DNA of 64,000 nucleotides. Origin: Methanocella arvoryzae MRE50 (GTDB lineage: Archaea; Halobacteriota; Methanocellia; Methanocellales; Methanocellaceae). Position 1 is the first letter of the stretch, and every line of letters starts with the position of its first letter. A program made the position numbers and the translations under genes. Positions 1-64,000 of the stretch are shown here, piece by piece. Where the stretch lies: the NCBI RefSeq assembly GCF_000063445.1, contig NC_009464.1, positions 1,488,001 to 1,552,000 on the forward strand. The letters run 5' to 3'. A model generated the notes under the pieces. It had not been told where the DNA came from, made no database searches, and saw only the letters and a program-made list of their open reading frames with translations.

Positions 1-1
1 C

Positions 2-208
2 GATACCGACGCCCTTATAGAGTCCATTATGGGCATGATGGAAAAAATCGGCTACGAAAAAATTCAGTGTACGCCCGACCGAGAATTAGCGGCGAGGGTC
101 AAGAAGATCATCCTGATGGAAAAACTATCGATGACCATAGATACATCCAATGAAACAGAAGTCAGAGAATTTGACGAGGCGGTAAAAAGAAGGAGCTTCT
201 TCAAATGA
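2..208 (+). CDS. C-terminal end of an unidentified protein (partial)
   Basis: An open frame enters at the left edge and stops with TGA at 206-208, leaving 68 residues. The fragment is charged and probably helical, with no membrane segment or motif I recognise. The start lies outside the window. The stop is only 6 bp before the terminal repeat of the IS1-type element, so the IS may have inserted at or inside the gene end and changed the natural C-terminus. Function unknown. Confidence 0.5.
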   Translation, partial: DTDALIESIMGMMEKIGYEKIQCTPDRELAARVKKIILMEKLSMTIDTSNETEVREFDEAVKRRSFFK

Positions 209-214
209 AGTATG

Positions 215-1267
215 CCCAGTGTCCTTGATTATATTGTATGGTGGTAGCTGATGAATTGCTCCCGGGTCCAGACATTGGTGGTGATTTCTTCTATCGTGGC
301 TGGTGTTTGCTTGCATGGCAGGGGGTTCATGAAGTTCCAGTAAAACTGGAATAGGGCCACCGAGTAGTAGAGCATTTCGGGTATCTTGGAGAAGGTCTTG
401 GTTTTTCTGACCAGTCTGCCCACTCTGCCTCGGAGTATGCTGTTAAAGTTCTCGACGTTAAATGTCTCTACCTGCTCGCTGTCAACGTCCCCGATGAGGA
501 CTCGGATCTCTTTACCAACGACTCGCCCTTTCTCCCGTATCTTAACCAGTTGCCCGTATCTGACCTCCTGGAAGAAATCGGTGAGCGTGTAATAGTAGTC
601 GTCATTTCCATCAGAATACACGGTGAAAACGCCATCCTGAACTGAGTTGCTGACCTGGCTGAGCATAACCCGGCATGTCCCTTGAGTCCATCTGCCCACG
701 CTAAAACCCACGAAGTAGTAGGATTCCCGCCTCACGCACATGTAGATCCACGCGTCGCCACTCCATTCCTCATCCCCTACCTGCTTATGCTCTTCTTTTT
801 TTGAACGAACGTCCACATCTCATCTACCTCATGCTCAGCCTCCGAGCTCAAGCCATCACCCAGCACACTGCTCAAGAACTCCGCATGCCGGGCAAGATCT
901 TTAGCTACTCGCATCACCGTATCCCGGTGATGACCGGTAATACGCTCAATAGCCCGGATACCATTACGCTCGTTCAACAGTTTCCCAATCAGAATAACAT
1001 CTTCCCGGGTAATACGCCGACCATACATGGGAGTATTAATCGTCTCACAAAAATGCCGACCACAGTGCCGACATTGAAACACCTGATGCCCCGCACGGCT
1101 AAATCCCTTCTTAACAACACGACTCCCCTCAGACTTCAGGTAAAACTCACAAGAATCGTTCTGACAAGCAGGACGTATACCACAATCGATTGGTAATCCC
1201 ATTACATCACTAAAAACAAAAACGCACACCCATATATCACTAGTACAAACTCAGAGCGGACACTGGG
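215..1267 (-). mobile_element. IS1-family insertion sequence, about 1.05 kb
   Basis: Ten-base perfect terminal inverted repeats (CCCAGTGTCC at 215-224, its complement at 1258-1267) bound a two-frame IS1-type transposase read leftwards. I see no clear target duplication: the 8-9 bp outside each end do not match. IS1 elements usually make 8-9 bp duplications, so the insertion may be old or one flank may have been rearranged. Confidence 0.85.
229..1202 (-). CDS. IS1-type transposase made by -1 frameshifting (InsA/InsB-like)
   Basis: Two overlapping frames encode one transposase. The first (start ATG at 1202; an upstream in-frame ATG at 1229 is possible) carries an N-terminal zinc-finger region (CQNDSC, CRHCGRHFC), a helix-turn-helix and the catalytic DEMW motif. 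It stops at 777. The second, -1 frame (to 229) holds the rest of the DDE domain, with YSDG and the late NFNS region. The overlap contains seven A residues on the coding strand (796-802), exactly where a -1 slip would join WTFVQKK to EEHKQVGDEEW. IS1 family members are known to use an A-run for this. The organisation therefore looks functional, not like a broken gene. Confidence 0.85.
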
Positions 1268-1285
1268 AAAAATCCCCTATATCAT

Positions 1286-1416
1286 TAATATCGTCATGCA
1301 TGCTGGTGATCATCTCTAACCGTTTTAAGGTTAGCGCTGGCCGAAATGAAAAATACTACATCTTTATCTTATATCAACTGCAGGTTATCTTTGCAGAAAA
1401 ATTCCCTGTCGAGAAG
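1286..1416 (-). mobile_element. Relic of an IS1634-type transposase gene
   Basis: This stretch aligns with 8217-8345 inside the intact IS1634-type transposase: shared blocks include CTGGTGATCAT, GAAATGA/GGAATGA with AATACTACAT, and CCCTGTC. Substitutions and small indels leave no usable frame. It is a fragment of an older copy of that IS stranded between the IS1 element and the acyltransferase gene. Nothing else is visible in the gap at 1268-1476. Confidence 0.75.
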
Positions 1417-1476
1417 ATAAAGAGCGCCAACGTTACGAACAGAAAATTTCTACTGCTATAAATTTAATACCATTAA

Positions 1477-2715
1477 TCAGGGATAACCCTGATTATCTGG
1501 TATTTTAGTATCTTTTGTGATAGGTACACGACAGCTACTATTTTTTAAACGGTTATATATTTCCTTAGATATCCTCATGCTCTGACTATCAACACAGTGG
1601 TAATACAAGTACGATGCTCCAAATACAACTATCATAGACAAGAGAAAAGTCACACAGAAGGATATTAAATAGGACGTTTTTGGAAATAAATAAATAAATA
1701 CTAGGCTACTGAATGAAGCAAAAATGATCCCATGCAAGAGATACATGGAGAAGCTGATCTTCCCCAAAAACAAGAAGAGTGATCGAGAAAGTAGCCATTG
1801 CATGAAATTGGACGACAATATAACGAACATGAGTAAGCCGACTGATATATAGATATATATGAGATCGAGTTTATACAGTCCCAATAATGGGAAGTTAGTC
1901 AATCTATTTATGAATAGCCAGTATATTATGCAAATAGCCAATACTGCGATTAATATGTATAAGTTGTTAACTTTATGTCTTATCCCTTCCTGATTATTAA
2001 ACAAATCAGCAAGCAGTAATCCGAAAATAAATCCCATATAGTGAGTCCCGATAAAAATCAGGATAACCGGTATGTACAATATCCGTCTGTACTTAAATTC
2101 TCCGAAAATAGCGAGGATGGCAAATAATATGAGGCTGCCAGTGAACTCACAATACATCGTCCACAATACCCCATTATAAGAGACTAAGCTATGATCGGTA
2201 CCATTTTTATTATCAGAAAAGTAAGCGCTAAATAGTCCCTGACGTAGAGCGTCAAAGAGATTAGGAGTAAACTGCCAATTTTCTGCAAACCCTGATTCAA
2301 AAATATTTTTTGGACCAAGTAAGGAACTTGCAGTGTCATTGTAAAATAATCCTAAAGAGAGTAGGATAAAAGCGATTATTATGGATACACAAGCTGGGAT
2401 CATGAGGCGTGGGTACCTTTTTATAGCACCACCTAAGTAGATATCTTGCTTCTTTTCAGGATTATTTGTCTGAAAAAATTTATAAGTTAGCACATATCCG
2501 CTTAATACAAAAAAGATAGGGACGCAAGCGGGATTATGGATGATCATATATATTAATGGTTTAAAATTTAGCGTTATATTTATTGAGTTTATATTGATAA
2601 GTAATGGAGACAGTGAGCTTATCGATGGGTAAAACCCATAGAAGAAGTGAGATATTGCAACCATTAAAGCAGCAACACCCCTCACACCGTCTAGATACCC
2701 GATTTTCTCAACCAT
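1477..2715 (-). CDS. Membrane acyltransferase, acyltransferase-3 (OafA/YrhL) family
   Basis: Predicted integral-membrane enzyme of 412 residues that O-acylates (often acetylates) sugars of surface glycans. The N-terminus shows the family signature: LDGVRGVAALMV with Arg12 and the catalytic-type His23 in the first membrane segment. About ten hydrophobic segments follow, with the usual YVLTYKFF region after helix 2 and a late KISFSMYLLHG motif. Length fits the single-domain membrane form with no C-terminal SGNH domain. It lies downstream of the pyruvyl transferase gene on the same strand, so its substrate is probably the glycan built by this cluster. Acyl group and acceptor cannot be read from sequence. 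Confidence 0.85.
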   Translation of the reverse strand: MVEKIGYLDGVRGVAALMVAISHFFYGFYPSISSLSPLLININSINITLNFKPLIYMIIHNPACVPIFFVLSGYVLTYKFFQTNNPEKKQDIYLGGAIKRYPRLMIPACVSIIIAFILLSLGLFYNDTASSLLGPKNIFESGFAENWQFTPNLFDALRQGLFSAYFSDNKNGTDHSLVSYNGVLWTMYCEFTGSLILFAILAIFGEFKYRRILYIPVILIFIGTHYMGFIFGLLLADLFNNQEGIRHKVNNLYILIAVLAICIIYWLFINRLTNFPLLGLYKLDLIYIYISVGLLMFVILSSNFMQWLLSRSLFLFLGKISFSMYLLHGIIFASFSSLVFIYLFPKTSYLISFCVTFLLSMIVVFGASYLYYHCVDSQSMRISKEIYNRLKNSSCRVPITKDTKIPDNQGYP

Positions 2716-3514
2716 GATACTAAACCCCAGATTCTTACTGTAAAGAGTTATATTTAGTAGTTCGTTTAATATACTATTTTTTATCTAATAGCTCATGTAG
2801 TAAGCGGTCATTGATTGACACTCGCTCGCGGATTCCCGGGAGTTTCTGTTCCAACTCTTGTCTGATCGAACTTTTCTGATCCCAGCAATCTAGTATTAAT
2901 CGTTTCAAGCTTCCCTCATCCATTTCCTGGATATTGTAAACATATCTATCAAAGCCAAGCATCCGGCCAAGGATACCTCGGGTCTTGAAGGATTCGTACT
3001 CGAGGCCTATGAAAGGCACGCAGGTCATCGCAGCACTGATCAAAGCATGGGTTCTCGCCCCTATGAAGAAATCGCAGTTGCCAATTAAACCTCGTAACTC
3101 TCCAGCCGAGTACTCGGTATCAATTAACAGGGTTTGATCCTTTAACTTCATCGAGTCATTTATTTTTTTATGAGTCTGTCGGTCATTATTACTATCACTG
3201 GACCCGAATACATGAGGTATAAAAACAATGGTTCCCCCGGTTTTGACTATCAAATCATCCAGAATACTAGCGATGATTTTGACATACCGCTTATATTTTT
3301 CCTCAGGATCCGACACATCTGGAAACGCCCATTTTGAGATAACCTTGCTTAACGAAACGCCTATTATTGGCTTGCGCACACCACTAACGCCCTCTACTTG
3401 TAGAATTTCTGCAACCCTTTTATCGGTGGCGGCATCAATGGCAAAAGCCAAGTCGGCAGTGACGTGAATGTTAGGGTTGGTCACCCCAATTTTTCTTAAG
3501 TATTCGTAAGAGAT

Positions 3515-4572
3515 GTGACTTTTGCATAAGTCGATAACAAGTATATGGGCATTGCAGCCGTTGGCGTTTTTATGCATAGTAAAAACGTTGGTACGGGCTG
3601 GCAGATGCCCGTTTCTTGCTTCGATTGCCATTGTAAAATACTTTCTGACATACCGCTCATGATGCTGGAAGCGGTTGACTGGCAGCGTTTCCGATACCTC
3701 GAGAAGAATAATAAGATTGGGAGGCCTCCCCAGTACAGTCGGATCGCCTTGCTACGAGCACTTCTCTACATGGAACTGGCAAATCTCTCGAGTGTCAGTG
3801 AACTAGTAAGAATACTCAAGGGCGACAATTATAAAATGCGGATTCTCGGCTTCGACCAATTACCTAGTGAGAGCACGTTCAGCAGATTCAAAGACCAGGT
3901 AGACACCGACCGGATCATGGTCCTGTTGACAAGCATGATCTGGAAGAAAAACCCGGATTTCATGAGCATGGTTGGGGTAGACAGTACCAGCCTCCCTGCG
4001 TTCACCCGGAGTGATCCTGAGGCCTCATGGGGGTACGATCACATCAATGATAAAATGTACTACGGGTACAAAATCCACTTACTTTACGATCTGATTACAC
4101 TGGCGCCGATCTGCAGTATTGTCACTCCTGCCAACATGCATGACACTACACAACTACTGCCATTACAGAGGAAAATGGGCAGTCGCATACTCCTTGTTAA
4201 GGGATTGTTCGCTGACATTGCCTATGACTCTAAAGAGCACTTGGAACGCATATACCCGATCGGCATACCATTGATCAACCGAGTTAACCGGCGGAACACG
4301 AAGAAAGAGCTACCCAGGTACCGAATACAGGAGTACATCCCCTTCCACGACATCACCATGAACAAATTATATAAAAACAGGATGCACTGCGAGTACACGA
4401 ACTACCTGTTGAAAGAGCACCTCACCTTAAAACGAGTAAAAACTACCGGAATCCTTCGAGTTACTGTAAAGACCGGACTCACCCTGATAGCACGACAGAT
4501 ACAAGTACTCTACCAGGTTAAACAGGGAGCAAACCCCAGGACAACGATCATCGAGTGAATTATGCAAAAGTC
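3515..4572 (+). mobile_element. IS4/IS5-superfamily insertion sequence in the pyruvyl transferase gene
   Basis: Terminal inverted repeats GACTTTTGCATAA (3517-3529) and its complement (4560-4572) enclose one transposase gene. The 11-bp sequence TCGTAAGAGAT occurs at both flanks (3504-3514 and 4573-4583). A direct repeat of this length fits IS4-type target duplications better than the 2-4 bp of most IS5 elements. The element looks young: intact gene, intact ends, perfect duplication. Two decayed relatives lie at 9255-9941 and 11461-11652. Confidence 0.9.
3545..4558 (+). CDS. DDE transposase, IS4/IS5 superfamily
   Basis: Up to 337 residues with an RNase-H-like DDE core. First Asp in GVDSTSLPAF, followed by the diagnostic WGYDHIN and YGYKIHLL stretches and TPANMHD. 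Second Asp in LFADIAYDS; the acidic residue near HCEYTN is the likely third. The N-terminal part (VDWQRFRYL, then GRPPQYS) matches the DUF772-type leader common in these transposases. The true start may be a later ATG, at 3605 or 3659, because the first 30 codons run through the terminal region. Frame intact and probably functional. Confidence 0.9.
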   Translation: MGIAAVGVFMHSKNVGTGWQMPVSCFDCHCKILSDIPLMMLEAVDWQRFRYLEKNNKIGRPPQYSRIALLRALLYMELANLSSVSELVRILKGDNYKMRILGFDQLPSESTFSRFKDQVDTDRIMVLLTSMIWKKNPDFMSMVGVDSTSLPAFTRSDPEASWGYDHINDKMYYGYKIHLLYDLITLAPICSIVTPANMHDTTQLLPLQRKMGSRILLVKGLFADIAYDSKEHLERIYPIGIPLINRVNRRNTKKELPRYRIQEYIPFHDITMNKLYKNRMHCEYTNYLLKEHLTLKRVKTTGILRVTVKTGLTLIARQIQVLYQVKQGANPRTTIIE

Positions 4573-5179
4573 TCGTAAGAGATCTCTTCCCGGAGGGTGA
4601 TCAGATCTGGTTTCTGTAGGATATATTTCCCCAGTCTCTCAAACCTTTTATTCCTGAAGGGCCCGATCGAACCCCCAAAAAGGACGACCTTTTTATTTAA
4701 CAGTCTAGCCAACAAGGTATCGAGAAAGATCAGGTTAAAAGAGACAGAGCCGTAGAGCGTATTCATCCCATCATCCAGTCCAGTCACCATCACATCACAG
4801 AAGCAATACTCTTTCCACAGGTAGTTAGCCACCACCAGACGGTCGTCAACCAAGTATTTACCCGTCAGATGGTATACCAGTGCCAGCGGAAAATACTGCA
4901 AGTATCGTAGCTTAAAGAGAGTTCGGTCCAGCTTACCAGCTTTAGTCTGGTCTAGTCCGACGACAGGTACGTCACATCGTTTTCTGTCAAAATCCGGGTT
5001 CTTTGACAAGAGACATATCCGGGCATCTTCGAAGGTTCGCATATATTTGAATGCCCCTTCAAGTAGAGCTGCGTCACCTTTATTAGCAAACCCTGGGTTG
5101 ACCGAAATAAAAAACCGGACGATTTTTTTTCCTCCATTTAATTTGTTGACAATTAATATTCAATTGGGTCTTTAGAGCT

Positions 5180-6445
5180 TCAGTGTAATAAATTTTTGTT
5201 TCTCCACGCTTTTGTCTTTAACACGATACCCAAAATGAAAATAAAGGCGAGTAAATTGGTCAGAAGCCAAGCATACCCTACGCCAACTAAACCGTATATC
5301 CCTATAAAGAAGTAACTCAGTAAGATGATCATCACGGTGATTGACGAGTTGATGAGGTTGACGATACCCATGTCCTTCTGGATTTTTTTAATTGATATGT
5401 AAAACAGCGTAACTGCAGAAAAAATGTTCGATAGTACGAGTAGCCTAAGAATTTCAAATGATTGAAGCGAATACTCTTTGTTAAAAAGCATCAAAATCAT
5501 ATCTCCGAACAGAAACATGAACAGTGAGAGGGGTATAAGGAGCGCAAAAATTAGTTTTAAAGATTTAATGGAGATATCACGAACTGGCATATCATGTGAC
5601 CCCTCAACAAACAATGCTGAGCAAATTGAGTTGGGGATCATCATTATAAAGGAAGCAATTGTGTAGGCGATGAAGAAATATGCATTACTGGATGGGCCCA
5701 GGGTGTTAATGATAATTATCGGCAAGAGTGTAGTAGGCATAATGGCAAATAGGTTAGAAGTATATCCTCCTAAGCTGTATTTCCAGGATTTCCTGATCTG
5801 CCCCCAATTTACTTTCGTAGTGAACCGCAGACCAGTTTTACTTAAGACAATTCGGCTGAATAAAAAAGCCCCCATATAAGATACATCGAGGATGAGTAGA
5901 ATACCTAGGGTGTTTGGGAAAAGGTAATACAGGAAGAACAGTAGTGGCACTCTGATTCCGAGTATCAGATTCTGAGCAAAATTAATATCCGATCTCCTTA
6001 AAGAGAGTAAAGTGATACTCTGCATATAATACATCGAGTTCACGAGGATATATACAAAAAAAGCGAACAGGATATCGCTTTGCCTAAGAAGGATCAGGGT
6101 GGGGGAAAACCAGTCGAGACCTATAATGAAGACCGCCGTAAGCCCTAAAGCTACTGATAAGGTTATGAAACTCGATCCGTTATACAGTGAATTTTTATCA
6201 GGAGATCTCGCCAGGAACCTCACAATGCCTGTGTCCATACCCAGCCGGGATACCACCAGTATCAAGGTTGCAGCAGAAATTATTGCATTGACAATGCCAA
6301 GGTTACCTGAAGTCATTTGCCGGGTCGCAACCATCCAGAACAATAGTCCAAAGACTGCACCGACCACACCGTTCAAGATATTTAGAAAGGAATTACGGTA
6401 GAGGGGTTCCTTATAATATTTTTCTATACTGGTGTGGACTTGCAT
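5180..6445 (-). CDS. Oligosaccharide flippase (Wzx/MATE-like), copy 1
   Basis: A 421-residue, highly hydrophobic protein with about 12 predicted membrane segments and a basic N-terminus. This fits the polysaccharide-transport branch of the MOP superfamily, which flips lipid-linked oligosaccharides across the membrane. Supporting features are the early TRQMTSGNLGIVNAI segment (flippases carry a similar phrase after helix 1) and SRLGMDTGIVRFLA. It lies just upstream of the interrupted pyruvyl transferase on the same strand. A second, unrelated-looking flippase at 10007-11392 suggests that two glycan systems meet here. Confidence 0.82.
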   Translation of the reverse strand: MQVHTSIEKYYKEPLYRNSFLNILNGVVGAVFGLLFWMVATRQMTSGNLGIVNAIISAATLILVVSRLGMDTGIVRFLARSPDKNSLYNGSSFITLSVALGLTAVFIIGLDWFSPTLILLRQSDILFAFFVYILVNSMYYMQSITLLSLRRSDINFAQNLILGIRVPLLFFLYYLFPNTLGILLILDVSYMGAFLFSRIVLSKTGLRFTTKVNWGQIRKSWKYSLGGYTSNLFAIMPTTLLPIIIINTLGPSSNAYFFIAYTIASFIMMIPNSICSALFVEGSHDMPVRDISIKSLKLIFALLIPLSLFMFLFGDMILMLFNKEYSLQSFEILRLLVLSNIFSAVTLFYISIKKIQKDMGIVNLINSSITVMIILLSYFFIGIYGLVGVGYAWLLTNLLAFIFILGIVLKTKAWRNKNLLH

Positions 6446-6502
6446 AGCATTTTATTAATACATGTATACAATACATAAAATTACGCTACATTCAAAGAGG
6501 AG

Positions 6503-7522
6503 TTAAGGATTTTTCTGTCTTTTGTAAACAAAACGACATATCCTTGTAACAATGCTATGAACTTTCAAGAGCGGCCAAAGGTGATGTTTTGCCATCCATA
6601 GGGACACGTAGACGGAGATCGCCCCTAAGTAGTCCACAAACTTCGGCTTGACTTCGGTAATATTGTAATCGGGGGTTTTATGCTGTGTAAAGCGACGAAT
6701 CGCTTTACGTGCAGAGTAGCCTTTTTTTTTGTAAGCAAGCATTGATCTCTGAGACGCTACTACTTCATCCCTATCGACTTTTTGAAGCTCTATAATACCT
6801 TTACACTGCGACAACAGCCGGTCGCCTACGCTGGTTCTAGAAATGATCACTGATGTACCGATCCTGTCATTTTTGAATCGTGGCAACCATGCATCACCGA
6901 ACGAAATATCAGCGAATTCCGCCGTACCATCATAGCATAATGTACAGCGTGGAGGGAAGAAATACTTGCCAAATCCACTATCCCAATACATATGATAGTC
7001 AAGGCTTACTTTGCTCCCATCCATACAAGTCACCGTCATACTACCGGGCCATCCTTTACCGCGATACTCAATTTGCTTTACGTCTGCAACGTTAATACCA
7101 TTCTGCCTTAACAGCCATTGAGTAGCGTTAAAGCTCGGCGTATGACCGCAAAAGATACCAAAAAATATTAAATTACACTTGAATAGCCCCTTGTACTTGG
7201 CTTTCTGCAATCCGTGAATGTGGCATGGCAACCCAACGACTGCAATCGTTTCCTTTGAACCAGTTTTAACAAGCTCTTTCAATGCCATATTAACAGGCAC
7301 AGGGCAATATTTCGAACAAGAGGCTTCGATGATTTCTTCTTGGGTTCTGGCAATAAAGGGTTCAGGTACCAACGGATTATCCTTGCTCATTCGGGTTACA
7401 ACTGCGCCAGTAATTAAACCATTATTGAGCGCACAAATTAAAAGTTGTGTAACCAGTCCACCGGACGTAGAGTTATTCCTGATCTCACTATCTAACCTCA
7501 CTTCCCGGTTTTTTGGTAACAT
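6503..7522 (-). pseudogene. FrhB-like (coenzyme F420 hydrogenase beta) oxidoreductase, 5' end removed by IS
   Basis: The remaining 339 residues match the FrhB-type flavin/iron-sulfur fold: NNSTSGGLVTQLL, GLPCHIHGL, FFGIFCGHTPS, PPRCTLCYD and ISFGDAW. Relatives often sit beside pyruvyl transferases in surface-glycan loci, where an F420-dependent sugar reduction is suspected. The first codons (ATG TTA CCA) are the terminal repeat of the adjoining IS1634-type element, so native sequence begins only around codon 5. The usual N-terminal ferredoxin-like CxxCxxC segment (about 80-100 residues) is missing. I did not find it on the far side of the IS (after 9077). A shortened protein could still be translated, but without the cluster region it is probably inactive. 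Confidence 0.75.
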
Positions 7523-9066
7523 GATTCAAGGCTCATGCGTTCGATGATGTCTTTCTGTTTCTTGGTCAGTTCTGACAGTAGCCAGTCTCCGTCCTCGAGT
7601 TTGATCATGTGTATTTTTTCGAGTTCCAGGATCAGGTCCTCGACGCAATACTTTTTATCGAGTCGGGTTTCTTCGAGGTGTTTCTGAAGGCGCATTCTCA
7701 ATATCAAGGCGAGGAAGCAGATGAATAGGAATCCTTTCATCGTAGATTCTTTTCTCACATTCAAAGGCACAGCATCAAGATCGTTCTTCAAGTGGTGGAA
7801 TCGTTTCTCGACCTGATCCCGTTCCTTGTATGTGCGGAGGCATTCTTCCCAGGTCATCTCCCCGTGATAGCAGAGGATGTACCTGCCCATCCGGTTGATC
7901 CGCTGACTCACCGCGTTCTTCTTGATCGTGACGGTGAGGCTGGAATCGATGTTTCGTTGAACTTCGATGTAATTGTACAGTTTGCCCGCGATACTGCGCA
8001 CGATCCGTTCAGTATCATATGGATTTTTGATATGCCTGTTTTTCAGTTCGTCCACGACATTATACAATCGTTTGTAAAACAGGTTGGTATCCAGATTCTC
8101 CCGGTTCCTGTCGTAATAATAATAGCCCTTCACCTGGAGACCGTCAACGTCTATGGTTACCGGTTTGACGAAGATGACCGTGTCATGGTATTTCCGAAGG
8201 TTGTCCGGGTCCTTGATATCATCATGCAAACTGGTGATCATTTCTTTAACCGATTTCAGAGTGGTGCTGGCAGGAATGACAAATACTACATTTTCATCAA
8301 AGAGCAGTTGGAGATTATCTTTACTAAAGAAACCCCTGTCAATAATCATGGTATACCTGGCGATTCCCAGATCCTTGATCCTTCGGACGGTATTGAACAG
8401 GGTGGATACATCGACGATGCTACCCGGGTAAACATCGTACATGAGGGGGATGCCCGAGTCCTTATCTGTAACAATGCTGAGATTGACCTGTGCAGTGCTC
8501 AATCCATCCCGGTTATACCCATACTCCAACATGTTGATCAGTTTAGAGTAACTGCTGAGACTGGTAAGATCGTAGATCAAAGCACCGGTGGAAAACCGTT
8601 GGATCATGCCCTTGAACAATCCCATTGGTACGTCGCTTTCACCGATACGTTCCAGGAATTCGCTCAACCGTTGACTCGTAGTCTGGAGATCCCGGAACTC
8701 GGATTGCTCCGAGAGATAAGATGCCTCGTACCATGATTCCACGTTCCTCATGCTGACCGGCCTGAGGACACGGTTAAAAGCTAACAACAGAGCGGTTTTC
8801 ACATCCCTATCAGGGAGTTCATCCTGCAGGATCTCTTTTAATCCCAGCTCCTCAACGATCTTAAGGAGTGGTTGGAATTCCCCATAGCTAAGAGCCCTCC
8901 GAGGCTTTTTGGCTGTCTCTCTGACCTTCACCGGTTTACCGTCAACATTCTTGCCCAGGTACTTCACCGTCTGCCGTATCTGTTTCTTCTCTTTATCATA
9001 ATACGGGGTTACTTCATAGAGGTACTCCTGCCCTCCCCGTTTCCGCACCTGCACAAAACTCTCCAC
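7498..9066 (-). CDS. DDE transposase, IS1634 (IS4 group) family
   Basis: Long (522 residues) transposase. Its N-terminal SYG region is followed by a DDE domain: IYDLTSL (first Asp), the Asp of YTMIIDRGFFS (second), and EERD-like YKERDQVEKRFHHLK (Glu with the YREK-type signature of the IS4 group). Length and a GTG start (9066) directly inside the terminal repeat fit the family. The stop (7498-7500) lies about 14 bp outside the left terminal repeat, so the last residues (QKTGK) are read from flanking DNA. No frameshift, so probably active. Confidence 0.9.
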   Translation of the reverse strand: MESFVQVRKRGGQEYLYEVTPYYDKEKKQIRQTVKYLGKNVDGKPVKVRETAKKPRRALSYGEFQPLLKIVEELGLKEILQDELPDRDVKTALLLAFNRVLRPVSMRNVESWYEASYLSEQSEFRDLQTTSQRLSEFLERIGESDVPMGLFKGMIQRFSTGALIYDLTSLSSYSKLINMLEYGYNRDGLSTAQVNLSIVTDKDSGIPLMYDVYPGSIVDVSTLFNTVRRIKDLGIARYTMIIDRGFFSKDNLQLLFDENVVFVIPASTTLKSVKEMITSLHDDIKDPDNLRKYHDTVIFVKPVTIDVDGLQVKGYYYYDRNRENLDTNLFYKRLYNVVDELKNRHIKNPYDTERIVRSIAGKLYNYIEVQRNIDSSLTVTIKKNAVSQRINRMGRYILCYHGEMTWEECLRTYKERDQVEKRFHHLKNDLDAVPLNVRKESTMKGFLFICFLALILRMRLQKHLEETRLDKKYCVEDLILELEKIHMIKLEDGDWLLSELTKKQKDIIERMSLESCYQKTGK

Positions 9067-9076
9067 ATGTTACCAA
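7514..9076 (-). mobile_element. IS1634-type insertion sequence
   Basis: TTGGTAACATG at 7514-7524 and its complement at 9066-9076 form 11-bp terminal inverted repeats around a single 522-residue transposase gene. No convincing target duplication is visible and the flanks do not belong to one gene, so a deletion or a second rearrangement probably followed insertion. An older fragment of a related element lies at 1286-1416. Confidence 0.8.
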
Positions 9077-9254
9077 TTGATAACATAACATGATAAAGGT
9101 TACGGATTGATAGATCGGCATACACTAACTACATTAAAAAATCAGGATATTACCAAAAGCCGGGAACTCAGGATCTATTTGTTTATCGTTAGTCTGCTGG
9201 ATGGGATGAGACGATGGTTTGGAGAGGAGGATAAAGCTGTCGGTGGGGCATGGG

Positions 9255-9941
9255 TAGAGGATTTCGATTGCCGTGGTAAGATACTTTCTGACGTGCCACT
9301 CATGATGCTGGAAGTGGTTGACTGGCAGTGTTTCCAGTACTTGGATAAGGATAATAAAATTGGTAGGCCTCCCAGTACAGCCGAAATGATCCTGTTGTTG
9401 CTTGAAGTATGATCATATCAATGAGGAATGTATTACGGGTACAAAATCCACTTATTCTACGATCTAATGACACTGGCGCCGATCTGCATCGTCGTCACTC
9501 CAGCAAGCATGCACGACACCACAAACTACTGCCCTTGATCATGAAAACGGGAAGAGAATCCTCCCGATTAAGGGGTTGTTAGGTAATATTGCCTATGACT
9601 CAAAAGAGCACATGGAATGCGTATACTCAATCAGCATACCTTTGATCAATTGTATTAATCGACGGAGCACTAAGAATATGTTTCAGATGTACAGCATTTA
9701 GGAGTATATTCCATCCAGAATATAACTCTGAATAAATTATATAAAATAGGATGCATTGCGAGTACATATATTACCTATTGAAAGAGCAACTCACCCTAAA
9801 CCGAGGAAAAACTACCAGAATCTTTAGAATTAGAGTGAATATCAGACTTACGGCGATAGAACGATGGATACAGACCCCCCACTATGTTAGATAAGGGGCA
9901 AGCCCCAGGACCATGATCATCGGATGACTTATGCAAAAGCC
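9255..9941 (+). mobile_element. Decayed copy of the 3515-4572 IS
   Basis: Successive blocks match the intact IS: GATTTCGATTGCC, TACTTTCTGAC, ATGATGCTGGAAGTGG, TACGGGTACAAAATCCACTTA, and the right end TTATGCAAAAG (9929-9939). Internal deletions and stop codons destroy the transposase; for example, the piece after codon 100 jumps to the YGYK region. The left terminal repeat is not recognisable. The rest of the gap between the IS1634 element and 10007 (9077-9254) shows no gene. Confidence 0.85.
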
Positions 9942-9978
9942 TCTGAACATATAACAATATAACGATAAATTGAAGTGG

Positions 9979-9988
9979 GTATAAAATA
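9979..9988 (+). promoter_or_regulatory. TATA box for the flippase gene at 10007
   Basis: GTATAAAATAG lies about 25 bp before the ATG, the archaeal TATA spacing for transcription starting at or just before the start codon. No ribosome-binding site precedes the ATG, which fits a leaderless or nearly leaderless mRNA. Confidence 0.55.
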
Positions 9989-10006
9989 GTAAGTAACAAC
10001 ACAGTC

Positions 10007-11392
10007 ATGTTAAGTACATTTAATATATTATTAATTAAAGATTTACTAAATAAATATAGTAGGTTTATAGAAGACATAATTATATCAATGATCCCCAGAT
10101 CATTGGCAATGGGAATTGGACTGATCACATCAGTGATGATAGCAAGAGGATTGGGGCCAGAAGACATAGGGAATTATGCAATTATTCTAAGCATATCTAG
10201 TTTAGTAGTAGTATTATCAGATATGGGCATAAATCAAACTGCTGTAAGATATGCATCAATTGCTTTGTCCAATAACGATATTGAAAAACACCATATGGCA
10301 TTAAGATGGGCTTTTCGTTTGAGAATGATTACGGCAATAGTCGTTACTATTTTATTTATAATCGTATCAAAATATATATTGAGTAATATATGGCATGCAG
10401 AATATCTATGGAAACTAACAATAATTAGTCTGATTACTAGCGTATTTTCTATTATGGCATTTGTGCCACAAATATATTTTCAATCGCAAAAAAAATTTCG
10501 GATGTATGCATTAATAGCAACTACTCAAACGATTATAATATTTTGCGGTATTTTGTTATTATCTATATTTAATTATTGGTCATTAACAATAGTAGTAGTG
10601 ATAAATTTCGTTGCCACATTTATAGGGACTGTATTATCATTTATAGTAATACCAAATAGTGTTTTATTTTCGTCAACAGATTTCAAAAACATTACAATTA
10701 GAAATTTCTATTGTAAAGTTTTAAAAGCACCTAAACTTTACAACAATAAACACCAATTTATGAATCCTGATTCATTTCTATTTTTTATAATAATATCAAC
10801 AATAATTTTAGCTATCACCCAGAAGCTGGATATATGGATAATGGGCTATTTCGTCGATAAAATTCAAATAGGTATTTATTATATTGCTACTTCAGTCACG
10901 TTACCATTATCTGTAGTTTTATGGGGTACGTTAATAGTCGTATTACCACATACATCTACAGCTCTTTCATACGAAGAGTCAATGAATAAATTGAAGAAAA
11001 TATCACAGTTAAGCATAATACTTGTAGTATTCGGGATCATGTATTCAATATTTATACCCATATTAATTCCATTTATTTTTGGTGAAAAATATATTGACGG
11101 AGTCTTAATTGCTCAGATCCTATGTTTTGGATATTGTATATATATGCTTACGAACCCATTACAGATGATAGGGTATAATTTTGGATTGATTAAGTATTAC
11201 TGGCTAATAAACCTGGCACAACTATTAATAATTATTGTTATAAACATTGTCTTTCTACCAGAGATAGGGATTTTTGCATCAGCAATTGCAATTGTATTGA
11301 GCAATACTATAGGCCTGATAGTTAGCTTAGCTTTATTAATACTGGTAATAAAAAAATCTCCAATGTTAAAATCGAATTATATAGATCAATAA
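10007..11392 (+). CDS. Oligosaccharide flippase (Wzx-like), copy 2
   Basis: A 461-residue membrane protein with about 14 hydrophobic segments. Its N-terminal pattern is IPRSLAMGIGLITSVMIARGLGPEDIGNYAI, typical of Wzx-type lipid-linked oligosaccharide flippases. Base composition is extremely AT-rich, even compared with the neighbouring glycan genes, and the orientation is opposite to the rest of the cluster. IS debris lies on both sides (9255-9941 and 11461-11652). All this suggests separate acquisition. It would move a completed repeat unit across the membrane. Confidence 0.85.
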   Translation: MLSTFNILLIKDLLNKYSRFIEDIIISMIPRSLAMGIGLITSVMIARGLGPEDIGNYAIILSISSLVVVLSDMGINQTAVRYASIALSNNDIEKHHMALRWAFRLRMITAIVVTILFIIVSKYILSNIWHAEYLWKLTIISLITSVFSIMAFVPQIYFQSQKKFRMYALIATTQTIIIFCGILLLSIFNYWSLTIVVVINFVATFIGTVLSFIVIPNSVLFSSTDFKNITIRNFYCKVLKAPKLYNNKHQFMNPDSFLFFIIISTIILAITQKLDIWIMGYFVDKIQIGIYYIATSVTLPLSVVLWGTLIVVLPHTSTALSYEESMNKLKKISQLSIILVVFGIMYSIFIPILIPFIFGEKYIDGVLIAQILCFGYCIYMLTNPLQMIGYNFGLIKYYWLINLAQLLIIIVINIVFLPEIGIFASAIAIVLSNTIGLIVSLALLILVIKKSPMLKSNYIDQ

Positions 11393-11460
11393 CACATTAG
11401 ATAGGGAGACCTCTAAAAAGGGTCTTCCGAGTTCAAACTCGGGGTTACTGGAGGGTATGC

Positions 11461-11652
11461 GACTTTTGCTTAAGTCGAAAACATGTATATGGGCTTGCAG
11501 CCATGTCATTTTTTGCCTAGTAAAAACGTTGGTTTGGGCTATCAGATGCCAGTTTCTTGCTTCGATTGCCATGTAAAATACTTTCTGACGTACACCCCAT
11601 GATTCGATAGAGGCACTCCAACAATGATCATCGGATGACTTATGCAATAGCC
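11461..11652 (+). mobile_element. Internally deleted, MITE-like derivative of the 3515-4572 IS
   Basis: The left end (GACTTTTGCTTAAG, then AAAAACGTTGGT and GCTTCGATTGCCAT) and the right end (ACAATGATCATCGG, TTATGCAATAG) of the IS are joined with about 860 bp of the middle missing, leaving 192 bp. It cannot encode a transposase but keeps both termini, with one or two changes each, so it might be moved in trans. The surrounding gap (11393-11785) has no gene. A short palindrome around TTCAAA at 11427-11442 is noted under rejected items. Confidence 0.8.
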
Positions 11653-11785
11653 TCATACGGTATTATAAAACGCTAACGAAACCCTTAACGGAACATTTAT
11701 GGGTCCCAATCCAATATTACATAGGCAATGGAAGTATGAAATGATATTTACTAGAATTTACCACTTTTTTTATGTATGAAAATAA

Positions 11786-14038
11786 TTAGATATTGTAGTA
11801 GATAACTGACCCGCCGTTATCATATATCTCATTAATTAATGCCAAATTATTTAAGCTAGTATAAATTAAATTTTTTATCCGATGTTGAGGATATGGATCA
11901 ATATACACTAACTGTTTATTTATATTATATGATCCAAGATATGTATAATAAGTACCACTTTGATTTAACGAAAGTACATAAATATTAGCATCAGACCAGT
12001 TATAGCTAGTAATTCCACCAGAAGTGTAATCCCATCTCCCGTTTTTCCCAGAAATTAGTAACGATCGGTAATAATCACTATAAACTGGAATGTAACCACT
12101 GTAGATTGTTGGATCGGTCATCCAGTTTGCAGACTCTAACTCAAGATCGTTGTATAGAGGGTAATCTGGCACACCACCTAATGCCATAGATGAAGGATGA
12201 TCATTTAATATTTGAAATATTACGCCAGAATTAAATAATAAGTACACACATAAAAATAATGATATGATACCGTAAGTAAAGGATAAATTAGAACGAAAAG
12301 GAGATTTAACAATCCTTGCATAGACTTTGGGAATTGATTCCAAAGCAAAGATAAAGCCAATTATATAAACTGGTGACACAAAAAACTGCATGATGTGGTA
12401 AATGCGCGTAGTATTCAGTGCACTAGCGAAATAGGGTAAAACAATACTCCCCACAAGCACCATTACAGCAACTCCGCACATAATGAGTTGCATGATCGAA
12501 TAATTATACATATTTTTACGAGCAAATGTTTTATATGACAAATACAGAAGGCCCAAAACGATGCATACCTGATTGAAATAGTATATATAAGTATAGAGGA
12601 GATGCATTTGCGATACCGGAACTTTCTGAATTATCGCCAATCCCTGCGACGCAGTAGGATTTAGCGACTCTGTGAACATGCTACTGATAACCTGGTATAT
12701 GACTGATGACACGGAATAAAAGGCTGTAGATGAAGTTATAGCGATGTACCATGACAACGCGATGAAAATAAAAATGCATATATGTAAAAAATTCAACCGT
12801 ATCGGGGTAACCGGAATAATAACCTTATCAGTATTAATATAACGTGCAACCAGATTTATAAAAGTAAAAAGAACGTAGGATAATGCGATTAATCCAATAA
12901 CCATATACGTTAAACCGTAATGCGATATGATTATGCCACAGCTAAACACAGAAAACAAAATGCCCCATGTTCGTCCGGGTAAGTTATTATTTAAGAGCAG
13001 CAACAGGAGCAAAGTAAGAAAGAGTTCGGCGATTTCCTGTCGGCACAACTGGATCATTTCCTTATAAAATATTAGAGTTGTGATGAAAAAGATCACCGAA
13101 AGGACTGCTACTTTGGGATTTGTTAATTTTTTAAAAACTAGATACATGACTATGGGTACAAGAGCGAAAAAAAACTGGTAAATGATTTTGAAGACCCACT
13201 CCATACTTAAACCGGATATGATCGAATAGACCGGTCCGAGGATGACTATACTTAGCATTGCATTGACATTGGTGGGTATCGAAGAGTTCCAGAAACCGCT
13301 GTCAACTACAAGTTTAGAGACATAGTATTCCTGTTGAACGTCCCAGCCCCAAACATAGTTCGATATCAGCGAGTTATGGAAAAGTAAGGAGAGGGCCATG
13401 ATAAAGACGAGGTAGGGATAAATCCATTCCGGGAAGATGTTTTTTACTGTAACCAAAGCGATGACCAATGAAACGAGTATCAATAAAATATATAGGAGTA
13501 TATTTGTCTCATAATAATTCATAGTAAATGTCGCAATTACAGCTAAAATAGGTAAAAGTGATATCAGCAGTAACATTTTGATGTGGCTACGAGTATATGA
13601 AAAGGAAACTTGATTGCTGAAATCATTATCGTAATGGTGACAAATCAGACAGAGGACTACAGTCAAAGACGAAAGGGCTGATAAGATAAAAAATTCCGAG
13701 ATCGGCCGGTGTATACCGATAATAGGTAGACTGATATTAAGTAAGAATCCAGTTATCATTATAGCCATCAAGCTAAGGCCTATTGAGTACAGTAAAAATT
13801 CTAAAAAGCCTTGCTTATCCAGTCTAAGTATTTTTCCGATCAGGAATCCGGGGACGAACGTCAGGAAAATGAAGCTGATCACGCCCCTCAGAACCGATAC
13901 GGTGATGCCTTCAGCATCTAAGTATAGTACTGATATTAACACCGCGTTCAGTATTAGCGAGTAAACGATGTACTTATGAACTTTTTGGCCTCGATATTCG
14001 AAATAGGAAGACACACTCGGTTTCTCCGTTGTAGGCAT
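11786..14038 (-). CDS. Large multi-spanning membrane protein, DUF2206-like, possible GT-C glycosyltransferase
   Basis: A 750-residue protein with roughly 14-16 membrane segments and a soluble C-terminal portion of about 140 residues (from about LNDHPSSMALGG). After the mid-protein segments it has YVWGWDVQQEYYVSKLV. Acidic residues in an early external loop of this kind (DxxxE) are a hallmark of GT-C enzymes using lipid-linked sugar donors, and resemble the DUF2206 group of archaeal membrane proteins. The adjacent downstream position to glycosyltransferases on the same strand supports a role in glycan assembly or transfer. I do not recognise a specific function. Confidence 0.6.
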   Translation of the reverse strand: MPTTEKPSVSSYFEYRGQKVHKYIVYSLILNAVLISVLYLDAEGITVSVLRGVISFIFLTFVPGFLIGKILRLDKQGFLEFLLYSIGLSLMAIMITGFLLNISLPIIGIHRPISEFFILSALSSLTVVLCLICHHYDNDFSNQVSFSYTRSHIKMLLLISLLPILAVIATFTMNYYETNILLYILLILVSLVIALVTVKNIFPEWIYPYLVFIMALSLLFHNSLISNYVWGWDVQQEYYVSKLVVDSGFWNSSIPTNVNAMLSIVILGPVYSIISGLSMEWVFKIIYQFFFALVPIVMYLVFKKLTNPKVAVLSVIFFITTLIFYKEMIQLCRQEIAELFLTLLLLLLLNNNLPGRTWGILFSVFSCGIIISHYGLTYMVIGLIALSYVLFTFINLVARYINTDKVIIPVTPIRLNFLHICIFIFIALSWYIAITSSTAFYSVSSVIYQVISSMFTESLNPTASQGLAIIQKVPVSQMHLLYTYIYYFNQVCIVLGLLYLSYKTFARKNMYNYSIMQLIMCGVAVMVLVGSIVLPYFASALNTTRIYHIMQFFVSPVYIIGFIFALESIPKVYARIVKSPFRSNLSFTYGIISLFLCVYLLFNSGVIFQILNDHPSSMALGGVPDYPLYNDLELESANWMTDPTIYSGYIPVYSDYYRSLLISGKNGRWDYTSGGITSYNWSDANIYVLSLNQSGTYYTYLGSYNINKQLVYIDPYPQHRIKNLIYTSLNNLALINEIYDNGGSVIYYNI

Positions 14039-14078
14039 ACTCGATGCAAATTGCCTGTTATATATAGTGCAATCTAAA

Positions 14079-15146
14079 TTACAGTAGCTGCTTATAAATA
14101 TTGATGGTCCTTATGGCAATCTTATCCCATGACAATTCTTCCTTCATCTTATGATAAGCGTTTGTCCCCAACTCTTTAGCTAGCTGCTTATCTTTTAATA
14201 ATCGCAGTATGGCAACTGCAAGCGCCTTTTCATCTTTGGGTGGAACTAGTATGCCTGTGATGCCGTTATCGACAACCTCAGGTATCGAGCCGACATTTGT
14301 AGCGATTACCGGTTTGCTGAAAGCGTAGGCGATTGGTATGATCCCCGTTTGGGAAGCTTCGATATAAGGTAAGACTACAATATCAGCCATAGAAAAGTAT
14401 GATGGTACGTCCTTATCTTCGATAAAATAGTTGTGAATATCCAAGTTCTCGGCTTTGAAACTCTGGACGAGGTCTCGATATTCGTCCATGTTTCCTTTAC
14501 CTGCCACGATCAGTTTGACATCGGGATGCTCCTGGATGACTAATTTTAGCGATTCCAGTAGATAGTTTAAGCCTTTGTATTTTAAGATCCGGCCAAAGAA
14601 TAATAATGTATCCCTATTCTCAACGCTGGAATTCTTCTCTACCGAATAATTAAGGAAGAACGAATAGTCGCCGTGAGGTAGAATGAAGATCTTACTTTCA
14701 TCAAATCCCTTTTCTACTAGTCTGTCCTTTAAGTTTTTTCCGTGGGTGATTAGTAAATCGCCCAGTTTCAGGTATTGATCCAGCACAAATTTATAAAAGA
14801 AGTTGTCTGTTCCCTGATGAGCATCTACATCGTGTGCGGTAACTACTATTCGATATTTTTTAAAAAAGGGTACCAACAGTATGAGGATGAAGTGAAAAGA
14901 CGTAAAATGGATTATATCTGGGTTAAAACTTTTAACAATTTTCCTGATTTCCAGCACATTTGCCACTAATTCAGTTTTTTTCCAAGATATTTCATGAATT
15001 GTAATATTTGAGTATAATGACTTTTTATCTCCTAGGTTACCGATAATTAAAGCTTTTTCGTGTTCCTCCGGTATATTGTTTACAAGCTGGGTCGAATAAT
15101 GTAACATCCCACCGGTAGGACTTGGATTGATATACAAAATTTTCAT
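14079..15146 (-). CDS. Glycosyltransferase family 4
   Basis: GT-B fold retaining glycosyltransferase, about 355 residues. The N-terminus MKILYINPSPTGGM holds the Gly-rich donor-side loop. The C-terminal domain starts near LLFFGRILKYKGLNYLLE, followed by EASQTGIIPIAYAFSKPVIA and VGSIPEVVDNGITG, the nucleotide-sugar-binding EX7E-type region of GT4 enzymes. I chose the ATG at 15146 because it begins the conserved strand. A GTG at 15173 would add nine residues. It probably adds one sugar to the lipid-linked repeat unit. The sugar is unknown. Confidence 0.85.
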   Translation of the reverse strand: MKILYINPSPTGGMLHYSTQLVNNIPEEHEKALIIGNLGDKKSLYSNITIHEISWKKTELVANVLEIRKIVKSFNPDIIHFTSFHFILILLVPFFKKYRIVVTAHDVDAHQGTDNFFYKFVLDQYLKLGDLLITHGKNLKDRLVEKGFDESKIFILPHGDYSFFLNYSVEKNSSVENRDTLLFFGRILKYKGLNYLLESLKLVIQEHPDVKLIVAGKGNMDEYRDLVQSFKAENLDIHNYFIEDKDVPSYFSMADIVVLPYIEASQTGIIPIAYAFSKPVIATNVGSIPEVVDNGITGILVPPKDEKALAVAILRLLKDKQLAKELGTNAYHKMKEELSWDKIAIRTINIYKQLL

Positions 15147-15173
15147 AGGAGAAGCGCCTTGACAGTTATACAC

Positions 15174-15479
15174 TTAGATTATGTTTTACTATTTATAGGT
15201 AGGCCTAGCAAAAGTATCATAAAATATATGGTTATCTATTCAAAGTGTTTTGATGCTTAGTATAAACACTGAATAGTCTATTGTCTCTGCAGATACGAAT
15301 AGTTTTGTTGAATAGTCCATGACGATAACCGGTAATTAACTGAGCGCATCTCAACGTTTTTGTATATTTTTCATCAATCCATTTGCGCCAAGGCTATCAG
15401 CCTAAAATTTACAGCAAAATTGAGACACCCAGGTTATAACAACATCATTCGTAGTAGATATGAAGTATTTATGCATATA
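15174..15479. other. AT-rich intergenic stretch with repeated GAATAG words
   Basis: No gene is visible. The word CTATTC/GAATAG occurs four times (around 15236, 15272, 15296 and 15313), the outermost within a loose inverted arrangement GGTTATCTATTC ... GAATAGTCC ... GATAACC. It may be regulatory or a relic of a mobile element. I cannot decide. Confidence 0.3.
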
Positions 15480-16559
15480 TTATTTATTTGATAAAATTAA
15501 ATTATAAAAATCAATATATTGTTTCCCATTATGGTTTATTTGTAAAGATTCAACTTTCATTTTATATTTATCATATTCAGATAGCACCATAATTGTTTTA
15601 TTTAATAGGTCCAAATTATTTCTGTTTTTAAATATAATTGTACCCGCCGGTCTTGAAACACAATCGCTTGCAATTGTCGGAATTTTAAAAAACAAAGACT
15701 CCCATATTGAAACTGCATCCCCATCGGAATTGGTAGGTCTGACAAATATATGACTTTTTAACAGTATGGGATAGAACGGGTATGGCCCTATTAAAAATAA
15801 AAAATTGTTTTCAATACCCTGTAACCTTGATTTTAACTTTTCAAAATAATCCACATTATTCAACTTCGCCAATGAGAAGATAAATCCAATATTTGGATAA
15901 GATTCAATTAAGCTTTTACATAACTCTACACACATGTCAATTCCATATAAATCCTCTTCAAAATAAAATGAAATTGAACTTGCATTAGCAGAAATTATGG
16001 GGTGATGGCTATTAATGAAATCCCATACATGAGAAGGAACTAGTTCTATGTCTGAGGAATTAATGACAGGGGGGAAAAATGGCGATATGATTTTGACATT
16101 CTCAGAATTAACATTTAAAGATACCAACCTATCTTTAATATCTTGGTTCACAACAATAAAATAAGGGGTTAACCTTAAAAATAATTTAGCTACAATCCTA
16201 GTTAAGTTATTATAAAATAATAAATTATTTCTCATGCTATGATAAGTAATAAGGAATGTTTTTCCATTTATAAATGAAATAAATCTAAAAAATATTATAG
16301 CTAAGCTATTACTTAACGTCATGCCCGCAGCATGATAATTAATAATATCCCCATTAAGTAAAAAGCAAGAAGGTAGGTTGTGTTTGATATCAATTATATT
16401 TTTACGTTTTACTGTACCATTAAAATCATAGACGATACATGTATAGCCATTGTCTTCTAAATACGTCTGCAGTCTTTGAATATGGACTTGTATTCCACCG
16501 TATGGTGGTGGATAGTGGCCAATTAGATCAATTTTTTTTAATCGTTTATCCTCGGCCAT
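15480..16559 (-). CDS. Glycosyltransferase, GT-B fold (GT4-like)
   Basis: 359 residues. The N-terminal domain begins KIDLIGHYPPPYGGIQVHIQRL, the classic GT4 Gly-Gly acceptor loop. The C-terminal domain shows RPTNSDGDAVSIWESLFFKI, in which Asp/Glu replace the more common EGxP pattern but the layout is the same, and ASDCVSRPAG. Start ATG at 16559 is preceded by AGAGGT at about 10 bases, a good ribosome-binding site. Strongly AT-rich, like the rest of the island. Probably acts in assembly of the surface glycan. Donor and acceptor unknown. Confidence 0.8.
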   Translation of the reverse strand: MAEDKRLKKIDLIGHYPPPYGGIQVHIQRLQTYLEDNGYTCIVYDFNGTVKRKNIIDIKHNLPSCFLLNGDIINYHAAGMTLSNSLAIIFFRFISFINGKTFLITYHSMRNNLLFYNNLTRIVAKLFLRLTPYFIVVNQDIKDRLVSLNVNSENVKIISPFFPPVINSSDIELVPSHVWDFINSHHPIISANASSISFYFEEDLYGIDMCVELCKSLIESYPNIGFIFSLAKLNNVDYFEKLKSRLQGIENNFLFLIGPYPFYPILLKSHIFVRPTNSDGDAVSIWESLFFKIPTIASDCVSRPAGTIIFKNRNNLDLLNKTIMVLSEYDKYKMKVESLQINHNGKQYIDFYNLILSNK

Positions 16560-17268
16560 ATCGTTATTTACCTCTTAGCATCATAATATAAAAGTATATT
16601 TTTACTTAATACCTCAGGGTCTTAATAAAAGATCGATGGACTTGTTTAGCTCCTCTGCGATTACTTTGCGATCATAATATTTTTCTACATATTTTCGCCC
16701 ATTTTCACCCATCTGTTTTAAAAGATCCTTATTTTTAATAAGATCAACGATCACTCTGGATATTATTTTAGGATCATTTTTAACAATTATTCCCGCCCCA
16801 GATTTATTTGCTATCTGTTCGATTTCATTTCGTCCACAACCCAAGAATGGGACACCGCATGCCATATATTCATAAGCTTTTATTGGCACGATATACTCGA
16901 GACTTTCAAGGTCTTTTAAAGGAGCTACTCCTAAAAGTGACTCTGATATCAATTTTGGGACTTCTGCCCTTGGAAGGTATCCCGTAAATTCAACAAGATC
17001 GTTCAGGCAATTATCATCAACAAATTTCATGAGTTCCGCTTTTTTATCTCCTGCACCCACGATCAACAGTTTTAAGTTTTTTGATTTATTGATCTCTTTT
17101 AACGATAGAATAATTTGTTCCAAGCAATATGCGTGGCCCACATTCCCCACAAAAATGATCTGCTGTTTTTTCTCGCATGACACCGGATAGAATAATCTAA
17201 TATCCACACCGTTTGATATTAAGAGGAACTTTTCTTTATCTATATGTGGGTACCTTTTTGAAATTTTT

Positions 17269-18581
17269 GGCTCTTCTCCGATTGTCGGGTGAGGAACTGC
17301 TAGTTGTAATGGGTGATTTTAAGCCACCGCTTGCCCTTGTAATGTTGGCACAATATCATGGGTAAGCGGTGTAAATACTCGTTAGTATTCAAGAGCCAGT
17401 TTAATTTTAAGGGATTTAAGATTGCTGGTATCAGTCATGATGATGAACGGCTTCTTGTCGAGTTAGAGAGATCAGGGAGGCCTTCTCTGTGTCCTCGTTG
17501 TGGCAGGCGTGTTAAACGTGTTGAGGATGAGTATGTCCGAGTGGTCAGGGACCTGGATTTGGGGTGTCTGCGTTGTTATGTGCAGTTCCCTCAATACAAG
17601 ATCTTTTGCCGGTGTGGCCACAGGGGTCATGAGAAACTGGAGTTTGTAAGGGAGTACTCGAGATGCACGAAGAGACTGGAAAAGCATGTCTCGGTTCTCT
17701 GTAAGCATATGAGCATTAAAGAAGCCGCCCAGGTCGTAGGGTTAGACTGGAAGACTGTGAAGAGTATTGATAAGAATACGATGAGAGAATCCCTTGTCCC
17801 GTTGGATTCCAGTAATCCCCGGGTGATCGGCGTGGATGAGATCGCTTATGAGAAAGGCCATAAATACCTCACAGTAGTCCGGGATGTTGAAAAGGGCTGT
17901 GTTCTCTGGACGGGCATTGGGAGAAAAGAGGTGACACTCGACCTGTTCTTCGCCATTCTAGGATACGAGAAAAGCATGAACGTTAAAGCGGTGGTCATGG
18001 ATATGTGGGATCCATATATTGCCAGCGTCCGTAAAAACACGAGGGCGGAGATCGTGTTCGATAAGTTCCATATCGCTAAGAAAGCAGGGGAATGCATAGA
18101 CAGTATCCGTAGACGAGAATTCAGGGGTGCAGGCAAAGCTGAACGAAAACACTGGAAGGATAAACGGTTTCTCATCCTCAGCAGAGAGAAGAACCTCCCC
18201 AGTGAAAAGAGGGAGACTCTTCAGGAACTATTGGAGCTGAACCAACCCTTGTACAAGGCATACCTGTTGAAAGAACAACTCCTGGACATCCTGGACGCCC
18301 GATATCAGAACCATGCAATGCTCCGGTTGCAGACATGGAAAGAGAACGTGGAGAGTAGCGGATTGGAGGAGTTCCAAGCTCTGGTAAGGACATTGGATCG
18401 TTACATGTACGGTGTGACCGCCCTCTTCAAACATCATATCACTAATGCCGGTAGCGAAGGTTTCAACACCAAGATCAATATCATCAAAAGAAGAAGTTAC
18501 GGCCTCCAGGACCTGGAGTATTTTATGCTTAAAATATTAACAATCTGCCGGAAACCCTCATCCTAAAAATGGAGAAGAGCC
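17269..18581 (+). mobile_element. ISL3-family insertion sequence in a GT4 gene
   Basis: Inverted ends GGCTCTTCTCC (17269-17279) and its complement (18571-18581) enclose one transposase gene. The 8-bp AAATTTTT is duplicated at 17261-17268 and 18582-18589, matching the 8-bp duplications of the ISL3 family. Total 1313 bp. Perfect ends and duplication indicate a recent insertion. Confidence 0.93.
17358..18566 (+). CDS. ISL3-family transposase
   Basis: 402 residues, typical of ISL3. N-terminal zinc-binding region (CPRCGRR, then CRCGHRGHE), helix-turn-helix (MSIKEAAQVVGLDWKTVK), and a DDE catalytic domain with Asp in IGVDEIAY, Asp in VVMDMWDPY and Glu in GSEGFNTKINIIKRRSYG. Full length with no interruption, so probably active and responsible for the insertion. 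Confidence 0.93.
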   Translation: MGKRCKYSLVFKSQFNFKGFKIAGISHDDERLLVELERSGRPSLCPRCGRRVKRVEDEYVRVVRDLDLGCLRCYVQFPQYKIFCRCGHRGHEKLEFVREYSRCTKRLEKHVSVLCKHMSIKEAAQVVGLDWKTVKSIDKNTMRESLVPLDSSNPRVIGVDEIAYEKGHKYLTVVRDVEKGCVLWTGIGRKEVTLDLFFAILGYEKSMNVKAVVMDMWDPYIASVRKNTRAEIVFDKFHIAKKAGECIDSIRRREFRGAGKAERKHWKDKRFLILSREKNLPSEKRETLQELLELNQPLYKAYLLKEQLLDILDARYQNHAMLRLQTWKENVESSGLEEFQALVRTLDRYMYGVTALFKHHITNAGSEGFNTKINIIKRRSYGLQDLEYFMLKILTICRKPSS

Positions 18582-19169
18582 AAATTTTTTCTTCTATAAC
18601 GTTGGTAGTTACACAAATCTTATCCGATTTTTCGTAGCATACTTTCTCGAATTTTCTGCTCATCTTCTCATTAATACTCCCTTCCTTTAGGAATCCTAGT
18701 CCAATCGCTGCGTCGATCCATAGATCCCTCACGTCTACAATCCAAGGTTTTTTTAATAATTGTTTACAGATTAATCCCGGAAGGTTCACAAATATCGGTG
18801 GCGTGGAGGTCAGGATAAGATCAAATTTCTTAGAATTTATCAGAGACCATATGGTCGCATGCAATGAAAATAACAGGTAATAAGACATCCGGCTGAGAAA
18901 TCCAGGATCGCTCGATTTTGGTTGCCAGGTCCATAAATTAACCACTTTGATGGAGTTGATCACTACTGATTCTGACACCTTCCATTTTCTTTTAAACGTT
19001 CCAATAGGGATGGTTGGGTGCGGACTTAAGATCGTTACGTCCAAATTGTCACTCAGATATTTTACCATATCAGATATTCTAAAAGCATTTGCTTCTGGTG
19101 GATATTGCTGAGTAACAATTAAAATTTTTTTTCTATCCATGCTAATACCGACGTATAAACAATAACTAC

Positions 19170-20180
19170 TTAATTACTTGTTTTAACACTTTGAATTGAA
19201 GATAGTGTCAGACCGGTAAATACTGCGAAGGTTCCGATTATTATCCCAAGCATACCGACCATCGTATACCCAATTGCAAAGCTGTGGGTATCGTTGAAAA
19301 TTGTTAACACTAGGAACAGTAATCCCATTCCTATAACCATCGCGATCGCTCCGGGTAGGCAGAAGAATAATAATGGCCGCTTCTGGGATATTAACTTAAT
19401 AATTGAAGCAAGCACACTCATCCCATGCGCCACAGGATTATACGTCGACCCAGCCACATCATACCTAACATCAATCTGAACTTCCTTGATCCTCAGATTA
19501 GCCCTGGCAGCGTCCATCAGCATCTCGCTCTCAATCGCCATCCCTTTCGACTGAAACGTAAAAGCCCCAAACGTATTCTTATGGAATGCCCTGAACCCGT
19601 TCTGGCTATCCGTAATCCCCGAGCTCCCGCCTGCTGTAGTAGCAATAGTCAGAACTTCCTGCCCCACACGCCTGTACTTCGGCACGTTGTGCCCGCCCTT
19701 GACCAGGAATCTGGAGCCGTTGACCATGTCGGCCTCGCCATTGATGATGGGCTCGATGAGCCGGGGGATCTCATCCGGGTTGTGCTGGCCGTCGCCATCG
19801 ATCAATACGAGAATGTCTGCACCTACCTTTGCGGCGTACTCGAAGGCGTGCCTGATCCCGGCACCCTTGCCCTGATTCTTCTCGTGAACCAGGACCTCGG
19901 CGCCTGCCATGCGGGCGACCTCAGCAGTCCTGTCCCTGGAGCCGTCGTCGATGACGACCACACGATCCGCGTGCTGTAGAGACTTCAGAACGACGCTGCC
20001 GATGGCGACCTCTTCGTTGTAGCACGGGATGGCCACGATCACCATGGGCTTACCGGCCTCGAGCGTGCTCTCCGACACCTCGACAACCCTCGGCCGGGCC
20101 TGTCGGACGTGGGCTCCACCCCTGGTAGATGATAAGTAAGATTCCCCTTCAATACTATTTGGTATGGCCACAGATGCCAT
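19170..20180 (-). CDS. Glycosyltransferase family 2, dolichol-phosphate-mannose synthase-like, with C-terminal membrane anchor
   Basis: 336 residues. After a variable 45-residue leader comes a GT-A domain: VIVAIPCYNEEVAIG, VVVIDDGSRDRTAEVA and LVLIDGDGQHNPDEI (the DxD-type metal site), then MVNGSRF. Two membrane segments close the protein (about residues 268-325). Enzymes of this form move a sugar from a nucleotide donor to a polyprenyl phosphate at the cytoplasmic face, or use such a lipid acceptor. G+C is clearly higher than in the genes to its left, marking the edge of the AT-rich island. Start chosen at ATG 20180, preceded by a G-rich stretch. Confidence 0.85.
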   Translation of the reverse strand: MASVAIPNSIEGESYLSSTRGGAHVRQARPRVVEVSESTLEAGKPMVIVAIPCYNEEVAIGSVVLKSLQHADRVVVIDDGSRDRTAEVARMAGAEVLVHEKNQGKGAGIRHAFEYAAKVGADILVLIDGDGQHNPDEIPRLIEPIINGEADMVNGSRFLVKGGHNVPKYRRVGQEVLTIATTAGGSSGITDSQNGFRAFHKNTFGAFTFQSKGMAIESEMLMDAARANLRIKEVQIDVRYDVAGSTYNPVAHGMSVLASIIKLISQKRPLLFFCLPGAIAMVIGMGLLFLVLTIFNDTHSFAIGYTMVGMLGIIIGTFAVFTGLTLSSIQSVKTSN

Positions 20181-20512
20181 GGCTATATACCCCCCGGTAA
20201 TAGCTATCTGGATTTTTCCCGGATCGTTTTTATATTGGGCCTTTAATCCTCTAAATCCTATGAAGGGTAATCTATATTAAAGCTTATGGTTTCTTGTGGT
20301 AAAGATATATTATTAGCAATTAAATTGGCTCAATATTCCAAAAAACGGCCGCTCTGCGCTTTTGGGAATTGGAGAAACCAGTCAGCGCAAGCCTGGAGGA
20401 TTGCCTTCAGAGGCCAGATTATGAGGCCGAAGAGGCACAGAGAGGCGAATTTTCTACTTTTTAAAAATTGGTCCGGATAATAATTTGGTTATGCTCGCTA
20501 TTTCGCCGGGTG

Positions 20513-20765
20513 TTGAGGAAAGGGAGGGGTTGGAGGTCTGGAGGTAGTCCAGGGAGGTACCGGAGTTCGGGGAGGAACTAAAAAGGGAGGACACGAGGTA
20601 TAGAGGTCAGAGAGGGCCGGACAATATCACACCTACACTTGCTATGAGACCACCCCTCGATCAAGAAATCCTCCCAGACCTCCTTACCTCCAGACCTCCC
20701 TTTTAAAAAACCCTCCCAGACCTCCCCCTACCTCCCAGAACTACCTCCAGACCTCCAGGCACTCC
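20513..20765. repeat. Inverted polypurine/polypyrimidine element (GAGGTC word)
   Basis: A purine-rich arm built from repeated GGAGGT/GAGGTC words (20513-20616) is followed by a pyrimidine-rich arm of ACCTCC/GACCTCC words (20680-20765), so the two can fold into an irregular hairpin of about 250 nt. Related arms occur at 22608-22867, 24133-24245, 30593-30690 and 58660-58780. No gene is credible in the interval 20184-20894. Confidence 0.7.
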
Positions 20766-20894
20766 ACGGACTCAACACTTGACAGTGTCGCCAGGCAGGA
20801 GTAAGAACCGGTTCAATACACATAAGTAGATGCGAGAATAGCACCCTCCAGCCCTCGATAGTGATTAGTTAAAAAGAGATATATAGCCTGGATC

Positions 20895-21881
20895 TCACCC
20901 TGCTTCGGCCTCGACGCTGCCAGCCTCGCCGGCCTTGATCTCGGCATAAAGCGAAGTCAGCTTCTCAATCAGAGACTCCAGGACGGGTATGACCTGTTCC
21001 CTCTCCCCAGGGCCGGAGGTCTTCGCGACCACAGCCAGGCGATCGAGGTTCCTGTTGATCTTCTTCAAATAACCCTTCAGCTCGCGGTGAGTCAGCGGCT
21101 CCATCCGGGCAGGCTCGTTCGAAGCATACGTCTCCATGAGCCCTTTCACATCTGATGCCAGCTTCATGACCTCCGCATCCCGCTTGACGGACCGGAGGTA
21201 CTCGAGCGCCTCTTTCTTGTCCATCTCCCGGGCCCGTATCGTATCATAGGCGGGCCTCTGCAGCTCTCCGGGCAGCCGGGCGATCTCCTCGATGATGTTG
21301 ATGTTCATCTCGTAGAGCAGATCGGCCGACTCTTCCTCTGAAAATTTACTCCGAATACATTCCGCCGCGTTCCAATCGCTGATGATGATATCCTGCAGTT
21401 CAGTGGTAAGCCGTTTTGCAAGCCCTACTTTGGCCGAAACGTAGTGCGGAGTCTTGCCTATGATTTCAGCGATCTCGTTGTACTTGTAGCCGTACTTTTC
21501 CTTCAGCTCGACGAACGCGTGGCCCAGCTCGATATCGTTGATGTCTTCCCGCTGGACGTTTGCTATAATCCGCTTGAACCGGGCATCCGCCTCAGTTTCG
21601 TCGGCGTCGATGATCACGTCCCGGCCCACGATGAGCTCGGGCACCTCCAGTTCCTTGAGCGCCTGCAGCCTCCGCTGGCCGTCGATGACGGTGTAGCCCT
21701 CCGAAGAGGAAGGCGAAGAAGAGGTTTTTCGCACGATGATGGGCTGCAGCAGGCCCACGTCAGAGATTGTGTTCTTCAGCTGAGAGATGTCAGTCTGAGT
21801 CTTGCGAAGGTGATCCCCGTCGAAATATACCCGGTCGATCGGGATCGTCAGATGTCTCTGCTCACCCTTGTTTTTCCTCAT
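20895..21881 (-). CDS. ParB/RepB/Spo0J-family DNA-binding protein
   Basis: About 328 residues. N-terminal ParB nuclease-like fold with the arginine box YTVIDGQRRLQALKE and an upstream motif VGLLQPIIVR. A helix-turn-helix follows (YKYNEIAEIIGKTPHYVSAKVGLAKRL). The C-terminal half is rich in charge and probably helical, with dimerisation potential. No parA partner and no obvious parS palindrome lie in the window, so it may be a plasmid- or island-derived orphan or a chromosomal regulator. Start taken at ATG 21881, preceded by GGGGT; in-frame ATG 21896 and GTG 21923 are alternatives. Confidence 0.82.
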   Translation of the reverse strand: MRKNKGEQRHLTIPIDRVYFDGDHLRKTQTDISQLKNTISDVGLLQPIIVRKTSSSPSSSEGYTVIDGQRRLQALKELEVPELIVGRDVIIDADETEADARFKRIIANVQREDINDIELGHAFVELKEKYGYKYNEIAEIIGKTPHYVSAKVGLAKRLTTELQDIIISDWNAAECIRSKFSEEESADLLYEMNINIIEEIARLPGELQRPAYDTIRAREMDKKEALEYLRSVKRDAEVMKLASDVKGLMETYASNEPARMEPLTHRELKGYLKKINRNLDRLAVVAKTSGPGEREQVIPVLESLIEKLTSLYAEIKAGEAGSVEAEAG

Positions 21882-22078
21882 TACTATATACCCCATATAA
21901 ACCAAATGATTGGTTGTACACAATACCTTATAGCGCTTCTGACTTAAGCTTTTCCATACGTGGCGCTTTTTCTAAAATATTCGTTAAAAAGCCTGCATTT
22001 GTGAAATAAGTGTGAAATAAATCTGAATAAACTTGCTTTGAACTATTTATCTGTATAATTGCATTTAAAGATTAATGG

Positions 22079-22099
22079 TAGTATGATTGGGTCATACTA
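22079..22099. promoter_or_regulatory. Perfect inverted repeat, possible operator
   Basis: TAGTATGA and its exact complement TCATACTA are separated by five bases. It sits about 18 bp before a possible 30-codon reading frame (22117-22209) that has a GAGGG sequence in front, but nothing supports that frame as a real gene. It could be an operator or a small hairpin in an otherwise gene-free gap (21882-22359). Confidence 0.35.
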
Positions 22100-22359
22100 T
22101 AACGAGGGATATAAAAATGAGCCCGGCGCATGGCCAACGATGCGATGACGATCGCTGCACTGCGCTTGAACACAGATTGCCTGTATCCCCGCGCTTGTTT
22201 GGCTTGTGATTACTGACCTGTCCGGTGCTCTGCCCTTGTATGGGCTTGCGTTGGTAGCACAAAAACTCCTGGATGAAAATGGTTTTTCAAGTAGTGGGGG
22301 ATGAAAAATCTGGGAACAGAGAAAACGCCAAAACGCCATACTATGAAGTGATTGGCGTC

Positions 22360-23060
22360 CTATGAAAAACTTGTTGTTTCGGCGAGGGTTGCAAGGGCGC
22401 CAAGCACTCGCCTTATGAGAAATGGGATATTCAGGTAGAGGCTATGAAAAATTGAAAGTTGGCCCTGTGTGAGTCTAAAATACCGCCAAGGCCGCCAAGG
22501 AGCCAAGCACGCCAAGACCCAGATTTTTCATGGAACGCCAAGGGCTTTTTCTATCGGAACCTCGCCGATCACTATAATTATAGCTTGGCGTTCCATGAAA
22601 AATCTGGGTCAGGGAGGTGTTGAGAGGCCAGGGAGGAGGTCGGAGAGGTTCACGGAGTTCAGAGAGAACTTTCAAGCCGGGAGGTCAGGGAGGTCATGGA
22701 GATCAGAGAGGAGGTTATGTAAGTACCCGGAGGTCAGAGAGAATATCTTTAAAAAATCCTCCCAAACCTTTCCACACTCCCCAACCTCCTCTCAGACCTC
22801 TCCACCCTCCCCAACCTCCCAGCCTGAAAATCCTCCTAGACCTCCCGGGAACTCCCCAACCTCCAGGAGTTTTTCATCGGCTTTACTTGAAAAACCAGTT
22901 TTCATGAGGCGAGTGCTTGGCCTCTTGGCGTGCTTGGCGGCTTTACTAGCGCAGAAACTGAGAACCGCCAGTTTTTCATCACTTAAGCCTGATCAAGGCT
23001 CCGATCATCACCTGACTTTTGGCGCAATCTGGCGGTTTGGCGTTTTATCCCCATCCAGAC
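22360..23060. repeat. GCCAAG stem-loop element, copy R1 (contains a nested polypurine element)
   Basis: Iterated GCCAAG/CTTGGC words form inverted arms. Around 22527-22613 the arms are a near-perfect palindrome (GACCCAGATTTTTCATGG ... CCATGAAAAATCTGGGTC) around a 40-bp core that contains TATCGGAACC and ATCACTATAATTATAG. At 22608-22867 a GAGGTC-type element interrupts the right half. Beyond it the GCCAAG element resumes (TTGGCCTCTTGGCGTGCTTG) and ends with GATCAAGGCTCCGATCATCA, a tail shared with copies R2 and R4. The open frames here are by-products of the repeat. Confidence 0.75.
22608..22867. repeat. Polypurine element nested in R1
   Basis: Purine arm (22608-22740: GGGAGGTGTTGAGAGG, GGAGGTCAG and similar) and pyrimidine arm (22757-22867: CCTCCCAAACC, CAGACCTCTCC and similar) flank an AT-rich loop. 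The right arm matches, reversed, the element at 58660-58780 over about 80 bp, including GGATTTTCAGGCTGGGAGG. Its position inside R1 suggests that it inserted or grew there. Confidence 0.7.
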
Positions 23061-23387
23061 GTACTCCACATGATGATTTTCATGCGACTATATGATGTGT
23101 TTACCTATCCAGCATCTGTCCCAAAAGGTTTCAAGAATAACCCCAGCCAGGATACCGGTCAACGATGACAACGGCTTCTTCAACTGTGTTTTAGTTTGGT
23201 GTCTTCGAGCATTCGAGGAACTTGTTCGTGTTTTAAAGCCGTGCCCTTCGTGCATTATGTCAATTAATAGTGCATTCGTGCAGTTCGGGACTTAGCCGTG
23301 CACCTTTGCGAACTAAGAACAAGGCGGCCAGGCGCCGACGATATCTGCATTTTTCATGGAACGCTCTGGCCATCGTAAGCGGAAGAT

Positions 23388-23894
23388 CTACCGGCCCCTG
23401 ATGAAGGTCACGAGCTGGCTGAGCCACTGGAACAGCGCCGGCTGGGTGTTCTGGTCTGCTGCGTCGTCCGTGGCAGGCTCGGTTTCCTCGTCAGCAGGCT
23501 CTGCGACTGTGGTAGCCTCAGGCTGCTGTAAAGCCCTCGGGTGAGCAATGGTGGCCTCTGTGCTCGCCCGCAGATCGACGGGAGCCGGGGTGGCGCTGGG
23601 CACAGGCGTCGGTGTCGGGCGCTGGTAGAACATGTCCATGCTGACCGTGGCTACGCCCGGAGCAGGCGCGGCAGGCTGCGATTCTTCAACTGATGCCGGC
23701 GCAGGTGCAGGTGCCGGTGCCGGTGTCGTGTCTGCAGGAGGTGTCGGGATGGGCAGTGGCGGCAGTTCAGGCGGAAGCGGAGGCGGAGCCAGCCCGCCCG
23801 GCGCGGCAGCTGCCACTGCAGGGATCAGGACCGCCCCGCAGAGCAGCACAAGTAGTGCGACGAATGCGATTTTGAGTGATCTGTTAAAAGACAT
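23388..23894 (-). CDS. Secreted Pro/Ala/Thr-rich protein
   Basis: 168 residues starting at ATG 23894, chosen for the AGGGGT ribosome-binding site eight bases upstream. A signal peptide (basic start, hydrophobic stretch, AVAAAA cleavage region) is followed by a long low-complexity region of Pro, Ala and Thr (PPLPPELPPLPIPTPP, APAPAPAPA, PTPTPVP), probably an extended and perhaps glycosylated linker. The C-terminus is a short amphipathic segment (LFQWLSQLVTFIRGR). No enzymatic motif. It is transcribed divergently from the small membrane-protein pair at 24812, the same arrangement as the proline-rich gene at 30789 with the overlapping pair at 31720. Confidence 0.75.
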   Translation of the reverse strand: MSFNRSLKIAFVALLVLLCGAVLIPAVAAAAPGGLAPPPLPPELPPLPIPTPPADTTPAPAPAPAPASVEESQPAAPAPGVATVSMDMFYQRPTPTPVPSATPAPVDLRASTEATIAHPRALQQPEATTVAEPADEETEPATDDAADQNTQPALFQWLSQLVTFIRGR

Positions 23895-24132
23895 AGTAAA
23901 CCCCTTCTGGCGCCCGTTTCTCTGGCGCCTGTCGTACAATTAATTCTACTTTTAGTGGAATTAATATAAAGCTTTTGTAATTATATAGTATTTTTAATTT
24001 TGAAAGCAAAAGTAACCGTATTTTCTGATTATAAGATAGATTTGATGAAATTAGCGACCGATTGTAGCGGAGGACCGGCGATATGAGTATAACAGGTGCT
24101 TTCAGTGGCCTTGTTTACAGTACTGAGCGGGC

Positions 24133-24245
24133 AAGCGAGGAGTTCCCGGAGGTTCCGGAAGGTCAGCTAAAAGGTTGGGGAGGTTCCGAGAAGCATAGGA
24201 GGATTTCCAAACCGGGAGGATAGAGAGGTAAGAAGGTCATAGAGG
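24133..24245. repeat. Single-arm polypurine repeat (GGAGGTTCC words)
   Basis: A run of GGAGGTTCC, GAGGATT and GGGAGGATAG words without a matching pyrimidine arm, directly followed by GCCAAG element R2. Probably a partial member of the family at 20513. No gene in 23895-24811. Confidence 0.6.
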
Positions 24246-24252
24246 ATTAAGA

Positions 24253-24545
24253 TTTATAGTCGCATGAAAAATTGAAAGTTGGCCCTGTGTGAGTCGAAAA
24301 TACCGCCAGGCCCGCCAAGGGGCCAGGCACGCCAAGAGCTAATTTTTCATGGAACGCCAAGAAGCCAGGTACGCCAGGGACTCTTTCGATCGGAACCACA
24401 CCTATCATAAAAAATAATACTTGGCGTACCTGGCTTCTTGGCGTGCCTGGCGGCTTTACCAGCTCAGAAACTATGAACTGCCACTTATTCATCACTTATG
24501 CTTGATCAAGGCTTCCGATCATCACATGACTCTTAGCGCCTTTGC
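24253..24545. repeat. GCCAAG stem-loop element, copy R2
   Basis: Begins GCATGAAAAATTGAAAGTTG, then GCCAAG words, and a palindrome whose left arm (ACGCCAAGAAGCCAGGTACG) matches the right arm at 24421-24445 around the core TTTCGATCGGAACCACACC. It ends with CTTGATCAAGGCTTCCGATC. It is nearly identical in layout to R4 at 49498, which is in the opposite orientation. Confidence 0.8.
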
Positions 24546-24811
24546 GAATTAAAACCGAGGCCTCCCGGGGCCGAGCCAGTTCAATTTTTCGTACCCCCTG
24601 CTTGAAAACCCCTCAATAGCGACCGGGTCCATCCGAGGAATGGCGCATCGTCAGTACCATTGAACTATTGTCTGGCGCTTATTCTCTTACTGCAATTGCA
24701 TAATAAGTAGAAAACATATTTATTTCCAAATTTTCAATATTTGATTAATTTGAGCATAAAAAATTGCTCGGGTCCTGTGAGCAGGTAGTGGGGGGAATCG
24801 GAGACTACGTC

Positions 24812-25153
24812 ATGGGCTTTGATTTACGCCCCAGATTCGGGGCTAAAGCGCTAATAGTAGGCATTATCTGCGGGATTGCAGGCGTACTGGTAGATATCGA
24901 TCACATTCCACTTTACATCTTCAACATGAGGATAGGGCCGGTGTTCCTGATCCCCGGGTTCTTCGACGGGCCGAGGTTCGCGGGTGTGGGAAGATCCTTG
25001 CACGCGCTGGTGCTTTACCTCAGCCTCGCGACGTCTACAGTGATCGCCGGGCTGCTGCTGCAGTACAGCATCAGAAGTACCGTAAAGGCGACTGCGAAGA
25101 GCGCGGTCAGGTTTATCCAGAAGGCCGTCGGCCGGGCGCCGGCGGCGGAGTGA
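24812..25153 (+). CDS. Small membrane protein with DUF457/YdjM-type motifs 2 and 3 (partner A')
   Basis: 113 residues from ATG 24812 (a TTG at 24764 would add 16). Two or three membrane segments with AGVLVDIDHIP (Asp28, Asp30, His31) and GVGRSLH (Arg61, His64). These correspond to the second and third metal-ligand motifs of DUF457/YdjM-type membrane hydrolases (PDxxD and RxxxH), but the first and last motifs are absent. It is clearly homologous to the frame at 31720-32016. The next gene, 18 bp downstream, supplies the missing motifs. I infer that the two act as a complex. Substrate unknown. Confidence 0.75.
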   Translation: MGFDLRPRFGAKALIVGIICGIAGVLVDIDHIPLYIFNMRIGPVFLIPGFFDGPRFAGVGRSLHALVLYLSLATSTVIAGLLLQYSIRSTVKATAKSAVRFIQKAVGRAPAAE

Positions 25154-25171
25154 TAGTTTCAGAGGTCAGAT

Positions 25172-25438
25172 ATGATGGCAGTGACGCTGGAGTACATCCT
25201 GATGTGCGAACTGGGGCATTTCCTCCTCGCCTTCGTCTCGGGGCTGGCGACGTGGCTGCTGATAACGGCGGCCTATAACTGGCTGTATTCCACAGTGCAG
25301 CTAACCCAGACAGACACCAGCCCGGGCCCGGTCACCCGGGCCATCATGAGCCATTCGGGGACTCTGATCCTGCTGATGGCCGTGTCTGTGGGCGTGTTAT
25401 CGCATGTGCTGGAAGATTACTACTTCAGCATTGTGTAA
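25172..25438 (+). CDS. Small membrane protein with DUF457/YdjM-type motifs 1 and 4 (partner B')
   Basis: 88 residues with an AGAGGT ribosome-binding site in front. Membrane segment one carries CELGHFL (Glu13, His16). The last segment ends in SHVLED (His78, Glu81, Asp82). The full-length relative at 25787 has GH near its start and HQVED in the equivalent late place. The sequence is collinear with, and the same length as, the frame at 31727-31993, sharing ExxHFL, an LTQT stretch and SHVLED. It lies directly behind A', which has the complementary motifs. Confidence 0.75.
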   Translation: MMAVTLEYILMCELGHFLLAFVSGLATWLLITAAYNWLYSTVQLTQTDTSPGPVTRAIMSHSGTLILLMAVSVGVLSHVLEDYYFSIV

Positions 25439-25448
25439 ACGTAGACAA

Positions 25449-25675
25449 CGCGGTCGACGGAGGTTTTTCGGGCTTGTCCGGCATCAGCCGGATGCGGAGG
25501 CGGCAGGGCAATGGACGCCTACGAAGTGGCGTCGCTTAGGGCTTGCGAAGGAGGGTCGACTGGCGCAGCCGAAGGCGCAGCCAGGTCGTACCTCCGAGGG
25601 TGCGAGCCCGGCCCTGACGTAGGAGCACCCGAAAAACCGTAGTAGGCCGACCATCAGGTCGGCCGTCGACCCGCG
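25449..25675 (+). repeat. Structured GC-rich element S1 (candidate non-coding RNA)
   Basis: One of four copies in the window. Outer stem GCGGTCGACG with CGTCGACCCGC. Second stem GGTTTTTCGGG with CCCGAAAAACC. Internal hairpins CCGGC-ATCA-GCCGG, GACGCC-TACGAAG-TGGCGTC and GGAGG...CTGGC...GCCAG...CCTCC. A 3' hairpin GGCCGACC-ATCA-GGTCGGCC. It starts 11 bp after the stop of B'. The 25404-25622 open frame through it is not conserved as protein. Confidence 0.75.
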
Positions 25676-25786
25676 TTACAGTATTATTTTAAGAACTGAT
25701 ACCGACCCGCGCTGGAGTCATCTGGCAGTATTCGATATACGGCTGACAGAAAAACTAATTATACCATCCATAACTTTTTCAAGAAC

Positions 25787-26353
25787 ATGTTATTCTTCGG
25801 CCACATCGGGCTCACTCTGCTGGTCGTCTTCCTCGTCGCCCTCGCTCTTAAGATCGGCGTAGACTACCGGCTCGTCATCGTAGGCTCCCTGTTGCCGGAC
25901 ATCATCGACAAGCCCCTCGGCGAGTATATCTTCCACAGCGTGTTCAACAATGGCCGCATCTTCAGCCATACGCTGCTCTTCATCGCCGTCCTGGCCATTA
26001 TAGCCCTGCTCGTCGCCCGGAAGTACAGGTACTGGGGCGTCGGAGTCCTGACAGTCAGCGCTGCCTTTCACCAGGTGGAGGACCAGATGTGGAACGCTGC
26101 AGGGACCTGGTTCTGGCCGCTGTTCGGGTGGGGCTTCCCCGAGTACGAGAGGGGAGATTACATCCTCTACCTCCTGAACAACCTGATCTCAAGGCCAGAC
26201 GTGTTCCTCCCCGAGATCGCCGGGCTCCTCGCCCTGGGCTGGTTCGTCCTCAGGTTTAAGCTCTACAAGCCGGAGAATGCCAGAGCATTTGTTTTAACTG
26301 GAAGACTGCCGATGCCGGTTTCTGTTAAGCCCGTTGTGATGGTAAAACAGTAA
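25787..26353 (+). CDS. Single-chain DUF457/YdjM-family membrane protein (predicted metal-dependent hydrolase)
   Basis: 188 residues with four or five membrane segments. All four family motifs are present in order: GHIG at the N-terminus (His6), GSLLPDIIDKP (Asp38, Asp41), GRIFSH (Arg57, His61) and FHQVED (His95, Glu98, Asp99). The family (LexA-regulated YdjM and archaeal relatives) is annotated as membrane-bound metal-dependent hydrolase, but the reaction is largely uncharacterised. A 70-residue tail holds a further membrane segment. No ribosome-binding site is visible. It lies downstream of the two-part version A'/B' and shows which motifs each half carries. Confidence 0.8.
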   Translation: MLFFGHIGLTLLVVFLVALALKIGVDYRLVIVGSLLPDIIDKPLGEYIFHSVFNNGRIFSHTLLFIAVLAIIALLVARKYRYWGVGVLTVSAAFHQVEDQMWNAAGTWFWPLFGWGFPEYERGDYILYLLNNLISRPDVFLPEIAGLLALGWFVLRFKLYKPENARAFVLTGRLPMPVSVKPVVMVKQ

Positions 26354-26379
26354 TAGCCCTGATTATCGGAAACCGGTGA

Positions 26380-26745
26380 CCAACAGTTATAGTCCTGTGA
26401 AAAATGTGTTATATCGGCTATGGTTATAGGGCTGCCGGGCTCGCCAGGGGCTTTCCGATCGGGATCAAGACGAATAGCTAAATACGGCCTGGTGAGCATG
26501 GCACTCTGGCGTTCCATGAACAATTTATCTCTTGACGAGCTTGCAGGCTGTCCCATAATTCGTTTTCGTTATACAATAAGGAAGTTCGCCCGCCAGGACG
26601 CCTGCAATTGCAGGCGTCCGATGCGGGCGATGCGATGACGATCGCTGCGCTGTGCCAGGACACTATGGATTATGAGGCAGCCTGCTTGGCTCCTTGGCGG
26701 TCCTGGCGGTATTTTCGACCTATGCAGGGCCAACTTTCATTATCA
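26380..26745. repeat. GCCAAG stem-loop element, copy R3 (diverged)
   Basis: Shares with the other copies GGTTATAGGGC, a CTTTCCGATCGGGATC core, GGCGTTCCATGAACAAT, and the terminal GGCGGTATTTTCGACCTATG and GGGCCAACTTTCA. It is interrupted by a different piece that contains a perfect 22-bp palindrome at 26597-26618 (GACGCCTGCAA and its complement) inside a GCCCGC/GCGGGC stem. No gene in 26354-26835. Confidence 0.65.
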
Positions 26746-26835
26746 GAGAGGAGTATAGTGAGGAACCGGAGGCCTTGGGGGGGACTTGAATGACGAATAT
26801 CTAAAAAGATAGAATAGGGGAAAGTCGAGACATTA

Positions 26836-27165
26836 TCACGCCTTCAGCTCTACGCCTTCCCTGATGGCCTCGTTCACGATGCCGATTAGTTTCTTTTTAT
26901 CTTCGAATTCAGCCGGCGTATAGCAAATGGGCTCCAGCGTAACAAGGCCAGTCCATAGAAGAGACACATCCATTATCCTTTTCAGCCAGTTCATCCCCTC
27001 GAATTTACTGCTGACGATGAGGATGTCGACATCGCTGTCTACCAGATGATCTCCCCTGGCCCTGCTTCCGAACAGTATAATTTTTTCCGGATCGTACTTA
27101 TCAGCGACGGCCGCCACGAAGAGGTCTATCCACTCTGTGACTTTTCGATCTGTGATGCGACCCAT
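26836..27165 (-). CDS. MNT-type nucleotidyltransferase (antitoxin of a HEPN/MNT pair)
   Basis: 109 residues of the minimal nucleotidyltransferase fold: KIILFGSRARGDHLVDSDVDILIV holds the GSxxRG and SDxD catalytic signature. The end of the preceding HEPN gene overlaps its start by 40 bases. MNT proteins of this type can inactivate partner HEPN toxins, in studied cases by adding AMP to a tyrosine. Both catalytic Asp residues are present. A housekeeping nucleotidyltransfer role cannot be excluded. Confidence 0.85.
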   Translation of the reverse strand: MGRITDRKVTEWIDLFVAAVADKYDPEKIILFGSRARGDHLVDSDVDILIVSSKFEGMNWLKRIMDVSLLWTGLVTLEPICYTPAEFEDKKKLIGIVNEAIREGVELKA

Positions 27166-27521
27166 TCGATCACCTCGCTGCTCTTTTCCAGAATTTCCCC
27201 TGCTATTGTCTCGTCATAGAGTTCGTATGGCACCCCATATGCGGCGTCAGGGTAGCGGGTGGTGACAAATACTGGAGTCATCTGTCGCAGGAAGGAAAAG
27301 AAACCTTCAGGCATCTCGACTTCGGTGGCCAGGTAGATCAGAGAGTGGGTAGCTCCCGGCGAAGCCCGTCTTTTCTCTATGTACAGTGCTTTCAGGCTTT
27401 TTTCGACAGCCTGGTGGCAGAAAAAAGCGCAAGCGTAATAGTCTTCAGAACTCTTACAGTGGCGAGCCGTATCCAGGTCCTTTTTCGCCTGTTTCCACCA
27501 CTGTTCGACTTCTTTCCTCAT
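27126..27521 (-). CDS. HEPN-domain protein (toxin of a HEPN/MNT pair)
   Basis: 131 residues, all-helical HEPN fold: EQWWKQAKKDLDTARH at the N-terminus and YYACAFFCHQAVEKSLKALYI in the second long helix, the family hallmark. HEPN toxins are RNases using an RxxxxH motif. Here the clean motif is not obvious, so nuclease activity is uncertain. First gene of a two-gene unit with the MNT partner. Confidence 0.82.
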   Translation of the reverse strand: MRKEVEQWWKQAKKDLDTARHCKSSEDYYACAFFCHQAVEKSLKALYIEKRRASPGATHSLIYLATEVEMPEGFFSFLRQMTPVFVTTRYPDAAYGVPYELYDETIAGEILEKSSEVIEWVASQIEKSQSG

Positions 27522-27632
27522 GTGTGACGTGACCCAGTTAATATTTAGTGTTCGTTTTATTAATGGTTTTGCACAGGCCAGATCTCCAGTACCTCCTTTT
27601 ACTCAGCTTATTCATGCGATGAATAAATCAGG

Positions 27633-27641
27633 TTATATATA
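27633..27641 (+). promoter_or_regulatory. TATA box for the epimerase gene
   Basis: TTATATATA is centred about 28 bp before the ATG at 27665, the position expected for archaeal TBP with initiation a few bases before the start codon. There is no ribosome-binding site, which fits a short or absent leader. Confidence 0.6.
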
Positions 27642-27664
27642 CCTCTTAAGCAATAATAACCCAC

Positions 27665-28594
27665 ATGCAAGCGGGACGGTACTTAGTCACAGGCGGCCTG
27701 GGCCAGGTAGGCTCGTACATCACTGAATCCCTTTTAACATCAGGAGCAGAAGTCGTCATCCTGGACGACCTGTCCTCGAACGGCAGGGACAGCATCCCGG
27801 GCTCGAGGCTGGTTAAAGGCGACATCCGGGACAGGGCCCTTGTGAAGGACCTCGTGAAAGACGTCGATGCGATCGTCCACTGTGCAGCCCAGATCTTCGT
27901 CGCCCGCTCCGTCGAGGATCCGTCCTTCGACGCCGACAACAACATCTTCGGCACCATCAACCTGCTCGACGCTGCCCGAAACGCTAACATCAGACGTTTC
28001 GTCTACTTCAGTTCCGCCGCCGTCTATGGCGATCCTCTTCGCCTCCCGGTTGACGAGGAACATCCCCAGAACCCGATGTCCCCGTATGGCGTCAGCAAGC
28101 TCTCGGGCGAGAAGTACGCTCTCGCCTTCCAGAAGATCTATGGTGTTCATACAACTGCGATCCGGCCGTTCAACATCTACAGCCCCCGGCAGGATCCGTC
28201 CAACCCTTACAGCGGGGTCATCTCGAAGTTCATCGATCGCGCCAGCCAGGGACAGCCCCCGATCATCTTCGGCGACGGCACTGCGACCAGGGACTTCGTC
28301 TCCGTGCACGACGTGGTGCAGATGGTCATGCTCATGCTGGAAAAAGAGGCTGCCGTCGGCAAGGTCTTCAACTGCGGCACCGGCCATTCCACCACCATTG
28401 GCCAGCTCGCCCGGACCATTATCAGCCTGTATGGCAACGAAAAGTTAGAGCCCGAGTTGCACGCCGAGAGGCCGGGGGATATCAAGTATAGCTATGCGGA
28501 CATTTCCAGAGCCAGAGAGCTGCTCGGGTATAAGCCTGAGGTAGTGCTTGAAAATGGGCTCCGGGAGATCGTCGAGAGTAAAAATATGGATTAG
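27665..28594 (+). CDS. NAD-dependent sugar-nucleotide epimerase/dehydratase (GalE-like)
   Basis: 309 residues, extended short-chain dehydrogenase. N-terminal Rossmann motif VTGGLGQVGSY, acidic NAD-selective residues in ILDDLSSNG, the FSSAAVYG serine and the YGVSK catalytic Tyr-Lys, then RPFNIYSPRQ and RDFVSVHDVV. This fits UDP-glucose/UDP-N-acetylglucosamine 4-epimerases or the related epimerase group supplying precursors for surface glycans. The exact sugar cannot be set. Monocistronic, with its own TATA box. Confidence 0.85.
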   Translation: MQAGRYLVTGGLGQVGSYITESLLTSGAEVVILDDLSSNGRDSIPGSRLVKGDIRDRALVKDLVKDVDAIVHCAAQIFVARSVEDPSFDADNNIFGTINLLDAARNANIRRFVYFSSAAVYGDPLRLPVDEEHPQNPMSPYGVSKLSGEKYALAFQKIYGVHTTAIRPFNIYSPRQDPSNPYSGVISKFIDRASQGQPPIIFGDGTATRDFVSVHDVVQMVMLMLEKEAAVGKVFNCGTGHSTTIGQLARTIISLYGNEKLEPELHAERPGDIKYSYADISRARELLGYKPEVVLENGLREIVESKNMD

Positions 28595-28606
28595 CGATTT
28601 TGGTAC

Positions 28607-28894
28607 TTACTTTATTGCGAGATCGTCTCTGAGCAGGTACTTCTTAGCAATCTCAGGATCCCATATCCAGACGACGTATCCGTTCTTATCCATCGCGATC
28701 TTATTTGACTCCAGAAGATAGTCGATGATATTACAATATGTCTGGTACATCATCTTTTTCGGGAGGTTCTGCCAGAGTGCTTTTTTCTTGTACTTCCCAC
28801 TATTTTCTTTAATAAATGCCTCGACCATCCTGATCGTGCTCAGGTTAGGCTGGTACTTATTATCGGGGGTAGTCACATCATGAATTCCTGGCAT
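28607..28894 (-). CDS. Small winged-helix-like protein downstream of the AbiE-like pair
   Basis: 95 residues, basic, predicted helical with a possible winged helix: STIRMVEAFIKENSGKYKKKALWQNLP followed by MYQTYCNIIDYLLESNKIAMDKNGYVVW. Separated by 4 bp from the stop-side of the AbiEii-like gene and on the same strand, so probably one operon. It may be an additional regulator. No named family recognised. Confidence 0.6.
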   Translation of the reverse strand: MPGIHDVTTPDNKYQPNLSTIRMVEAFIKENSGKYKKKALWQNLPKKMMYQTYCNIIDYLLESNKIAMDKNGYVVWIWDPEIAKKYLLRDDLAIK

Positions 28895-28898
28895 TATC

Positions 28899-29705
28899 TC
28901 AGCCCTCGTGGGATGTATTCTCGTCAGACATACGTTCGATCTTTTGCCCCAGCGTAGCGATGAAGATCTTCCAGTCAGGTCGAAGGCGTGCCGGGATAAA
29001 GTGGTTAGTAGAGTTGCCGACGTAAAAGGAATTTTTCTTCGCGTCCTGCAGCTTTTGCGCCAGGCGATCGTAAAAGCCTTCTTTCTCTACTTTGTAATGC
29101 TCTCGGGCTAAGTCCAGGGCCAGATTCAGTTTGTCCCAGGAGTAGTCCAGGTCGAGACTGTAAAACAAGTCATAGATGTCCTTTCCTTCAGTCCGGTTGT
29201 GCAGGGCGATCAATTTTTTCGCTATCAGGTCCTCGAGCGAGTATGTTTTAAATAGCGTGGTATGAGCCTCTATGAAGGGCGATTTAACGAGAACATCTTC
29301 AGTTCGCAGCGATTTGACGTTATTCAGGTAAAACTCAATTTTTATCTGGTCTCGCTCGCCGAACTCGTTCATGTAGCCGCAGTCGAACCTGATGGTCCGG
29401 TGCATGATTCGAGGCCCGGAGATGTTGAACCCGTTTAGGCCGTATATGCCGGTCTTAATCCGGGCGATCATCTCGTCGAGGCTTCCGTGGGAGATATAAT
29501 CCAGGTCGATATCCTCGGAGAACCTGCTGACGCCATTCTTCGCCAGGTACACCCGGTTCAGTGCTGTCCCTCCCTTGAATATCGCATCCGGGAATAGCGG
29601 TCTCAGTTGTTCGAGTGCCAGAGACACTTTCTCATCCTTGGACAGGTATTTGAGCCCGAGCCCGGTCTTCAGGGCTGCATATCGTAATAGCTCTTCGTCA
29701 GCCAT
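28899..29705 (-). CDS. AbiEii/AbiGii-type nucleotidyltransferase (type IV toxin-like)
   Basis: 268 residues of the DNA-polymerase-beta-like AbiEii family. FKGGTALNRVYL (KGGTxL) and RFSEDIDLDY (RxSxDIDL) form the active site, and DLIAKKLIALHNRTEGKDIYDL is the late conserved block. Family members add nucleotides to tRNA or other targets and act as toxins in abortive-infection systems. It overlaps the upstream regulator by 8 bases, as usual for translationally coupled AbiE pairs. Confidence 0.88.
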   Translation of the reverse strand: MADEELLRYAALKTGLGLKYLSKDEKVSLALEQLRPLFPDAIFKGGTALNRVYLAKNGVSRFSEDIDLDYISHGSLDEMIARIKTGIYGLNGFNISGPRIMHRTIRFDCGYMNEFGERDQIKIEFYLNNVKSLRTEDVLVKSPFIEAHTTLFKTYSLEDLIAKKLIALHNRTEGKDIYDLFYSLDLDYSWDKLNLALDLAREHYKVEKEGFYDRLAQKLQDAKKNSFYVGNSTNHFIPARLRPDWKIFIATLGQKIERMSDENTSHEG

Positions 29706-30489
29706 AGTTCCACCATGACAGAATATTCTCTCTCCCCAGGTTATCCTGTAGCATCCATTCCCGGCTGTAGGTCTCTTTTCCGCCTCCAGATGGCAAGAGC
29801 CGGGTATTGTTCTTGATCCTGCTCCTGAAATACTCTAGCGCCTGATCGGGCACGATGTAAGTTTCCCGGTTGAGCATGTCTAAAACATACCCTGTCCGCT
29901 GGCACAGGGCATCAGAGGCCATATCGAAGTACCCGACAAACTCCCTCCAGTCCAGGCCTTTCGATTCGTACATAGCTTTCGTGATCGTCGAATAGCCTCC
30001 GCTATACTGAGGCTTGTAGAAACAGTCGAAGAAAGTCTTGGCCAGCGTCGATGTGTAGATGCCTTTATAATAGCTCATCCCTGTCGCCCGCTTTCCCATG
30101 GCTACTGCTTTGAAGACATATTCGCCGATCTGTTTCTCCCGGGACATGTTGCTCGTGACTATGAAAATGGTAAATGGCTCGTAGTCAAGGAGGTCGTAGA
30201 TCCTGAGAGCGGATGAAAAACCGATATAGCCTTTGTATAGCGTTAAAGCGACTCTGTACGGGTCTTTCATGACAGGCACGTCCGACGGCTTATTCTGTAC
30301 AAGGTAGAGACTTTTCTGTAGTCGGTATAGATATCCCTTAGATGCGAGGTTCGCACAGGTTTTATTGATTTTATATTCGCTCATGCCGGGCAATAGATCG
30401 ACAATCTCCGCTACCGAGATAAGATCATATGAAGAGATGGCGTTGAAGACGAGTTGCTCTTGTGCTGTTAAATAGATATTTTTATACAC
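29698..30489 (-). CDS. AbiEi-type winged-helix regulator/antitoxin
   Basis: 263 residues. N-terminal winged helix (AQEQLVFNAISSYDLISVAEIVDLLPGM) and an AbiEi-like C-terminal domain (TLYKGYIGFSSALRIYDLL and FIVTSN). First gene of the operon with the AbiEii toxin-like gene. In studied systems such proteins bind their own promoter and counter the toxin. A bacterial-type AbiE in an archaeon suggests horizontal transfer, but base composition does not stand out here. Confidence 0.82.
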   Translation of the reverse strand: MYKNIYLTAQEQLVFNAISSYDLISVAEIVDLLPGMSEYKINKTCANLASKGYLYRLQKSLYLVQNKPSDVPVMKDPYRVALTLYKGYIGFSSALRIYDLLDYEPFTIFIVTSNMSREKQIGEYVFKAVAMGKRATGMSYYKGIYTSTLAKTFFDCFYKPQYSGGYSTITKAMYESKGLDWREFVGYFDMASDALCQRTGYVLDMLNRETYIVPDQALEYFRSRIKNNTRLLPSGGGKETYSREWMLQDNLGRENILSWWNYG

Positions 30490-30592
30490 TTAATACCGCA
30501 TATGAGTATTATCATTATAAATTTTTCTATAAGCTTGTATATGAGTATTCAGAAAGCAGATCAAAATCATTGCTGTTGGCATAGATCAAGCG

Positions 30593-30690
30593 TGTCTCCT
30601 TAAACCTCCTGACCTCCTTAAACCTCCTTTTTTAAACCCTCCTTTAACCTCCGTATATCTCCTTTAACCCGCCTCCTATCCTCCAGACCC
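30593..30690. repeat. Single-arm polypyrimidine repeat (AACCTCC words)
   Basis: A run of CTCCTTAAACCTCC, GACCTCC and CTTTAACCTCC words followed by CCAGACCCTCC, the pyrimidine arm only. Related to 20513 and 22608. It lies in the gap between the AbiE operon and the proline-rich gene. Confidence 0.55.
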
Positions 30691-30788
30691 TCCTTGATAC
30701 TCTGCATTTGCTGGTTCACATAAACCCAAAAAGTTTGGCCTCGTTCCAGGACCCGCTGACAAGGCCAAAAGATCAATTCTCAGCGATC

Positions 30789-31322
30789 TTATCTCCTGCG
30801 CCTGATCATCCGGTAAACCCCGAATACCACAAAGATCACGCCCACCAAGGCGATCGAGCCAGGAATGAGCCACTGAGACGGAGACGAGCGCTCAACCGTC
30901 ACCTGCATTGCGTCAGTACTATTATTCACTTCGGGCACCATTGCCGGCACCGGCGTCGAGGTCACGATCACAACCCCCGGCATGCTCGTAGGTCCGGGCA
31001 CAGGCGTCGGCGACGGCACTTCGGTCACCCTCACCAGCCCGGGAATGCTCTCCGGCGGCCCGCTTTCGATCGCGGGCGCTGCCGTAGCCTGCGGGGTGGG
31101 CGTGAGCGCAGGCGTGGAGGTAGGCTGGAGCGATTGCGATGGGAGGAAGGTCGGCACAGCCGGGACCGACGGTATGGCATTCGGCATGCCCGGCGGCAGT
31201 GACAGGGCTGGAAGTGCGTCCATGCTGGAGCTGACGTTTTCTCCCGTCAGGGCGATCAGAAGCAGGCAGGCAGCTACCAGGCCTGAAAGCGTGACAAAGG
31301 TAGCGGTGGGTATTTTGAACAT
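30789..31322 (-). CDS. Secreted Pro/Thr-rich protein with C-terminal membrane anchor
   Basis: About 177 residues from ATG 31322, which begins a signal peptide (MFKIPTATFVTLSGLVAACL); the longer open frame upstream reads AT-rich promoter DNA. The body is low-complexity Pro/Thr/Ser/Val (PTSTPALTPTPQ, SPTPVPGPTS). It ends with a membrane helix and basic tail (WLIPGSIALVGVIFVVFGVY, RMIRRRR). Likely a cell-surface stalk held in the membrane, possibly glycosylated. A TATA-like ATATATATAAT lies about 65-80 bp upstream (31387-31402). Divergent from the overlapping pair at 31720. Confidence 0.75.
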   Translation of the reverse strand: MFKIPTATFVTLSGLVAACLLLIALTGENVSSSMDALPALSLPPGMPNAIPSVPAVPTFLPSQSLQPTSTPALTPTPQATAAPAIESGPPESIPGLVRVTEVPSPTPVPGPTSMPGVVIVTSTPVPAMVPEVNNSTDAMQVTVERSSPSQWLIPGSIALVGVIFVVFGVYRMIRRRR

Positions 31323-31719
31323 GGCGTGGCCTCTTTTTGATCGGCTGCTGTAGTAAGGCAGCCAGTGAAACCAAATATAATAAAACAAATATATATAATA
31401 TGACAGGAAATTTATCCGATAAAATGGCGTGCCCCTGATCGTTGAGCCAATAATTTGTCTTAAAATACGAATAAACAACGAATGACGGCGACGTGAAGCA
31501 TTAAAGCTCTGGCCCCGGCATTACACGGGCATAACCCGCTGAAAGCCGCTATTATCGACGCTTAGTTTAAAATCCCTGTGCGCGAGATTAACTATTGCTT
31601 CTGAAGCGGCTCGAGTTTCGACTCCACCATTGGCGGGCGGCGCTTTGCCGCCCCCATCCCCATTTAACTGGCATTGAGTTTTCTGGGATTTCTTAGGTTA
31701 TTGACGGTAAGGCAGGAAT

Positions 31720-32016
31720 ATGGCGTATGATCGATTCGATGACAGTCTTCTTAATCCTTTCAAGCGAGGCGGCTCACTTCCTTTTTGGATCCTTCTCTGC
31801 CTTGGCGGCGGGGTTGCCGGCGTACTGGTTGACGCAGACCACATTCCGGACTGGATCCTCGGATACTCCCCGGACTTCTACCCGGTCAACGTCCTTGGCT
31901 TTGGCTATGGCCGCCATCTCCATTCTGCTTTTTTCCTGGTCGGCCTCGGTGGTCTCGCATGTGCTGGAGGACTTCTTCTTGTCAGTATTCTGATGGCCAG
32001 GGTAAAGCTGAAGTAG
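31720..32016 (+). CDS. Small DUF457/YdjM-motif membrane protein A, outer frame of an overlapping pair
   Basis: 98 residues, start ATG 31720 with AAGGCAGGA just before it. Carries AGVLVDADHIP (Asp38, Asp40, His41) and GYGRHLHSA (Arg65, His68), then AGGLLL, matching the gene at 24812 in motif order and spacing (AGVLVDxDHIP, GxGRxLH, AGLLL). It completely contains the +1 frame at 31727-31993, itself homologous to the neighbour of that other gene. Both proteins appear to be encoded by the same DNA. Expected role: half of a membrane metal-site protein. Confidence 0.72.
   Translation: MAYDRFDDSLLNPFKRGGSLPFWILLCLGGGVAGVLVDADHIPDWILGYSPDFYPVNVLGFGYGRHLHSAFFLVGLGGLACAGGLLLVSILMARVKLK
31727..31993 (+). 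CDS. Small DUF457/YdjM-motif membrane protein B, nested in the +1 frame of A
   Basis: 88 residues, ATG 31727, seven bases after the A start; a second ATG lies at 31739. It contains SSEAAHFLFG (Glu14, His17) near the start and SVVSHVLEDFF (His78, Glu81, Asp82) at the end. It is the same length as the separate gene at 25172-25438 and matches it collinearly, with His78-Glu81-Asp82 at identical positions and an LTQT stretch in the middle. It has no stop over 88 codons in a frame that a shadow would be unlikely to keep with these motifs. Confidence 0.7.
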   Translation: MIDSMTVFLILSSEAAHFLFGSFSALAAGLPAYWLTQTTFRTGSSDTPRTSTRSTSLALAMAAISILLFSWSASVVSHVLEDFFLSVF

Positions 32017-32038
32017 AGTGAAATTAAAAAAGTTAAGA

Positions 32039-32074
32039 GGTTATCCGCCCGCCCTTCGGCGAAGCCGGATAACC
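32039..32074. terminator. Hairpin between convergent genes
   Basis: GGTTATCC and GGATAACC form an 8-bp stem with a GC-rich inner stem (GCC...TTCGGCGAAGCC). It lies between the stop of the overlapping pair (32016) and the stop of the secreted protein gene (32095), so it could end transcription from both sides. No U-rich tail is needed to call the fold, but terminator function is inferred. Confidence 0.45.
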
Positions 32075-32094
32075 GGGCCCCTGTTCGGGCGGTC

Positions 32095-32967
32095 TTATTT
32101 CTTGTTCGCCAGGTACATGTACCCGAGCGCGACCAGGAGGCCGAGGATCAGTCCTAAGATGAGCACGCCGATCGTGGCGAACACGTTGCTTCCCTCGGTG
32201 TCAGCGCTGGCGGTGCCGGTCGGGCTGGGCGCAGCGGTCGGGGTTACCGTGGGCTCCGGCAGTACTTCTACGCTCTTGCCGAGCAGGCTGTATATGCCGG
32301 TGTCCGCCGGGGAGCCGGGCTCGTACCACAGGAGTGTCGAGAACGTGACCGTTCCGTCGCCGTTATCCCGGGCTGCCGGGTAGACGATGTCGCGCGAGGT
32401 GTCGTTCTTCAGCAGGTAGTACGGGGCTGCGGTGTCTGTGCCGTTCAGGGCTTCTGCCGGGGCGGTGACGTACAGGTTGACAGTGCCGGCTTTCAGCTTC
32501 CAGTTGCCGCTTTTGGAGTACCGGGTGATGTTGAAGGCTGCCAGGCTGGTGTACTCGTCAGAGTCCAGGAGCTTTCCGGCACCGGGGGCTGCCGCGAGGA
32601 TGTCCATCTGGGGGGCCTGGGGCACTGCGTCCAGGTCGGCGGTCATCCTTACAGTATAGTTGTAGCTGCCGATCGGCACGATCCTCTCCACCCATAGCTT
32701 GAGGCTGTCGGGCGAGTTCGCGGTGATGTTGCCGATCAGGATTCCGTCGGTGGTCTTGATGTCGACGACGTATTTCTGGAACGTGACGGGGCCGGGCCCG
32801 GAGGGGCCTCCTCCGCCGCCGGACGGAGTGGGCGTGGGGGTACCGAGCGGGGGCAGGGAGGGCGGCATTGGCGGCATCGGCAGATCGGAGCTGGCGATGG
32901 GTGCCGTGACCGCCAGGCAGACTGCTATAGCCAGAGCGATGCATATGATGCGTATTGCTGATCTCAT
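32095..32967 (-). CDS. Secreted, membrane-anchored protein with Pro-rich linker and beta domain
   Basis: 290 residues. Signal peptide (to about residue 27), a Pro/Gly-rich spacer (PPMPPSLPPLGTPTPTPSGG), a roughly 180-residue domain of probable beta structure (FQKYVVDIKTTDGILIGNIT onwards, with FSTLLWYEPGSPADTGIYSL), a Thr/Pro/Ala stretch and a C-terminal membrane helix followed by ANKK. The pattern (signal, domain, PT-rich stalk, helix, basic tail) fits an archaeal surface protein displayed on the membrane. No family recognised. Directly downstream of the secreted protein gene at 32984, probably one operon. Confidence 0.75.
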   Translation of the reverse strand: MRSAIRIICIALAIAVCLAVTAPIASSDLPMPPMPPSLPPLGTPTPTPSGGGGGPSGPGPVTFQKYVVDIKTTDGILIGNITANSPDSLKLWVERIVPIGSYNYTVRMTADLDAVPQAPQMDILAAAPGAGKLLDSDEYTSLAAFNITRYSKSGNWKLKAGTVNLYVTAPAEALNGTDTAAPYYLLKNDTSRDIVYPAARDNGDGTVTFSTLLWYEPGSPADTGIYSLLGKSVEVLPEPTVTPTAAPSPTGTASADTEGSNVFATIGVLILGLILGLLVALGYMYLANKK

Positions 32968-32983
32968 TTTTCAGTCTCCCGTT

Positions 32984-34072
32984 TTACTTGAAGACCCAGT
33001 AGCCGTAGCCGGGGCTGAAGGTGTCGAACTGGTTGACGTAGCCAGTGATGGTGGTCCAGTAGTACCAGTTGCCGCCGCGGTATTCCCAGATCAGTTCCGC
33101 TGCCGGGTACAGCGAGCTGATGCTGCCCGAGGTAGTCTTCGGGTAGCCGACCAGGTTCCAGCCGGACTGGAGCTCGTTGTAGCTCAGCGGAGTCGCTTCC
33201 TCGCCTGACACTGTGACCGACATCGGTTCGTAGCAGTAGATGTAGTAGCCTTTCCTGGGGTTCAGCGAGCTGAACTGGTTGGTGTAGCCGGGCTCAGTGG
33301 TCCAGTACTTCCAGTCGCCGCCGCTGTAGTCCCAGATGACGTAGATGTTGGCCCGCTGCTCCGGGGTGAAGAGGTCCGTGATCTCAGTCGACGCGGGGTT
33401 CACCGGCAGCGAGAACAGGTTCCAGCCCTGGTTCAGGTTGATGGTGGCGGTCTTGCTGAGCTCGGGCGGCTGGGGAGGCGGAGTGATGCCGAGGTAGATG
33501 TTCGCTACCTCTACGCCGCTCTGCCTGAGAACGTACAGGCCCGCGGGGAGCCCTGCGGTGCTGAGAGATACCGTGTACGAGCCGGAACTGTCGGTGCGTA
33601 CGTAAGAAGTGACTTTCACGTTCAGGTTTACCGTGGACGTGCCGGGGGCTGCGTCGCCGTGGACTCTGACATCGTAATCTCCTTCAGGGATGCTGATCGG
33701 GGAGGTGAAGCTGCTGGAGGCTCCGCCTAAGTCGGGCGACCAGAGGCCCAGAGTCATCGATCCCCTGCCGGACACGTAGAGCGTGTTTACCGGGTTGCCG
33801 CTGACCGTGAAGGAGTTCTGATAGTCGGGTATATGGATACCGTAAAACGTCTGTGAATACTTATTGTCGCTTACGCCGACGGAAATGATCGTCGACAGCT
33901 CGACAGGTATGTCGGAGTCGGCCGGGCCCGATCCAGTGTAGGTGATCGTGTCGCCCGGAGTGCCGGTCAGAATTTTCACACTCGATGCAGTTGTGGCTGT
34001 GGGTACAGCCAGTATGGATATTATTAGCAGTACTATTGCCGATATCGCAAGGCTGCGCTTTGTTCTTAGCAT
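32984..34072 (-). CDS. Secreted protein with duplicated GWN...W...GYW beta modules
   Basis: 362 residues from ATG 34072 (GGGGTG precedes it). Signal peptide to about residue 28. The N-terminal half resembles an extracellular beta-sandwich (GTPGDTITYTG, YDVRVHGDAAPG). The C-terminal half has two tandem copies of a module of about 75 residues: INLNQGWNLFSLPVNP...IWDYSGGDWKYWTT...GYTNQFSSLNPRKGYYIY and LQSGWNLVGYP...IWEYRGGNWYYWTT...GYVNQFDTFSPGYGYWVF. Such modules occur in archaeal surface proteins and probably mediate binding. No membrane anchor. It is followed by the anchored protein at 32095. Confidence 0.8.
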   Translation of the reverse strand: MLRTKRSLAISAIVLLIISILAVPTATTASSVKILTGTPGDTITYTGSGPADSDIPVELSTIISVGVSDNKYSQTFYGIHIPDYQNSFTVSGNPVNTLYVSGRGSMTLGLWSPDLGGASSSFTSPISIPEGDYDVRVHGDAAPGTSTVNLNVKVTSYVRTDSSGSYTVSLSTAGLPAGLYVLRQSGVEVANIYLGITPPPQPPELSKTATINLNQGWNLFSLPVNPASTEITDLFTPEQRANIYVIWDYSGGDWKYWTTEPGYTNQFSSLNPRKGYYIYCYEPMSVTVSGEEATPLSYNELQSGWNLVGYPKTTSGSISSLYPAAELIWEYRGGNWYYWTTITGYVNQFDTFSPGYGYWVFK

Positions 34073-34229
34073 AATATGCACCCCAAACTATTATCGTAAC
34101 CCTTGAGGGGGAAACGATTGCATAAGTAAGTGAGCATATTATAGTATATTATTATATTGGTTATGTGAAAAGCTATTTTATGGTGAGCTTTAGAAAAAAC
34201 GGCTTACGTAAAAGAGAATAAGAAAAATA

Positions 34230-35456
34230 TTATCTGGTGATCAGGCGCTCGCCCTTTTTGATCTCGCCCTTCGCCAGCTCACCGGGCCCGATAAACGCCC
34301 CGGGTCCGATGGAGGTGCCCACGTTGATGAGGCTGCCTATGCCAGTGTGGACGTCGTCGCCCATGATGCAGCCGAGCTTGCGCCTGCCGCTGTCGGTCTT
34401 TTTGCCGTTGACGGTCACGGGGATGGTCTTCTCGTCGAGCCGGAGGTTGGCGATCTTGGTGCCGGCGCCGAAGTTGCATCTTTCGCCGATGACGCTGTCT
34501 CCTACGTAGCTGAGGTGCCCGATCTTGGTGCCGTTCATTACAATAGAATTCTTGATTTCCACGGCGTTGCCGATGTGGACGTTATTACCAATACTCGTGG
34601 ATGCCCGGATGAAGCAGTTGGGGCCGATGTCGCAGTTCTCGCCGATAATGCAGGGCCCGACGATGTAGGCGCCATTCCTGATCAGCGTGCCTTTGCCCAC
34701 TGATACAGGGCCTTTCAGCGTGGCGTTCGGCTCTACTTCGCCCTCTATAGCAGGTTTCAGGTCTTTCAGCGCCAGCTCGTTCGCCGTTAAAAGCTGCCAC
34801 GGCCTGCCGATGTCCAGCCAGTCGCTGTCCATGACTTCGTAGCCTACGGAGCGGCCGCCGTCTATTAAATACTGCAAAGAATCTGTGATCTCGATCTCTC
34901 CCCGGGGCGACAGAGGCGTCTTCTCGATGGCGTCGAAGATGCAGGGATCGAATAAGTAGATGCCCGCGTTCGCCAGGTTGGTCGGCGGCTCGGGGGACTT
35001 CTCCACGATGCGAGTGACTCTGGCGCCGTCAGTCTCTATAACCCCGTAGGCCCGGGGGTCGGAGACCTCTTTCACGGTGATGATGGCGTCCTCATTCCTG
35101 CCGATCAGCTTTTTCAAATGCCCGGAACTCACCGTAACATCGCCATTTAATGCGATGAACCGGTCGTCGCACGCCTGGGCCGCCATTCCAAAAGCGTGGC
35201 CGGTGCCGTTCTGCTTTTCCTGCACGACGTACTCAATGTTCACGCCGAGCCGGGAGCCGTCGCCGAAGTAGCTGGTGATCGCTTCTTTCCGGTAGCCTAC
35301 GATAAGTAGAAAGTCCGTGATGCCCGCCGCTTTAGCCTCGAGTATGGTGTACTCCAGCATGGGCTTGTTAGCCACTGGCAACATCACTTTTGGCTTGTTT
35401 TCGGTGAGCGGGCGCATGCGGGTGCCTTCGCCCGCTGCCAGGATTACTGCGCGCAT
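34230..35456 (-). CDS. glmU: Bifunctional sugar-1-phosphate nucleotidylyltransferase/acetyltransferase (archaeal GlmU type), copy 1
   Basis: 408 residues. N-terminal nucleotidyltransferase domain with the signature AVILAAGEGTRMRPLTENKP and LPVANKPMLEY. C-terminal left-handed beta-helix of hexapeptide repeats (IGENCDIGPNCFIRAST, IGNNVHIGNAVEIKNSIV). The archaeal enzyme acetylates glucosamine-1-phosphate and joins it to UTP, giving UDP-GlcNAc, although this family also includes glucose-1-phosphate thymidylyltransferases. The start overlaps the end of glmM by 13 bases, so translation is coupled. Last gene of the four-gene operon. Confidence 0.85.
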   Translation of the reverse strand: MRAVILAAGEGTRMRPLTENKPKVMLPVANKPMLEYTILEAKAAGITDFLLIVGYRKEAITSYFGDGSRLGVNIEYVVQEKQNGTGHAFGMAAQACDDRFIALNGDVTVSSGHLKKLIGRNEDAIITVKEVSDPRAYGVIETDGARVTRIVEKSPEPPTNLANAGIYLFDPCIFDAIEKTPLSPRGEIEITDSLQYLIDGGRSVGYEVMDSDWLDIGRPWQLLTANELALKDLKPAIEGEVEPNATLKGPVSVGKGTLIRNGAYIVGPCIIGENCDIGPNCFIRASTSIGNNVHIGNAVEIKNSIVMNGTKIGHLSYVGDSVIGERCNFGAGTKIANLRLDEKTIPVTVNGKKTDSGRRKLGCIMGDDVHTGIGSLINVGTSIGPGAFIGPGELAKGEIKKGERLITR

Positions 35457-36760
35457 GAGTCGATGCACCTTTTAACGATAGACTCGGCCTGAGAGTAAAG
35501 CTTTTCGGCCGCGCCCTCATCGACGGCCTCCGCCGTAATCCTGATCTTGGGCTCGGTGCCCGACGGCCTGATCAGCACCCAGCCTTCGGGGTATTCCACC
35601 CTCACGCCGTCCAGCGTGTTGATCCTGGAGTTCGCCTGTTCGATCTCCGCCCGGATGCCGCCCATGATGTCGGCCTTATTACCATGTGAAAATTTCATGC
35701 CGCCCCTCTTGAGCGGGTACCTCGGAAGATCGGCGATCGCCTTCGACAGCCTGCCATTTTTACTCACCAGCTCCACGAGCTTGGCTGCAGCGTAGATGCC
35801 GTCGGGACAGTAGGAGATCCTCGGGAAGATCCAGGTGCCGCTGGTCTCCCCGCCGAAGTCGGCGTTGACCTTGCGCACTTCCTCCGACACAAAAGCGTCC
35901 CCGATCCGGGTACGATATACTTTGACCCCGGGCTTGCACCTGTCCACTACCATGGAGGCGTCCACAGGGCATACCACAGAGTCCTTTACTTCGAACCGGC
36001 AGAAGTATGCCAGCAGTTCGTCGCCCGTCACGAGCCTGCCCTGGTCGTCCACGGCCATCATGCGGTCCGCATCCCCGTCGTGGGCAATCCCCAGGTCGGC
36101 GTCGAAGGCTTTCACTGCCTCTTTCAGCTCGGAGAGGTTCTCGTCGATCGGCTCGGGGTCCCTTGCGGGGAAGAAGCCGTCGGGCTGGGCGTTGAGCGAT
36201 ATCACCTTGCAGCCCATCTCCCGGAGCACGTAGGGAGTGATCGTCGTGGCGGCGCCGCAGCCGCAGTCGACGACGACTTTGAGGCTGCACTTCTCGACGT
36301 TCCTGAGGATGACGTCGATGTGATCCAGAATGGCGTTGCTGGCGTGGCTTTCGGAGCCGATGTACTCCCACCCGACGCCCCTGATGTCGCTCTCGATCAG
36401 CCGTTCCAGCTCGTCCTGCTGCTTGAGCGAGAAGGCCATGCCGTCCGGGTTCCAGAACTTGATGCCGTTGTACTCGGGCGGATTGTGGGAGGCAGTGATC
36501 ATGATGCCGCAGTCGTAGTTGCGGGCGGCGTAGGCGAGAGTCGGCGTGGAGACCAGCCCTATCCGGGTCACCCTCGCTCCCGAGCAGAGCATGCCTGCGA
36601 CCATGGCGTCCTCGATCATGTGGCTGGAGGTCCGGGGATCGTGGCCGATGACGATTTTCTTGTGTAGCAAGCCAAGAGCTTTGCCGGCTTTGAGCGCCAG
36701 CTCCGGGGTCATTCCCGAGCCGATGACGCCCCTGATGCCTGATGAGCCGAATAGCGCCAT
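35444..36760 (-). CDS. glmM: Phosphoglucosamine mutase
   Basis: 438 residues starting MALFGSSGIRGV at 36760; the long upstream extension of the frame is out-of-frame glmS sequence. All four alpha-phosphohexomutase motifs are present: ITASHNPPEYNG with the phosphorylated Ser91, the DGDADRM metal site, GGETSGT in the sugar-binding loop and RPSGTEPKIRI for phosphate binding. It converts glucosamine-6-phosphate to glucosamine-1-phosphate. One base separates it from the glmS stop and it overlaps the next gene, so the operon is tightly coupled. Confidence 0.92.
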   Translation of the reverse strand: MALFGSSGIRGVIGSGMTPELALKAGKALGLLHKKIVIGHDPRTSSHMIEDAMVAGMLCSGARVTRIGLVSTPTLAYAARNYDCGIMITASHNPPEYNGIKFWNPDGMAFSLKQQDELERLIESDIRGVGWEYIGSESHASNAILDHIDVILRNVEKCSLKVVVDCGCGAATTITPYVLREMGCKVISLNAQPDGFFPARDPEPIDENLSELKEAVKAFDADLGIAHDGDADRMMAVDDQGRLVTGDELLAYFCRFEVKDSVVCPVDASMVVDRCKPGVKVYRTRIGDAFVSEEVRKVNADFGGETSGTWIFPRISYCPDGIYAAAKLVELVSKNGRLSKAIADLPRYPLKRGGMKFSHGNKADIMGGIRAEIEQANSRINTLDGVRVEYPEGWVLIRPSGTEPKIRITAEAVDEGAAEKLYSQAESIVKRCIDSCAQ

Positions 36761-36761
36761 T

Positions 36762-38588
36762 TTACTCCACCGTGACTGATTTGGCGAGGTTCCTGGGCTT
36801 GTCGATCGGGCAGCCGGTGCAGACGGCCACGTGGTAGGCGAAGAGCTGGAGCACGATGGAGGACAGGATGGGCGAGACGATCTCCCCGACGTCCGGCACT
36901 CTGATGACCACGTCGACCAGCTGGGAGATGGCTTCGTCGCCCTCGCTGGCGATGGCGATGACCGATGCATCCCGGGCTTTGATCTCCTTGATGTTGCTGA
37001 TCATTTTTTCGTACGTGGGAGACTTTGTGGTGATGGCGATGACGGGCACGCCAGTGGTCAGCAGGGCCAGCGGCCCGTGCTTCAGTTCTCCGGCTGCGAA
37101 GCCTTCGGAGAAGATGTAGGAGATCTCTTTCAGCTTTAAAGCGCCTTCCAGCGCCACCGGGTAGTTGAGGTGGCGGCCTACGAAGAGGAACAGGTTAGCC
37201 CTGGAGAAAATTTTAGCATAGCTGGCGATAGCCTCGCTCTGGTCCAGGACCGCCTGGGCGTCCCTGGGCAGGTTTTTCAGATCCGACAGCAGTTTCATGG
37301 CGTTGTAGGCGTTGAGGGTGTTTCTCCTGCGGCCGAGGTAGATGGAGAGCAGGTACATGACGGCCAGCTGGGAGGTGAACGTCTTGGTCGCGGCGACGCC
37401 GATCTCGGGGCCGCATCGCATGTAGATCGTGCTCTGGGATTCCCGGGCGATGGTGCTGCCGACTGTGTTCGTTACGGCGATGACATAGGCGCCCTTCTTG
37501 ACCGCGTCCTTGACGGAGGCGGCGGTGTCCGCCGTCTCGCCCGACTGGGAGAGCGCGATGATGAGGGTGTGGTGGTCGGTCCTGCTGGAGGAGTACCGGA
37601 ACTCCGAGCCGATCTCCACGCTGACCGGTACGTCGGTCAGCATTTCGAGGACGTATTTGCCGGCGAGGCCCGCGTGGTAGGAGGTGCCGCAGGCGACGAT
37701 GACGATGCGGCGGATGTCGTTTATCTGCTCCTGCGTCAGCTTGATCTCCGGCAGCTCCACGTCGCCGGTGAGCTCGTTGATGCGGCCGGAGAGCACGTCT
37801 TTCAGGGATTTGGGCTGCTCGTGGATCTCCTTGAGCATGAAGTGCTCGTAGCCGGACTTCTCCGCCGCTTCGAGGTCCCATTCGATGATGCGGACTTCCC
37901 GCAGTACGCTGTTGCCGTTGAAGTCCTTGATGGAGAGGCCGTGCGGCGTCAGGATGGCGATGTCGCCGTCGTCGAGGAAGACGGCCCTTCTCGTGTACCG
38001 GAGGAATGCGGTGACGTCGGAGGCGAGGAAGAACTGGTCGTCCCCGATGCCGATGACGAGGGGGCTCTCTTTGCGGGCGGCGATGATCTGGTCGGGCTCG
38101 TCCTTATTAATTAACGCGAAGGCGAAAGAGCCTCTGAGGTGCTGGACCGCCTCGAGTATGGCGCGGAGTGTGTTGCCTGTATAGTACTCTTCTACGAGGT
38201 GGCTGATGACCTCGGTGTCGGTCTCGGAGGTGAACACGTGGCCTCTGGCCTGTAGCTCTTTCTTAAGCTCCTGGTAGTTCTCGATGATGCCGTTGTGGAC
38301 GACGGCGATCCTGCCGGTGCAGTCCCGGTGGGGGTGGGCGTTAGCCTGAGAGGGCTTGCCGTGGGTGGCCCACCTGGTGTGGCCGATGCCTACGCTGGAC
38401 ATCAGCGTTTTTGGCACCTGCTCCTTGAGCCTGGCGATCCGCTCCGCCGACTTGATGATCTCCACTCCGTCGCCGTTGACGACGGCGATGCCTGCCGAGT
38501 CGTAGCCCCGGTATTCGAGCCGGCCCAGCGAGTCGAGCAGTACTTCAGTCGTTTTTCCGCATCCGATATAACCGACTATTCCACACAT
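36762..38588 (-). CDS. glmS: Glutamine-fructose-6-phosphate aminotransferase (isomerizing)
   Basis: 608 residues, start chosen so that Cys2 (MCGIVGYIG) is the glutaminase nucleophile after Met removal. N-terminal Ntn glutamine amidotransferase domain (GHTRWATHG, HNGIIENYQ). Two SIS domains (VACGTSYHAGLAGK, SQSGETADT, SEGFAAGELKHGPLALL) and the C-terminal KPRNLAKSVTVE with the conserved lysine. It makes glucosamine-6-phosphate from fructose-6-phosphate and glutamine, the entry step of UDP-GlcNAc synthesis. Second gene of the operon. Confidence 0.95.
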   Translation of the reverse strand: MCGIVGYIGCGKTTEVLLDSLGRLEYRGYDSAGIAVVNGDGVEIIKSAERIARLKEQVPKTLMSSVGIGHTRWATHGKPSQANAHPHRDCTGRIAVVHNGIIENYQELKKELQARGHVFTSETDTEVISHLVEEYYTGNTLRAILEAVQHLRGSFAFALINKDEPDQIIAARKESPLVIGIGDDQFFLASDVTAFLRYTRRAVFLDDGDIAILTPHGLSIKDFNGNSVLREVRIIEWDLEAAEKSGYEHFMLKEIHEQPKSLKDVLSGRINELTGDVELPEIKLTQEQINDIRRIVIVACGTSYHAGLAGKYVLEMLTDVPVSVEIGSEFRYSSSRTDHHTLIIALSQSGETADTAASVKDAVKKGAYVIAVTNTVGSTIARESQSTIYMRCGPEIGVAATKTFTSQLAVMYLLSIYLGRRRNTLNAYNAMKLLSDLKNLPRDAQAVLDQSEAIASYAKIFSRANLFLFVGRHLNYPVALEGALKLKEISYIFSEGFAAGELKHGPLALLTTGVPVIAITTKSPTYEKMISNIKEIKARDASVIAIASEGDEAISQLVDVVIRVPDVGEIVSPILSSIVLQLFAYHVAVCTGCPIDKPRNLAKSVTVE

Positions 38589-38602
38589 GTTTGGTCTACC
38601 CC

Positions 38603-39805
38603 TTACAGGACCTTCGTATTGTCTGCCACACTCGACCCGATCAGCGCCCCCGAGCCGATCTTGCACCTGACTCCGATGATCTTGCCCGGCTTGACTAACA
38701 CCCTGCCACCGATGTTTGTGTTATCTCCGACGACGGCGCCGATGGTGGCGCGCATCAGGGAGTTCTCGACCTCTACCCGGGTCGTCTCGGCCTCCGCGAT
38801 GAACGAGGAGCCGAGGGTCGTGCCTTCGCCTATGATTGAGGAGGAGATGTTGCTGAAGGACGACACTCTGACGTTGTTCATGAGTATGCTGTTGGAGATT
38901 CTGGCGAACGGCTCGATCGTGGAGTTGCTGCCGATGCTGGTGCTCGGCAAAATCACAGTGTTCGGGCCGATGTCGCAGCTGTCGCCAATAGAAACGGGCC
39001 CGACGATGTATGAGCCGGACCGGATCACCGTGTTTTCCCCGATGTAGACGGGGCCGAGGATGCGGGCGCCCTCCTCGACTGTGCCATGGTTCTCCGGCTT
39101 CCGCCCGGCCAGCGTGGCCGCGTTGAGGTCGATGAGGTTCCACAGGTAGACGGCGTCCATCCAGAGCGCGCTCGTGTGGACGGCTCTAACGGAGTAGTTG
39201 CTCTCGATCATCTTCCTGATCGCGTCGGTGACCTCATATTCGCCCCGCTCGGAGATGTCCATGTACTCCAGGAAATCAAAGACCTTGGGGGAGAAACAGT
39301 AGACGCCCGCGTTGACGATGTTGCCGGCCTCTTTGTACTTCGGCTTCTCCTCAATGCCTTTGACGAGGTTGTTCTGCGTCTCCACGACGCCGTAAGCCTG
39401 GGCCTTGTCCACGCTGACCGTGAGCATGGTCGCGTCCCCGACCTTGTACTTGATGATCTCTTTAATGGCGGACGCGTCGATCACGGTGTCGCCGTTTATC
39501 ACCAAAAAGTGGTCTTTGATCAGGTGGGATGCCTGCCGGAGCGCGTGCGCCGTCCCGAGCTGCTGGAACTGCTCCACGTAGGTGATGTTCACGCCCCACT
39601 TGTGGCCGTCGCCGAAGTAGTCCATGATCTTTTCCCGCTTGTATCCCACCACCATGACAATGTCGATGATGCCGCTCTCCTGGAGAGCGTTGATTACATA
39701 TTCTAAAATAGGCTTGTTGCCGACCGGGATCATCACCTTGGGACGGGTTGCCGTAAAAGGCTTCAGCCTGCTACCCTCGCCAGCGGCAAGAACGACTGCC
39801 TTCAT
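38603..39805 (-). CDS. Sugar-1-phosphate nucleotidylyltransferase with hexapeptide domain, copy 2
   Basis: 400 residues, first gene of the operon, with GAGGA before the start. Signature AVVLAAGEGSRLKPFTATRP, IPVGNKPILEYVI, and a C-terminal beta-helix (IGENTVIRSGSYIVGPVSIGD). It has the same architecture as the last gene (34230-35456) but has diverged substantially. The two copies may divide the uridylyl and acetyl transfer steps, or one may handle another sugar such as glucose or N-acetylgalactosamine. Promoter region 39806-40056 is AT-rich with no other gene. Confidence 0.85.
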   Translation of the reverse strand: MKAVVLAAGEGSRLKPFTATRPKVMIPVGNKPILEYVINALQESGIIDIVMVVGYKREKIMDYFGDGHKWGVNITYVEQFQQLGTAHALRQASHLIKDHFLVINGDTVIDASAIKEIIKYKVGDATMLTVSVDKAQAYGVVETQNNLVKGIEEKPKYKEAGNIVNAGVYCFSPKVFDFLEYMDISERGEYEVTDAIRKMIESNYSVRAVHTSALWMDAVYLWNLIDLNAATLAGRKPENHGTVEEGARILGPVYIGENTVIRSGSYIVGPVSIGDSCDIGPNTVILPSTSIGSNSTIEPFARISNSILMNNVRVSSFSNISSSIIGEGTTLGSSFIAEAETTRVEVENSLMRATIGAVVGDNTNIGGRVLVKPGKIIGVRCKIGSGALIGSSVADNTKVL

Positions 39806-40056
39806 AGTAGAAACATCCTCTTAAAGTTGTAATAGTTATATTAATGTAATTATCATCAGGTAAGATAACGCCTACCAGTATTTTAAGGTTTTCAATGGGT
39901 TGGTAAGTAGAATATACAGAAAAAATAGCTTTTTAACCGGAATTTTCCCCGCATTTCCGCGGTATCCGGTAATTATCATAGCTCTGCCTGACCAAAATAG
40001 TTATATGCTTCCAGCACTTTTAGATGGAACATCTTAAAATAACAGAGGTACTTATC

Positions 40057-40203
40057 ATGGCGAGATTCCCCGAAGCAGAGGCCCGGACCCTGAACCTCCA
40101 GATCTGCCGCAAATGCAACGCGCGGAACGCGTTAAGGGCAACGCGCTGCAGAAAGTGCGGTTACGAAGGTCTCAGGCCGAAGAAGAAAGAGCTGAAGAAA
40201 TAA
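40057..40203 (+). CDS. rpl40e: Large-subunit ribosomal protein L40e
   Basis: 48 residues, basic, starting [13 protein letters not shown], the usual archaeal L40e N-terminus. Zinc ribbon CRKCNARN...CRKCGYEG (two CxxC pairs 10 residues apart), then [10 protein letters not shown]. Start ATG 40057 has GAGGT upstream; an in-frame ATG at 40024 is less likely because it adds sequence absent from the family. Structural component of the 50S subunit. Appears monocistronic; a hairpin (GGTGAC at 40218 with GTCAC at 40255, enclosing GGAG/CTCC) follows the stop and may end the transcript. Confidence 0.93.
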
Positions 40204-40339
40204 TCAAATACTTGCACGGTGACGGCCATACTGGAGCGTATATTCTCCGGGGCGGTCACGGTGCTGACCATTTTATTAGCCAGTGCTAAAACGAAGCGTG
40301 CGATCATTTTTAAGTTGCCCTTCCTTGATCGAAAATAGC

Positions 40340-40372
40340 GGTAGCCATCGCTATTATATAGCGACTGCTATC
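40340..40372. other. Two-tier hairpin or operator-like palindrome
   Basis: GGTAGC pairs with GCTATC and, inside it, TCGCTA pairs with TAGCGA around TTATA. It lies in the gap between rpl40e and the ribbon-helix-helix gene (40204-40457). It may be a terminator for either gene or a binding site. Nothing else visible in the gap. Confidence 0.4.
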
Positions 40373-40457
40373 GGGATGAGGCCAGTTCTGCAGAAGTAGT
40401 CTATAGTTTAAAGAAGGTAAAGAGTTACCCGGCCCGGCCAGCCCTGCCCCCATTAGA

Positions 40458-40649
40458 TTAGGAGCCTACAATAATGTCGTCCTGCCCGGGCTTATCCTTC
40501 AGGATCTTCTTCAGTGCCAGCTTGTCGTGTTTCTGTTCCAGCGCGAAGCCGATCAGCGAGGCGTAAGCGTCCTTGATCGTCATGTCGTGATCGACGGCGA
40601 ACTTCTTGACTTCCTTGTGGACCTTGTCCGGGATCTCCACCTTTGACAT
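40458..40649 (-). CDS. Small ribbon-helix-helix-like protein
   Basis: 63 residues from ATG 40649 (a TTG at 40673 would add eight). MSKVEIPDKVHKEVKKFAVDH, then TIKDAYASLIGFALEQ, fits a ribbon-helix-helix DNA-binding fold of the kind used by antitoxins and small repressors. A charged tail follows. No toxin partner is adjacent. A TATA-like TATTTATAT (40719-40728, complement strand) is about 70 bp upstream. Function beyond DNA binding is unknown. Confidence 0.65.
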   Translation of the reverse strand: MSKVEIPDKVHKEVKKFAVDHDMTIKDAYASLIGFALEQKHDKLALKKILKDKPGQDDIIVGS

Positions 40650-40754
40650 ACCGGATTTGTGTATGTCTGTCAAGAGGATATATACATTGCCGTAGTCGGA
40701 AAATAGTCAGAATGTAGCATATAAATACTACACCCGGACGACATTAATTACATA

Positions 40755-40983
40755 GCGGTCGACGGAGGTTTTTCGGGTCTGCCCGGAGCGAAGCGGAGGG
40801 ATGCGGAGGCGGCAGGGTAATGGACGCCTACGAAGTGGCGTCGCTTAGGGCTTGCGAAGGAGGTTTGACTGGCGCTGCCGAAGGCGCAGCCAGGTCGTAC
40901 CTCCGGGGGTGCGAGCCCGGCCCTGACGGCACAGCACCCGAAAAACCGTAGTAGGACGCCCATCAGGGCGGCCGTCGACCCGC
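40755..40983 (+). repeat. Structured GC-rich element S2 (candidate non-coding RNA)
   Basis: Second copy, very close to S1 in its 3' two thirds. The 5' hairpin differs (CCCGGAGCGAAGCGGAGGG in place of CCGGC-ATCA-GCCGG), and the 3' hairpin is GCCC-ATCA-GGGC, keeping the pairing with different bases. It lies between the ribbon-helix-helix gene and the COG1395 regulator. The open frames across it are not genes. Confidence 0.75.
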
Positions 40984-41040
40984 TATAAGAAGAGATATTG
41001 CCATGGATATGTGCTAAAAGAAGAAGCGATCGATCGAGAG

Positions 41041-42015
41041 CTACTTACCCGCGTTCGCCTTCTTCACTTCACGAGACAACAATAAGTCGAACAGATCGCT
41101 CCGGTCGTCGAACTGCTTGAGCTCTTCGCTCTTGATCAGCAGCGTATTCCCGACTGCCTTGGGCCTGTGAGGCCCTTTGACTATGAAGAGGGAATAGGTG
41201 CCGGCGACGTCTGCCAGGCTGGACATGAATTTCGCCTTCTTCAGCATGGCTTCGTTGTAGTCGCTGACCCCGGTGATCATCTTGGCTGCGTCGTCCTGGG
41301 ACAGCGCGTTGAACGGGGCTTTTGTGGTGTGGAACACCTCGAAGCCTATGTGCATGAGCGTGCCGAGCGCTTCTTTTTCCAGGGCGCTGGCGTTGCGCAG
41401 GTCGTTGGGAGACGGGTCCGCGTCTTTGGCGGTCCGCTCGAACATGACGATCATGTTGACGGGGCACGCAATGGGCGCGTCCAGGATCTCTTCCAGCTTC
41501 AGCGCCGCCTCTATAGTAGCGTTCATGCCGCTCTCGTACTTGCTGATGGTCCTCCGGGACACGCCGAGGGCCATGGCCAGCTCGCCCAGAGAAATGTTTT
41601 TAGCCTCTCTCAGCGACCTCAATGTTTCGCCGTCGATCTCCACGTACAGGCCGCCCGGCGCCGCGTACACGAGAGGAGGCACCTCCTCGATGAAGAAGTC
41701 GTGGAGCGTCTCGATGTTGACGCAGGGTATGCCGTACCTGAGGTACACTGCCCCTATCTCCAGGGGGTGGTCGTTGGTGTGCTCGCCGATCACGATCGGA
41801 GAGCCGTTGAAGAGCACGGACAGCCGTCGCATCTCCTGGGAAGTCTCTTCGCTCATGCCCTCGATGTTCGACAGGACTTTGACAAGTAGCAGGGTTTTAC
41901 CCCTTCGAGCCGCCACGTCAAAACTTCGGGGCCGGATGTCGCACTTCTCCGAGAGGGTGAACTCTGCTTTCCACAGCAGAGCGATGACTCTGTCCAGCAG
42001 CGTTTCCCGGGTCAT
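41041..42015 (-). CDS. Archaeal HTH-type transcriptional regulator, COG1395 type
   Basis: 324 residues matching a widespread but poorly studied archaeal regulator. An N-terminal nuclease-like domain (CDIRPRSFDVAARRGKTLLLVKVL) is followed by an XRE-type helix-turn-helix (LREAKNISLGELAMALGVSRRTISKYESG, about residues 133-162), then a domain with ALEKEALGTLMHIGFEVFHT. Present in nearly all euryarchaea, so a core function is likely. Target genes unknown. It has its own transcription unit, divergent from tiaS. Confidence 0.85.
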   Translation of the reverse strand: MTRETLLDRVIALLWKAEFTLSEKCDIRPRSFDVAARRGKTLLLVKVLSNIEGMSEETSQEMRRLSVLFNGSPIVIGEHTNDHPLEIGAVYLRYGIPCVNIETLHDFFIEEVPPLVYAAPGGLYVEIDGETLRSLREAKNISLGELAMALGVSRRTISKYESGMNATIEAALKLEEILDAPIACPVNMIVMFERTAKDADPSPNDLRNASALEKEALGTLMHIGFEVFHTTKAPFNALSQDDAAKMITGVSDYNEAMLKKAKFMSSLADVAGTYSLFIVKGPHRPKAVGNTLLIKSEELKQFDDRSDLFDLLLSREVKKANAGK

Positions 42016-42171
42016 AATCCGAAAGAGTTATATCCTTAACATGTTAGTGTCATTTTTCAAATATTAATACGTTTTGTATGGGGAAATGGTGCCTGGCGGC
42101 ACTAATTTAATGCGTGGGAAAGGAAAAACAAAGAGTGACCCACGGAACAAAAACAGAAGTGGAGAGAAAAA

Positions 42172-43437
42172 ATGCTCTACGTAGGACTCGACGACACCGA
42201 CTCGAAGCTCGGCATGTGTACCACGTATCTGGCAGCAGTTTTAGCAGAGCGTCTCGCTAAGTTCGGGCTTGTCGGATTCCCCCGCCTGATCAGGTTCAAC
42301 CCCAACATCAAATACAAGACCAGAGGCAACGCCGGCCTCGCGCTCGCACTGGATGCAGGCCCCGGGGCGATGGACGAGGTAGAGCGGATTGCGCTGGCCG
42401 CCGTCAAAGAGCACGCCCGCCTGGAAGACGAGAACACCAATCCCGGAGTGGTATTGTATTGCGGCGAGATCACTCAGGAGCTCAAGGATTACGCCCTCCG
42501 GGTGGTCAGAGATGTGGTGGAGATATCCGAGGCAGAGGCCCTGGCAGAAAAGTACGGCATGCGCGTCCACAAGTTCAAGATCGGCAGGGGCATCATCGGC
42601 GCTCTCGGGGCTATCTGCATGGACCTCTACGACCACACTTACGAGCTTCTGGCCTACCGGATGCCGGAAAACTACGAGAAGCCCCGGCAGCTGGACCGAA
42701 GCTCTGTATACGCAATGGACGCTGCCACCTACCCCGATACGTGGGACAACGTAGACCTGCATAACAAGGTGATCGTATTCTCACCGCATACCCCGGACCC
42801 CGTCCTGTACGGCATCCGGGGCAACAGCCCTGATGTTTTATTAAAAGCGCAGCGGATGCTGGTAACCGAGCCGGTGGAGCGTTGCCAGATCTTCATCACC
42901 AACCAGGGCACGGACATGCACCTGCTATCGGTCGGATCTATTGTGGAGGCGAAGGACGACCGTTCGTATATTCTCAAGGGAAAAGTGACGCAGGCGCCAC
43001 ATACTATCGAGGGGGGCCACGTCTTCTTCGAGATCGGGGACAAAACCGGGGTTTTAAAGTGCTCCGCCTTCGAGCCGACCAAGAATTTTAGAGAGATCGT
43101 GCGCAAGCTGGTGCCCGGAGACGAGGTGAAGGTTTACGGCAGCGTCAAGGATCGGACGGTAAATCTGGAAAAGCTGGAGATCGTAAATCTCGTACCCCTG
43201 ACTCGGACAGTGTCTCCTGTCTGCCCGCAGTGCGGCCGGCACATGGAGTCCGCAGGCGCGGGCCAGGGCTACCGGTGCAGGAAGTGCAAGACAAAGGCGC
43301 CTGGGCAGATTACTCAGGAGATCGAGAGAGACCTGAAGTTTGGGCTCTACGAAGTCCCGCCCACGGCAAGGAGGCACCTGGCAAAGCAGATCATCAGGAT
43401 TGCTGAGCCGTGGTGCGCGATGCATCCAAGCAGGTAA
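42172..43437 (+). CDS. tiaS: tRNA(Ile2) 2-agmatinylcytidine synthetase
   Basis: 421 residues. The ATP-dependent enzyme attaches agmatine to C34 of tRNA-Ile2 so that it reads AUA. N-terminal kinase-like domain (YVGLDDTDSKLGMCTTYLA; IKYKTRGNAGLAL), ferredoxin-like region (GRGIIGALGAICM), OB fold (SIVEAKDDRSYILKGKV) and a C-terminal zinc ribbon (CPQCGRHM...CRKCKTKAP). The start has GGAGAG a few bases upstream. Essential in archaea and a strong archaeal marker. Monocistronic. Confidence 0.95.
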   Translation: MLYVGLDDTDSKLGMCTTYLAAVLAERLAKFGLVGFPRLIRFNPNIKYKTRGNAGLALALDAGPGAMDEVERIALAAVKEHARLEDENTNPGVVLYCGEITQELKDYALRVVRDVVEISEAEALAEKYGMRVHKFKIGRGIIGALGAICMDLYDHTYELLAYRMPENYEKPRQLDRSSVYAMDAATYPDTWDNVDLHNKVIVFSPHTPDPVLYGIRGNSPDVLLKAQRMLVTEPVERCQIFITNQGTDMHLLSVGSIVEAKDDRSYILKGKVTQAPHTIEGGHVFFEIGDKTGVLKCSAFEPTKNFREIVRKLVPGDEVKVYGSVKDRTVNLEKLEIVNLVPLTRTVSPVCPQCGRHMESAGAGQGYRCRKCKTKAPGQITQEIERDLKFGLYEVPPTARRHLAKQIIRIAEPWCAMHPSR

Positions 43438-43547
43438 AAGAAGGCAATATAGCACTTACATGCCGTTGGCCGGCAGGATTTCTTGAAATTATTTATGCCC
43501 CAACACGCGAGCCAACGGCCGTTCTCGAAGCTTTTTATACCATAACA

Positions 43548-43776
43548 CGCGGGTCGACGGCCGACCTGATGGTCGGCCTACTACGGTTTTTCGGGTGCTA
43601 CGCCGTCAGGGCCGGACTCGCACCCTCGCAACGAAAACCCGGCAGGCGCTACGCCGCCGCCGGTTTACGTTGCTTCGCAAGTCCTAAGCACCGCCGCCTA
43701 CGGCAGGCGGTCATTGCCCTGCCGCCTCCGCATCCGGCTGATGCCGGACAAGCCCGAAAAACCTTCGTCGACCGCG
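43548..43776 (-). repeat. Structured GC-rich element S3, reverse orientation (candidate non-coding RNA)
   Basis: Read on the minus strand it has the same outer and second stems as S1. It differs most in the internal arm: GCAACG pairs with CGTTGC where S1 has GGAGG with CCTCC, CCGGC/GCCGG replaces CTGGC/GCCAG, and ACCGCC/GGCGGT replaces GACGCC/GGCGTC. Each arm changed on both sides, so pairing is kept. It starts 110 bp after tiaS and lies head to tail-inverted with S4. Confidence 0.75.
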
Positions 43777-43801
43777 AGTACTAGTAAGGTCAAAGGGTAT
43801 A

Positions 43802-44029
43802 GCGGTCGGCGAGGCGTTTCGGGTCTGCCCGGAGCGAAGCGGAGGGATGCGGAGATGGCCGGGTAATGGACGACTGCCGAAGGCGGTGTCGCTTAGCGCT
43901 TGCGAAGGAGGTTCGACTGGCGCAGCCGAAGGCGCAGCCAGGTCGTACCGACGAGGGTGCGAGCGCGGCCCGGACATCGGAGCACCCGAAACGACGAGTA
44001 GCCCGCCGTCAGGCGGGCGTCGACCCGCG
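43802..44029 (+). repeat. Structured GC-rich element S4 (candidate non-coding RNA)
   Basis: Fourth copy. The second stem is CGTTTCGGG with CCCGAAACG where the others have GGTTTTTCGGG with CCCGAAAAACC, and the 3' hairpin is GCCCGCC-GTCA-GGCGGGC. A broken repeat of its 3' end (GGGCGTCGACCCGCGAGG) follows at 44056-44073. The gap between tiaS and the CBS gene (43438-44166) is filled by S3, S4 and this remnant. Confidence 0.75.
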
Positions 44030-44166
44030 ATTATTCGCATGAACTACAGACAGAACGGGCGTCGACCCGCGAGGATTGAGTGATAACGTTACTGGAATGC
44101 CATTTGGCCTTATGGAAAAAAGCGAGTAAGGCGATGGCATAGAAACCATCGACCTAGATCCTCGAT

Positions 44167-45024
44167 CTACTGTTCCTTTTCCGCGATCACTGCCAGCAAT
44201 TCTCTGTCCAGCAGTAAACCGTCGAGCTTGTTGTCCGCCGTAATAACCGGCACCTGCTCGATCCTGTTGCGGCGCATCTTCTTGGCGACTTCCGAGACTG
44301 GTGTCTTGTGGAAGGCGGTGATGACGCTCTTGACCATGACGCTCTTGACGGGCACGTCAGGCAGCGAAATCCTCGAGACGCCGTAGTACAGGCTCATGGT
44401 GTCGCGCATGCTTTCCCACGTCCACTTGTCCTCATCGGAGGCGGCGGACATGTCTGAGCGCTCGACGGAGTCCTCGATGCGGCTGAGGTTGATGATGTCG
44501 GTGATGCTGATGATGCCGGCCAGCTCGCGCTTGGTGTTCAGGACGGGCAGCGCGTCCCTTTTGCTCAGCCGGATGATCTCCGCGGCTACGGGCACAGGGG
44601 TTTCATCCCATATGGCCACGACTCCGTCCCGGATGAAGTTCTTGATCTGGTCCTGGATGTCCATCTGGCCGATGGCGCCGATGATGTCGCTGACGGTGAC
44701 GATGCCGACCAGCTTGCCCCGGACCACGACGGGCAGCCTGCGCAGGCCGGTCTGGAGGAGGATGGCGGCAGCCCTGGAGAGGGGAGCGTCGGGTGTGATC
44801 GTGACAGGCTCCCGGGTCATGAGCATCGCTATCTGCTCCTCTTCAGGGTGCTTCAGGAGGTCGATACGGGTGACGATGCCCAGTAAAGTGCCCTCCTTGA
44901 CTACGGGTACGGCTGAGATACGCTCCTTCTGCATGAGGTCGAGAATCTCATCCCTTGTCCCCGGAATCTCAATGCTCTTTACGTTCTTGATCATAATGTC
45001 GTCTACTGTAACTGCCTGCTTCAT
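44167..45024 (-). CDS. Four-CBS-domain protein
   Basis: 285 residues, entirely two tandem Bateman modules (four CBS repeats). The recurrent pattern AVPVV...LLGIVTRIDLL, LPVVVRGKLVGIVTVSDI, LPVLNTKRELAGIISITDI and VPVITADNKLDGLLLDREL marks each repeat's end. CBS pairs bind adenosine nucleotides or S-adenosyl methionine and sense energy state. No attached effector domain, so it must act through a partner. GAGGTG ribosome-binding site. Together with the stress protein behind it, probably a sensory unit. Confidence 0.9.
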   Translation of the reverse strand: MKQAVTVDDIMIKNVKSIEIPGTRDEILDLMQKERISAVPVVKEGTLLGIVTRIDLLKHPEEEQIAMLMTREPVTITPDAPLSRAAAILLQTGLRRLPVVVRGKLVGIVTVSDIIGAIGQMDIQDQIKNFIRDGVVAIWDETPVPVAAEIIRLSKRDALPVLNTKRELAGIISITDIINLSRIEDSVERSDMSAASDEDKWTWESMRDTMSLYYGVSRISLPDVPVKSVMVKSVITAFHKTPVSEVAKKMRRNRIEQVPVITADNKLDGLLLDRELLAVIAEKEQ

Positions 45025-45062
45025 AGCACACCTCGAATGGCTCTTATAATATACATACTTAT

Positions 45063-45512
45063 TTATTTGCCGGCTTCTTTATGGCTCTTGATAACCAGTA
45101 CCGGGCAAGGAGCGATGCGAACCACTTTTTCCGCTACGCTGCCCAGGAGTATCCTGTCTATGCCACTCTTGCCCAGGGTGCCGACGATGATGAGGTCGAC
45201 CTCATTGTCCTTTGCGAACCTGGTGATCTCGACCGCCGGGTTGCCTTCCAGCACGTGGGTCTCTATGTCGATGCCCTGGCCGGCTTCCTTCACCCGGTTC
45301 ACGGCTGCCTCGCCCTCGTCCTTCAGCAGCTGGTACATGTTTTCCCAGGTGACGTCCATGGGGATAGACGTAAAAGTGACTGTATCCACAACGTATACTG
45401 CGTATACTTTAGACTTGTGCTGCTGCGCGAGCTGAAGGCCTGTTTCTACCGCGCTCTGAGTCCTCTTAGAGCCATCTGTCGCTATCAGGATTTTCTTGAA
45501 GAGTTCTGCCAT
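45063..45512 (-). CDS. Universal stress protein (UspA family)
   Basis: 149 residues. KILIATDGSKRTQSAVETGL at the start and the ATP-binding loop GTLGKSGIDRILLGSVAEKV (G-2x-G-9x-G-S) followed by CPVLVIK near the end. This ATP-binding type of Usp dimer helps cells survive stress by unknown means. A perfect AGGAGG lies before the ATG. Its first codons overlap the end of the upstream amidohydrolase by 28 bases. Confidence 0.92.
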   Translation of the reverse strand: MAELFKKILIATDGSKRTQSAVETGLQLAQQHKSKVYAVYVVDTVTFTSIPMDVTWENMYQLLKDEGEAAVNRVKEAGQGIDIETHVLEGNPAVEITRFAKDNEVDLIIVGTLGKSGIDRILLGSVAEKVVRIAPCPVLVIKSHKEAGK

Positions 45513-46573
45513 ATTCTGCCTCCTATGATCGTATAGCCTATATCGTCCGGGCGGGCCCGCCTGACGATCGTGCCCAGCAGGTTCCTGCTAAACTTCAGGT
45601 TGTCCGAGCCCTGCCTCAGCACAATCAGGTCTGCGTCCTTCCCGGGAAGAATCGAGCCCCTGCTCCCACCGCAGCCCATGAGCCTGGCACCATTTAAGGT
45701 TGCCATTCTAAATGTATACGCATCGTTATGTAAAAATGCTTTTGATACCCATTCCATCTCCCGGAACATGTCCGGCCCGTTCAGCATGACATTATCCGTG
45801 CCGAGCGCAAGCTGCACCCCCGCCTCGACCATTTCCCTGAGCGGGGGAAGCCCGACGCCGGTGAGAGCGTTAGACCGGGGGCAGACCACCACAGGGATGC
45901 CCAGGTCTGCCGTTTTCCTGATGTCGGCCGCGGTGGCATGAGTCATGTGCACGATGAAGTCGGGGGAGATCTCCATCGCCCCCGGGATGTCAGTGGCGTT
46001 CAACTCCCCGGCGTGGATGCCCAGCAGCTTGCCCGCCTTCCTCGCGCTGGCCCCGAGGCTGAGCAGGAGATCCCGGGGCATGTCGTTAGCTCCGCTCAGG
46101 CCCAGTCCGTCAGCGGCCTGCAGCACTTCCGCTACACTGTCGGCACCGGCCAGCCGGCCCATGATCGTCGCCCGGTTACCCGCGACGTCCCGGAGCAGGC
46201 GGACGCCGGCGACGCCGTTCTCCCGGAAGTCGATGCAGTGGCAGGTGCCCGTAGCCGCCATGTCGGCGAGCGCCGAAGCCATCCCAGAAGCGATCGTTTC
46301 GGGCGGCGTCTCTCTGAGGATCCGGTGCTTCAGCCCGTCCGGCGGGGCGACCAGTTCGGCCAGCGGCATGTACGGCAGATCCTTCGCAACCGAGTCGCCC
46401 AGGTGAGTGTGCGCGTTGATGAACGCCGGGCACACGATTCCCTGGATGCTCCCCTGAGTCCTGTCGAAGCCGACCTCCCTTATCTTGCCGTCCCGGATGA
46501 CCAGGTAGCCCTCCCGGGCCTCGAAATCGTCACCGTAGAGCAGAGTACCTGAGACGACGTATTCTTCGGGCAT
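45485..46573 (-). CDS. Amidohydrolase-superfamily deaminase-like enzyme
   Basis: 362 residues. Metal-dependent amidohydrolase fold: AFINAHTHLGD (first HxH), LGIHAGE, DFIVHMTHA and LGTDNVMLN with the final metal Asp. This fits the cytosine/S-adenosylhomocysteine/guanine deaminase group (COG0402). A methanogen could use it for adenosine or 5'-deoxyadenosine salvage, but the substrate cannot be fixed. Two-gene unit with the Usp gene. Confidence 0.8.
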   Translation of the reverse strand: MPEEYVVSGTLLYGDDFEAREGYLVIRDGKIREVGFDRTQGSIQGIVCPAFINAHTHLGDSVAKDLPYMPLAELVAPPDGLKHRILRETPPETIASGMASALADMAATGTCHCIDFRENGVAGVRLLRDVAGNRATIMGRLAGADSVAEVLQAADGLGLSGANDMPRDLLLSLGASARKAGKLLGIHAGELNATDIPGAMEISPDFIVHMTHATAADIRKTADLGIPVVVCPRSNALTGVGLPPLREMVEAGVQLALGTDNVMLNGPDMFREMEWVSKAFLHNDAYTFRMATLNGARLMGCGGSRGSILPGKDADLIVLRQGSDNLKFSRNLLGTIVRRARPDDIGYTIIGGRIWQNSSRKS

Positions 46574-46654
46574 AGCAAGACATATTGGCGCCCCGGTAAA
46601 AAATACCTTTGTGCCCGGGCCGGGAGAATATTAGAATATAGAGCTGAAGATGGG

Positions 46655-47000
46655 GGGACAGCATGTCGAACGCTGCGCTATGCCTCGCCTAATTGTACAG
46701 GCTACCCCGAGACAGCATGTCGAACGCTGCGCTGTGCTAGTCCTCACAGATGCCACAGATTCCAATTGATTCCACAGATTTCTCTGCTGAATCCACAGAT
46801 TACTACACGATATCACAGAAGGAATACTTTACTACTATTCGAACACCGATAGCAGTCATAAGACAGTCGATCAAATTTTTTAGTTATCTGTGAGATCGAG
46901 CGTCATCTGTGCAATCGGTCGTAATCTGTGGATTCTGTTCCAATCTGTGGCATCTGTGAGATTTTGCACAGCGCAGCGATCGTCTTGCTGTCTCACCGAA
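46655..47000. repeat. Inverted element of CACAGAT words
   Basis: Left arm (46745-46822) repeats CACAGAT/CCACAGATT; right arm (46885-46965) repeats ATCTGTG. Outer flanks also match inverted: GACAGCATGTCGAACGCTGC...GCGCTGTGC on the left (present twice) and GCACAGCGCAGCGATCG...TTGCTGTCTC on the right. The whole 345-bp unit can fold as a long imperfect hairpin. The short frames through it are by-products. Confidence 0.7.
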
Positions 47001-47154
47001 CCCGGGCAATCAAAGAACGCACAGCGCAGCGTCCGCCCACGTTCACGAGCACAGGGACAACCCCTTAGATCGCACCCCCGAAACTCTTTTTAACAGCAAA
47101 GCGGGGAAAGACTTAACTACTTTATCGTGTTAGATATACGAACTGGAGGCTAAC

Positions 47155-47334
47155 ATGGCAAGAAGAGAATCGAGCGGTGGCAGTGGCGGTCTGATGTCGT
47201 CCGCAGGCCTGATGCGCTATTTCGAGGCCGAGGAATCCGCTATCAAAATCGACCCCAAGACTGTTATCATTGCAGCGGTCGCGTCGGGCGCGTTCATCTG
47301 GATCCTTAACTTTACCTACGGCCGCTTCTGGTAA
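47155..47334 (+). CDS. secG: Preprotein translocase subunit Sec61 beta
   Basis: 59 residues, too small for most ORF lists. Gly/Ser-rich cytosolic start (MARRESSGGSGGLMSSAGLMRYFE), then KIDPKTVIIAAVASGAFIWILN, a single membrane helix, and a short tail. This is the archaeal Sec61-beta pattern (SecG analogue), the third subunit of the SecYE translocon. GGAGG lies seven bases before the ATG. Confidence 0.93.
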   Translation: MARRESSGGSGGLMSSAGLMRYFEAEESAIKIDPKTVIIAAVASGAFIWILNFTYGRFW

Positions 47335-47405
47335 GCTGGACTGCAGGGAAAACTCTTTTTATATTATTTTCGGCACCTTGAGCTTGCCCTTTGTCCGAAG
47401 ACAGA

Positions 47406-47549
47406 TCATTCAGTCTCCCGGACCTCTTCCGGCTCCCCGCCTTCCTTGCCTTCCCGGGGCTCTTCCCGGGGCGGGAATTCTATTACGGTTTTCTTCTCCT
47501 CCGGCGGCACGTACTGGATGGGCTCGTCTCGCTTCTTTCCCCTGGCCAT
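47406..47549 (-). CDS. Small charged Pro/Glu-rich protein
   Basis: 47 codons, convergent with sec61 beta. The sequence starts MARGKKRDEPIQYVPPEEKK and ends PEEVRETE: highly charged, no cysteine, no membrane segment, probably disordered. Third codon positions are mostly G or C, as in neighbouring core genes, which supports coding. There is no ribosome-binding site but TTTTAAT lies about 33 bp upstream, so the message may be leaderless. The longer overlapping frame at 47410-47631 reads as Arg/Gly/Ala-rich noise. Function unknown. Confidence 0.5.
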   Translation of the reverse strand: MARGKKRDEPIQYVPPEEKKTVIEFPPREEPREGKEGGEPEEVRETE

Positions 47550-47617
47550 GATTAATAGTTGGCATATGGGCGATTAAAACGAATTCCGGGTTATAGTGGA
47601 AAGAAGCGTGGGAGAGA

Positions 47618-48037
47618 TTACTGAGTTTCAAACACCTTTTCTATGGCTGCCACGAGGTCATTCCCCAACATTACTGCAGTGATAGCATCCTGTTTTCCTG
47701 CCTCGTACTCTAGCGAATAAATTGCATCATGACGATTTTTCCGGTAGGAATCCAGAACTACCGCATAACGCTTAAGGGACGGATGCTTCTCCCTGAGATA
47801 CAGCGGGATACATTCATGACTGCGCTCCTTGACGCCATCCACATATAAGATCGCTCTCGCAGCATGGAACATTGCTGTATAAGCGAATACGATAGCCATA
47901 CGGTACAGGCCGATATCGACGTTCTTTTGAGCCCCGGTCAAATATTCCCGGGCAAGACTTAATGAACGCTTTGCATTCTCAATATCAGGATGCGTGCGGA
48001 TTAGCAGTCGTTTCTGAAAACAGTCGTCAAGCTTCAA
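47618..48037 (-). CDS. HEPN-domain protein (second HEPN/MNT pair)
   Basis: 139 residues, helical HEPN fold (AKRSLSLAREYLTGAQKNVD and YRMAIVFAYTAMFHAARAILYVDG). Near the C-terminus YRKNRHDAIY contains Arg and His in the arrangement of the HEPN RNase motif, with the downstream Tyr of the RX4HXY signature. Overlaps the nucleotidyltransferase gene by 11 bases. Probable toxin. Confidence 0.85.
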   Translation of the reverse strand: MKLDDCFQKRLLIRTHPDIENAKRSLSLAREYLTGAQKNVDIGLYRMAIVFAYTAMFHAARAILYVDGVKERSHECIPLYLREKHPSLKRYAVVLDSYRKNRHDAIYSLEYEAGKQDAITAVMLGNDLVAAIEKVFETQ

Positions 48038-48605
48038 TCAAACCACTCCCGAATAAGAGCACATGATCTTTAAGGACGCTTTTATAAAAAGCGTCCCCTC
48101 TATCCAGCATAGACTTACAGTCGGAAAGGCGTAAAGTAGTGATGTTGGCTTCTTTATCAAGCCGGTCTTCAATCGCTTTTAAGGGGGGTATCAGTTTCAG
48201 TTTATCCGAGTGAGTAATTGCTAAGAAGTCGATGTCGCTGAGATCGTCGAAGTCGCCACGAGCATAGCTACCGTAGAGCACGAGGGAGATAATGCCCGGG
48301 TCTGCTTCCTGGAACAGGGCTACAGGCTTAGCGGAAAGCACGAACGCAAGGCCATACGCTTTCTTCAGCGGAGGCACGACGCAATTTTCAGTGTTGAGAG
48401 AGTAGAAATGCTCTCTACCGCGGATTTCCTTTAGCAGTAAACCTTCTTCGTGGAAAGAGTCGACGGCCTTGATTACGGTAGACGGGCTGACATTCAATGC
48501 TCTCGCAATCTCCTTCTTATAGAATTGCCTGCCCGGACGAGATAGAAAATAAGCCAGTATCTTCATATCGGCATACTTCTCAAATAGTTCGATCAATCGA
48601 TCCAC
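48027..48605 (-). CDS. Winged-helix plus MNT nucleotidyltransferase (second HEPN/MNT pair)
   Basis: 192 residues. Residues 1-75 are a winged helix (RPGRQFYKKEIARALNVSPSTVIKAVD), residues 100-180 an MNT domain with LVLYGSYARGDFDDLSDIDFLAI (GSxxRG...SDID). The fusion lets one protein both bind the promoter and modify the HEPN partner. It is first in the operon. The palindromic TCGATCAATCGATCC-type sequence around the start (48590-48605) may be an operator. Confidence 0.85.
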   Translation of the reverse strand: MDRLIELFEKYADMKILAYFLSRPGRQFYKKEIARALNVSPSTVIKAVDSFHEEGLLLKEIRGREHFYSLNTENCVVPPLKKAYGLAFVLSAKPVALFQEADPGIISLVLYGSYARGDFDDLSDIDFLAITHSDKLKLIPPLKAIEDRLDKEANITTLRLSDCKSMLDRGDAFYKSVLKDHVLLFGSGLIEA

Positions 48606-48694
48606 CGTTCATTTAATAGATCGTAAGTTCGATATATAATACTTATCGTGTTAATGCGATAGGTATACATGTATATAGAGAACTTATTGATTTG

Positions 48695-49357
48695 ATGTCA
48701 CTGCAGGACTACAAGTCATTCGAGCCCGTGAAAGCTAAGTACGAGATCGTCTTCATCGGCCGGTCTAACGTGGGCAAATCCACGATCATGCGAGAGCTCA
48801 TAGGCGCGAAGGTCAAGGTAGGCCGCAGGCCGGGCGTCACCCAGAAGCCCAACTACTACCAGTTCGGCGATCTTCTTATTACGGATATGCCCGGGTACGG
48901 GTACATGAAGGGTGTGGACCGGGCCAAGCAGGAAAGAGTCAAAGACCTCATCGTCAAATACTTCGAGGATAACGCATCCAGAATCATATGCGCCGTGCAG
49001 GTGGTCGACGCGAAGGCCTTCGCCGAGATCGTGGATCGGTGGGACGGCAGAGGCGAGATCCCCATCGACATAGAGCTCAACGACTTCTTATACGATTTAG
49101 ACCTCGACGTGATCGTCGCCGTGAATAAGATGGATAAAATCCATCCGTCGGCGTGGGACGAGTTCCTCGACGGCATCTGCGACCGGCTCCACATGCTGCC
49201 CCCCTGGAACCAGTGGATAGACAAGGTCGCCCCCATCGTCGCCAAGAAAGGCGACGTCAACGTGCTGGGCAAACTCCTCCGGGAACGGCTCCGCAAGGCC
49301 GGGCTGGAGAAGTTCGTCAACGCCATCAACGTCAAACAGGGACAGTCGCCGAAATAG
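48695..49357 (+). CDS. engB: GTP-binding protein EngB (YihA family)
   Basis: 220 residues. P-loop GRSNVGKST, switch and G3 DMPGYGYMKG, G4 NKMD. This Era/Obg-type GTPase helps assemble the large ribosomal subunit in bacteria; the archaeal form is assumed to do the same. The ATG at 48695 is preceded by an in-frame TTG at 48692. The archaeal version carries a longer region between G3 and G4 (IPIDIELNDFLYDLDLDVIV). Confidence 0.9.
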   Translation: MSLQDYKSFEPVKAKYEIVFIGRSNVGKSTIMRELIGAKVKVGRRPGVTQKPNYYQFGDLLITDMPGYGYMKGVDRAKQERVKDLIVKYFEDNASRIICAVQVVDAKAFAEIVDRWDGRGEIPIDIELNDFLYDLDLDVIVAVNKMDKIHPSAWDEFLDGICDRLHMLPPWNQWIDKVAPIVAKKGDVNVLGKLLRERLRKAGLEKFVNAINVKQGQSPK

Positions 49358-49497
49358 GTGCACTGAGCGTTTCTGGTTGCTCAGTGACTAAGCAAGATGA
49401 ATGCTGCGCTGTGACCGACTGGAAGCAGTCTCTTGTATACAGAACTCTTTCCTGAAAAGTAGGTTTTCGAGTAGAGGATGTGAAAAAGTTGACTGAC

Positions 49498-49884
49498 TCG
49501 GCCCCGGGAGGCCCCGGTTTTAAATCGCAAATAGTCAGGTGATGATCGGAGCCATGATCAAGCATAAGTGATTAAAAACTGGCAGTTCCAAGTTTCTGAG
49601 CTGGTAAAGCCGCCAAGCCCGCCAAGAGGCCAAGTACGCCAAGCATTATTTTTTATGATAGGTGTGGTTCCGATCGAAAAAGTCCCTGGCGTACCGGACC
49701 TCTTAGAGTTCCATGAAAAATTGGCTCTTGGCGAGCTTGGCCCCTTGGCGTTCTTGGCGGTGTTTTCGACATATGCGAGGCCAACTTCTAATTTTTCATA
49801 GCCTCTGCCCGAATATCCCATTTTCATAAGGCTATTACTTGGCGACCTTGAAACCCTCGTCGAAACAACAACTTTTTCATGCGA
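49498..49884. repeat. GCCAAG stem-loop element, copy R4
   Basis: Opposite orientation to R2 and very similar: ACTGGCAGTTCCAAGTTTCT, GAGCTGGTAAAGCCGCCAAG, core ATTATTTTTTATGATAGGTG and GGTTCCGATCGAAAAAGTCC, then TTCCATGAAAAATTGGCTC, CTTGGCGAGCTTGGCC, and the far end CATAGCCTCTGCCCGAATAT and TGTTGTTTCGACGAGGG (reverse) shared with R1. It carries both ends of the family and is the best copy for defining its limits. It fills the gap between engB and the regulator. Confidence 0.8.
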
Positions 49885-49934
49885 CACAGATTCTGACGTT
49901 CTGTGATCTGGTACAGCACAGCGTTCGTGTACGT

Positions 49935-50783
49935 TCACACACTCACCGGCAACTGCCGGGCGATGAGCGCCAGCACTTCTTCATTAAGGTAGTATTTCAG
50001 GAACCTCCCGGCGGGCTCTCTATAGACGACTCCGTCTCTTATCAGCTTTTTGAGCTGTACGTAGGCTCCGCTGCTGGTGATATGTAAGTGGCCGGCGATC
50101 TCGTCGATGGTCGCCCCGGGGGCTTCCCGGAGGTACGAGACGATGGATATCGCGGCAGGCCGGCTGATCGAGGATATGATCGCCTTTTCTCTCTCGGTAT
50201 AAACGCCTGAATTGCGGAAGAGCCTGACAAATTTTTCGGACTTGACCAGGGTGATCTTGTGGTCGGACTGGAGTCTGGTGATATGGTACCGGATGGTGCC
50301 GAGGTTGAGGTTTTCACGCCGGGAGATGTCGGCCATGGTGGTGCCGGGGTTGTTTTTTATGTAATTGTATATCCGCTCCCTGATCTCGTTGTCCCGCCGG
50401 TTTTTCAGCTTGCCTATAACGATGGGCCAGAGCTTGAGGACTGCTGCCAGCGCGGCTGCGGTGACGGCGGCTATCCAGGTGATCTGCTCGACCTGGATTC
50501 TCAGTGGCAGCTGCCAGAAGGTGATCGTGGCGTCGGCGCCGCTGGTATCTACAGGACCGGGGATAGGGGATAAGCTTATTGTGTCACCGCTCGCGCCACT
50601 CGAATTCCGGGGGCCGGGAATGGGAGAAAAGCCCACTGTATTCCCGCTGGCGCCGCTGGTATCTCCGGGGCCGGGGATGGGGTAGTTGTCCACCGTCGTC
50701 TGAGCCGCGGAAGCGGGCAGAGTGGAAACTATGATGAGAAGCAGGATTACGATTAGTGTATTTAGCGCATGTTTCAGGCGCAT
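49935..50783 (-). CDS. Membrane-anchored regulator: signal/anchor, SPIPGP repeats, two winged helices
   Basis: 282 residues. N-terminal signal or anchor (LIVILLLIIVSTLPASAA). Three imperfect repeats of about 20 residues around PIPGPxDTSGASGDT (residues 33-85, outside the cell by topology). A membrane helix (ITWIAAVTAAALAAVLKLWPIVI), then two winged helices inside (IYNYIKNNPGTTMADISRRE and IVSYLREAPGATIDEIAGHL). A surface repeat linked to cytoplasmic DNA-binding domains suggests a one-component membrane sensor. Target and signal unknown. Confidence 0.78.
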   Translation of the reverse strand: MRLKHALNTLIVILLLIIVSTLPASAAQTTVDNYPIPGPGDTSGASGNTVGFSPIPGPRNSSGASGDTISLSPIPGPVDTSGADATITFWQLPLRIQVEQITWIAAVTAAALAAVLKLWPIVIGKLKNRRDNEIRERIYNYIKNNPGTTMADISRRENLNLGTIRYHITRLQSDHKITLVKSEKFVRLFRNSGVYTEREKAIISSISRPAAISIVSYLREAPGATIDEIAGHLHITSSGAYVQLKKLIRDGVVYREPAGRFLKYYLNEEVLALIARQLPVSV

Positions 50784-51068
50784 AATCGCTGTTCAACGCC
50801 TTGTATAGTATATCTTTCGATACAGCTTAACGACAGCAATCGATAGTATTATAATACCAGGCGTCATTATATTCTATTGGCGATAGTTCTCAGGAATTAT
50901 CGTCTCACCTTAAAGGTTTAGTAAGTACAGCGCCGCAAGTTCTGGCGACAGGCTGTCTGGGTTTAGGCCTGTCCGCCTCCGTGAACCCGGCGCTGTGCTT
51001 CCCGATGCAAGTTTTTGTTTTCTTACAGCTTTTCGCTATAGGCTGGTAATACTCGACTATCCTGCCCA

Positions 51069-51203
51069 GGCCGGGCGCCATTACACACACTTATTTGTTT
51101 AGTAAGCAATGCGTCTGACAGCACAAGAGAACGGCAAACGTCATTACTGGGTTTGTTCGTTAAAGTCTGCCCGCCCCCGTGCACCGGGCGCTGTGCTTCC
51201 AAA
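51069..51203 (+). repeat. Direct repeat T1, left side of the secreted-protein/permease cassette
   Basis: Matches T2 at 54506-54642 over about 135 bp (GGCCGGGCGCC, GTTTAGTAAGCAATGCGTCT, GAGAACGGCAAACGTCATTA, CCGTGCACCGGGCGCTGTG). A further partial copy of its end lies at 50971-51004 (CCTCCGTGAACCCGGCGCTG). The rest of 50784-51451 has no gene. Confidence 0.75.
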
Positions 51204-51451
51204 TCCGGGAGCCGGATACGATAATTGCTTCCATAGTTGCCTACCTGATTCCCCTGGCCATTTTAACGCCCTATCATCGCTCACCTTGCCGATTCATTGC
51301 GCCCGGATATTAGATTTTATACTTATTGCGGCCATCATCTGAAACATAGATCGTCCAATTGAAACTCCTATAGTTGTTCTCGGCAACCAGATTATAGACC
51401 TTCTGGGACATTTTCTTTTTAAATCGATACCTGTCATACATCGGCTAATCA

Positions 51452-52294
51452 TTAAATTCCTATGTTGCATAGGGTGCCCTCTTGCTCGCTTCCATCAATT
51501 TTTATAGGTATACTATTCTTTACATACCCTACGTTTTTAACTTGTACTTTGTAGATTCCCGGAGAAATGTCATTGAAGTAATAAAAGCCAGTATATGGGT
51601 CCGATTTTGATATGGTGGGGTTGTTCGGGACGTCGGCTGGCAGGTAACGTGTTTCATTAATCGTATCTTGCCTTAGTAAAGTAATTTCAAGATCTGGTAG
51701 GTAGTCCATAGAGGACGAATCTCTTACCCATCCATATATAGTATTACGATTGTGATTAATCGAGTCTGGCACCTTTAAATCCGGGTCATCTGCGCCTACA
51801 CCGTTGATTGCACCATCAGTGGAAGGATCTAGAGTATGATAAGCTATCCATGAGGAACCGTTTCTTTCGGAGACAATCTTATATTGCCCGTATGGAACCT
51901 CTCTGAACTGATACACGGGACCCCAGCTGTCCAGTTCGGCATTACAGTTCATCAACGGATTGCCTGCAGTGTCCACCAGTTTTAAGTCATTGCTGTTCTC
52001 TTCTGAGTATGCATACAGTTTGACCGATGCATCGGTGATATACTTCTTTTGTCCATACTTAATTTGAAAATTGATTGTACCCAGGTTATCGTTGTTATTC
52101 GAATCAACAATAGCATCTGGTTTCTGGGTTACGTTGAGTTTTTCCGGTGTTTCACCCGATGAATTGATTGAACTGTTGTCGGACCTTGATAACCCAAAGT
52201 CTACTGCAGTATTTTGACCGATCATATATACAGCACTTAGGAAAAGGATGCATATGATCGCCATTATGGTAATTAGTATCATCGATTTGTTCAT
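51452..52294 (-). CDS. Secreted carboxypeptidase-regulatory-like domain protein
   Basis: 280 residues. N-terminal membrane anchor or signal (MILITIMAIICILFLSAVYM), an Asn/Ser-rich linker, then beta domains of the carboxypeptidase-regulatory type: INFQIKYGQKKYITDASVKL with FREVPYGQYKIV, and IYGWVRDSSSMDYLPDLEI with YFNDISPGIYKVQVKNVGYV. GGAGA precedes the ATG. Last gene of the cassette with two ABC permeases and a small secreted protein. Probably an extracellular accessory domain. Role unknown. Confidence 0.72.
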   Translation of the reverse strand: MNKSMILITIMAIICILFLSAVYMIGQNTAVDFGLSRSDNSSINSSGETPEKLNVTQKPDAIVDSNNNDNLGTINFQIKYGQKKYITDASVKLYAYSEENSNDLKLVDTAGNPLMNCNAELDSWGPVYQFREVPYGQYKIVSERNGSSWIAYHTLDPSTDGAINGVGADDPDLKVPDSINHNRNTIYGWVRDSSSMDYLPDLEITLLRQDTINETRYLPADVPNNPTISKSDPYTGFYYFNDISPGIYKVQVKNVGYVKNSIPIKIDGSEQEGTLCNIGI

Positions 52295-52310
52295 ATTCTA
52301 GTCTCCATAG

Positions 52311-53126
52311 TCACAACTCTTCACGGCTAAGAAGGATCGAATTTATCAGTAAGATTACAATGATCTCGGTAATCATCAGCAATAGGTAAGGCAGTGCGTG
52401 ATCAAGCCATGTCGAATATGGCAATGCCAGGGAGTACAGGTCTTTGCCGGGGGATATGGCAAAGGCTGCAATATACAAGTTTACAGGATTAATAATCTGC
52501 AGCTCTCCGAGTGAAGAGGGAACCCATGGCATTCTTGCCAAGTATTCCATAGCTATGAAAGCGATTGATGCCATCATAGCCTCTGCTTTGCTCAGAATTA
52601 TACAAAAGAACGTGACCAGGCCAATAGTAAAACCACAGTTTAAAAAGAGCAGAAGGATAAACGACCCGGCTCTCAACACTAGTTCTATTGCAGATTCAGG
52701 ACCTCCGAAAACGATCATCGTCAACGATACGAATAAACATACTGTCAAAGTTATCATCAGAAGTAAAAATACCATAATCCCCAGATATTTACCGATTATG
52801 GCATCCCGTCTGTACACCGGTTTAGTGAGTAACAGTCTCAGCGACCCTTTTTTCTCGTCCGTGAACGACACGATCCCGATACAGATGGAAAGGAATGAAA
52901 AAAGTGCAGACATATTCCATAAAAAGTTACCAAGACCGACATAAAAAAACGCTTCGTCATGGTCGAGAAAACTAAACCGCGTAGGCAGTACAACTGAAAC
53001 ACCCGCAGCATTTGTAAACGACAGGATCACCATTAGTGCTGCAAACACTATTACAATCGGACTACTGAACAGTCGGGAAATCTCGTTACATGCAATTAAT
53101 ATCATCCCTTTCGATAGTTCTCTCAA
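52311..53126 (-). CDS. ABC-2-type permease, second of a pair
   Basis: 271 residues, six membrane segments of the ABC-2 type. The soluble loop with FTDEKKGSLRLLLTKPVYRRDAIIGKYLG is typical of this group. TTG start at 53126 is supported by AGGAGGG eight bases upstream and by the 4-base overlap with the preceding permease. The nearest ATPase is the separate operon at 55466-56416. The two permeases probably form a heterodimer with it or with an ATPase elsewhere. Confidence 0.8.
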   Translation of the reverse strand: MRELSKGMILIACNEISRLFSSPIVIVFAALMVILSFTNAAGVSVVLPTRFSFLDHDEAFFYVGLGNFLWNMSALFSFLSICIGIVSFTDEKKGSLRLLLTKPVYRRDAIIGKYLGIMVFLLLMITLTVCLFVSLTMIVFGGPESAIELVLRAGSFILLLFLNCGFTIGLVTFFCIILSKAEAMMASIAFIAMEYLARMPWVPSSLGELQIINPVNLYIAAFAISPGKDLYSLALPYSTWLDHALPYLLLMITEIIVILLINSILLSREEL

Positions 53127-53917
53127 GCGACGTCCCTCCTGAGAAATACGGTATAAGTAACGAACATCATGATGCCGGTGTACAACAACAATTTGAGTAT
53201 TGCCGTCTCCCCATCCGTTGTTATTGCCATGATTATATCTGGCTCGGCTAAGGCAAAGTTAACCAGCGTAAACGGCGAAAAACTACTTATTGTGTATATC
53301 ACTGATGGGCTGTTTAAATAATATGAGATATATCCTGCAAACCAGTCATCGTTAATGAGATAAAATAGAATTATCCACGAAAGGCAGCTCGTGAAAAAGC
53401 TTAACATTTGATCTTTAAGAGCAGTGCAGATCAGCAAGGTCAAAGAATAGAAAAACATAGTAGATGATAACGAAAGCACAAACATTAACGGTAAAATATT
53501 AAATATTACTGGCAGTACTTCTGTCGGATCGTTAAAGTATATCCCGATCGCTGTCACGTAAAGCAGCGTCGTAAATATGAATAAGCCAGTTGATAGGATC
53601 ACTCCGCTCAAAAGTTTACCATTAATGATAGTATCTCTGTACAATGGCTTAGTCAGCAGAGTATTGATTGCCTTTCCGTCCATCTCGGAAAAAAAAGAAG
53701 AATACCCAAGGGCCATGGCTACTAACGTGCTATAATAACATGTAGAGTACATGAATAGCACGAATATTAATTCGTTCGAATTATTTGTATTATTACATAT
53801 GTTTGTAAAAAATGATAATACAAACAAAACGATATAAAACGCGACCATAATAGCCAATATTTTACTATTAACTACGTCCGTTATCTCTTTTTTAGTAATA
53901 CTCAGGAGATTTGCCAT
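53123..53917 (-). CDS. ABC-2-type permease, first of a pair
   Basis: 264 residues from ATG 53917 (GTG 53932 adds five). Six membrane segments; FFSEMDGKAINTLLTKPLYRDTIINGKLL mirrors the loop of the downstream permease, showing that the two are paralogues. The pair follows a small secreted protein, a layout seen in peptide or bacteriocin export/immunity systems. Low G+C compared with the core genes. Confidence 0.8.
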   Translation of the reverse strand: MANLLSITKKEITDVVNSKILAIMVAFYIVLFVLSFFTNICNNTNNSNELIFVLFMYSTCYYSTLVAMALGYSSFFSEMDGKAINTLLTKPLYRDTIINGKLLSGVILSTGLFIFTTLLYVTAIGIYFNDPTEVLPVIFNILPLMFVLSLSSTMFFYSLTLLICTALKDQMLSFFTSCLSWIILFYLINDDWFAGYISYYLNSPSVIYTISSFSPFTLVNFALAEPDIIMAITTDGETAILKLLLYTGIMMFVTYTVFLRRDVA

Positions 53918-53948
53918 GAACCCAACCACCAAGCACCTATAAAAAAAT

Positions 53949-53978
53949 AAAATGCCACAACCATTTTTATGGCATTTT
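53949..53978 (-). terminator. Hairpin between the secreted-protein gene and the permeases
   Basis: AAAATGCCA and TGGCATTTT form a 9-bp stem directly after the stop codon of the small secreted protein. It could partly stop transcription so that the secreted protein is made in larger amounts than the membrane proteins behind it. Function inferred. Confidence 0.5.
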
Positions 53979-54420
53979 AGCTTACAGTGTAGCTTTTATC
54001 TTTACTGTCGTAAGTTCCCGGCGTTCCTTTCGTCAGGGAATACTCATGCTTAACGGTAAGCGTGTGTCCCCCTGACGAAGACATAGCGGTGGCAGTTGCG
54101 TCCGGTCCCCAAGCGTAATGGTAGCTAATTCCGTCAGCTTTCTGGACATATCCCTGGTTTTGAAGGTTATCCGAATACCATGAGGCCATAGGATAGTAAT
54201 ACGAGTTAGGTATATCATTTTCTAACGTGTTCTGCCAAGTAAGAGATCCACCGCCGGATACCGTGGGGGTTCCTGTAGCTTCAGTGTAATACGAAACACC
54301 ACTGGAATATAACTTCGTCCATTCAACGTTCGAAAAAGAGTACGCCGATGCTGTTCCGCTGGTGACTACCGCGAGTACTGCTGCGGCGAGCACCAAAGTC
54401 ATGATCCAATTCTTCGCCAT
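53977..54420 (-). CDS. Small secreted protein, possibly bacteriocin-like
   Basis: 147 residues with a clear signal peptide (LVLAAAVLAVVTSGTASA, cleavage after ASA), leaving a mature Ser/Tyr/Gly-rich domain of about 120 residues: VSYYTEATGTPTVSGGG, NSYYYPMASWYSD, HTLTVKHEYSLTKG. No cysteines. Good ribosome-binding site (AAAGGTG). First gene of the cassette with two ABC-2 permeases. The tyrosine-rich YSxYY character and the context faintly recall lactococcin-972-type secreted peptides, but I cannot confirm that. It could also be a surface-structure component. Confidence 0.6.
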   Translation of the reverse strand: MAKNWIMTLVLAAAVLAVVTSGTASAYSFSNVEWTKLYSSGVSYYTEATGTPTVSGGGSLTWQNTLENDIPNSYYYPMASWYSDNLQNQGYVQKADGISYHYAWGPDATATAMSSSGGHTLTVKHEYSLTKGTPGTYDSKDKSYTVS

Positions 54421-54505
54421 AAATTACACCTTTGTAGAGTAAGTAAGCACAGCAAACCCGGCCAGGACATGACAGGGCAGTCTGGGTAGAGCCCTGATCC
54501 CGCCC

Positions 54506-54642
54506 CGGCCGGGCGCCTTAAACTCACTTACAGGTTTAGTAAGCAATGCGTCTGGTATCACACGAGAACGGCAAACGTCATTACTGAGTTTATTCGTTAA
54601 AGTCTGCCCGCCCCCCGTGCACCGGGCGCTGTGTTTCCAAAC
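54506..54642 (+). repeat. Direct repeat T2, right side of the cassette
   Basis: Same orientation and about 135 bp of match as T1. Upstream (54430-54505) further related words occur (AAGTAAGCACAGC, CCAGGACATGACAGGG). The remainder of 54421-55054 holds no gene except the promoter at its right end. Confidence 0.75.
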
Positions 54643-54996
54643 TTTTTTACGATAAGTGCCTATTTATATTTTATGCATATACGTGACTTAAGTGACGGGT
54701 TAATCAGGGAAAAGTCGGATTTCGATTGATAAAATCGGCAACCTGCTACGTGTTTTACACACATAGATGTAATGACAAAAATTATAACAAGTAGTTTATT
54801 AATAATTATTTATCATCTGACCGTCATCAAATTTTACTCTGGTTAATATTAATCACACCACTTTTATAATACCTTTACCCTCATAGCTTCACAGAATTAA
54901 CCGCACTTGTTGCCATACTACGAACTTCCGCAGCAAAACCCGTTTTGAAAGGAAACCCGTTAATGCTGGCTCATTAACCGATTATGATATAAAACT

Positions 54997-55006
54997 TATA
55001 TATAAC
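54997..55006 (+). promoter_or_regulatory. TATA box for the wHTH/ABC operon
   Basis: TTATATATAA lies about 50 bp before the start at 55055, so the mRNA would have a leader of roughly 25-30 nt that includes the GGAGAT ribosome-binding site. Confidence 0.55.
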
Positions 55007-55054
55007 CATAGAAAACAATAGATTGGCAGAGTGTGGTGATACGGAGATGATAAC

Positions 55055-55441
55055 ATGGAAAACAACAGTAAGGGATCGCCTGATATCGGGCGTATATACA
55101 GCGCTTTAAACAGTAGCAGGGTTCGCCAGGACGTATACGAATACTTGTGTTCGATATACCCGCGGAAGGCTTTTATCCAGGAGCTGTCGAAGGAGACCCG
55201 CCACAGCGTGACAAACCTTAAAGGCAGCCTGGAAGGCGACGGGATATCGTTCTCTTATGATGACGCCCTTATCGAGCTGGGCCTCGCGGAATCCGCCGAA
55301 ATCAGGCTATACCGAAAGATAGCCAAATCCTTCGGAGCCACAGAGCAAGGATTCAGAATCAGGGACCGGCTTAGGAACTACAAGCGCAGCATAGGCCCGA
55401 CACACACACACACTCAACCTTTACCGGAACAAGGAAGCTAA
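55055..55441 (+). CDS. Archaeal winged-helix regulator of the ABC operon
   Basis: 128 residues, small and basic. ALNSSRVRQDVYEYLCSIYPRKAFIQEL and SKETRHSVTNLKGSLEG form a winged helix of the type common in archaeal transcription factors. SYDDALIELGLAE and a C-terminal His/Thr run follow. First gene of an operon with an ABC ATPase and a secreted NEW3-type protein, which it probably controls. Its ATG is preceded by GGAGATGATAAC. Confidence 0.72.
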   Translation: MENNSKGSPDIGRIYSALNSSRVRQDVYEYLCSIYPRKAFIQELSKETRHSVTNLKGSLEGDGISFSYDDALIELGLAESAEIRLYRKIAKSFGATEQGFRIRDRLRNYKRSIGPTHTHTQPLPEQGS

Positions 55442-55465
55442 TGAAAAAGATTCGAGGATGACAGG

Positions 55466-56416
55466 ATGGGACAAGCAGTAATAGAGACACAGAACCTCAC
55501 GAAGCTGTACGATCAGAAAGCAGTCGTCAACAACCTGAGCTTCACAGTAGACGCAGGCGAGATCTTCGGCTTTCTCGGCCCTAACGGCGCTGGCAAGAGT
55601 ACTACCATGAAGATGCTCCTCGGACTGGTACAGCCCACCTCGGGCACCGGCAAAGTCGCCGGGCACGACATCATCCACGACGTTTTAGAAGTGAGGAAGG
55701 CCTGCGGCGTCCTTCCCGACCCGTATGGTTTCTACGAGAACCAGACTGCGTGGCAGAACCTCAAATTCTACTGCGAATTGTACGACATCCACGGCAAGGA
55801 ACTGGAAGAAAAGGTGAATAAGACCCTGGACAAGGTGGGATTGCATGATGCCAAGCACAAGAAGGTACACAAGTTCAGTAAAGGCATGAAGCAAAGGCTC
55901 GGCGTCGCCCAGGTCATCGTCCACGACCCGCAGGTGATGATGTTCGACGAGCCCACCGCCGGCATCGACCCACAGGGCGCCGAGGACTTTCGCAACCTCA
56001 TGCTGGAAATGAAGGCCAAAGGTAAAACAATATTCCTGACTTCGCATGTAATGCCCGAAGTAGAGGCGATCTGTGACCGTATCGGTATCATCGTGAACGG
56101 CGAGATGAAGATCTGCGGCAACGTCGATCAGCTCGTGGAGCAGTTCTCGAGACGGCAGGGCTACCAGCTCAGGTTAAGAGTGAAAGAGATCGACGAGCCG
56201 GTCGTGAGGAATTCCATTTCAGGCATCACCGGCATCTCCACTGTAGCAAGGAATAATGGTTTCTATGTGATCAACGCCTCCGAGGACGTCTCGGAAGACG
56301 TATCCAGAGCAGTCTGCAGGACCGGCGGCCTCGTCACCGAGCTAGACGTTTACCGGCCCACTTTGAACGAGATCTTCTTAGAGGTCACCCGGCCCGTAGC
56401 AGCGGTGAAAGAATGA
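55466..56416 (+). CDS. ABC transporter ATP-binding protein
   Basis: 316 residues. Walker A GPNGAGKST, Q-loop region, signature FSKGMKQRLG, Walker B VMMFDEPTAGIDP and the switch TSHVMPEVE. A C-terminal extension of about 90 residues (QGYQLRLRVKEIDEP onward) is typical of ABC-2-type drug, polysaccharide or copper exporters. No permease follows it. The two permeases at 52311-53917, on the other strand and 1.5 kb away, are the nearest candidates. Overlaps the next gene by 4 bases. Confidence 0.92.
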   Translation: MGQAVIETQNLTKLYDQKAVVNNLSFTVDAGEIFGFLGPNGAGKSTTMKMLLGLVQPTSGTGKVAGHDIIHDVLEVRKACGVLPDPYGFYENQTAWQNLKFYCELYDIHGKELEEKVNKTLDKVGLHDAKHKKVHKFSKGMKQRLGVAQVIVHDPQVMMFDEPTAGIDPQGAEDFRNLMLEMKAKGKTIFLTSHVMPEVEAICDRIGIIVNGEMKICGNVDQLVEQFSRRQGYQLRLRVKEIDEPVVRNSISGITGISTVARNNGFYVINASEDVSEDVSRAVCRTGGLVTELDVYRPTLNEIFLEVTRPVAAVKE

Positions 56417-57753
56417 AGCTCTCAACCATATTACTCCTCCCAATCCTCCTATCACTATTTTTAATAGCCACCTCCACCTCTGCCCTCGCTGACTCCCCCG
56501 TCTCGGTCCTGGTGAAGGATAAGAATGGGGCGGTCGGCGGGGCCCTGGTGTCCGTGCAGGTCAACGGCATCACCCATTCAACGCAGACCGACCTGAACGG
56601 TATCGGCAACTTCTCCCTGCCCCCGGGCCAGTACTACTTCACCGCCTCAAAAACAGGATATGCGAGTGGAAGCGGCACTGCAACGGTCGGCGACAATTCC
56701 ACGGTTACTATCATTCTTACCAATCTGTACACGCTCAGCGGCACCGTGATCGATTCGGCTACTGGCCAGCCAGTAAAGGATGCTGCAATAACGATCACTA
56801 ACAAGGAGACAGATAAGTCGTACACCGGCGGCACCAACGACAACGGCGTATTCAGCATTCCCGTCTCCAACGGTTACTACAGTGTTACTGTCAGGGCTCC
56901 ATTCTACCAGCTAACCGTAATGGATGACAAGGGTGCAGGGTACCACGTGCTGGACAGCAGCCTGTACATCGGGTACCTGCCAATTGCTACTGATAATAAT
57001 ATTACTAGTTTGAACGGCGTGAAGCTGACTACAGATTACCCTGGGAAAGTCATCAAAGTCAACCAGACTGTCACCTTCGACGTCACGTTGACTAACAATG
57101 GTATCGTGGATAAGTCGTACGCTGTCAGTGTAAAGGATGCTCCCGCCGGGTGGAACGTTCAATTACTGTCAGGCTCGGACGTGATCAGCCGGGTGTTCGT
57201 AGAGAAGGGCTCCTCCAGGACTTTCCAAGTAAAAACTACTCCGTTATCGGCAGGCAGTCACGTGATTACTATTGTAGCGGGCAGCGAAGGCGACTCTGGC
57301 CAAGTGCAATTGTACGTGGACTCCACGATAGATACCGACTACAAGTTAGAGTTCTCGATGCCGGAGAATCTCAGCCTTGCGGCAGGGACGAGCAAGAACG
57401 TGGACGTCTACGTTAAGAATAATGGCTCGGGTAAGCTTTCCAGTGTAAGGATCGACATGGGAAATGATGACATCCCAGAATCGCTGAACGCCGAGGTAGT
57501 GACTCGCGAAGCGAGCGAGCTTGCCCCGGGCGAGTCGAAGCGGTTCGTAGTCAAGATAACGGCCAAGGCGGACGCTTCCGAAGGCACGGAAAGACTGTAT
57601 ATGCGAGCGGTGAGCGCAGAGGCGAAGACGGAGCAGAAGTACATCGAAGTAAGTGTGACCCGGAGCAATTCCTGGCTCGGCATCGGCATCGGCATAGCCC
57701 TGTTAGCGATTCTGGCCTTCGGCTTCATCGTCTGGAAATACGGCCGCCGCTGA
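56413..57753 (+). CDS. Secreted NEW3/carboxypeptidase-regulatory-like protein with C-terminal anchor
   Basis: 446 residues. Signal peptide to about residue 27. Two carboxypeptidase-regulatory-like domains follow (VSVLVKDKNGAVGGALVSVQ; LSGTVIDSATGQPVKDAAI), then two NEW3-type beta domains (NQTVTFDVTLTNNGIVDKSY and GTSKNVDVYVKNNGSGKLSS, the latter with ELAPGESKRFVVKI). A membrane helix and GRR tail end the protein. Coupled to the ATPase by an ATGA overlap. The combination occurs in archaeal ABC export operons where the extracellular protein is an accessory. A related architecture is in the gene at 51452. Confidence 0.8.
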   Translation: MKLSTILLLPILLSLFLIATSTSALADSPVSVLVKDKNGAVGGALVSVQVNGITHSTQTDLNGIGNFSLPPGQYYFTASKTGYASGSGTATVGDNSTVTIILTNLYTLSGTVIDSATGQPVKDAAITITNKETDKSYTGGTNDNGVFSIPVSNGYYSVTVRAPFYQLTVMDDKGAGYHVLDSSLYIGYLPIATDNNITSLNGVKLTTDYPGKVIKVNQTVTFDVTLTNNGIVDKSYAVSVKDAPAGWNVQLLSGSDVISRVFVEKGSSRTFQVKTTPLSAGSHVITIVAGSEGDSGQVQLYVDSTIDTDYKLEFSMPENLSLAAGTSKNVDVYVKNNGSGKLSSVRIDMGNDDIPESLNAEVVTREASELAPGESKRFVVKITAKADASEGTERLYMRAVSAEAKTEQKYIEVSVTRSNSWLGIGIGIALLAILAFGFIVWKYGRR

Positions 57754-57904
57754 CCTGAGTGAAGTAAAGATTATCAAAACCCCTGGTTACTCCAATACCA
57801 GCACTGCAAGCAATGGCAGGTTTTTCACCTCCTGCCAGAACCCACCATACAAGGCACCGGGGAGCACCCCGCTTTTCCCCGGTGCATACCTCCTGGTTAA
57901 TGCA

Positions 57905-58115
57905 CTGTCTCCGTGCCGCCGTGGACAAAAAAGGGTTCCTATATATGCGGCTCACCATTGTCTCCGTGCCGCCGTGCCGCCGTGGTTAACATAACCATCG
58001 GGCCGGTCGTGGACCGCATTGTCTCCGTGCCGCCGTGCCGCCGTGGTTAGAAAACATTGTGTCTTTGTGCCGTTGTGGTTACTAGTCGTTGTGTCCCACC
58101 GTGTCATTGTGGTAA
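57905..58115. repeat. CCGCCGTG-word repeat element
   Basis: TGTCTCCGTGCCGCCGTG occurs at 57907, 57959 and 58019 (with an extra CCGCCGTG in the last two), followed by weaker variants (TGTCTTTGTGCCGTTGTGG, TTGTGTCCCACCGTGTCATT). Spacers such as GGACAAAAAAGG and GGTTAACATAACC separate them. All copies are in one direction. The rest of 57754-58196 has only the region upstream of hsp20. Confidence 0.65.
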
Positions 58116-58196
58116 ACAATCTGGCCCGAATTTCCCGCGGGCAAGTTTTGTGCACTTCCGCACAGATATTCCTTAACAGAATCAGGAGGATCGCAG

Positions 58197-58631
58197 ATGA
58201 GAGAATACTTACTGGACCCGATGGATGAGCTGCGGAGAATGCAGGAGAGGCTGAGCAGGATCATGGGCGAGATGGAAATGCCCATGGCGGCAGGAGAGCG
58301 AGGGGTGCAGGTGCCCCACGTGGACGTCAGGGAGCATGAGAACGAGATCATCGTCACCGCCGACTTGCCTGGCGTCAGCAAGGAGGATATCAGCATCGAT
58401 GTTAAGGAAGGCAACGTGCTGGAAATCTCGGCCCAGAAGAAGATGGAGAGCCAGAAAGAGGAAAAGGGCTACATCCGCCACGAGCGGGGCTACTCTAAGT
58501 TCTACCGCTCCATATCCCTGCCCTCTGACGTGGACAAGAGCAAGGCGAAGGCGACCTACAACAACGGCGTGCTGGAGATCACCCTGCCGGTGACAGAGAA
58601 GCACAAGACCCACGGCATACCGATCTCCTGA
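58197..58631 (+). CDS. hsp20: Hsp20/alpha-crystallin small heat-shock protein
   Basis: 144 residues. Alpha-crystallin domain from VPHVDVREHENEIIVTADLP through RSISLPSDVDKSKAKATYNN, ending in the GVLEITLPV motif; the C-terminal IPI-like tail (GIPIS) is used for oligomerisation. ATP-independent holdase for unfolding proteins. AGGAGGATC directly before the ATG is one of the best ribosome-binding sites in the window. Confidence 0.94.
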   Translation: MREYLLDPMDELRRMQERLSRIMGEMEMPMAAGERGVQVPHVDVREHENEIIVTADLPGVSKEDISIDVKEGNVLEISAQKKMESQKEEKGYIRHERGYSKFYRSISLPSDVDKSKAKATYNNGVLEITLPVTEKHKTHGIPIS

Positions 58632-58659
58632 GTTTTTCTACACGACCAACAACGAAAAT

Positions 58660-58780
58660 CCCCGGGAGGTCCGGGAGTTCCCGGGAGGCGGAGGAGGATT
58701 TTCAGGCTGGGAGGTTGAGGAGGGTGGAGAGGTCTGAAAGGAGGTTCTGGAGTGTGGAAAGGTCTGAGAGGATAACGATA
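58660..58780. repeat. Polypurine arm (GGAGGTC words)
   Basis: CCCCGGGAGGTCCGGGAGTT, GGAGGATTTTCAGGCTGGGA, GGTTGAGGAGGGTGGAGAGG and similar. The stretch matches the reversed right arm of the nested element at 22757-22867. One arm only. It follows hsp20. Confidence 0.65.
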
Positions 58781-58830
58781 TTATTAGAGTTTTTCTGATG
58801 AACGCTCGTACCTTTTACACGAAGCATAGT

Positions 58831-59232
58831 CATATGAAAAATGCCTTATATGGGCTATGGTTATAGGGCCGCCAGGCACTCGCCTTATGAAAAATGGGAT
58901 ATTCAGGTAGAGGCTATGAAAAATCAGTAGTTGGCCCTGTATAGGTCGAAAATACCGCCAAGAGCGCCAAGGAGCCAAGCTCGCCAAGAGCCAATTTTTC
59001 ATGGAACGCCAAGGACTTTGTGATAAGGATCAGAAGATATCGCTAAAAAAATTTTGGCGTTCCATGAAAATGTGTATCTTGGCGTGCTTGGCACCTTGGC
59101 GAGCTTGGCGGTATTTTAAACTCACACAGGGCTAACTTTCAATTTCTCATAGCTTCAACATGAATATTTCATTTTTCATATGGTGAGTGCCTGGCGGTAT
59201 TTTCGACTCACATAGGGCCAACTGGACATGAA
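58831..59232. repeat. GCCAAG stem-loop element, copy R5
   Basis: Starts CATATGAAAAATGCCTTATA (as in R3), then CTCGCCTTATGAAAAATGGG shared with R1, arms CGCCAAGAGCGCCAAGGAGC and CTTGGCGTGCTTGGCACC, a diverged core (GGACTTTGTGATAAGGATCA), and a second partial end (CTCATAGCTTCAACATGAAT, GGTATTTTCGACTCACATAG). It fills the gap between hsp20 and the YkgJ-type gene. Confidence 0.75.
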
Positions 59233-59244
59233 ATAATAAACAGC

Positions 59245-59793
59245 TCACCTGTTCCGGCCTCGCCCGGAGGTGTGCCGGTTCCACCCGTGGGGCCTCATCT
59301 CATCTTTCAGCCGCTCCAGGACGTTGAACACGACGGGGCAGACCGAGGCGTTGTTCACGGCGCTTATCAACCGGTGCCGGAAGCCCTCTTTTTGCAGGTG
59401 GGGATATGACCAGCAGTCGTGCGGCCTGGCAGCGTAACAAGTACAAAGGTCGTCCTTCAGCAGCGGGCACGGTTTTTGGTTGAAGGTAAGCTCGCCCCAG
59501 TCGTCGTCCATCTTCAGGTACCTGGAGGTAACCTCGTCTGAGGTAATGCCGAGCGAGCCGGCGAGCCGGCCCACGTCTTCGTCGTCCAGCAGTGGGGCAG
59601 TGCTGCAGCACCGGGCGCAGGACGTGCAGTCGATCTTCGCCGCTTCCTGGCCGTATAGCTCATGGACCATGCGGTCGACCTCCGCGTCGGGCAGGTCGCA
59701 CTCTTCCTTGAGGAAGGCGCGGAACCGCCAGTTCTCGTCCTGCTTTCTGTCAGCCAGGCGGTCGATGCTCGCCACATCACAACTACAGATCAT
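59245..59793 (-). CDS. YkgJ-type cysteine-cluster protein
   Basis: 182 residues with the YkgJ pattern of paired cysteines: CTSCARCCSTAP in the middle, then PCPLLKDDLCTCYAARPHDCWSYPH. The cluster probably binds zinc or an iron-sulfur centre. Family role unclear. The first residues (MICSCDVAS) add two more cysteines. Its start overlaps the stop of the preceding gene by four bases (ATGA), so the two are translationally coupled. Confidence 0.82.
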   Translation of the reverse strand: MICSCDVASIDRLADRKQDENWRFRAFLKEECDLPDAEVDRMVHELYGQEAAKIDCTSCARCCSTAPLLDDEDVGRLAGSLGITSDEVTSRYLKMDDDWGELTFNQKPCPLLKDDLCTCYAARPHDCWSYPHLQKEGFRHRLISAVNNASVCPVVFNVLERLKDEMRPHGWNRHTSGRGRNR

Positions 59794-60431
59794 ATGAACA
59801 TTCCCTGTTTCCCGAAGATCCGGTTCGTCTTGAAGAAGGCCGCAAACCGCCGGATATCTTCAGTATCTGCCGGTATTCTCTGATAAAAGTTCTCGTACGC
59901 CCTCAGCATGCGGTTCTCTGTCTTTTGGTCGAAGGCGAAGAAGATGCCGGAGGTCATGCTGAAGCTCTTCAGCGGCACGATTCGCAGGAACAGCAAGGTG
60001 TTCCACGAGTAAGACATGCTCAGTCCGTTGTCGATGATCTGTATCCTGCCCCTGTTGCCCAGGACATCATCGAGATCGACGGTCCGGTTCTCCCTGGATA
60101 CTGCAGCTTCTTTGAAAAGCGATGTATAAGACGACCGCAGGCCCTCGAGAATCTCCTGCTCGATCTCGTCGGCCCCGCCGACTTTATTGGCGTATCGCTC
60201 GACGGCGGTTTTTCCGTCTTTCAGGCAGTCGTTGAGAGCGAAGTCCATGAGGACGTCGGACTCCTGCACGTCCTCTAACATGATCTTGCCATTCTCGACC
60301 ATGCCTAGCAACTCTGCTGCTTTAAGGATAGTCTCCCTATCGAGGCAGGACTGGATCAGCTTGTTGTTGAGCTCCTTATTCTTCTTCCGGTACAGGTTGT
60401 ATTTTGCGATCAGGTCTGCCTGCTGCCCCAT
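59790..60431 (-). CDS. Uncharacterised protein coupled to the YkgJ-type gene
   Basis: 213 residues, soluble, mixed charge, mostly helical at the N-terminus (KYNLYRKKNKELNNKLIQS, ILKAAELLGMVENGKI). A C-terminal part has LFLRIVPLKSFSMTSGIFFAF and RIPADTEDIRRFAAFF. No family recognised. Four-base overlap with the cysteine-cluster gene suggests that both act together. Confidence 0.65.
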   Translation of the reverse strand: MGQQADLIAKYNLYRKKNKELNNKLIQSCLDRETILKAAELLGMVENGKIMLEDVQESDVLMDFALNDCLKDGKTAVERYANKVGGADEIEQEILEGLRSSYTSLFKEAAVSRENRTVDLDDVLGNRGRIQIIDNGLSMSYSWNTLLFLRIVPLKSFSMTSGIFFAFDQKTENRMLRAYENFYQRIPADTEDIRRFAAFFKTNRIFGKQGMFI

Positions 60432-60592
60432 GAATAATGCTCTGGCTGTATTTTATACAAATATTTTTTTAAGCGTTCGGCGGTTCCTGCAGCAACGCCA
60501 GCATAGCCGGCTGCAACCCCCGGTTTTTTCGTGGACAGCTAAAGCTTTTATCTTTCCCGCCCTTCATATGATTTAGTCAAGAGGTAGCTGCC

Positions 60593-61873
60593 ATGGGTAT
60601 CACAGCACGGAAAGTTTTAGGGACTCCATACGCAAACGGGGCAAAACTCATGTTTCTCGGCGCCGGGGAACTGGGCAAGGAGACGATGATCGAGGCGCAG
60701 CGGATGGGCATCGAGATCGTCGCCGTCGACCGGTACGCCAATTCGCCGGGCATGCAGGTGGCGCACAGGTCGTACGTGACCAACATGAAGAGCGAGCGGG
60801 CGCTGCTGGCCATCGTTGAAAAAGAGAAGCCTGATGCGATCATCCCGGAGATCGAGGCGATTAACACGGACACGCTCTTCAAACTAGAAAAGGAGGGCTT
60901 CTTCGTGGCGCCCTGTGCAAACGCCGTTTGGACGGCCATGCACCGGGAGCGGCTTCGAGAGGCGATCGCCTCCACCGGGGCCAGGACTTCGAAGTACGAG
61001 TACGCCACAGACCTGGAATCGTTCAAGGCCGCGTGCAAGAAGATCGGCTTCCCCTGCGTGTCCAAGCCCATCATGTCGTCGAGCGGCAAGGGCTCTTACG
61101 TGCTGAAATCCTCGAAAGATGTAGAGAAGGCCTTCAAGGAGGCGGCCAAGGCCAGGGGCTCCTCGGACAAGATCATTGTAGAGGAGTTCATCGACTTCGA
61201 CGTCGAGATCACCGCCCTCTCGGTCCGGTATTTGAACGGGAAGGGCAAGCCCGAGAGCAAGTTTGTCAGGCCGCTGGGCCATTACCAGATCGAGGGCGAC
61301 TACCATGCTTCCTGGCACCCGTGGACCGATGCCACGGATAAGAAGATCGATAAGCTGGAGAAGGAGATCTACGACTACGCCGGCCGCATTATGGACAAGC
61401 TGGGCGGCTATGGCCTGTTCGCCCACGAGATGTTCGTGGATACGAAGAACGGCAAGGTGTATGCTAACGAGACGGCGTGCCGGCCCCACGACACCGGCCT
61501 GGTGACCATCGCCAGCATGCCCTTCGGGTACTCGGAGTTCGCGCTGCACGCGAAAGCCGTATTGGGCATCCCCATCGCCTGCGAAGGCAAGGTCATCCAG
61601 CCCCGCTCTACGGCGGCGTCCCACGTGATCCTGTCCCACACCGAGGGCTGGTACCCCCAGTTCAAGGTCGATGGCGCCTACGCTCCCGATACCAACGTGC
61701 TGATCTTCGGCAAGCCGGAGGCCTACGAGGAGCGCCGCCTGGGCGTGGTCCTGGCCACTGCGGGCACCGTGGAGGACGCGAAGAAGAAGGCTCAGAAGGC
61801 TGCTCACACGGTCAAAGTGTCTGCGAACGATAAGTGGGCAGGGCAGGAAATAACGGAAAAGCATTATAGGTAG
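60593..61873 (+). CDS. purT: Formate-dependent phosphoribosylglycinamide formyltransferase
   Basis: 426 residues of the ATP-grasp family. MFLGAGELGKETMIEAQRMG at the start, KPIMSSSGKGSYVLKS in the ATP-binding loop, GHYQIEGDYHASWHPW and YANETACRPHDTGLVTIAS near the end. It formylates GAR with formate and ATP in purine synthesis, the folate-free route used by methanogens. AGAGGT lies before the ATG. Confidence 0.95.
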   Translation: MGITARKVLGTPYANGAKLMFLGAGELGKETMIEAQRMGIEIVAVDRYANSPGMQVAHRSYVTNMKSERALLAIVEKEKPDAIIPEIEAINTDTLFKLEKEGFFVAPCANAVWTAMHRERLREAIASTGARTSKYEYATDLESFKAACKKIGFPCVSKPIMSSSGKGSYVLKSSKDVEKAFKEAAKARGSSDKIIVEEFIDFDVEITALSVRYLNGKGKPESKFVRPLGHYQIEGDYHASWHPWTDATDKKIDKLEKEIYDYAGRIMDKLGGYGLFAHEMFVDTKNGKVYANETACRPHDTGLVTIASMPFGYSEFALHAKAVLGIPIACEGKVIQPRSTAASHVILSHTEGWYPQFKVDGAYAPDTNVLIFGKPEAYEERRLGVVLATAGTVEDAKKKAQKAAHTVKVSANDKWAGQEITEKHYR

Positions 61874-61902
61874 AATGGGCTATAAAAACGACAGATGGTT
61901 TC

Positions 61903-62061
61903 ATGAGGATCGCTGAAACTTGTGTCGGCTGCGGGCAGTGCAAGGTGTTCTGCCCCGCCGGCGCCATAAAAACCTGCGGCATCAGCAGGATAACCGAAAG
62001 CTGCACAGAATGCGGCACATGCAAGGGATACTGCCCGATAGGCGCCATCAGGGAGGACTGA
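61903..62061 (+). CDS. Dicluster 4Fe-4S ferredoxin
   Basis: 52 residues: CVGCGQCKVFCPAGAI and CTECGTCKGYCPIGAI, two complete CxxCxxCxxxCP motifs, so two [4Fe-4S] clusters. Missed by ORF lists because of its length. The following FAD oxidoreductase starts two bases after its stop and uses a GGGAGG inside the ferredoxin's last codons, so the two are co-translated. It probably passes electrons to or from that enzyme. Confidence 0.92.
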   Translation: MRIAETCVGCGQCKVFCPAGAIKTCGISRITESCTECGTCKGYCPIGAIRED

Positions 62062-62063
62062 AG

Positions 62064-63287
62064 TTGAAGATAGCAGTGATCGGCGCCGGGCTGGGCGGCC
62101 TGCTCTCTGCGGCCGCCCTGTCTAAAGAGCACGACGTCACGGTATACGAGCAGCTGGACATGTACGGCGGCCGTTTCACAAACCTGCCTTACAAGGGTTT
62201 CCAGCTCACCACGGGCGCTTTCCACATGATACCCCATGGCCCGACCGGCCCGCTGGCTCTTCTGCTGAAAGACGTGGGCGCCGACGTCGAGATCGTCAGG
62301 TCGAAGCCTGAGGGTACCGTCCTGATGCAGGACGGCAAGCTGGTCAGCGCCATGAACTTCGTCGACGTGCTGTCGCCGGCGACCAAGCTGAAGGTGCCGC
62401 TGCTGGCGATGAAGGCTCTCGGCCAGAAAACAGGCACCGCCGCAGATTTCCTCAAAGGCTTCCCGGACATGCTGCCCCTCGCAGACAGCTTCTGCGGATG
62501 GGCGCTCTCGGCTACCGCCGCTAACACTCCGATGGAAGAGATCGCCGCGATCCTGAAGAACATGCAGAAGTACGGTATGCCTGGAATACCCATGGGAGGC
62601 TGCAGCGGCGTCGTCGACGCGCTCGCAGGCGTGGTAGAGGACAACGGCGGCCGCATCAACCTGAGCACCAGGGTGGACGCGGTCAAGGTAGAGGACGGCA
62701 GGGCTACGGGCGTATCCGTGGCCGGACAGAATGTCCCGGTCGACGCGGTCATCTCCAACATCGGGCACCAGCTGACCTCTAAGCTTTACGACCGGAAGTA
62801 CCTGGAGCCGAAGTACGCCGAAGTGCTGACGAAGGTAAAGCCTTCGGCCGGCATCAAGATCTGCCTCGCGGCGGAAGAGCCCCTCGTCGGCCACCCCGGC
62901 GTGCTGTTCACCCCGTATACCAGGAGGGTGAACGGCATCAACGAGGTCACCCACACGGATCCTTCTTTAGCCCCGAAGGGCATGCACCTCACCATGTCCC
63001 ACCAGACCTTGCGGAGTGCCGACATGCAGCAGGAAATTAAGCTCGGCCTGGAGGACTTGAAGAAGATTTTCCCCGGCAAGAAGTACTCGGTGCTTATGGT
63101 CCAGTCCTACAAGGACGACTGGCCGGTCAACCGCATTTCCTCCGGCTACGACCTCGGCAACCTGACGCCGGTCAAAGGCCTCTTCGTGGTAGGCGACGGC
63201 GCCAAGGGCAAGGGAGGCATTGAGGTAGAGGGCGTCGCGCTCGGCGTGCGGAACATGCTCGAATTATTCGAGAAAGCGTACGGATAG
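62064..63287 (+). CDS. FAD-dependent oxidoreductase, phytoene desaturase-like
   Basis: 407 residues from TTG 62064, chosen because GGGAGG lies seven bases upstream and the protein then starts LKIAVIGAGLGGLLSAAALS, the FAD-binding dinucleotide fold. Further motifs: YEQLDMYGGRF (GG-R-x after the second strand), GIPMGGCSGVVDALAGVV and the C-terminal LFVVGDGAKGKGGIEVEGVALG. Resembles the carotenoid/isoprenoid oxidoreductase group. In archaea such enzymes may reduce or saturate isoprenoid chains of lipids or quinone-like carriers. With the ferredoxin in front, a ferredoxin-fed reductase is likely. Substrate unknown. Confidence 0.85.
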   Translation: MKIAVIGAGLGGLLSAAALSKEHDVTVYEQLDMYGGRFTNLPYKGFQLTTGAFHMIPHGPTGPLALLLKDVGADVEIVRSKPEGTVLMQDGKLVSAMNFVDVLSPATKLKVPLLAMKALGQKTGTAADFLKGFPDMLPLADSFCGWALSATAANTPMEEIAAILKNMQKYGMPGIPMGGCSGVVDALAGVVEDNGGRINLSTRVDAVKVEDGRATGVSVAGQNVPVDAVISNIGHQLTSKLYDRKYLEPKYAEVLTKVKPSAGIKICLAAEEPLVGHPGVLFTPYTRRVNGINEVTHTDPSLAPKGMHLTMSHQTLRSADMQQEIKLGLEDLKKIFPGKKYSVLMVQSYKDDWPVNRISSGYDLGNLTPVKGLFVVGDGAKGKGGIEVEGVALGVRNMLELFEKAYG

Positions 63288-63355
63288 ATGGAATCCGGGC
63301 TCCTGGCCTCGATTGAGCCAGCCTGCGAGCACGAGCGGGCAATGTCCGCCCGTTT

Positions 63356-64000
63356 TCACGCCTGCGCTTCCTTTCTGGCCGACTGTGCCGGCTCCGCTTC
63401 GCCGTGTGCCTTTGGCACGTAGTTATGGAACTCGTTGACCTCGTGCTCTATCGTGAGATACCAGCCCCAGGCCTCGCCCTGCTCGATGTTTGCCTTGATC
63501 CAGCCCGGCACGGTTTCTTTGCGGGCCCAGTCCCGCTGGAGTTCGCATCCGACCCCGTTCCACGTCGTCAGCTGTGCCCCGGCCTGAACCGCGCGGTTCA
63601 GGGCTGCCTGATGCGATTCTATCGAGGTGCCTCCCAGGCAATCGATGACCGGATACACTTCGTAGCCTTCCTTCAAAGCGTCGAGCGCGGGGAATATCAG
63701 GCAGGCTTCCGTCCACAGCGCAGCCATGAGCAGCTTCTTGCGGCCGGTCGCCTTGACCGCGTTAACAAATTCCTCGTCCTCCCACGAGTTTATGGTCGTC
63801 CTGTCGATCTCCCGCACTTCCGGGATTATGCTGCGTAGCTGTGGAATCGTTGGCGGGTTCACGCCGTTAGTGACGTTGACCGTGGTGAGGATAATCGGAA
63901 GCCCGAAGTTCTTCGCGATTTTTGTGAGCGCGACGACGTTGTCAATCATTCGCTGGCGGTCCATCGACTTTGTCGTAAATATTTGCGGAGGCTGGTAGTC
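63356..64000 (-). CDS. Isochorismatase-superfamily cysteine hydrolase (YcaC-like), runs off the edge
   Basis: At least 214 residues; the frame is open to the window edge (DYQPPQIFTT continues upstream of the ATG at 63964), so the N-terminus lies outside. VVALTKIAKNFGLPIILTTV, RTTINSWEDEEFVNAV, and LLMAALWTEACLIFPALDAL, where the Cys is the catalytic nucleophile. GGTSIESHQAALNRAVQAGA follows. Typical YcaC group; natural substrate uncertain. Convergent with the FAD oxidoreductase. Confidence 0.88.
   Translation of the reverse strand, partial: DYQPPQIFTTKSMDRQRMIDNVVALTKIAKNFGLPIILTTVNVTNGVNPPTIPQLRSIIPEVREIDRTTINSWEDEEFVNAVKATGRKKLLMAALWTEACLIFPALDALKEGYEVYPVIDCLGGTSIESHQAALNRAVQAGAQLTTWNGVGCELQRDWARKETVPGWIKANIEQGEAWGWYLTIEHEVNEFHNYVPKAHGEAEPAQSARKEAQA

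Follow-up and report, generated by a model that had tools for sequence, protein, structure and literature searches.

Two overlapping frames and their separate relatives

The window (the whole 64-kb stretch of DNA analysed here, a piece of a 3,179,916-base single-contig genome) carries two open reading frames (ORFs) on the same DNA of the plus strand. Frame A (31720-32016) encodes 98 amino acids, with two predicted transmembrane (TM) helices and the motifs DxDH and GRxxH. Frame B (31727-31993) encodes 88 amino acids, also with two predicted TM helices, and the motifs ExxH and HVLED. As originally predicted, the overlap is complete: B lies at +1 relative to A and is wholly nested in it on the same strand. 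The two ATG codons are offset by 7 nt, and a purine-rich, Shine-Dalgarno-like stretch (AAGGCAGG, 31709-31716, plus strand; function inferred) lies 5' of both.

The predicted helices share DNA as well. The first helix of B (31739-31795, plus strand, a 19-residue hydropathy peak) overlaps the first helix of A (31774-31830, plus strand), and the second helix of A (31936-31992, plus strand) overlaps both the second helix of B (31898-31954, plus strand) and the C-terminus of B. Four plus-strand sites encode residues that are invariant in the family: B His17 (31775-31777), the D, D and H of A Asp38-x-Asp40-His41 (31831-31842), the G, R and H of A Gly64-Arg65-x-x-His68 (31909-31923), and the H and D of B His78-x-x-x-Asp82 (31958-31972).

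Some 6.5 kb away, A and B each have a single-coded paralogue on the plus strand, and these two form a tandem of normal genes, each with its own start and stop. The A paralogue (24812-25153) has nine stops in its B frame, and its ORF may be lengthened as far as a TTG at 24764; the B paralogue (25172-25438) follows directly downstream. Both relationships, which had been proposed from shared motifs, are significant in BLASTP alignments (A: 38% over 74 aa, E=3e-8; B: 36% over 88 aa, E=2e-11), and the overlap of two frames with separate paralogues is confirmed as an observation. The motifs quoted in support fare unevenly: LTQT falls in different alignment columns and AGLLL is only loosely conserved. 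His78-Glu81-Asp82 is present in both B copies of the window; of these three residues, H78 and D82 never vary across the family, while position 81 is A in G243 and N in G321.

An ordinary full-length YdjM gene (25787-26353, plus strand; PF04307, 70.1 bits, E=2.1e-19), used below as a reference, adjoins the tandem pair directly downstream; its nearest local relatives are in G001 and G003 (44-55% identity), and its association with the tandem pair may be due to chance. Just after the pair also lies a copy of a dispersed repeat of ~210 bp (25440-25660). This repeat has 20 matches in the genome of the window (~15 of them near full length, with 75-89% identity) and three further copies in the window, at ~40755-40967 and as an inverted pair (43563-43776 and 43802-44013); it looks like a small non-coding mobile repeat.

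Distribution of the overlapping pair

Including the window, six loci carry the double frame (the others are G003:C10, G001:C1, G164:C63, G243:C292 and G321:C467). The five further genomes represent two other genera of Methanocellia and, with G164, G243 and G321, three genomes of a different family and class, which were added by profile searches of ~345 and 394 genomes of the phylum. In G003:C10, the tandem proteins used as queries for A and for B both match the same DNA, and in G001 the match to A falls in a locus with both ORFs open. B occupies the A+1 phase and both frames are open at all six loci; the stretch shared by A and B spans ~250-375 bp, and both frames are conserved over ~75-110 codons. 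The original prediction would have been refuted by relatives keeping only one of the frames open, and the five other genomes, in which both frames are open and similar, do not meet this condition.

There is also a copy of A alone (G003:C5; L008 1423-1722), with eight stops in the B frame and no recognisable B nearby. It is possibly a former dual gene that lost one frame, and its existence suggests that A may function by itself or with a partner B from another locus. Near this copy are genes resembling a DUF354-like glycosyltransferase and a sugar-nucleotide dehydrogenase (names read from sequence).

Searches beyond these loci returned little. G002, from the same genus as the window, has neither A nor B. 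Outside the six genomes with dual loci, only weak false positives for B appeared when as many as 394 genomes of the phylum were searched by profile, and six-frame reading of the weak matches in G232, G364, G271, G367, G079, G092, G340, G341 and G344 revealed no dual gene. Scans of IMG/VR with the Methanocellia alignments and with single viral B proteins found no relative, and the A/B pair is absent from those IMG/VR contigs that carry relatives of the neighbouring tail genes. INPHARED gave no match, PLSDB one weak partial match, and genome_contigs a single match, to an Alteromonas contig, covering 22 query residues. We found no published description of the pair in a literature search that could not reach most subscription journals.

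Evidence that both frames code

We evaluated each frame by holding the protein of the other fixed, permuting its synonymous codons 1,500 times, and scoring the free frame with a leave-one-out profile that omitted the locus under test. When A is fixed, the B scores of the six loci range from 30.8 to 52.6 bits and the null means from 2.9 to 10.2 (z 4.0 to 13.8), and a single permuted sequence across the six loci reached the observed score of B (at most 1 of 1,500). The reciprocal test gives z values of 3.3 to 7.4 for A, with at most 2 of 1,500 permutations reaching the observed score. In the window itself, B scores 52.6 bits against a null of 5.2 +/- 3.9 (z=12.2) and A scores 50.7 against 13.9 +/- 7.6 (z=4.9), and none of the 1,500 permutations reaches the observed value in either direction. 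Permuting A leaves B open in fractions of only 0.14, 0.015, 0.013, 0.009, 0.005 and 0.059 at the six loci. Among the controls, the third frame gives z values of at most 1.1, and the loci with A only have 8-9 stops in the B frame and z values of at most 1.4. The unused frame of each single-coded copy likewise holds no significant trace of a lost partner (z 1.0-1.4).

Codon positions provide a further line of evidence. Identity in the A frame at positions 1, 2 and 3 is 0.43, 0.54 and 0.45 when dual loci are compared with one another, versus 0.41, 0.51 and 0.27 when dual loci are compared with single-coded copies. As the wobble position of A is the second codon position of B, these third-position values mean that the wobble of A is conserved only where B is encoded. 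The dual loci are homologous, and part of the similarity seen in the permutation test could thus be inherited. Given the single-coded controls and the pairwise amino-acid identity of A (23-41%), inheritance appears a poor explanation for it.

Could only one of the two frames be a gene? If A alone were, B would be a shadow frame held open and similar by the constraint on A, an idea that gains some plausibility from the tendency of membrane segments to remain hydrophobic after a frameshift (PMC7084103). It is nevertheless highly improbable: B stands alone as a gene at 25172-25438, synonymous permutation of A destroys the B score at all six loci, the A-only copies contain 8-9 stops in the B frame, and conservation of third codon positions in A is limited to the dual loci. 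The converse, with B the gene and A its shadow, draws on the fact that shuffles with B fixed keep A open in 17-71% of cases and yield moderate scores with the A profile by default. We can give it very little credence either, since A stands alone as a gene at 24812-25153 and in G003:C5, and at every locus scores above nearly all shuffles (at most 2 of 1,500 reach it). Both shadow-frame explanations were rejected on the two-way codon permutation, the third-frame control and the single-coded controls.

We therefore regard dual coding, that is, a conserved same-strand overlapping pair of genes, as very probable, with the reservation that translation of both frames is inferred from sequence comparison and that no expression data exist. 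The fully nested coding claimed in the original prediction is supported by the five other genomes and by codon permutation, although expression of the two products has not been shown. The similarity of B does not drop to chance after codon shuffling, an outcome that would have refuted the prediction, and the codon-constraint test that it proposed finds each frame constrained beyond the demands of the other (permutation in both directions, controls and codon positions).

A probable division of one domain between two chains

YdjM (DUF457, PF04307) is an inner-membrane putative metal-dependent hydrolase; to our knowledge, the activity of the family is only predicted. None of the four proteins of the window (A, B and the two paralogues) has any Pfam match, and when 14 A and B proteins were scanned alone, PF04307 reached at most 14.3 bits, below its gathering score of 29. 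The weak signals in single proteins of relatives fall at profile positions ~30-94 for A and ~64-112 for B. Read together, A and B present the core motifs H, DxD, H and HxxxD in YdjM order: B supplies helix 1 (H) and helix 4 (HxxxD) of the YdjM core, and A supplies helix 2, which ends in DxDH, and helix 3, which starts at GRxxH. The invariant residues of the family are D, D, H, G, R and H in A, and H, H and D in B, and the invariant columns of a composite alignment accordingly read H, D, D, H, G, R, H, H, D. Helices 1 and 2 partly share DNA in two frames, as do helices 3 and 4.

To score this arrangement, we joined B-helix 1, A and B-helix 4 into composites in the order 1-2-3-4, choosing the junctions by hand. 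The G243 composite matches PF04307 with 32.0 bits (E=1.1e-7), above the cutoff of 29, and is the only one of seven to do so; G164 (24.5), the window (20.4), G003 (18.3), G321 (18.1) and the tandem pair (13.6) remain below it, and the untrimmed G001 composite has no YdjM match. The same G243 pieces in other orders score 13.8, 16.1 and 19.4 bits, and a simple A-then-B order scores 9.3 bits for both G164 and G321. These values depend on the junctions: for the window, a composite with longer junctions gave no score at all, and the 20.4 bits were reached after the junctions had been tightened. In hhalign comparisons with twelve local YdjM proteins, the probability is 92% for the composite, 39% for B alone and 2% for A alone.

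The composite matches start at about position 5 of the PF04307 profile and stop at 107-112, whereas local YdjM proteins reach further; the C-terminal third of the profile (~113-176) is missing from the A/B composites. Two AlphaFold2 runs on a read-through fusion of the tandem pair produced two helices per protein and no confident packing (pLDDT 69 and 68, pTM 0.46 and 0.40), and a Foldseek search with the first fusion model returned no match. Because the junctions were chosen by hand and the C-terminal third of YdjM is absent, we treat the division of one YdjM-type membrane domain into complementary, interleaved pieces as likely, a strong inference that remains unproven, and for the same reasons we file neither A nor B as a member of the YdjM family.

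Genomic context

The short contigs of G164, G243 and G321 are virus-like. The G164 pair, on a contig of 6.7 kb, directly follows a gene whose product contains a prophage tail domain (PF06605, E=2.3e-11); the G321 pair adjoins a tail-like gene. The G243 pair overlaps the end of a resolvase gene, and the same contig encodes PCNA. We also note that the G164 contig (L043, G164:C63) encodes, besides the dual gene, a tail-endopeptidase domain protein of prophage type and, on the opposite strand, a Cas4-like/PD-(D/E)XK nuclease. Neither the virus-like contexts nor the split-domain likeness formed part of the original prediction.

The dual copies of Methanocellia are chromosomal, with differing neighbours and surroundings that are not prophage-like. 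Several Methanocellia copies have genes of sugar-nucleotide, glycosyltransferase-like or ABC-exporter type close by (identified by reading the sequences). No neighbour is common to all loci, which suits a self-contained unit. The region around the G001 dual gene (L047, G001:C1:853000-872000) includes two transposase-like genes within ~6 kb upstream, and after the dual gene comes an ABC exporter in the form of two ORFs (303 and 317 aa), as though a frameshift had broken it.

One chain, two unrelated proteins, or a shared domain

Two further explanations accept that both frames are translated. The motifs lie on the DNA in YdjM order (B-H, A-DxDH, A-GRxxH, B-HxxxD), and two programmed frameshifts, from B to A and back to B, might restore a single YdjM-like polypeptide from a broken gene. 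The spacing of the motifs argues against this: B-H and A-D are separated by 14.7-18.7 codons, as compared with 32 residues in the YdjM protein of 25787-26353, and A-H and B-H by 12.3-16.3 codons, as compared with 34 residues. As these intervals are too short for the two membrane crossings that each would have to accommodate, a single frameshifted chain is rejected and two products are needed. Such a chain would also require two shifts in opposite directions at six loci, and the tandem copy, in which A and B are complete genes that each start and stop independently, likewise points to two products. We find the idea scarcely credible. The spacing between frames is quantised, with 37 or 49 nt from A-GRxxH to B-HxxxD and 44, 47 or 56 nt from B-H to A-D.

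Alternatively, dual coding might be real and the two small membrane proteins unrelated to each other (a holin with its partner, say, or a two-part lysis unit), their likeness to YdjM being merely a generic one of helices and histidines. In tailed phages, lysis genes often lie near tail genes; the G164 pair follows a tail gene immediately, and the G321 pair neighbours a tail-like one. The single proteins score only below threshold for YdjM, and lambda Rz/Rz1 is a known lysis pair in embedded +1 frames (PMC6139136). On the other hand, the invariant D, D, H, R and H of A and the H and D of B are typical of a metal site and would not be needed by a holin, and a clear gain in YdjM score appears only in the interleaved order (32.0 versus 13.8-19.4 bits for G243). 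No endolysin was identified next to the pairs, and the chromosomal copies lie outside prophage-like surroundings. Two unrelated proteins are thus unlikely, without being dismissed. As to a holin in particular, the positions next to tail genes in G164 and G321 leave the possibility standing, and the A and B proteins match no holin family above cutoff.

Proposed mechanism and history

At the six loci, the distance from one start codon to the other is 2 to 14 nt, and both follow a purine-rich, Shine-Dalgarno-like stretch. In G164 the start region reads ATGTG, with B on the ATG and A on the GTG; in G243 and G321 the first canonical start of one frame lies inside the Shine-Dalgarno sequence, and the true start is uncertain. 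Under the reading that we prefer, two chains sharing one domain, a single mRNA with one Shine-Dalgarno region and two close start codons would give rise to both chains, and their joint translation would keep A and B balanced and close in space (both steps are inferred, in the absence of expression data). It would take the pairing of A with B in the membrane to bring the conserved H, DxDH, GRxxH and HxxxD residues together. The resulting complex would be a small membrane-embedded metal-binding enzyme of YdjM/DUF457 type, of untested activity, presumably acting on lipid- or envelope-linked substrates; its assignment as a hydrolase rests only on the predicted function of YdjM itself. The pair would be carried by tailed archaeal viruses or proviruses, and it is also resident in Methanocellia chromosomes, in some cases close to envelope-sugar genes. 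It might play a part in viral lysis or in changing the envelope, although there are no functional data. We put the probability of this explanation as a whole (overlapping pair, split YdjM-type domain and inferred enzyme complex) at roughly 0.7. The tolerance of hydrophobicity to frameshifts may have made the overlap of helices feasible.

It had also been suggested that an ancestral overlapping pair duplicated and then separated. The distribution fits this order of events, as dual copies occur in two classes and single copies only in Methanocellia. It remains unproven: trees of A, of B and of both together (~160 columns) are unresolved, so the direction from overlap to tandem rests on distribution only. 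With more reserve than for the split itself, we lean towards a history in which one membrane-enzyme domain was cut into interlocking chains (1+4 and 2+3) on shared DNA, in viruses and chromosomes, and was later resolved in one genome into tandem genes. If this is true, genes can be organised in a way not seen before, and a natural resolution of gene overlap can be observed directly.

We know of few long conserved same-strand overlaps that have been proven outside viruses, and gene callers normally suppress them. Here constraint acts on A and on B, the genome of the window holds a single-coded relative of each, and the two seemingly belong to one domain. The system thus serves as a natural test case for the origin of overlapping coding, its persistence and its undoing by duplication. 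Should the split hold, two interlocking chains, with helices encoded on shared DNA, can make up one membrane domain, and such interlocking storage of one domain in two frames would be very unusual. The pair further suggests the existence of a new small gene in tailed viruses of archaea.

Comparison with known systems

In overprinting, one of the frames is new and usually unrelated to known proteins. A and B resemble overprinted genes in that two proteins occupy one stretch of DNA under mutual constraint, but they differ in that both frames carry motifs of the same known domain. With YdjM (PF04307) they share the motif order H, DxD(H), (GR)xxH, HxxxD on four helices. Unlike in YdjM, this core is divided over two chains (1+4 and 2+3) in overlapping frames, the C-terminal third is lacking, and neither chain alone exceeds the PF04307 threshold.

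The start region of G164 recalls the AUGUG/GUGUG sites of E. coli, which are reported to initiate in both frames at a ratio set by Shine-Dalgarno spacing (PMC9841429); in each case adjacent start codons in two frames lie behind one Shine-Dalgarno sequence. The E. coli work concerns competition between start codons, whereas in the A/B pair both frames encode conserved proteins over ~75-110 codons.

A parallel in layout is lambda Rz/Rz1: a single viral gene gives two membrane-associated, complex-forming proteins from frames that overlap at +1, and separated architectures also exist (PMC6139136). A and B share the embedded +1 frames and the membrane location of both products. Spanins, however, combine a coiled-coil inner-membrane protein with a lipoprotein, while A and B have two TM helices each and resemble one enzyme domain: the window proteins show two hydropathy peaks each, rather than a single TM segment, and the A/B sequences contain no N-terminal lipobox. 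Moreover, a survey of spanins found no family with both embedded and separated members (PMC6139136), whereas the A/B family mixes the two.
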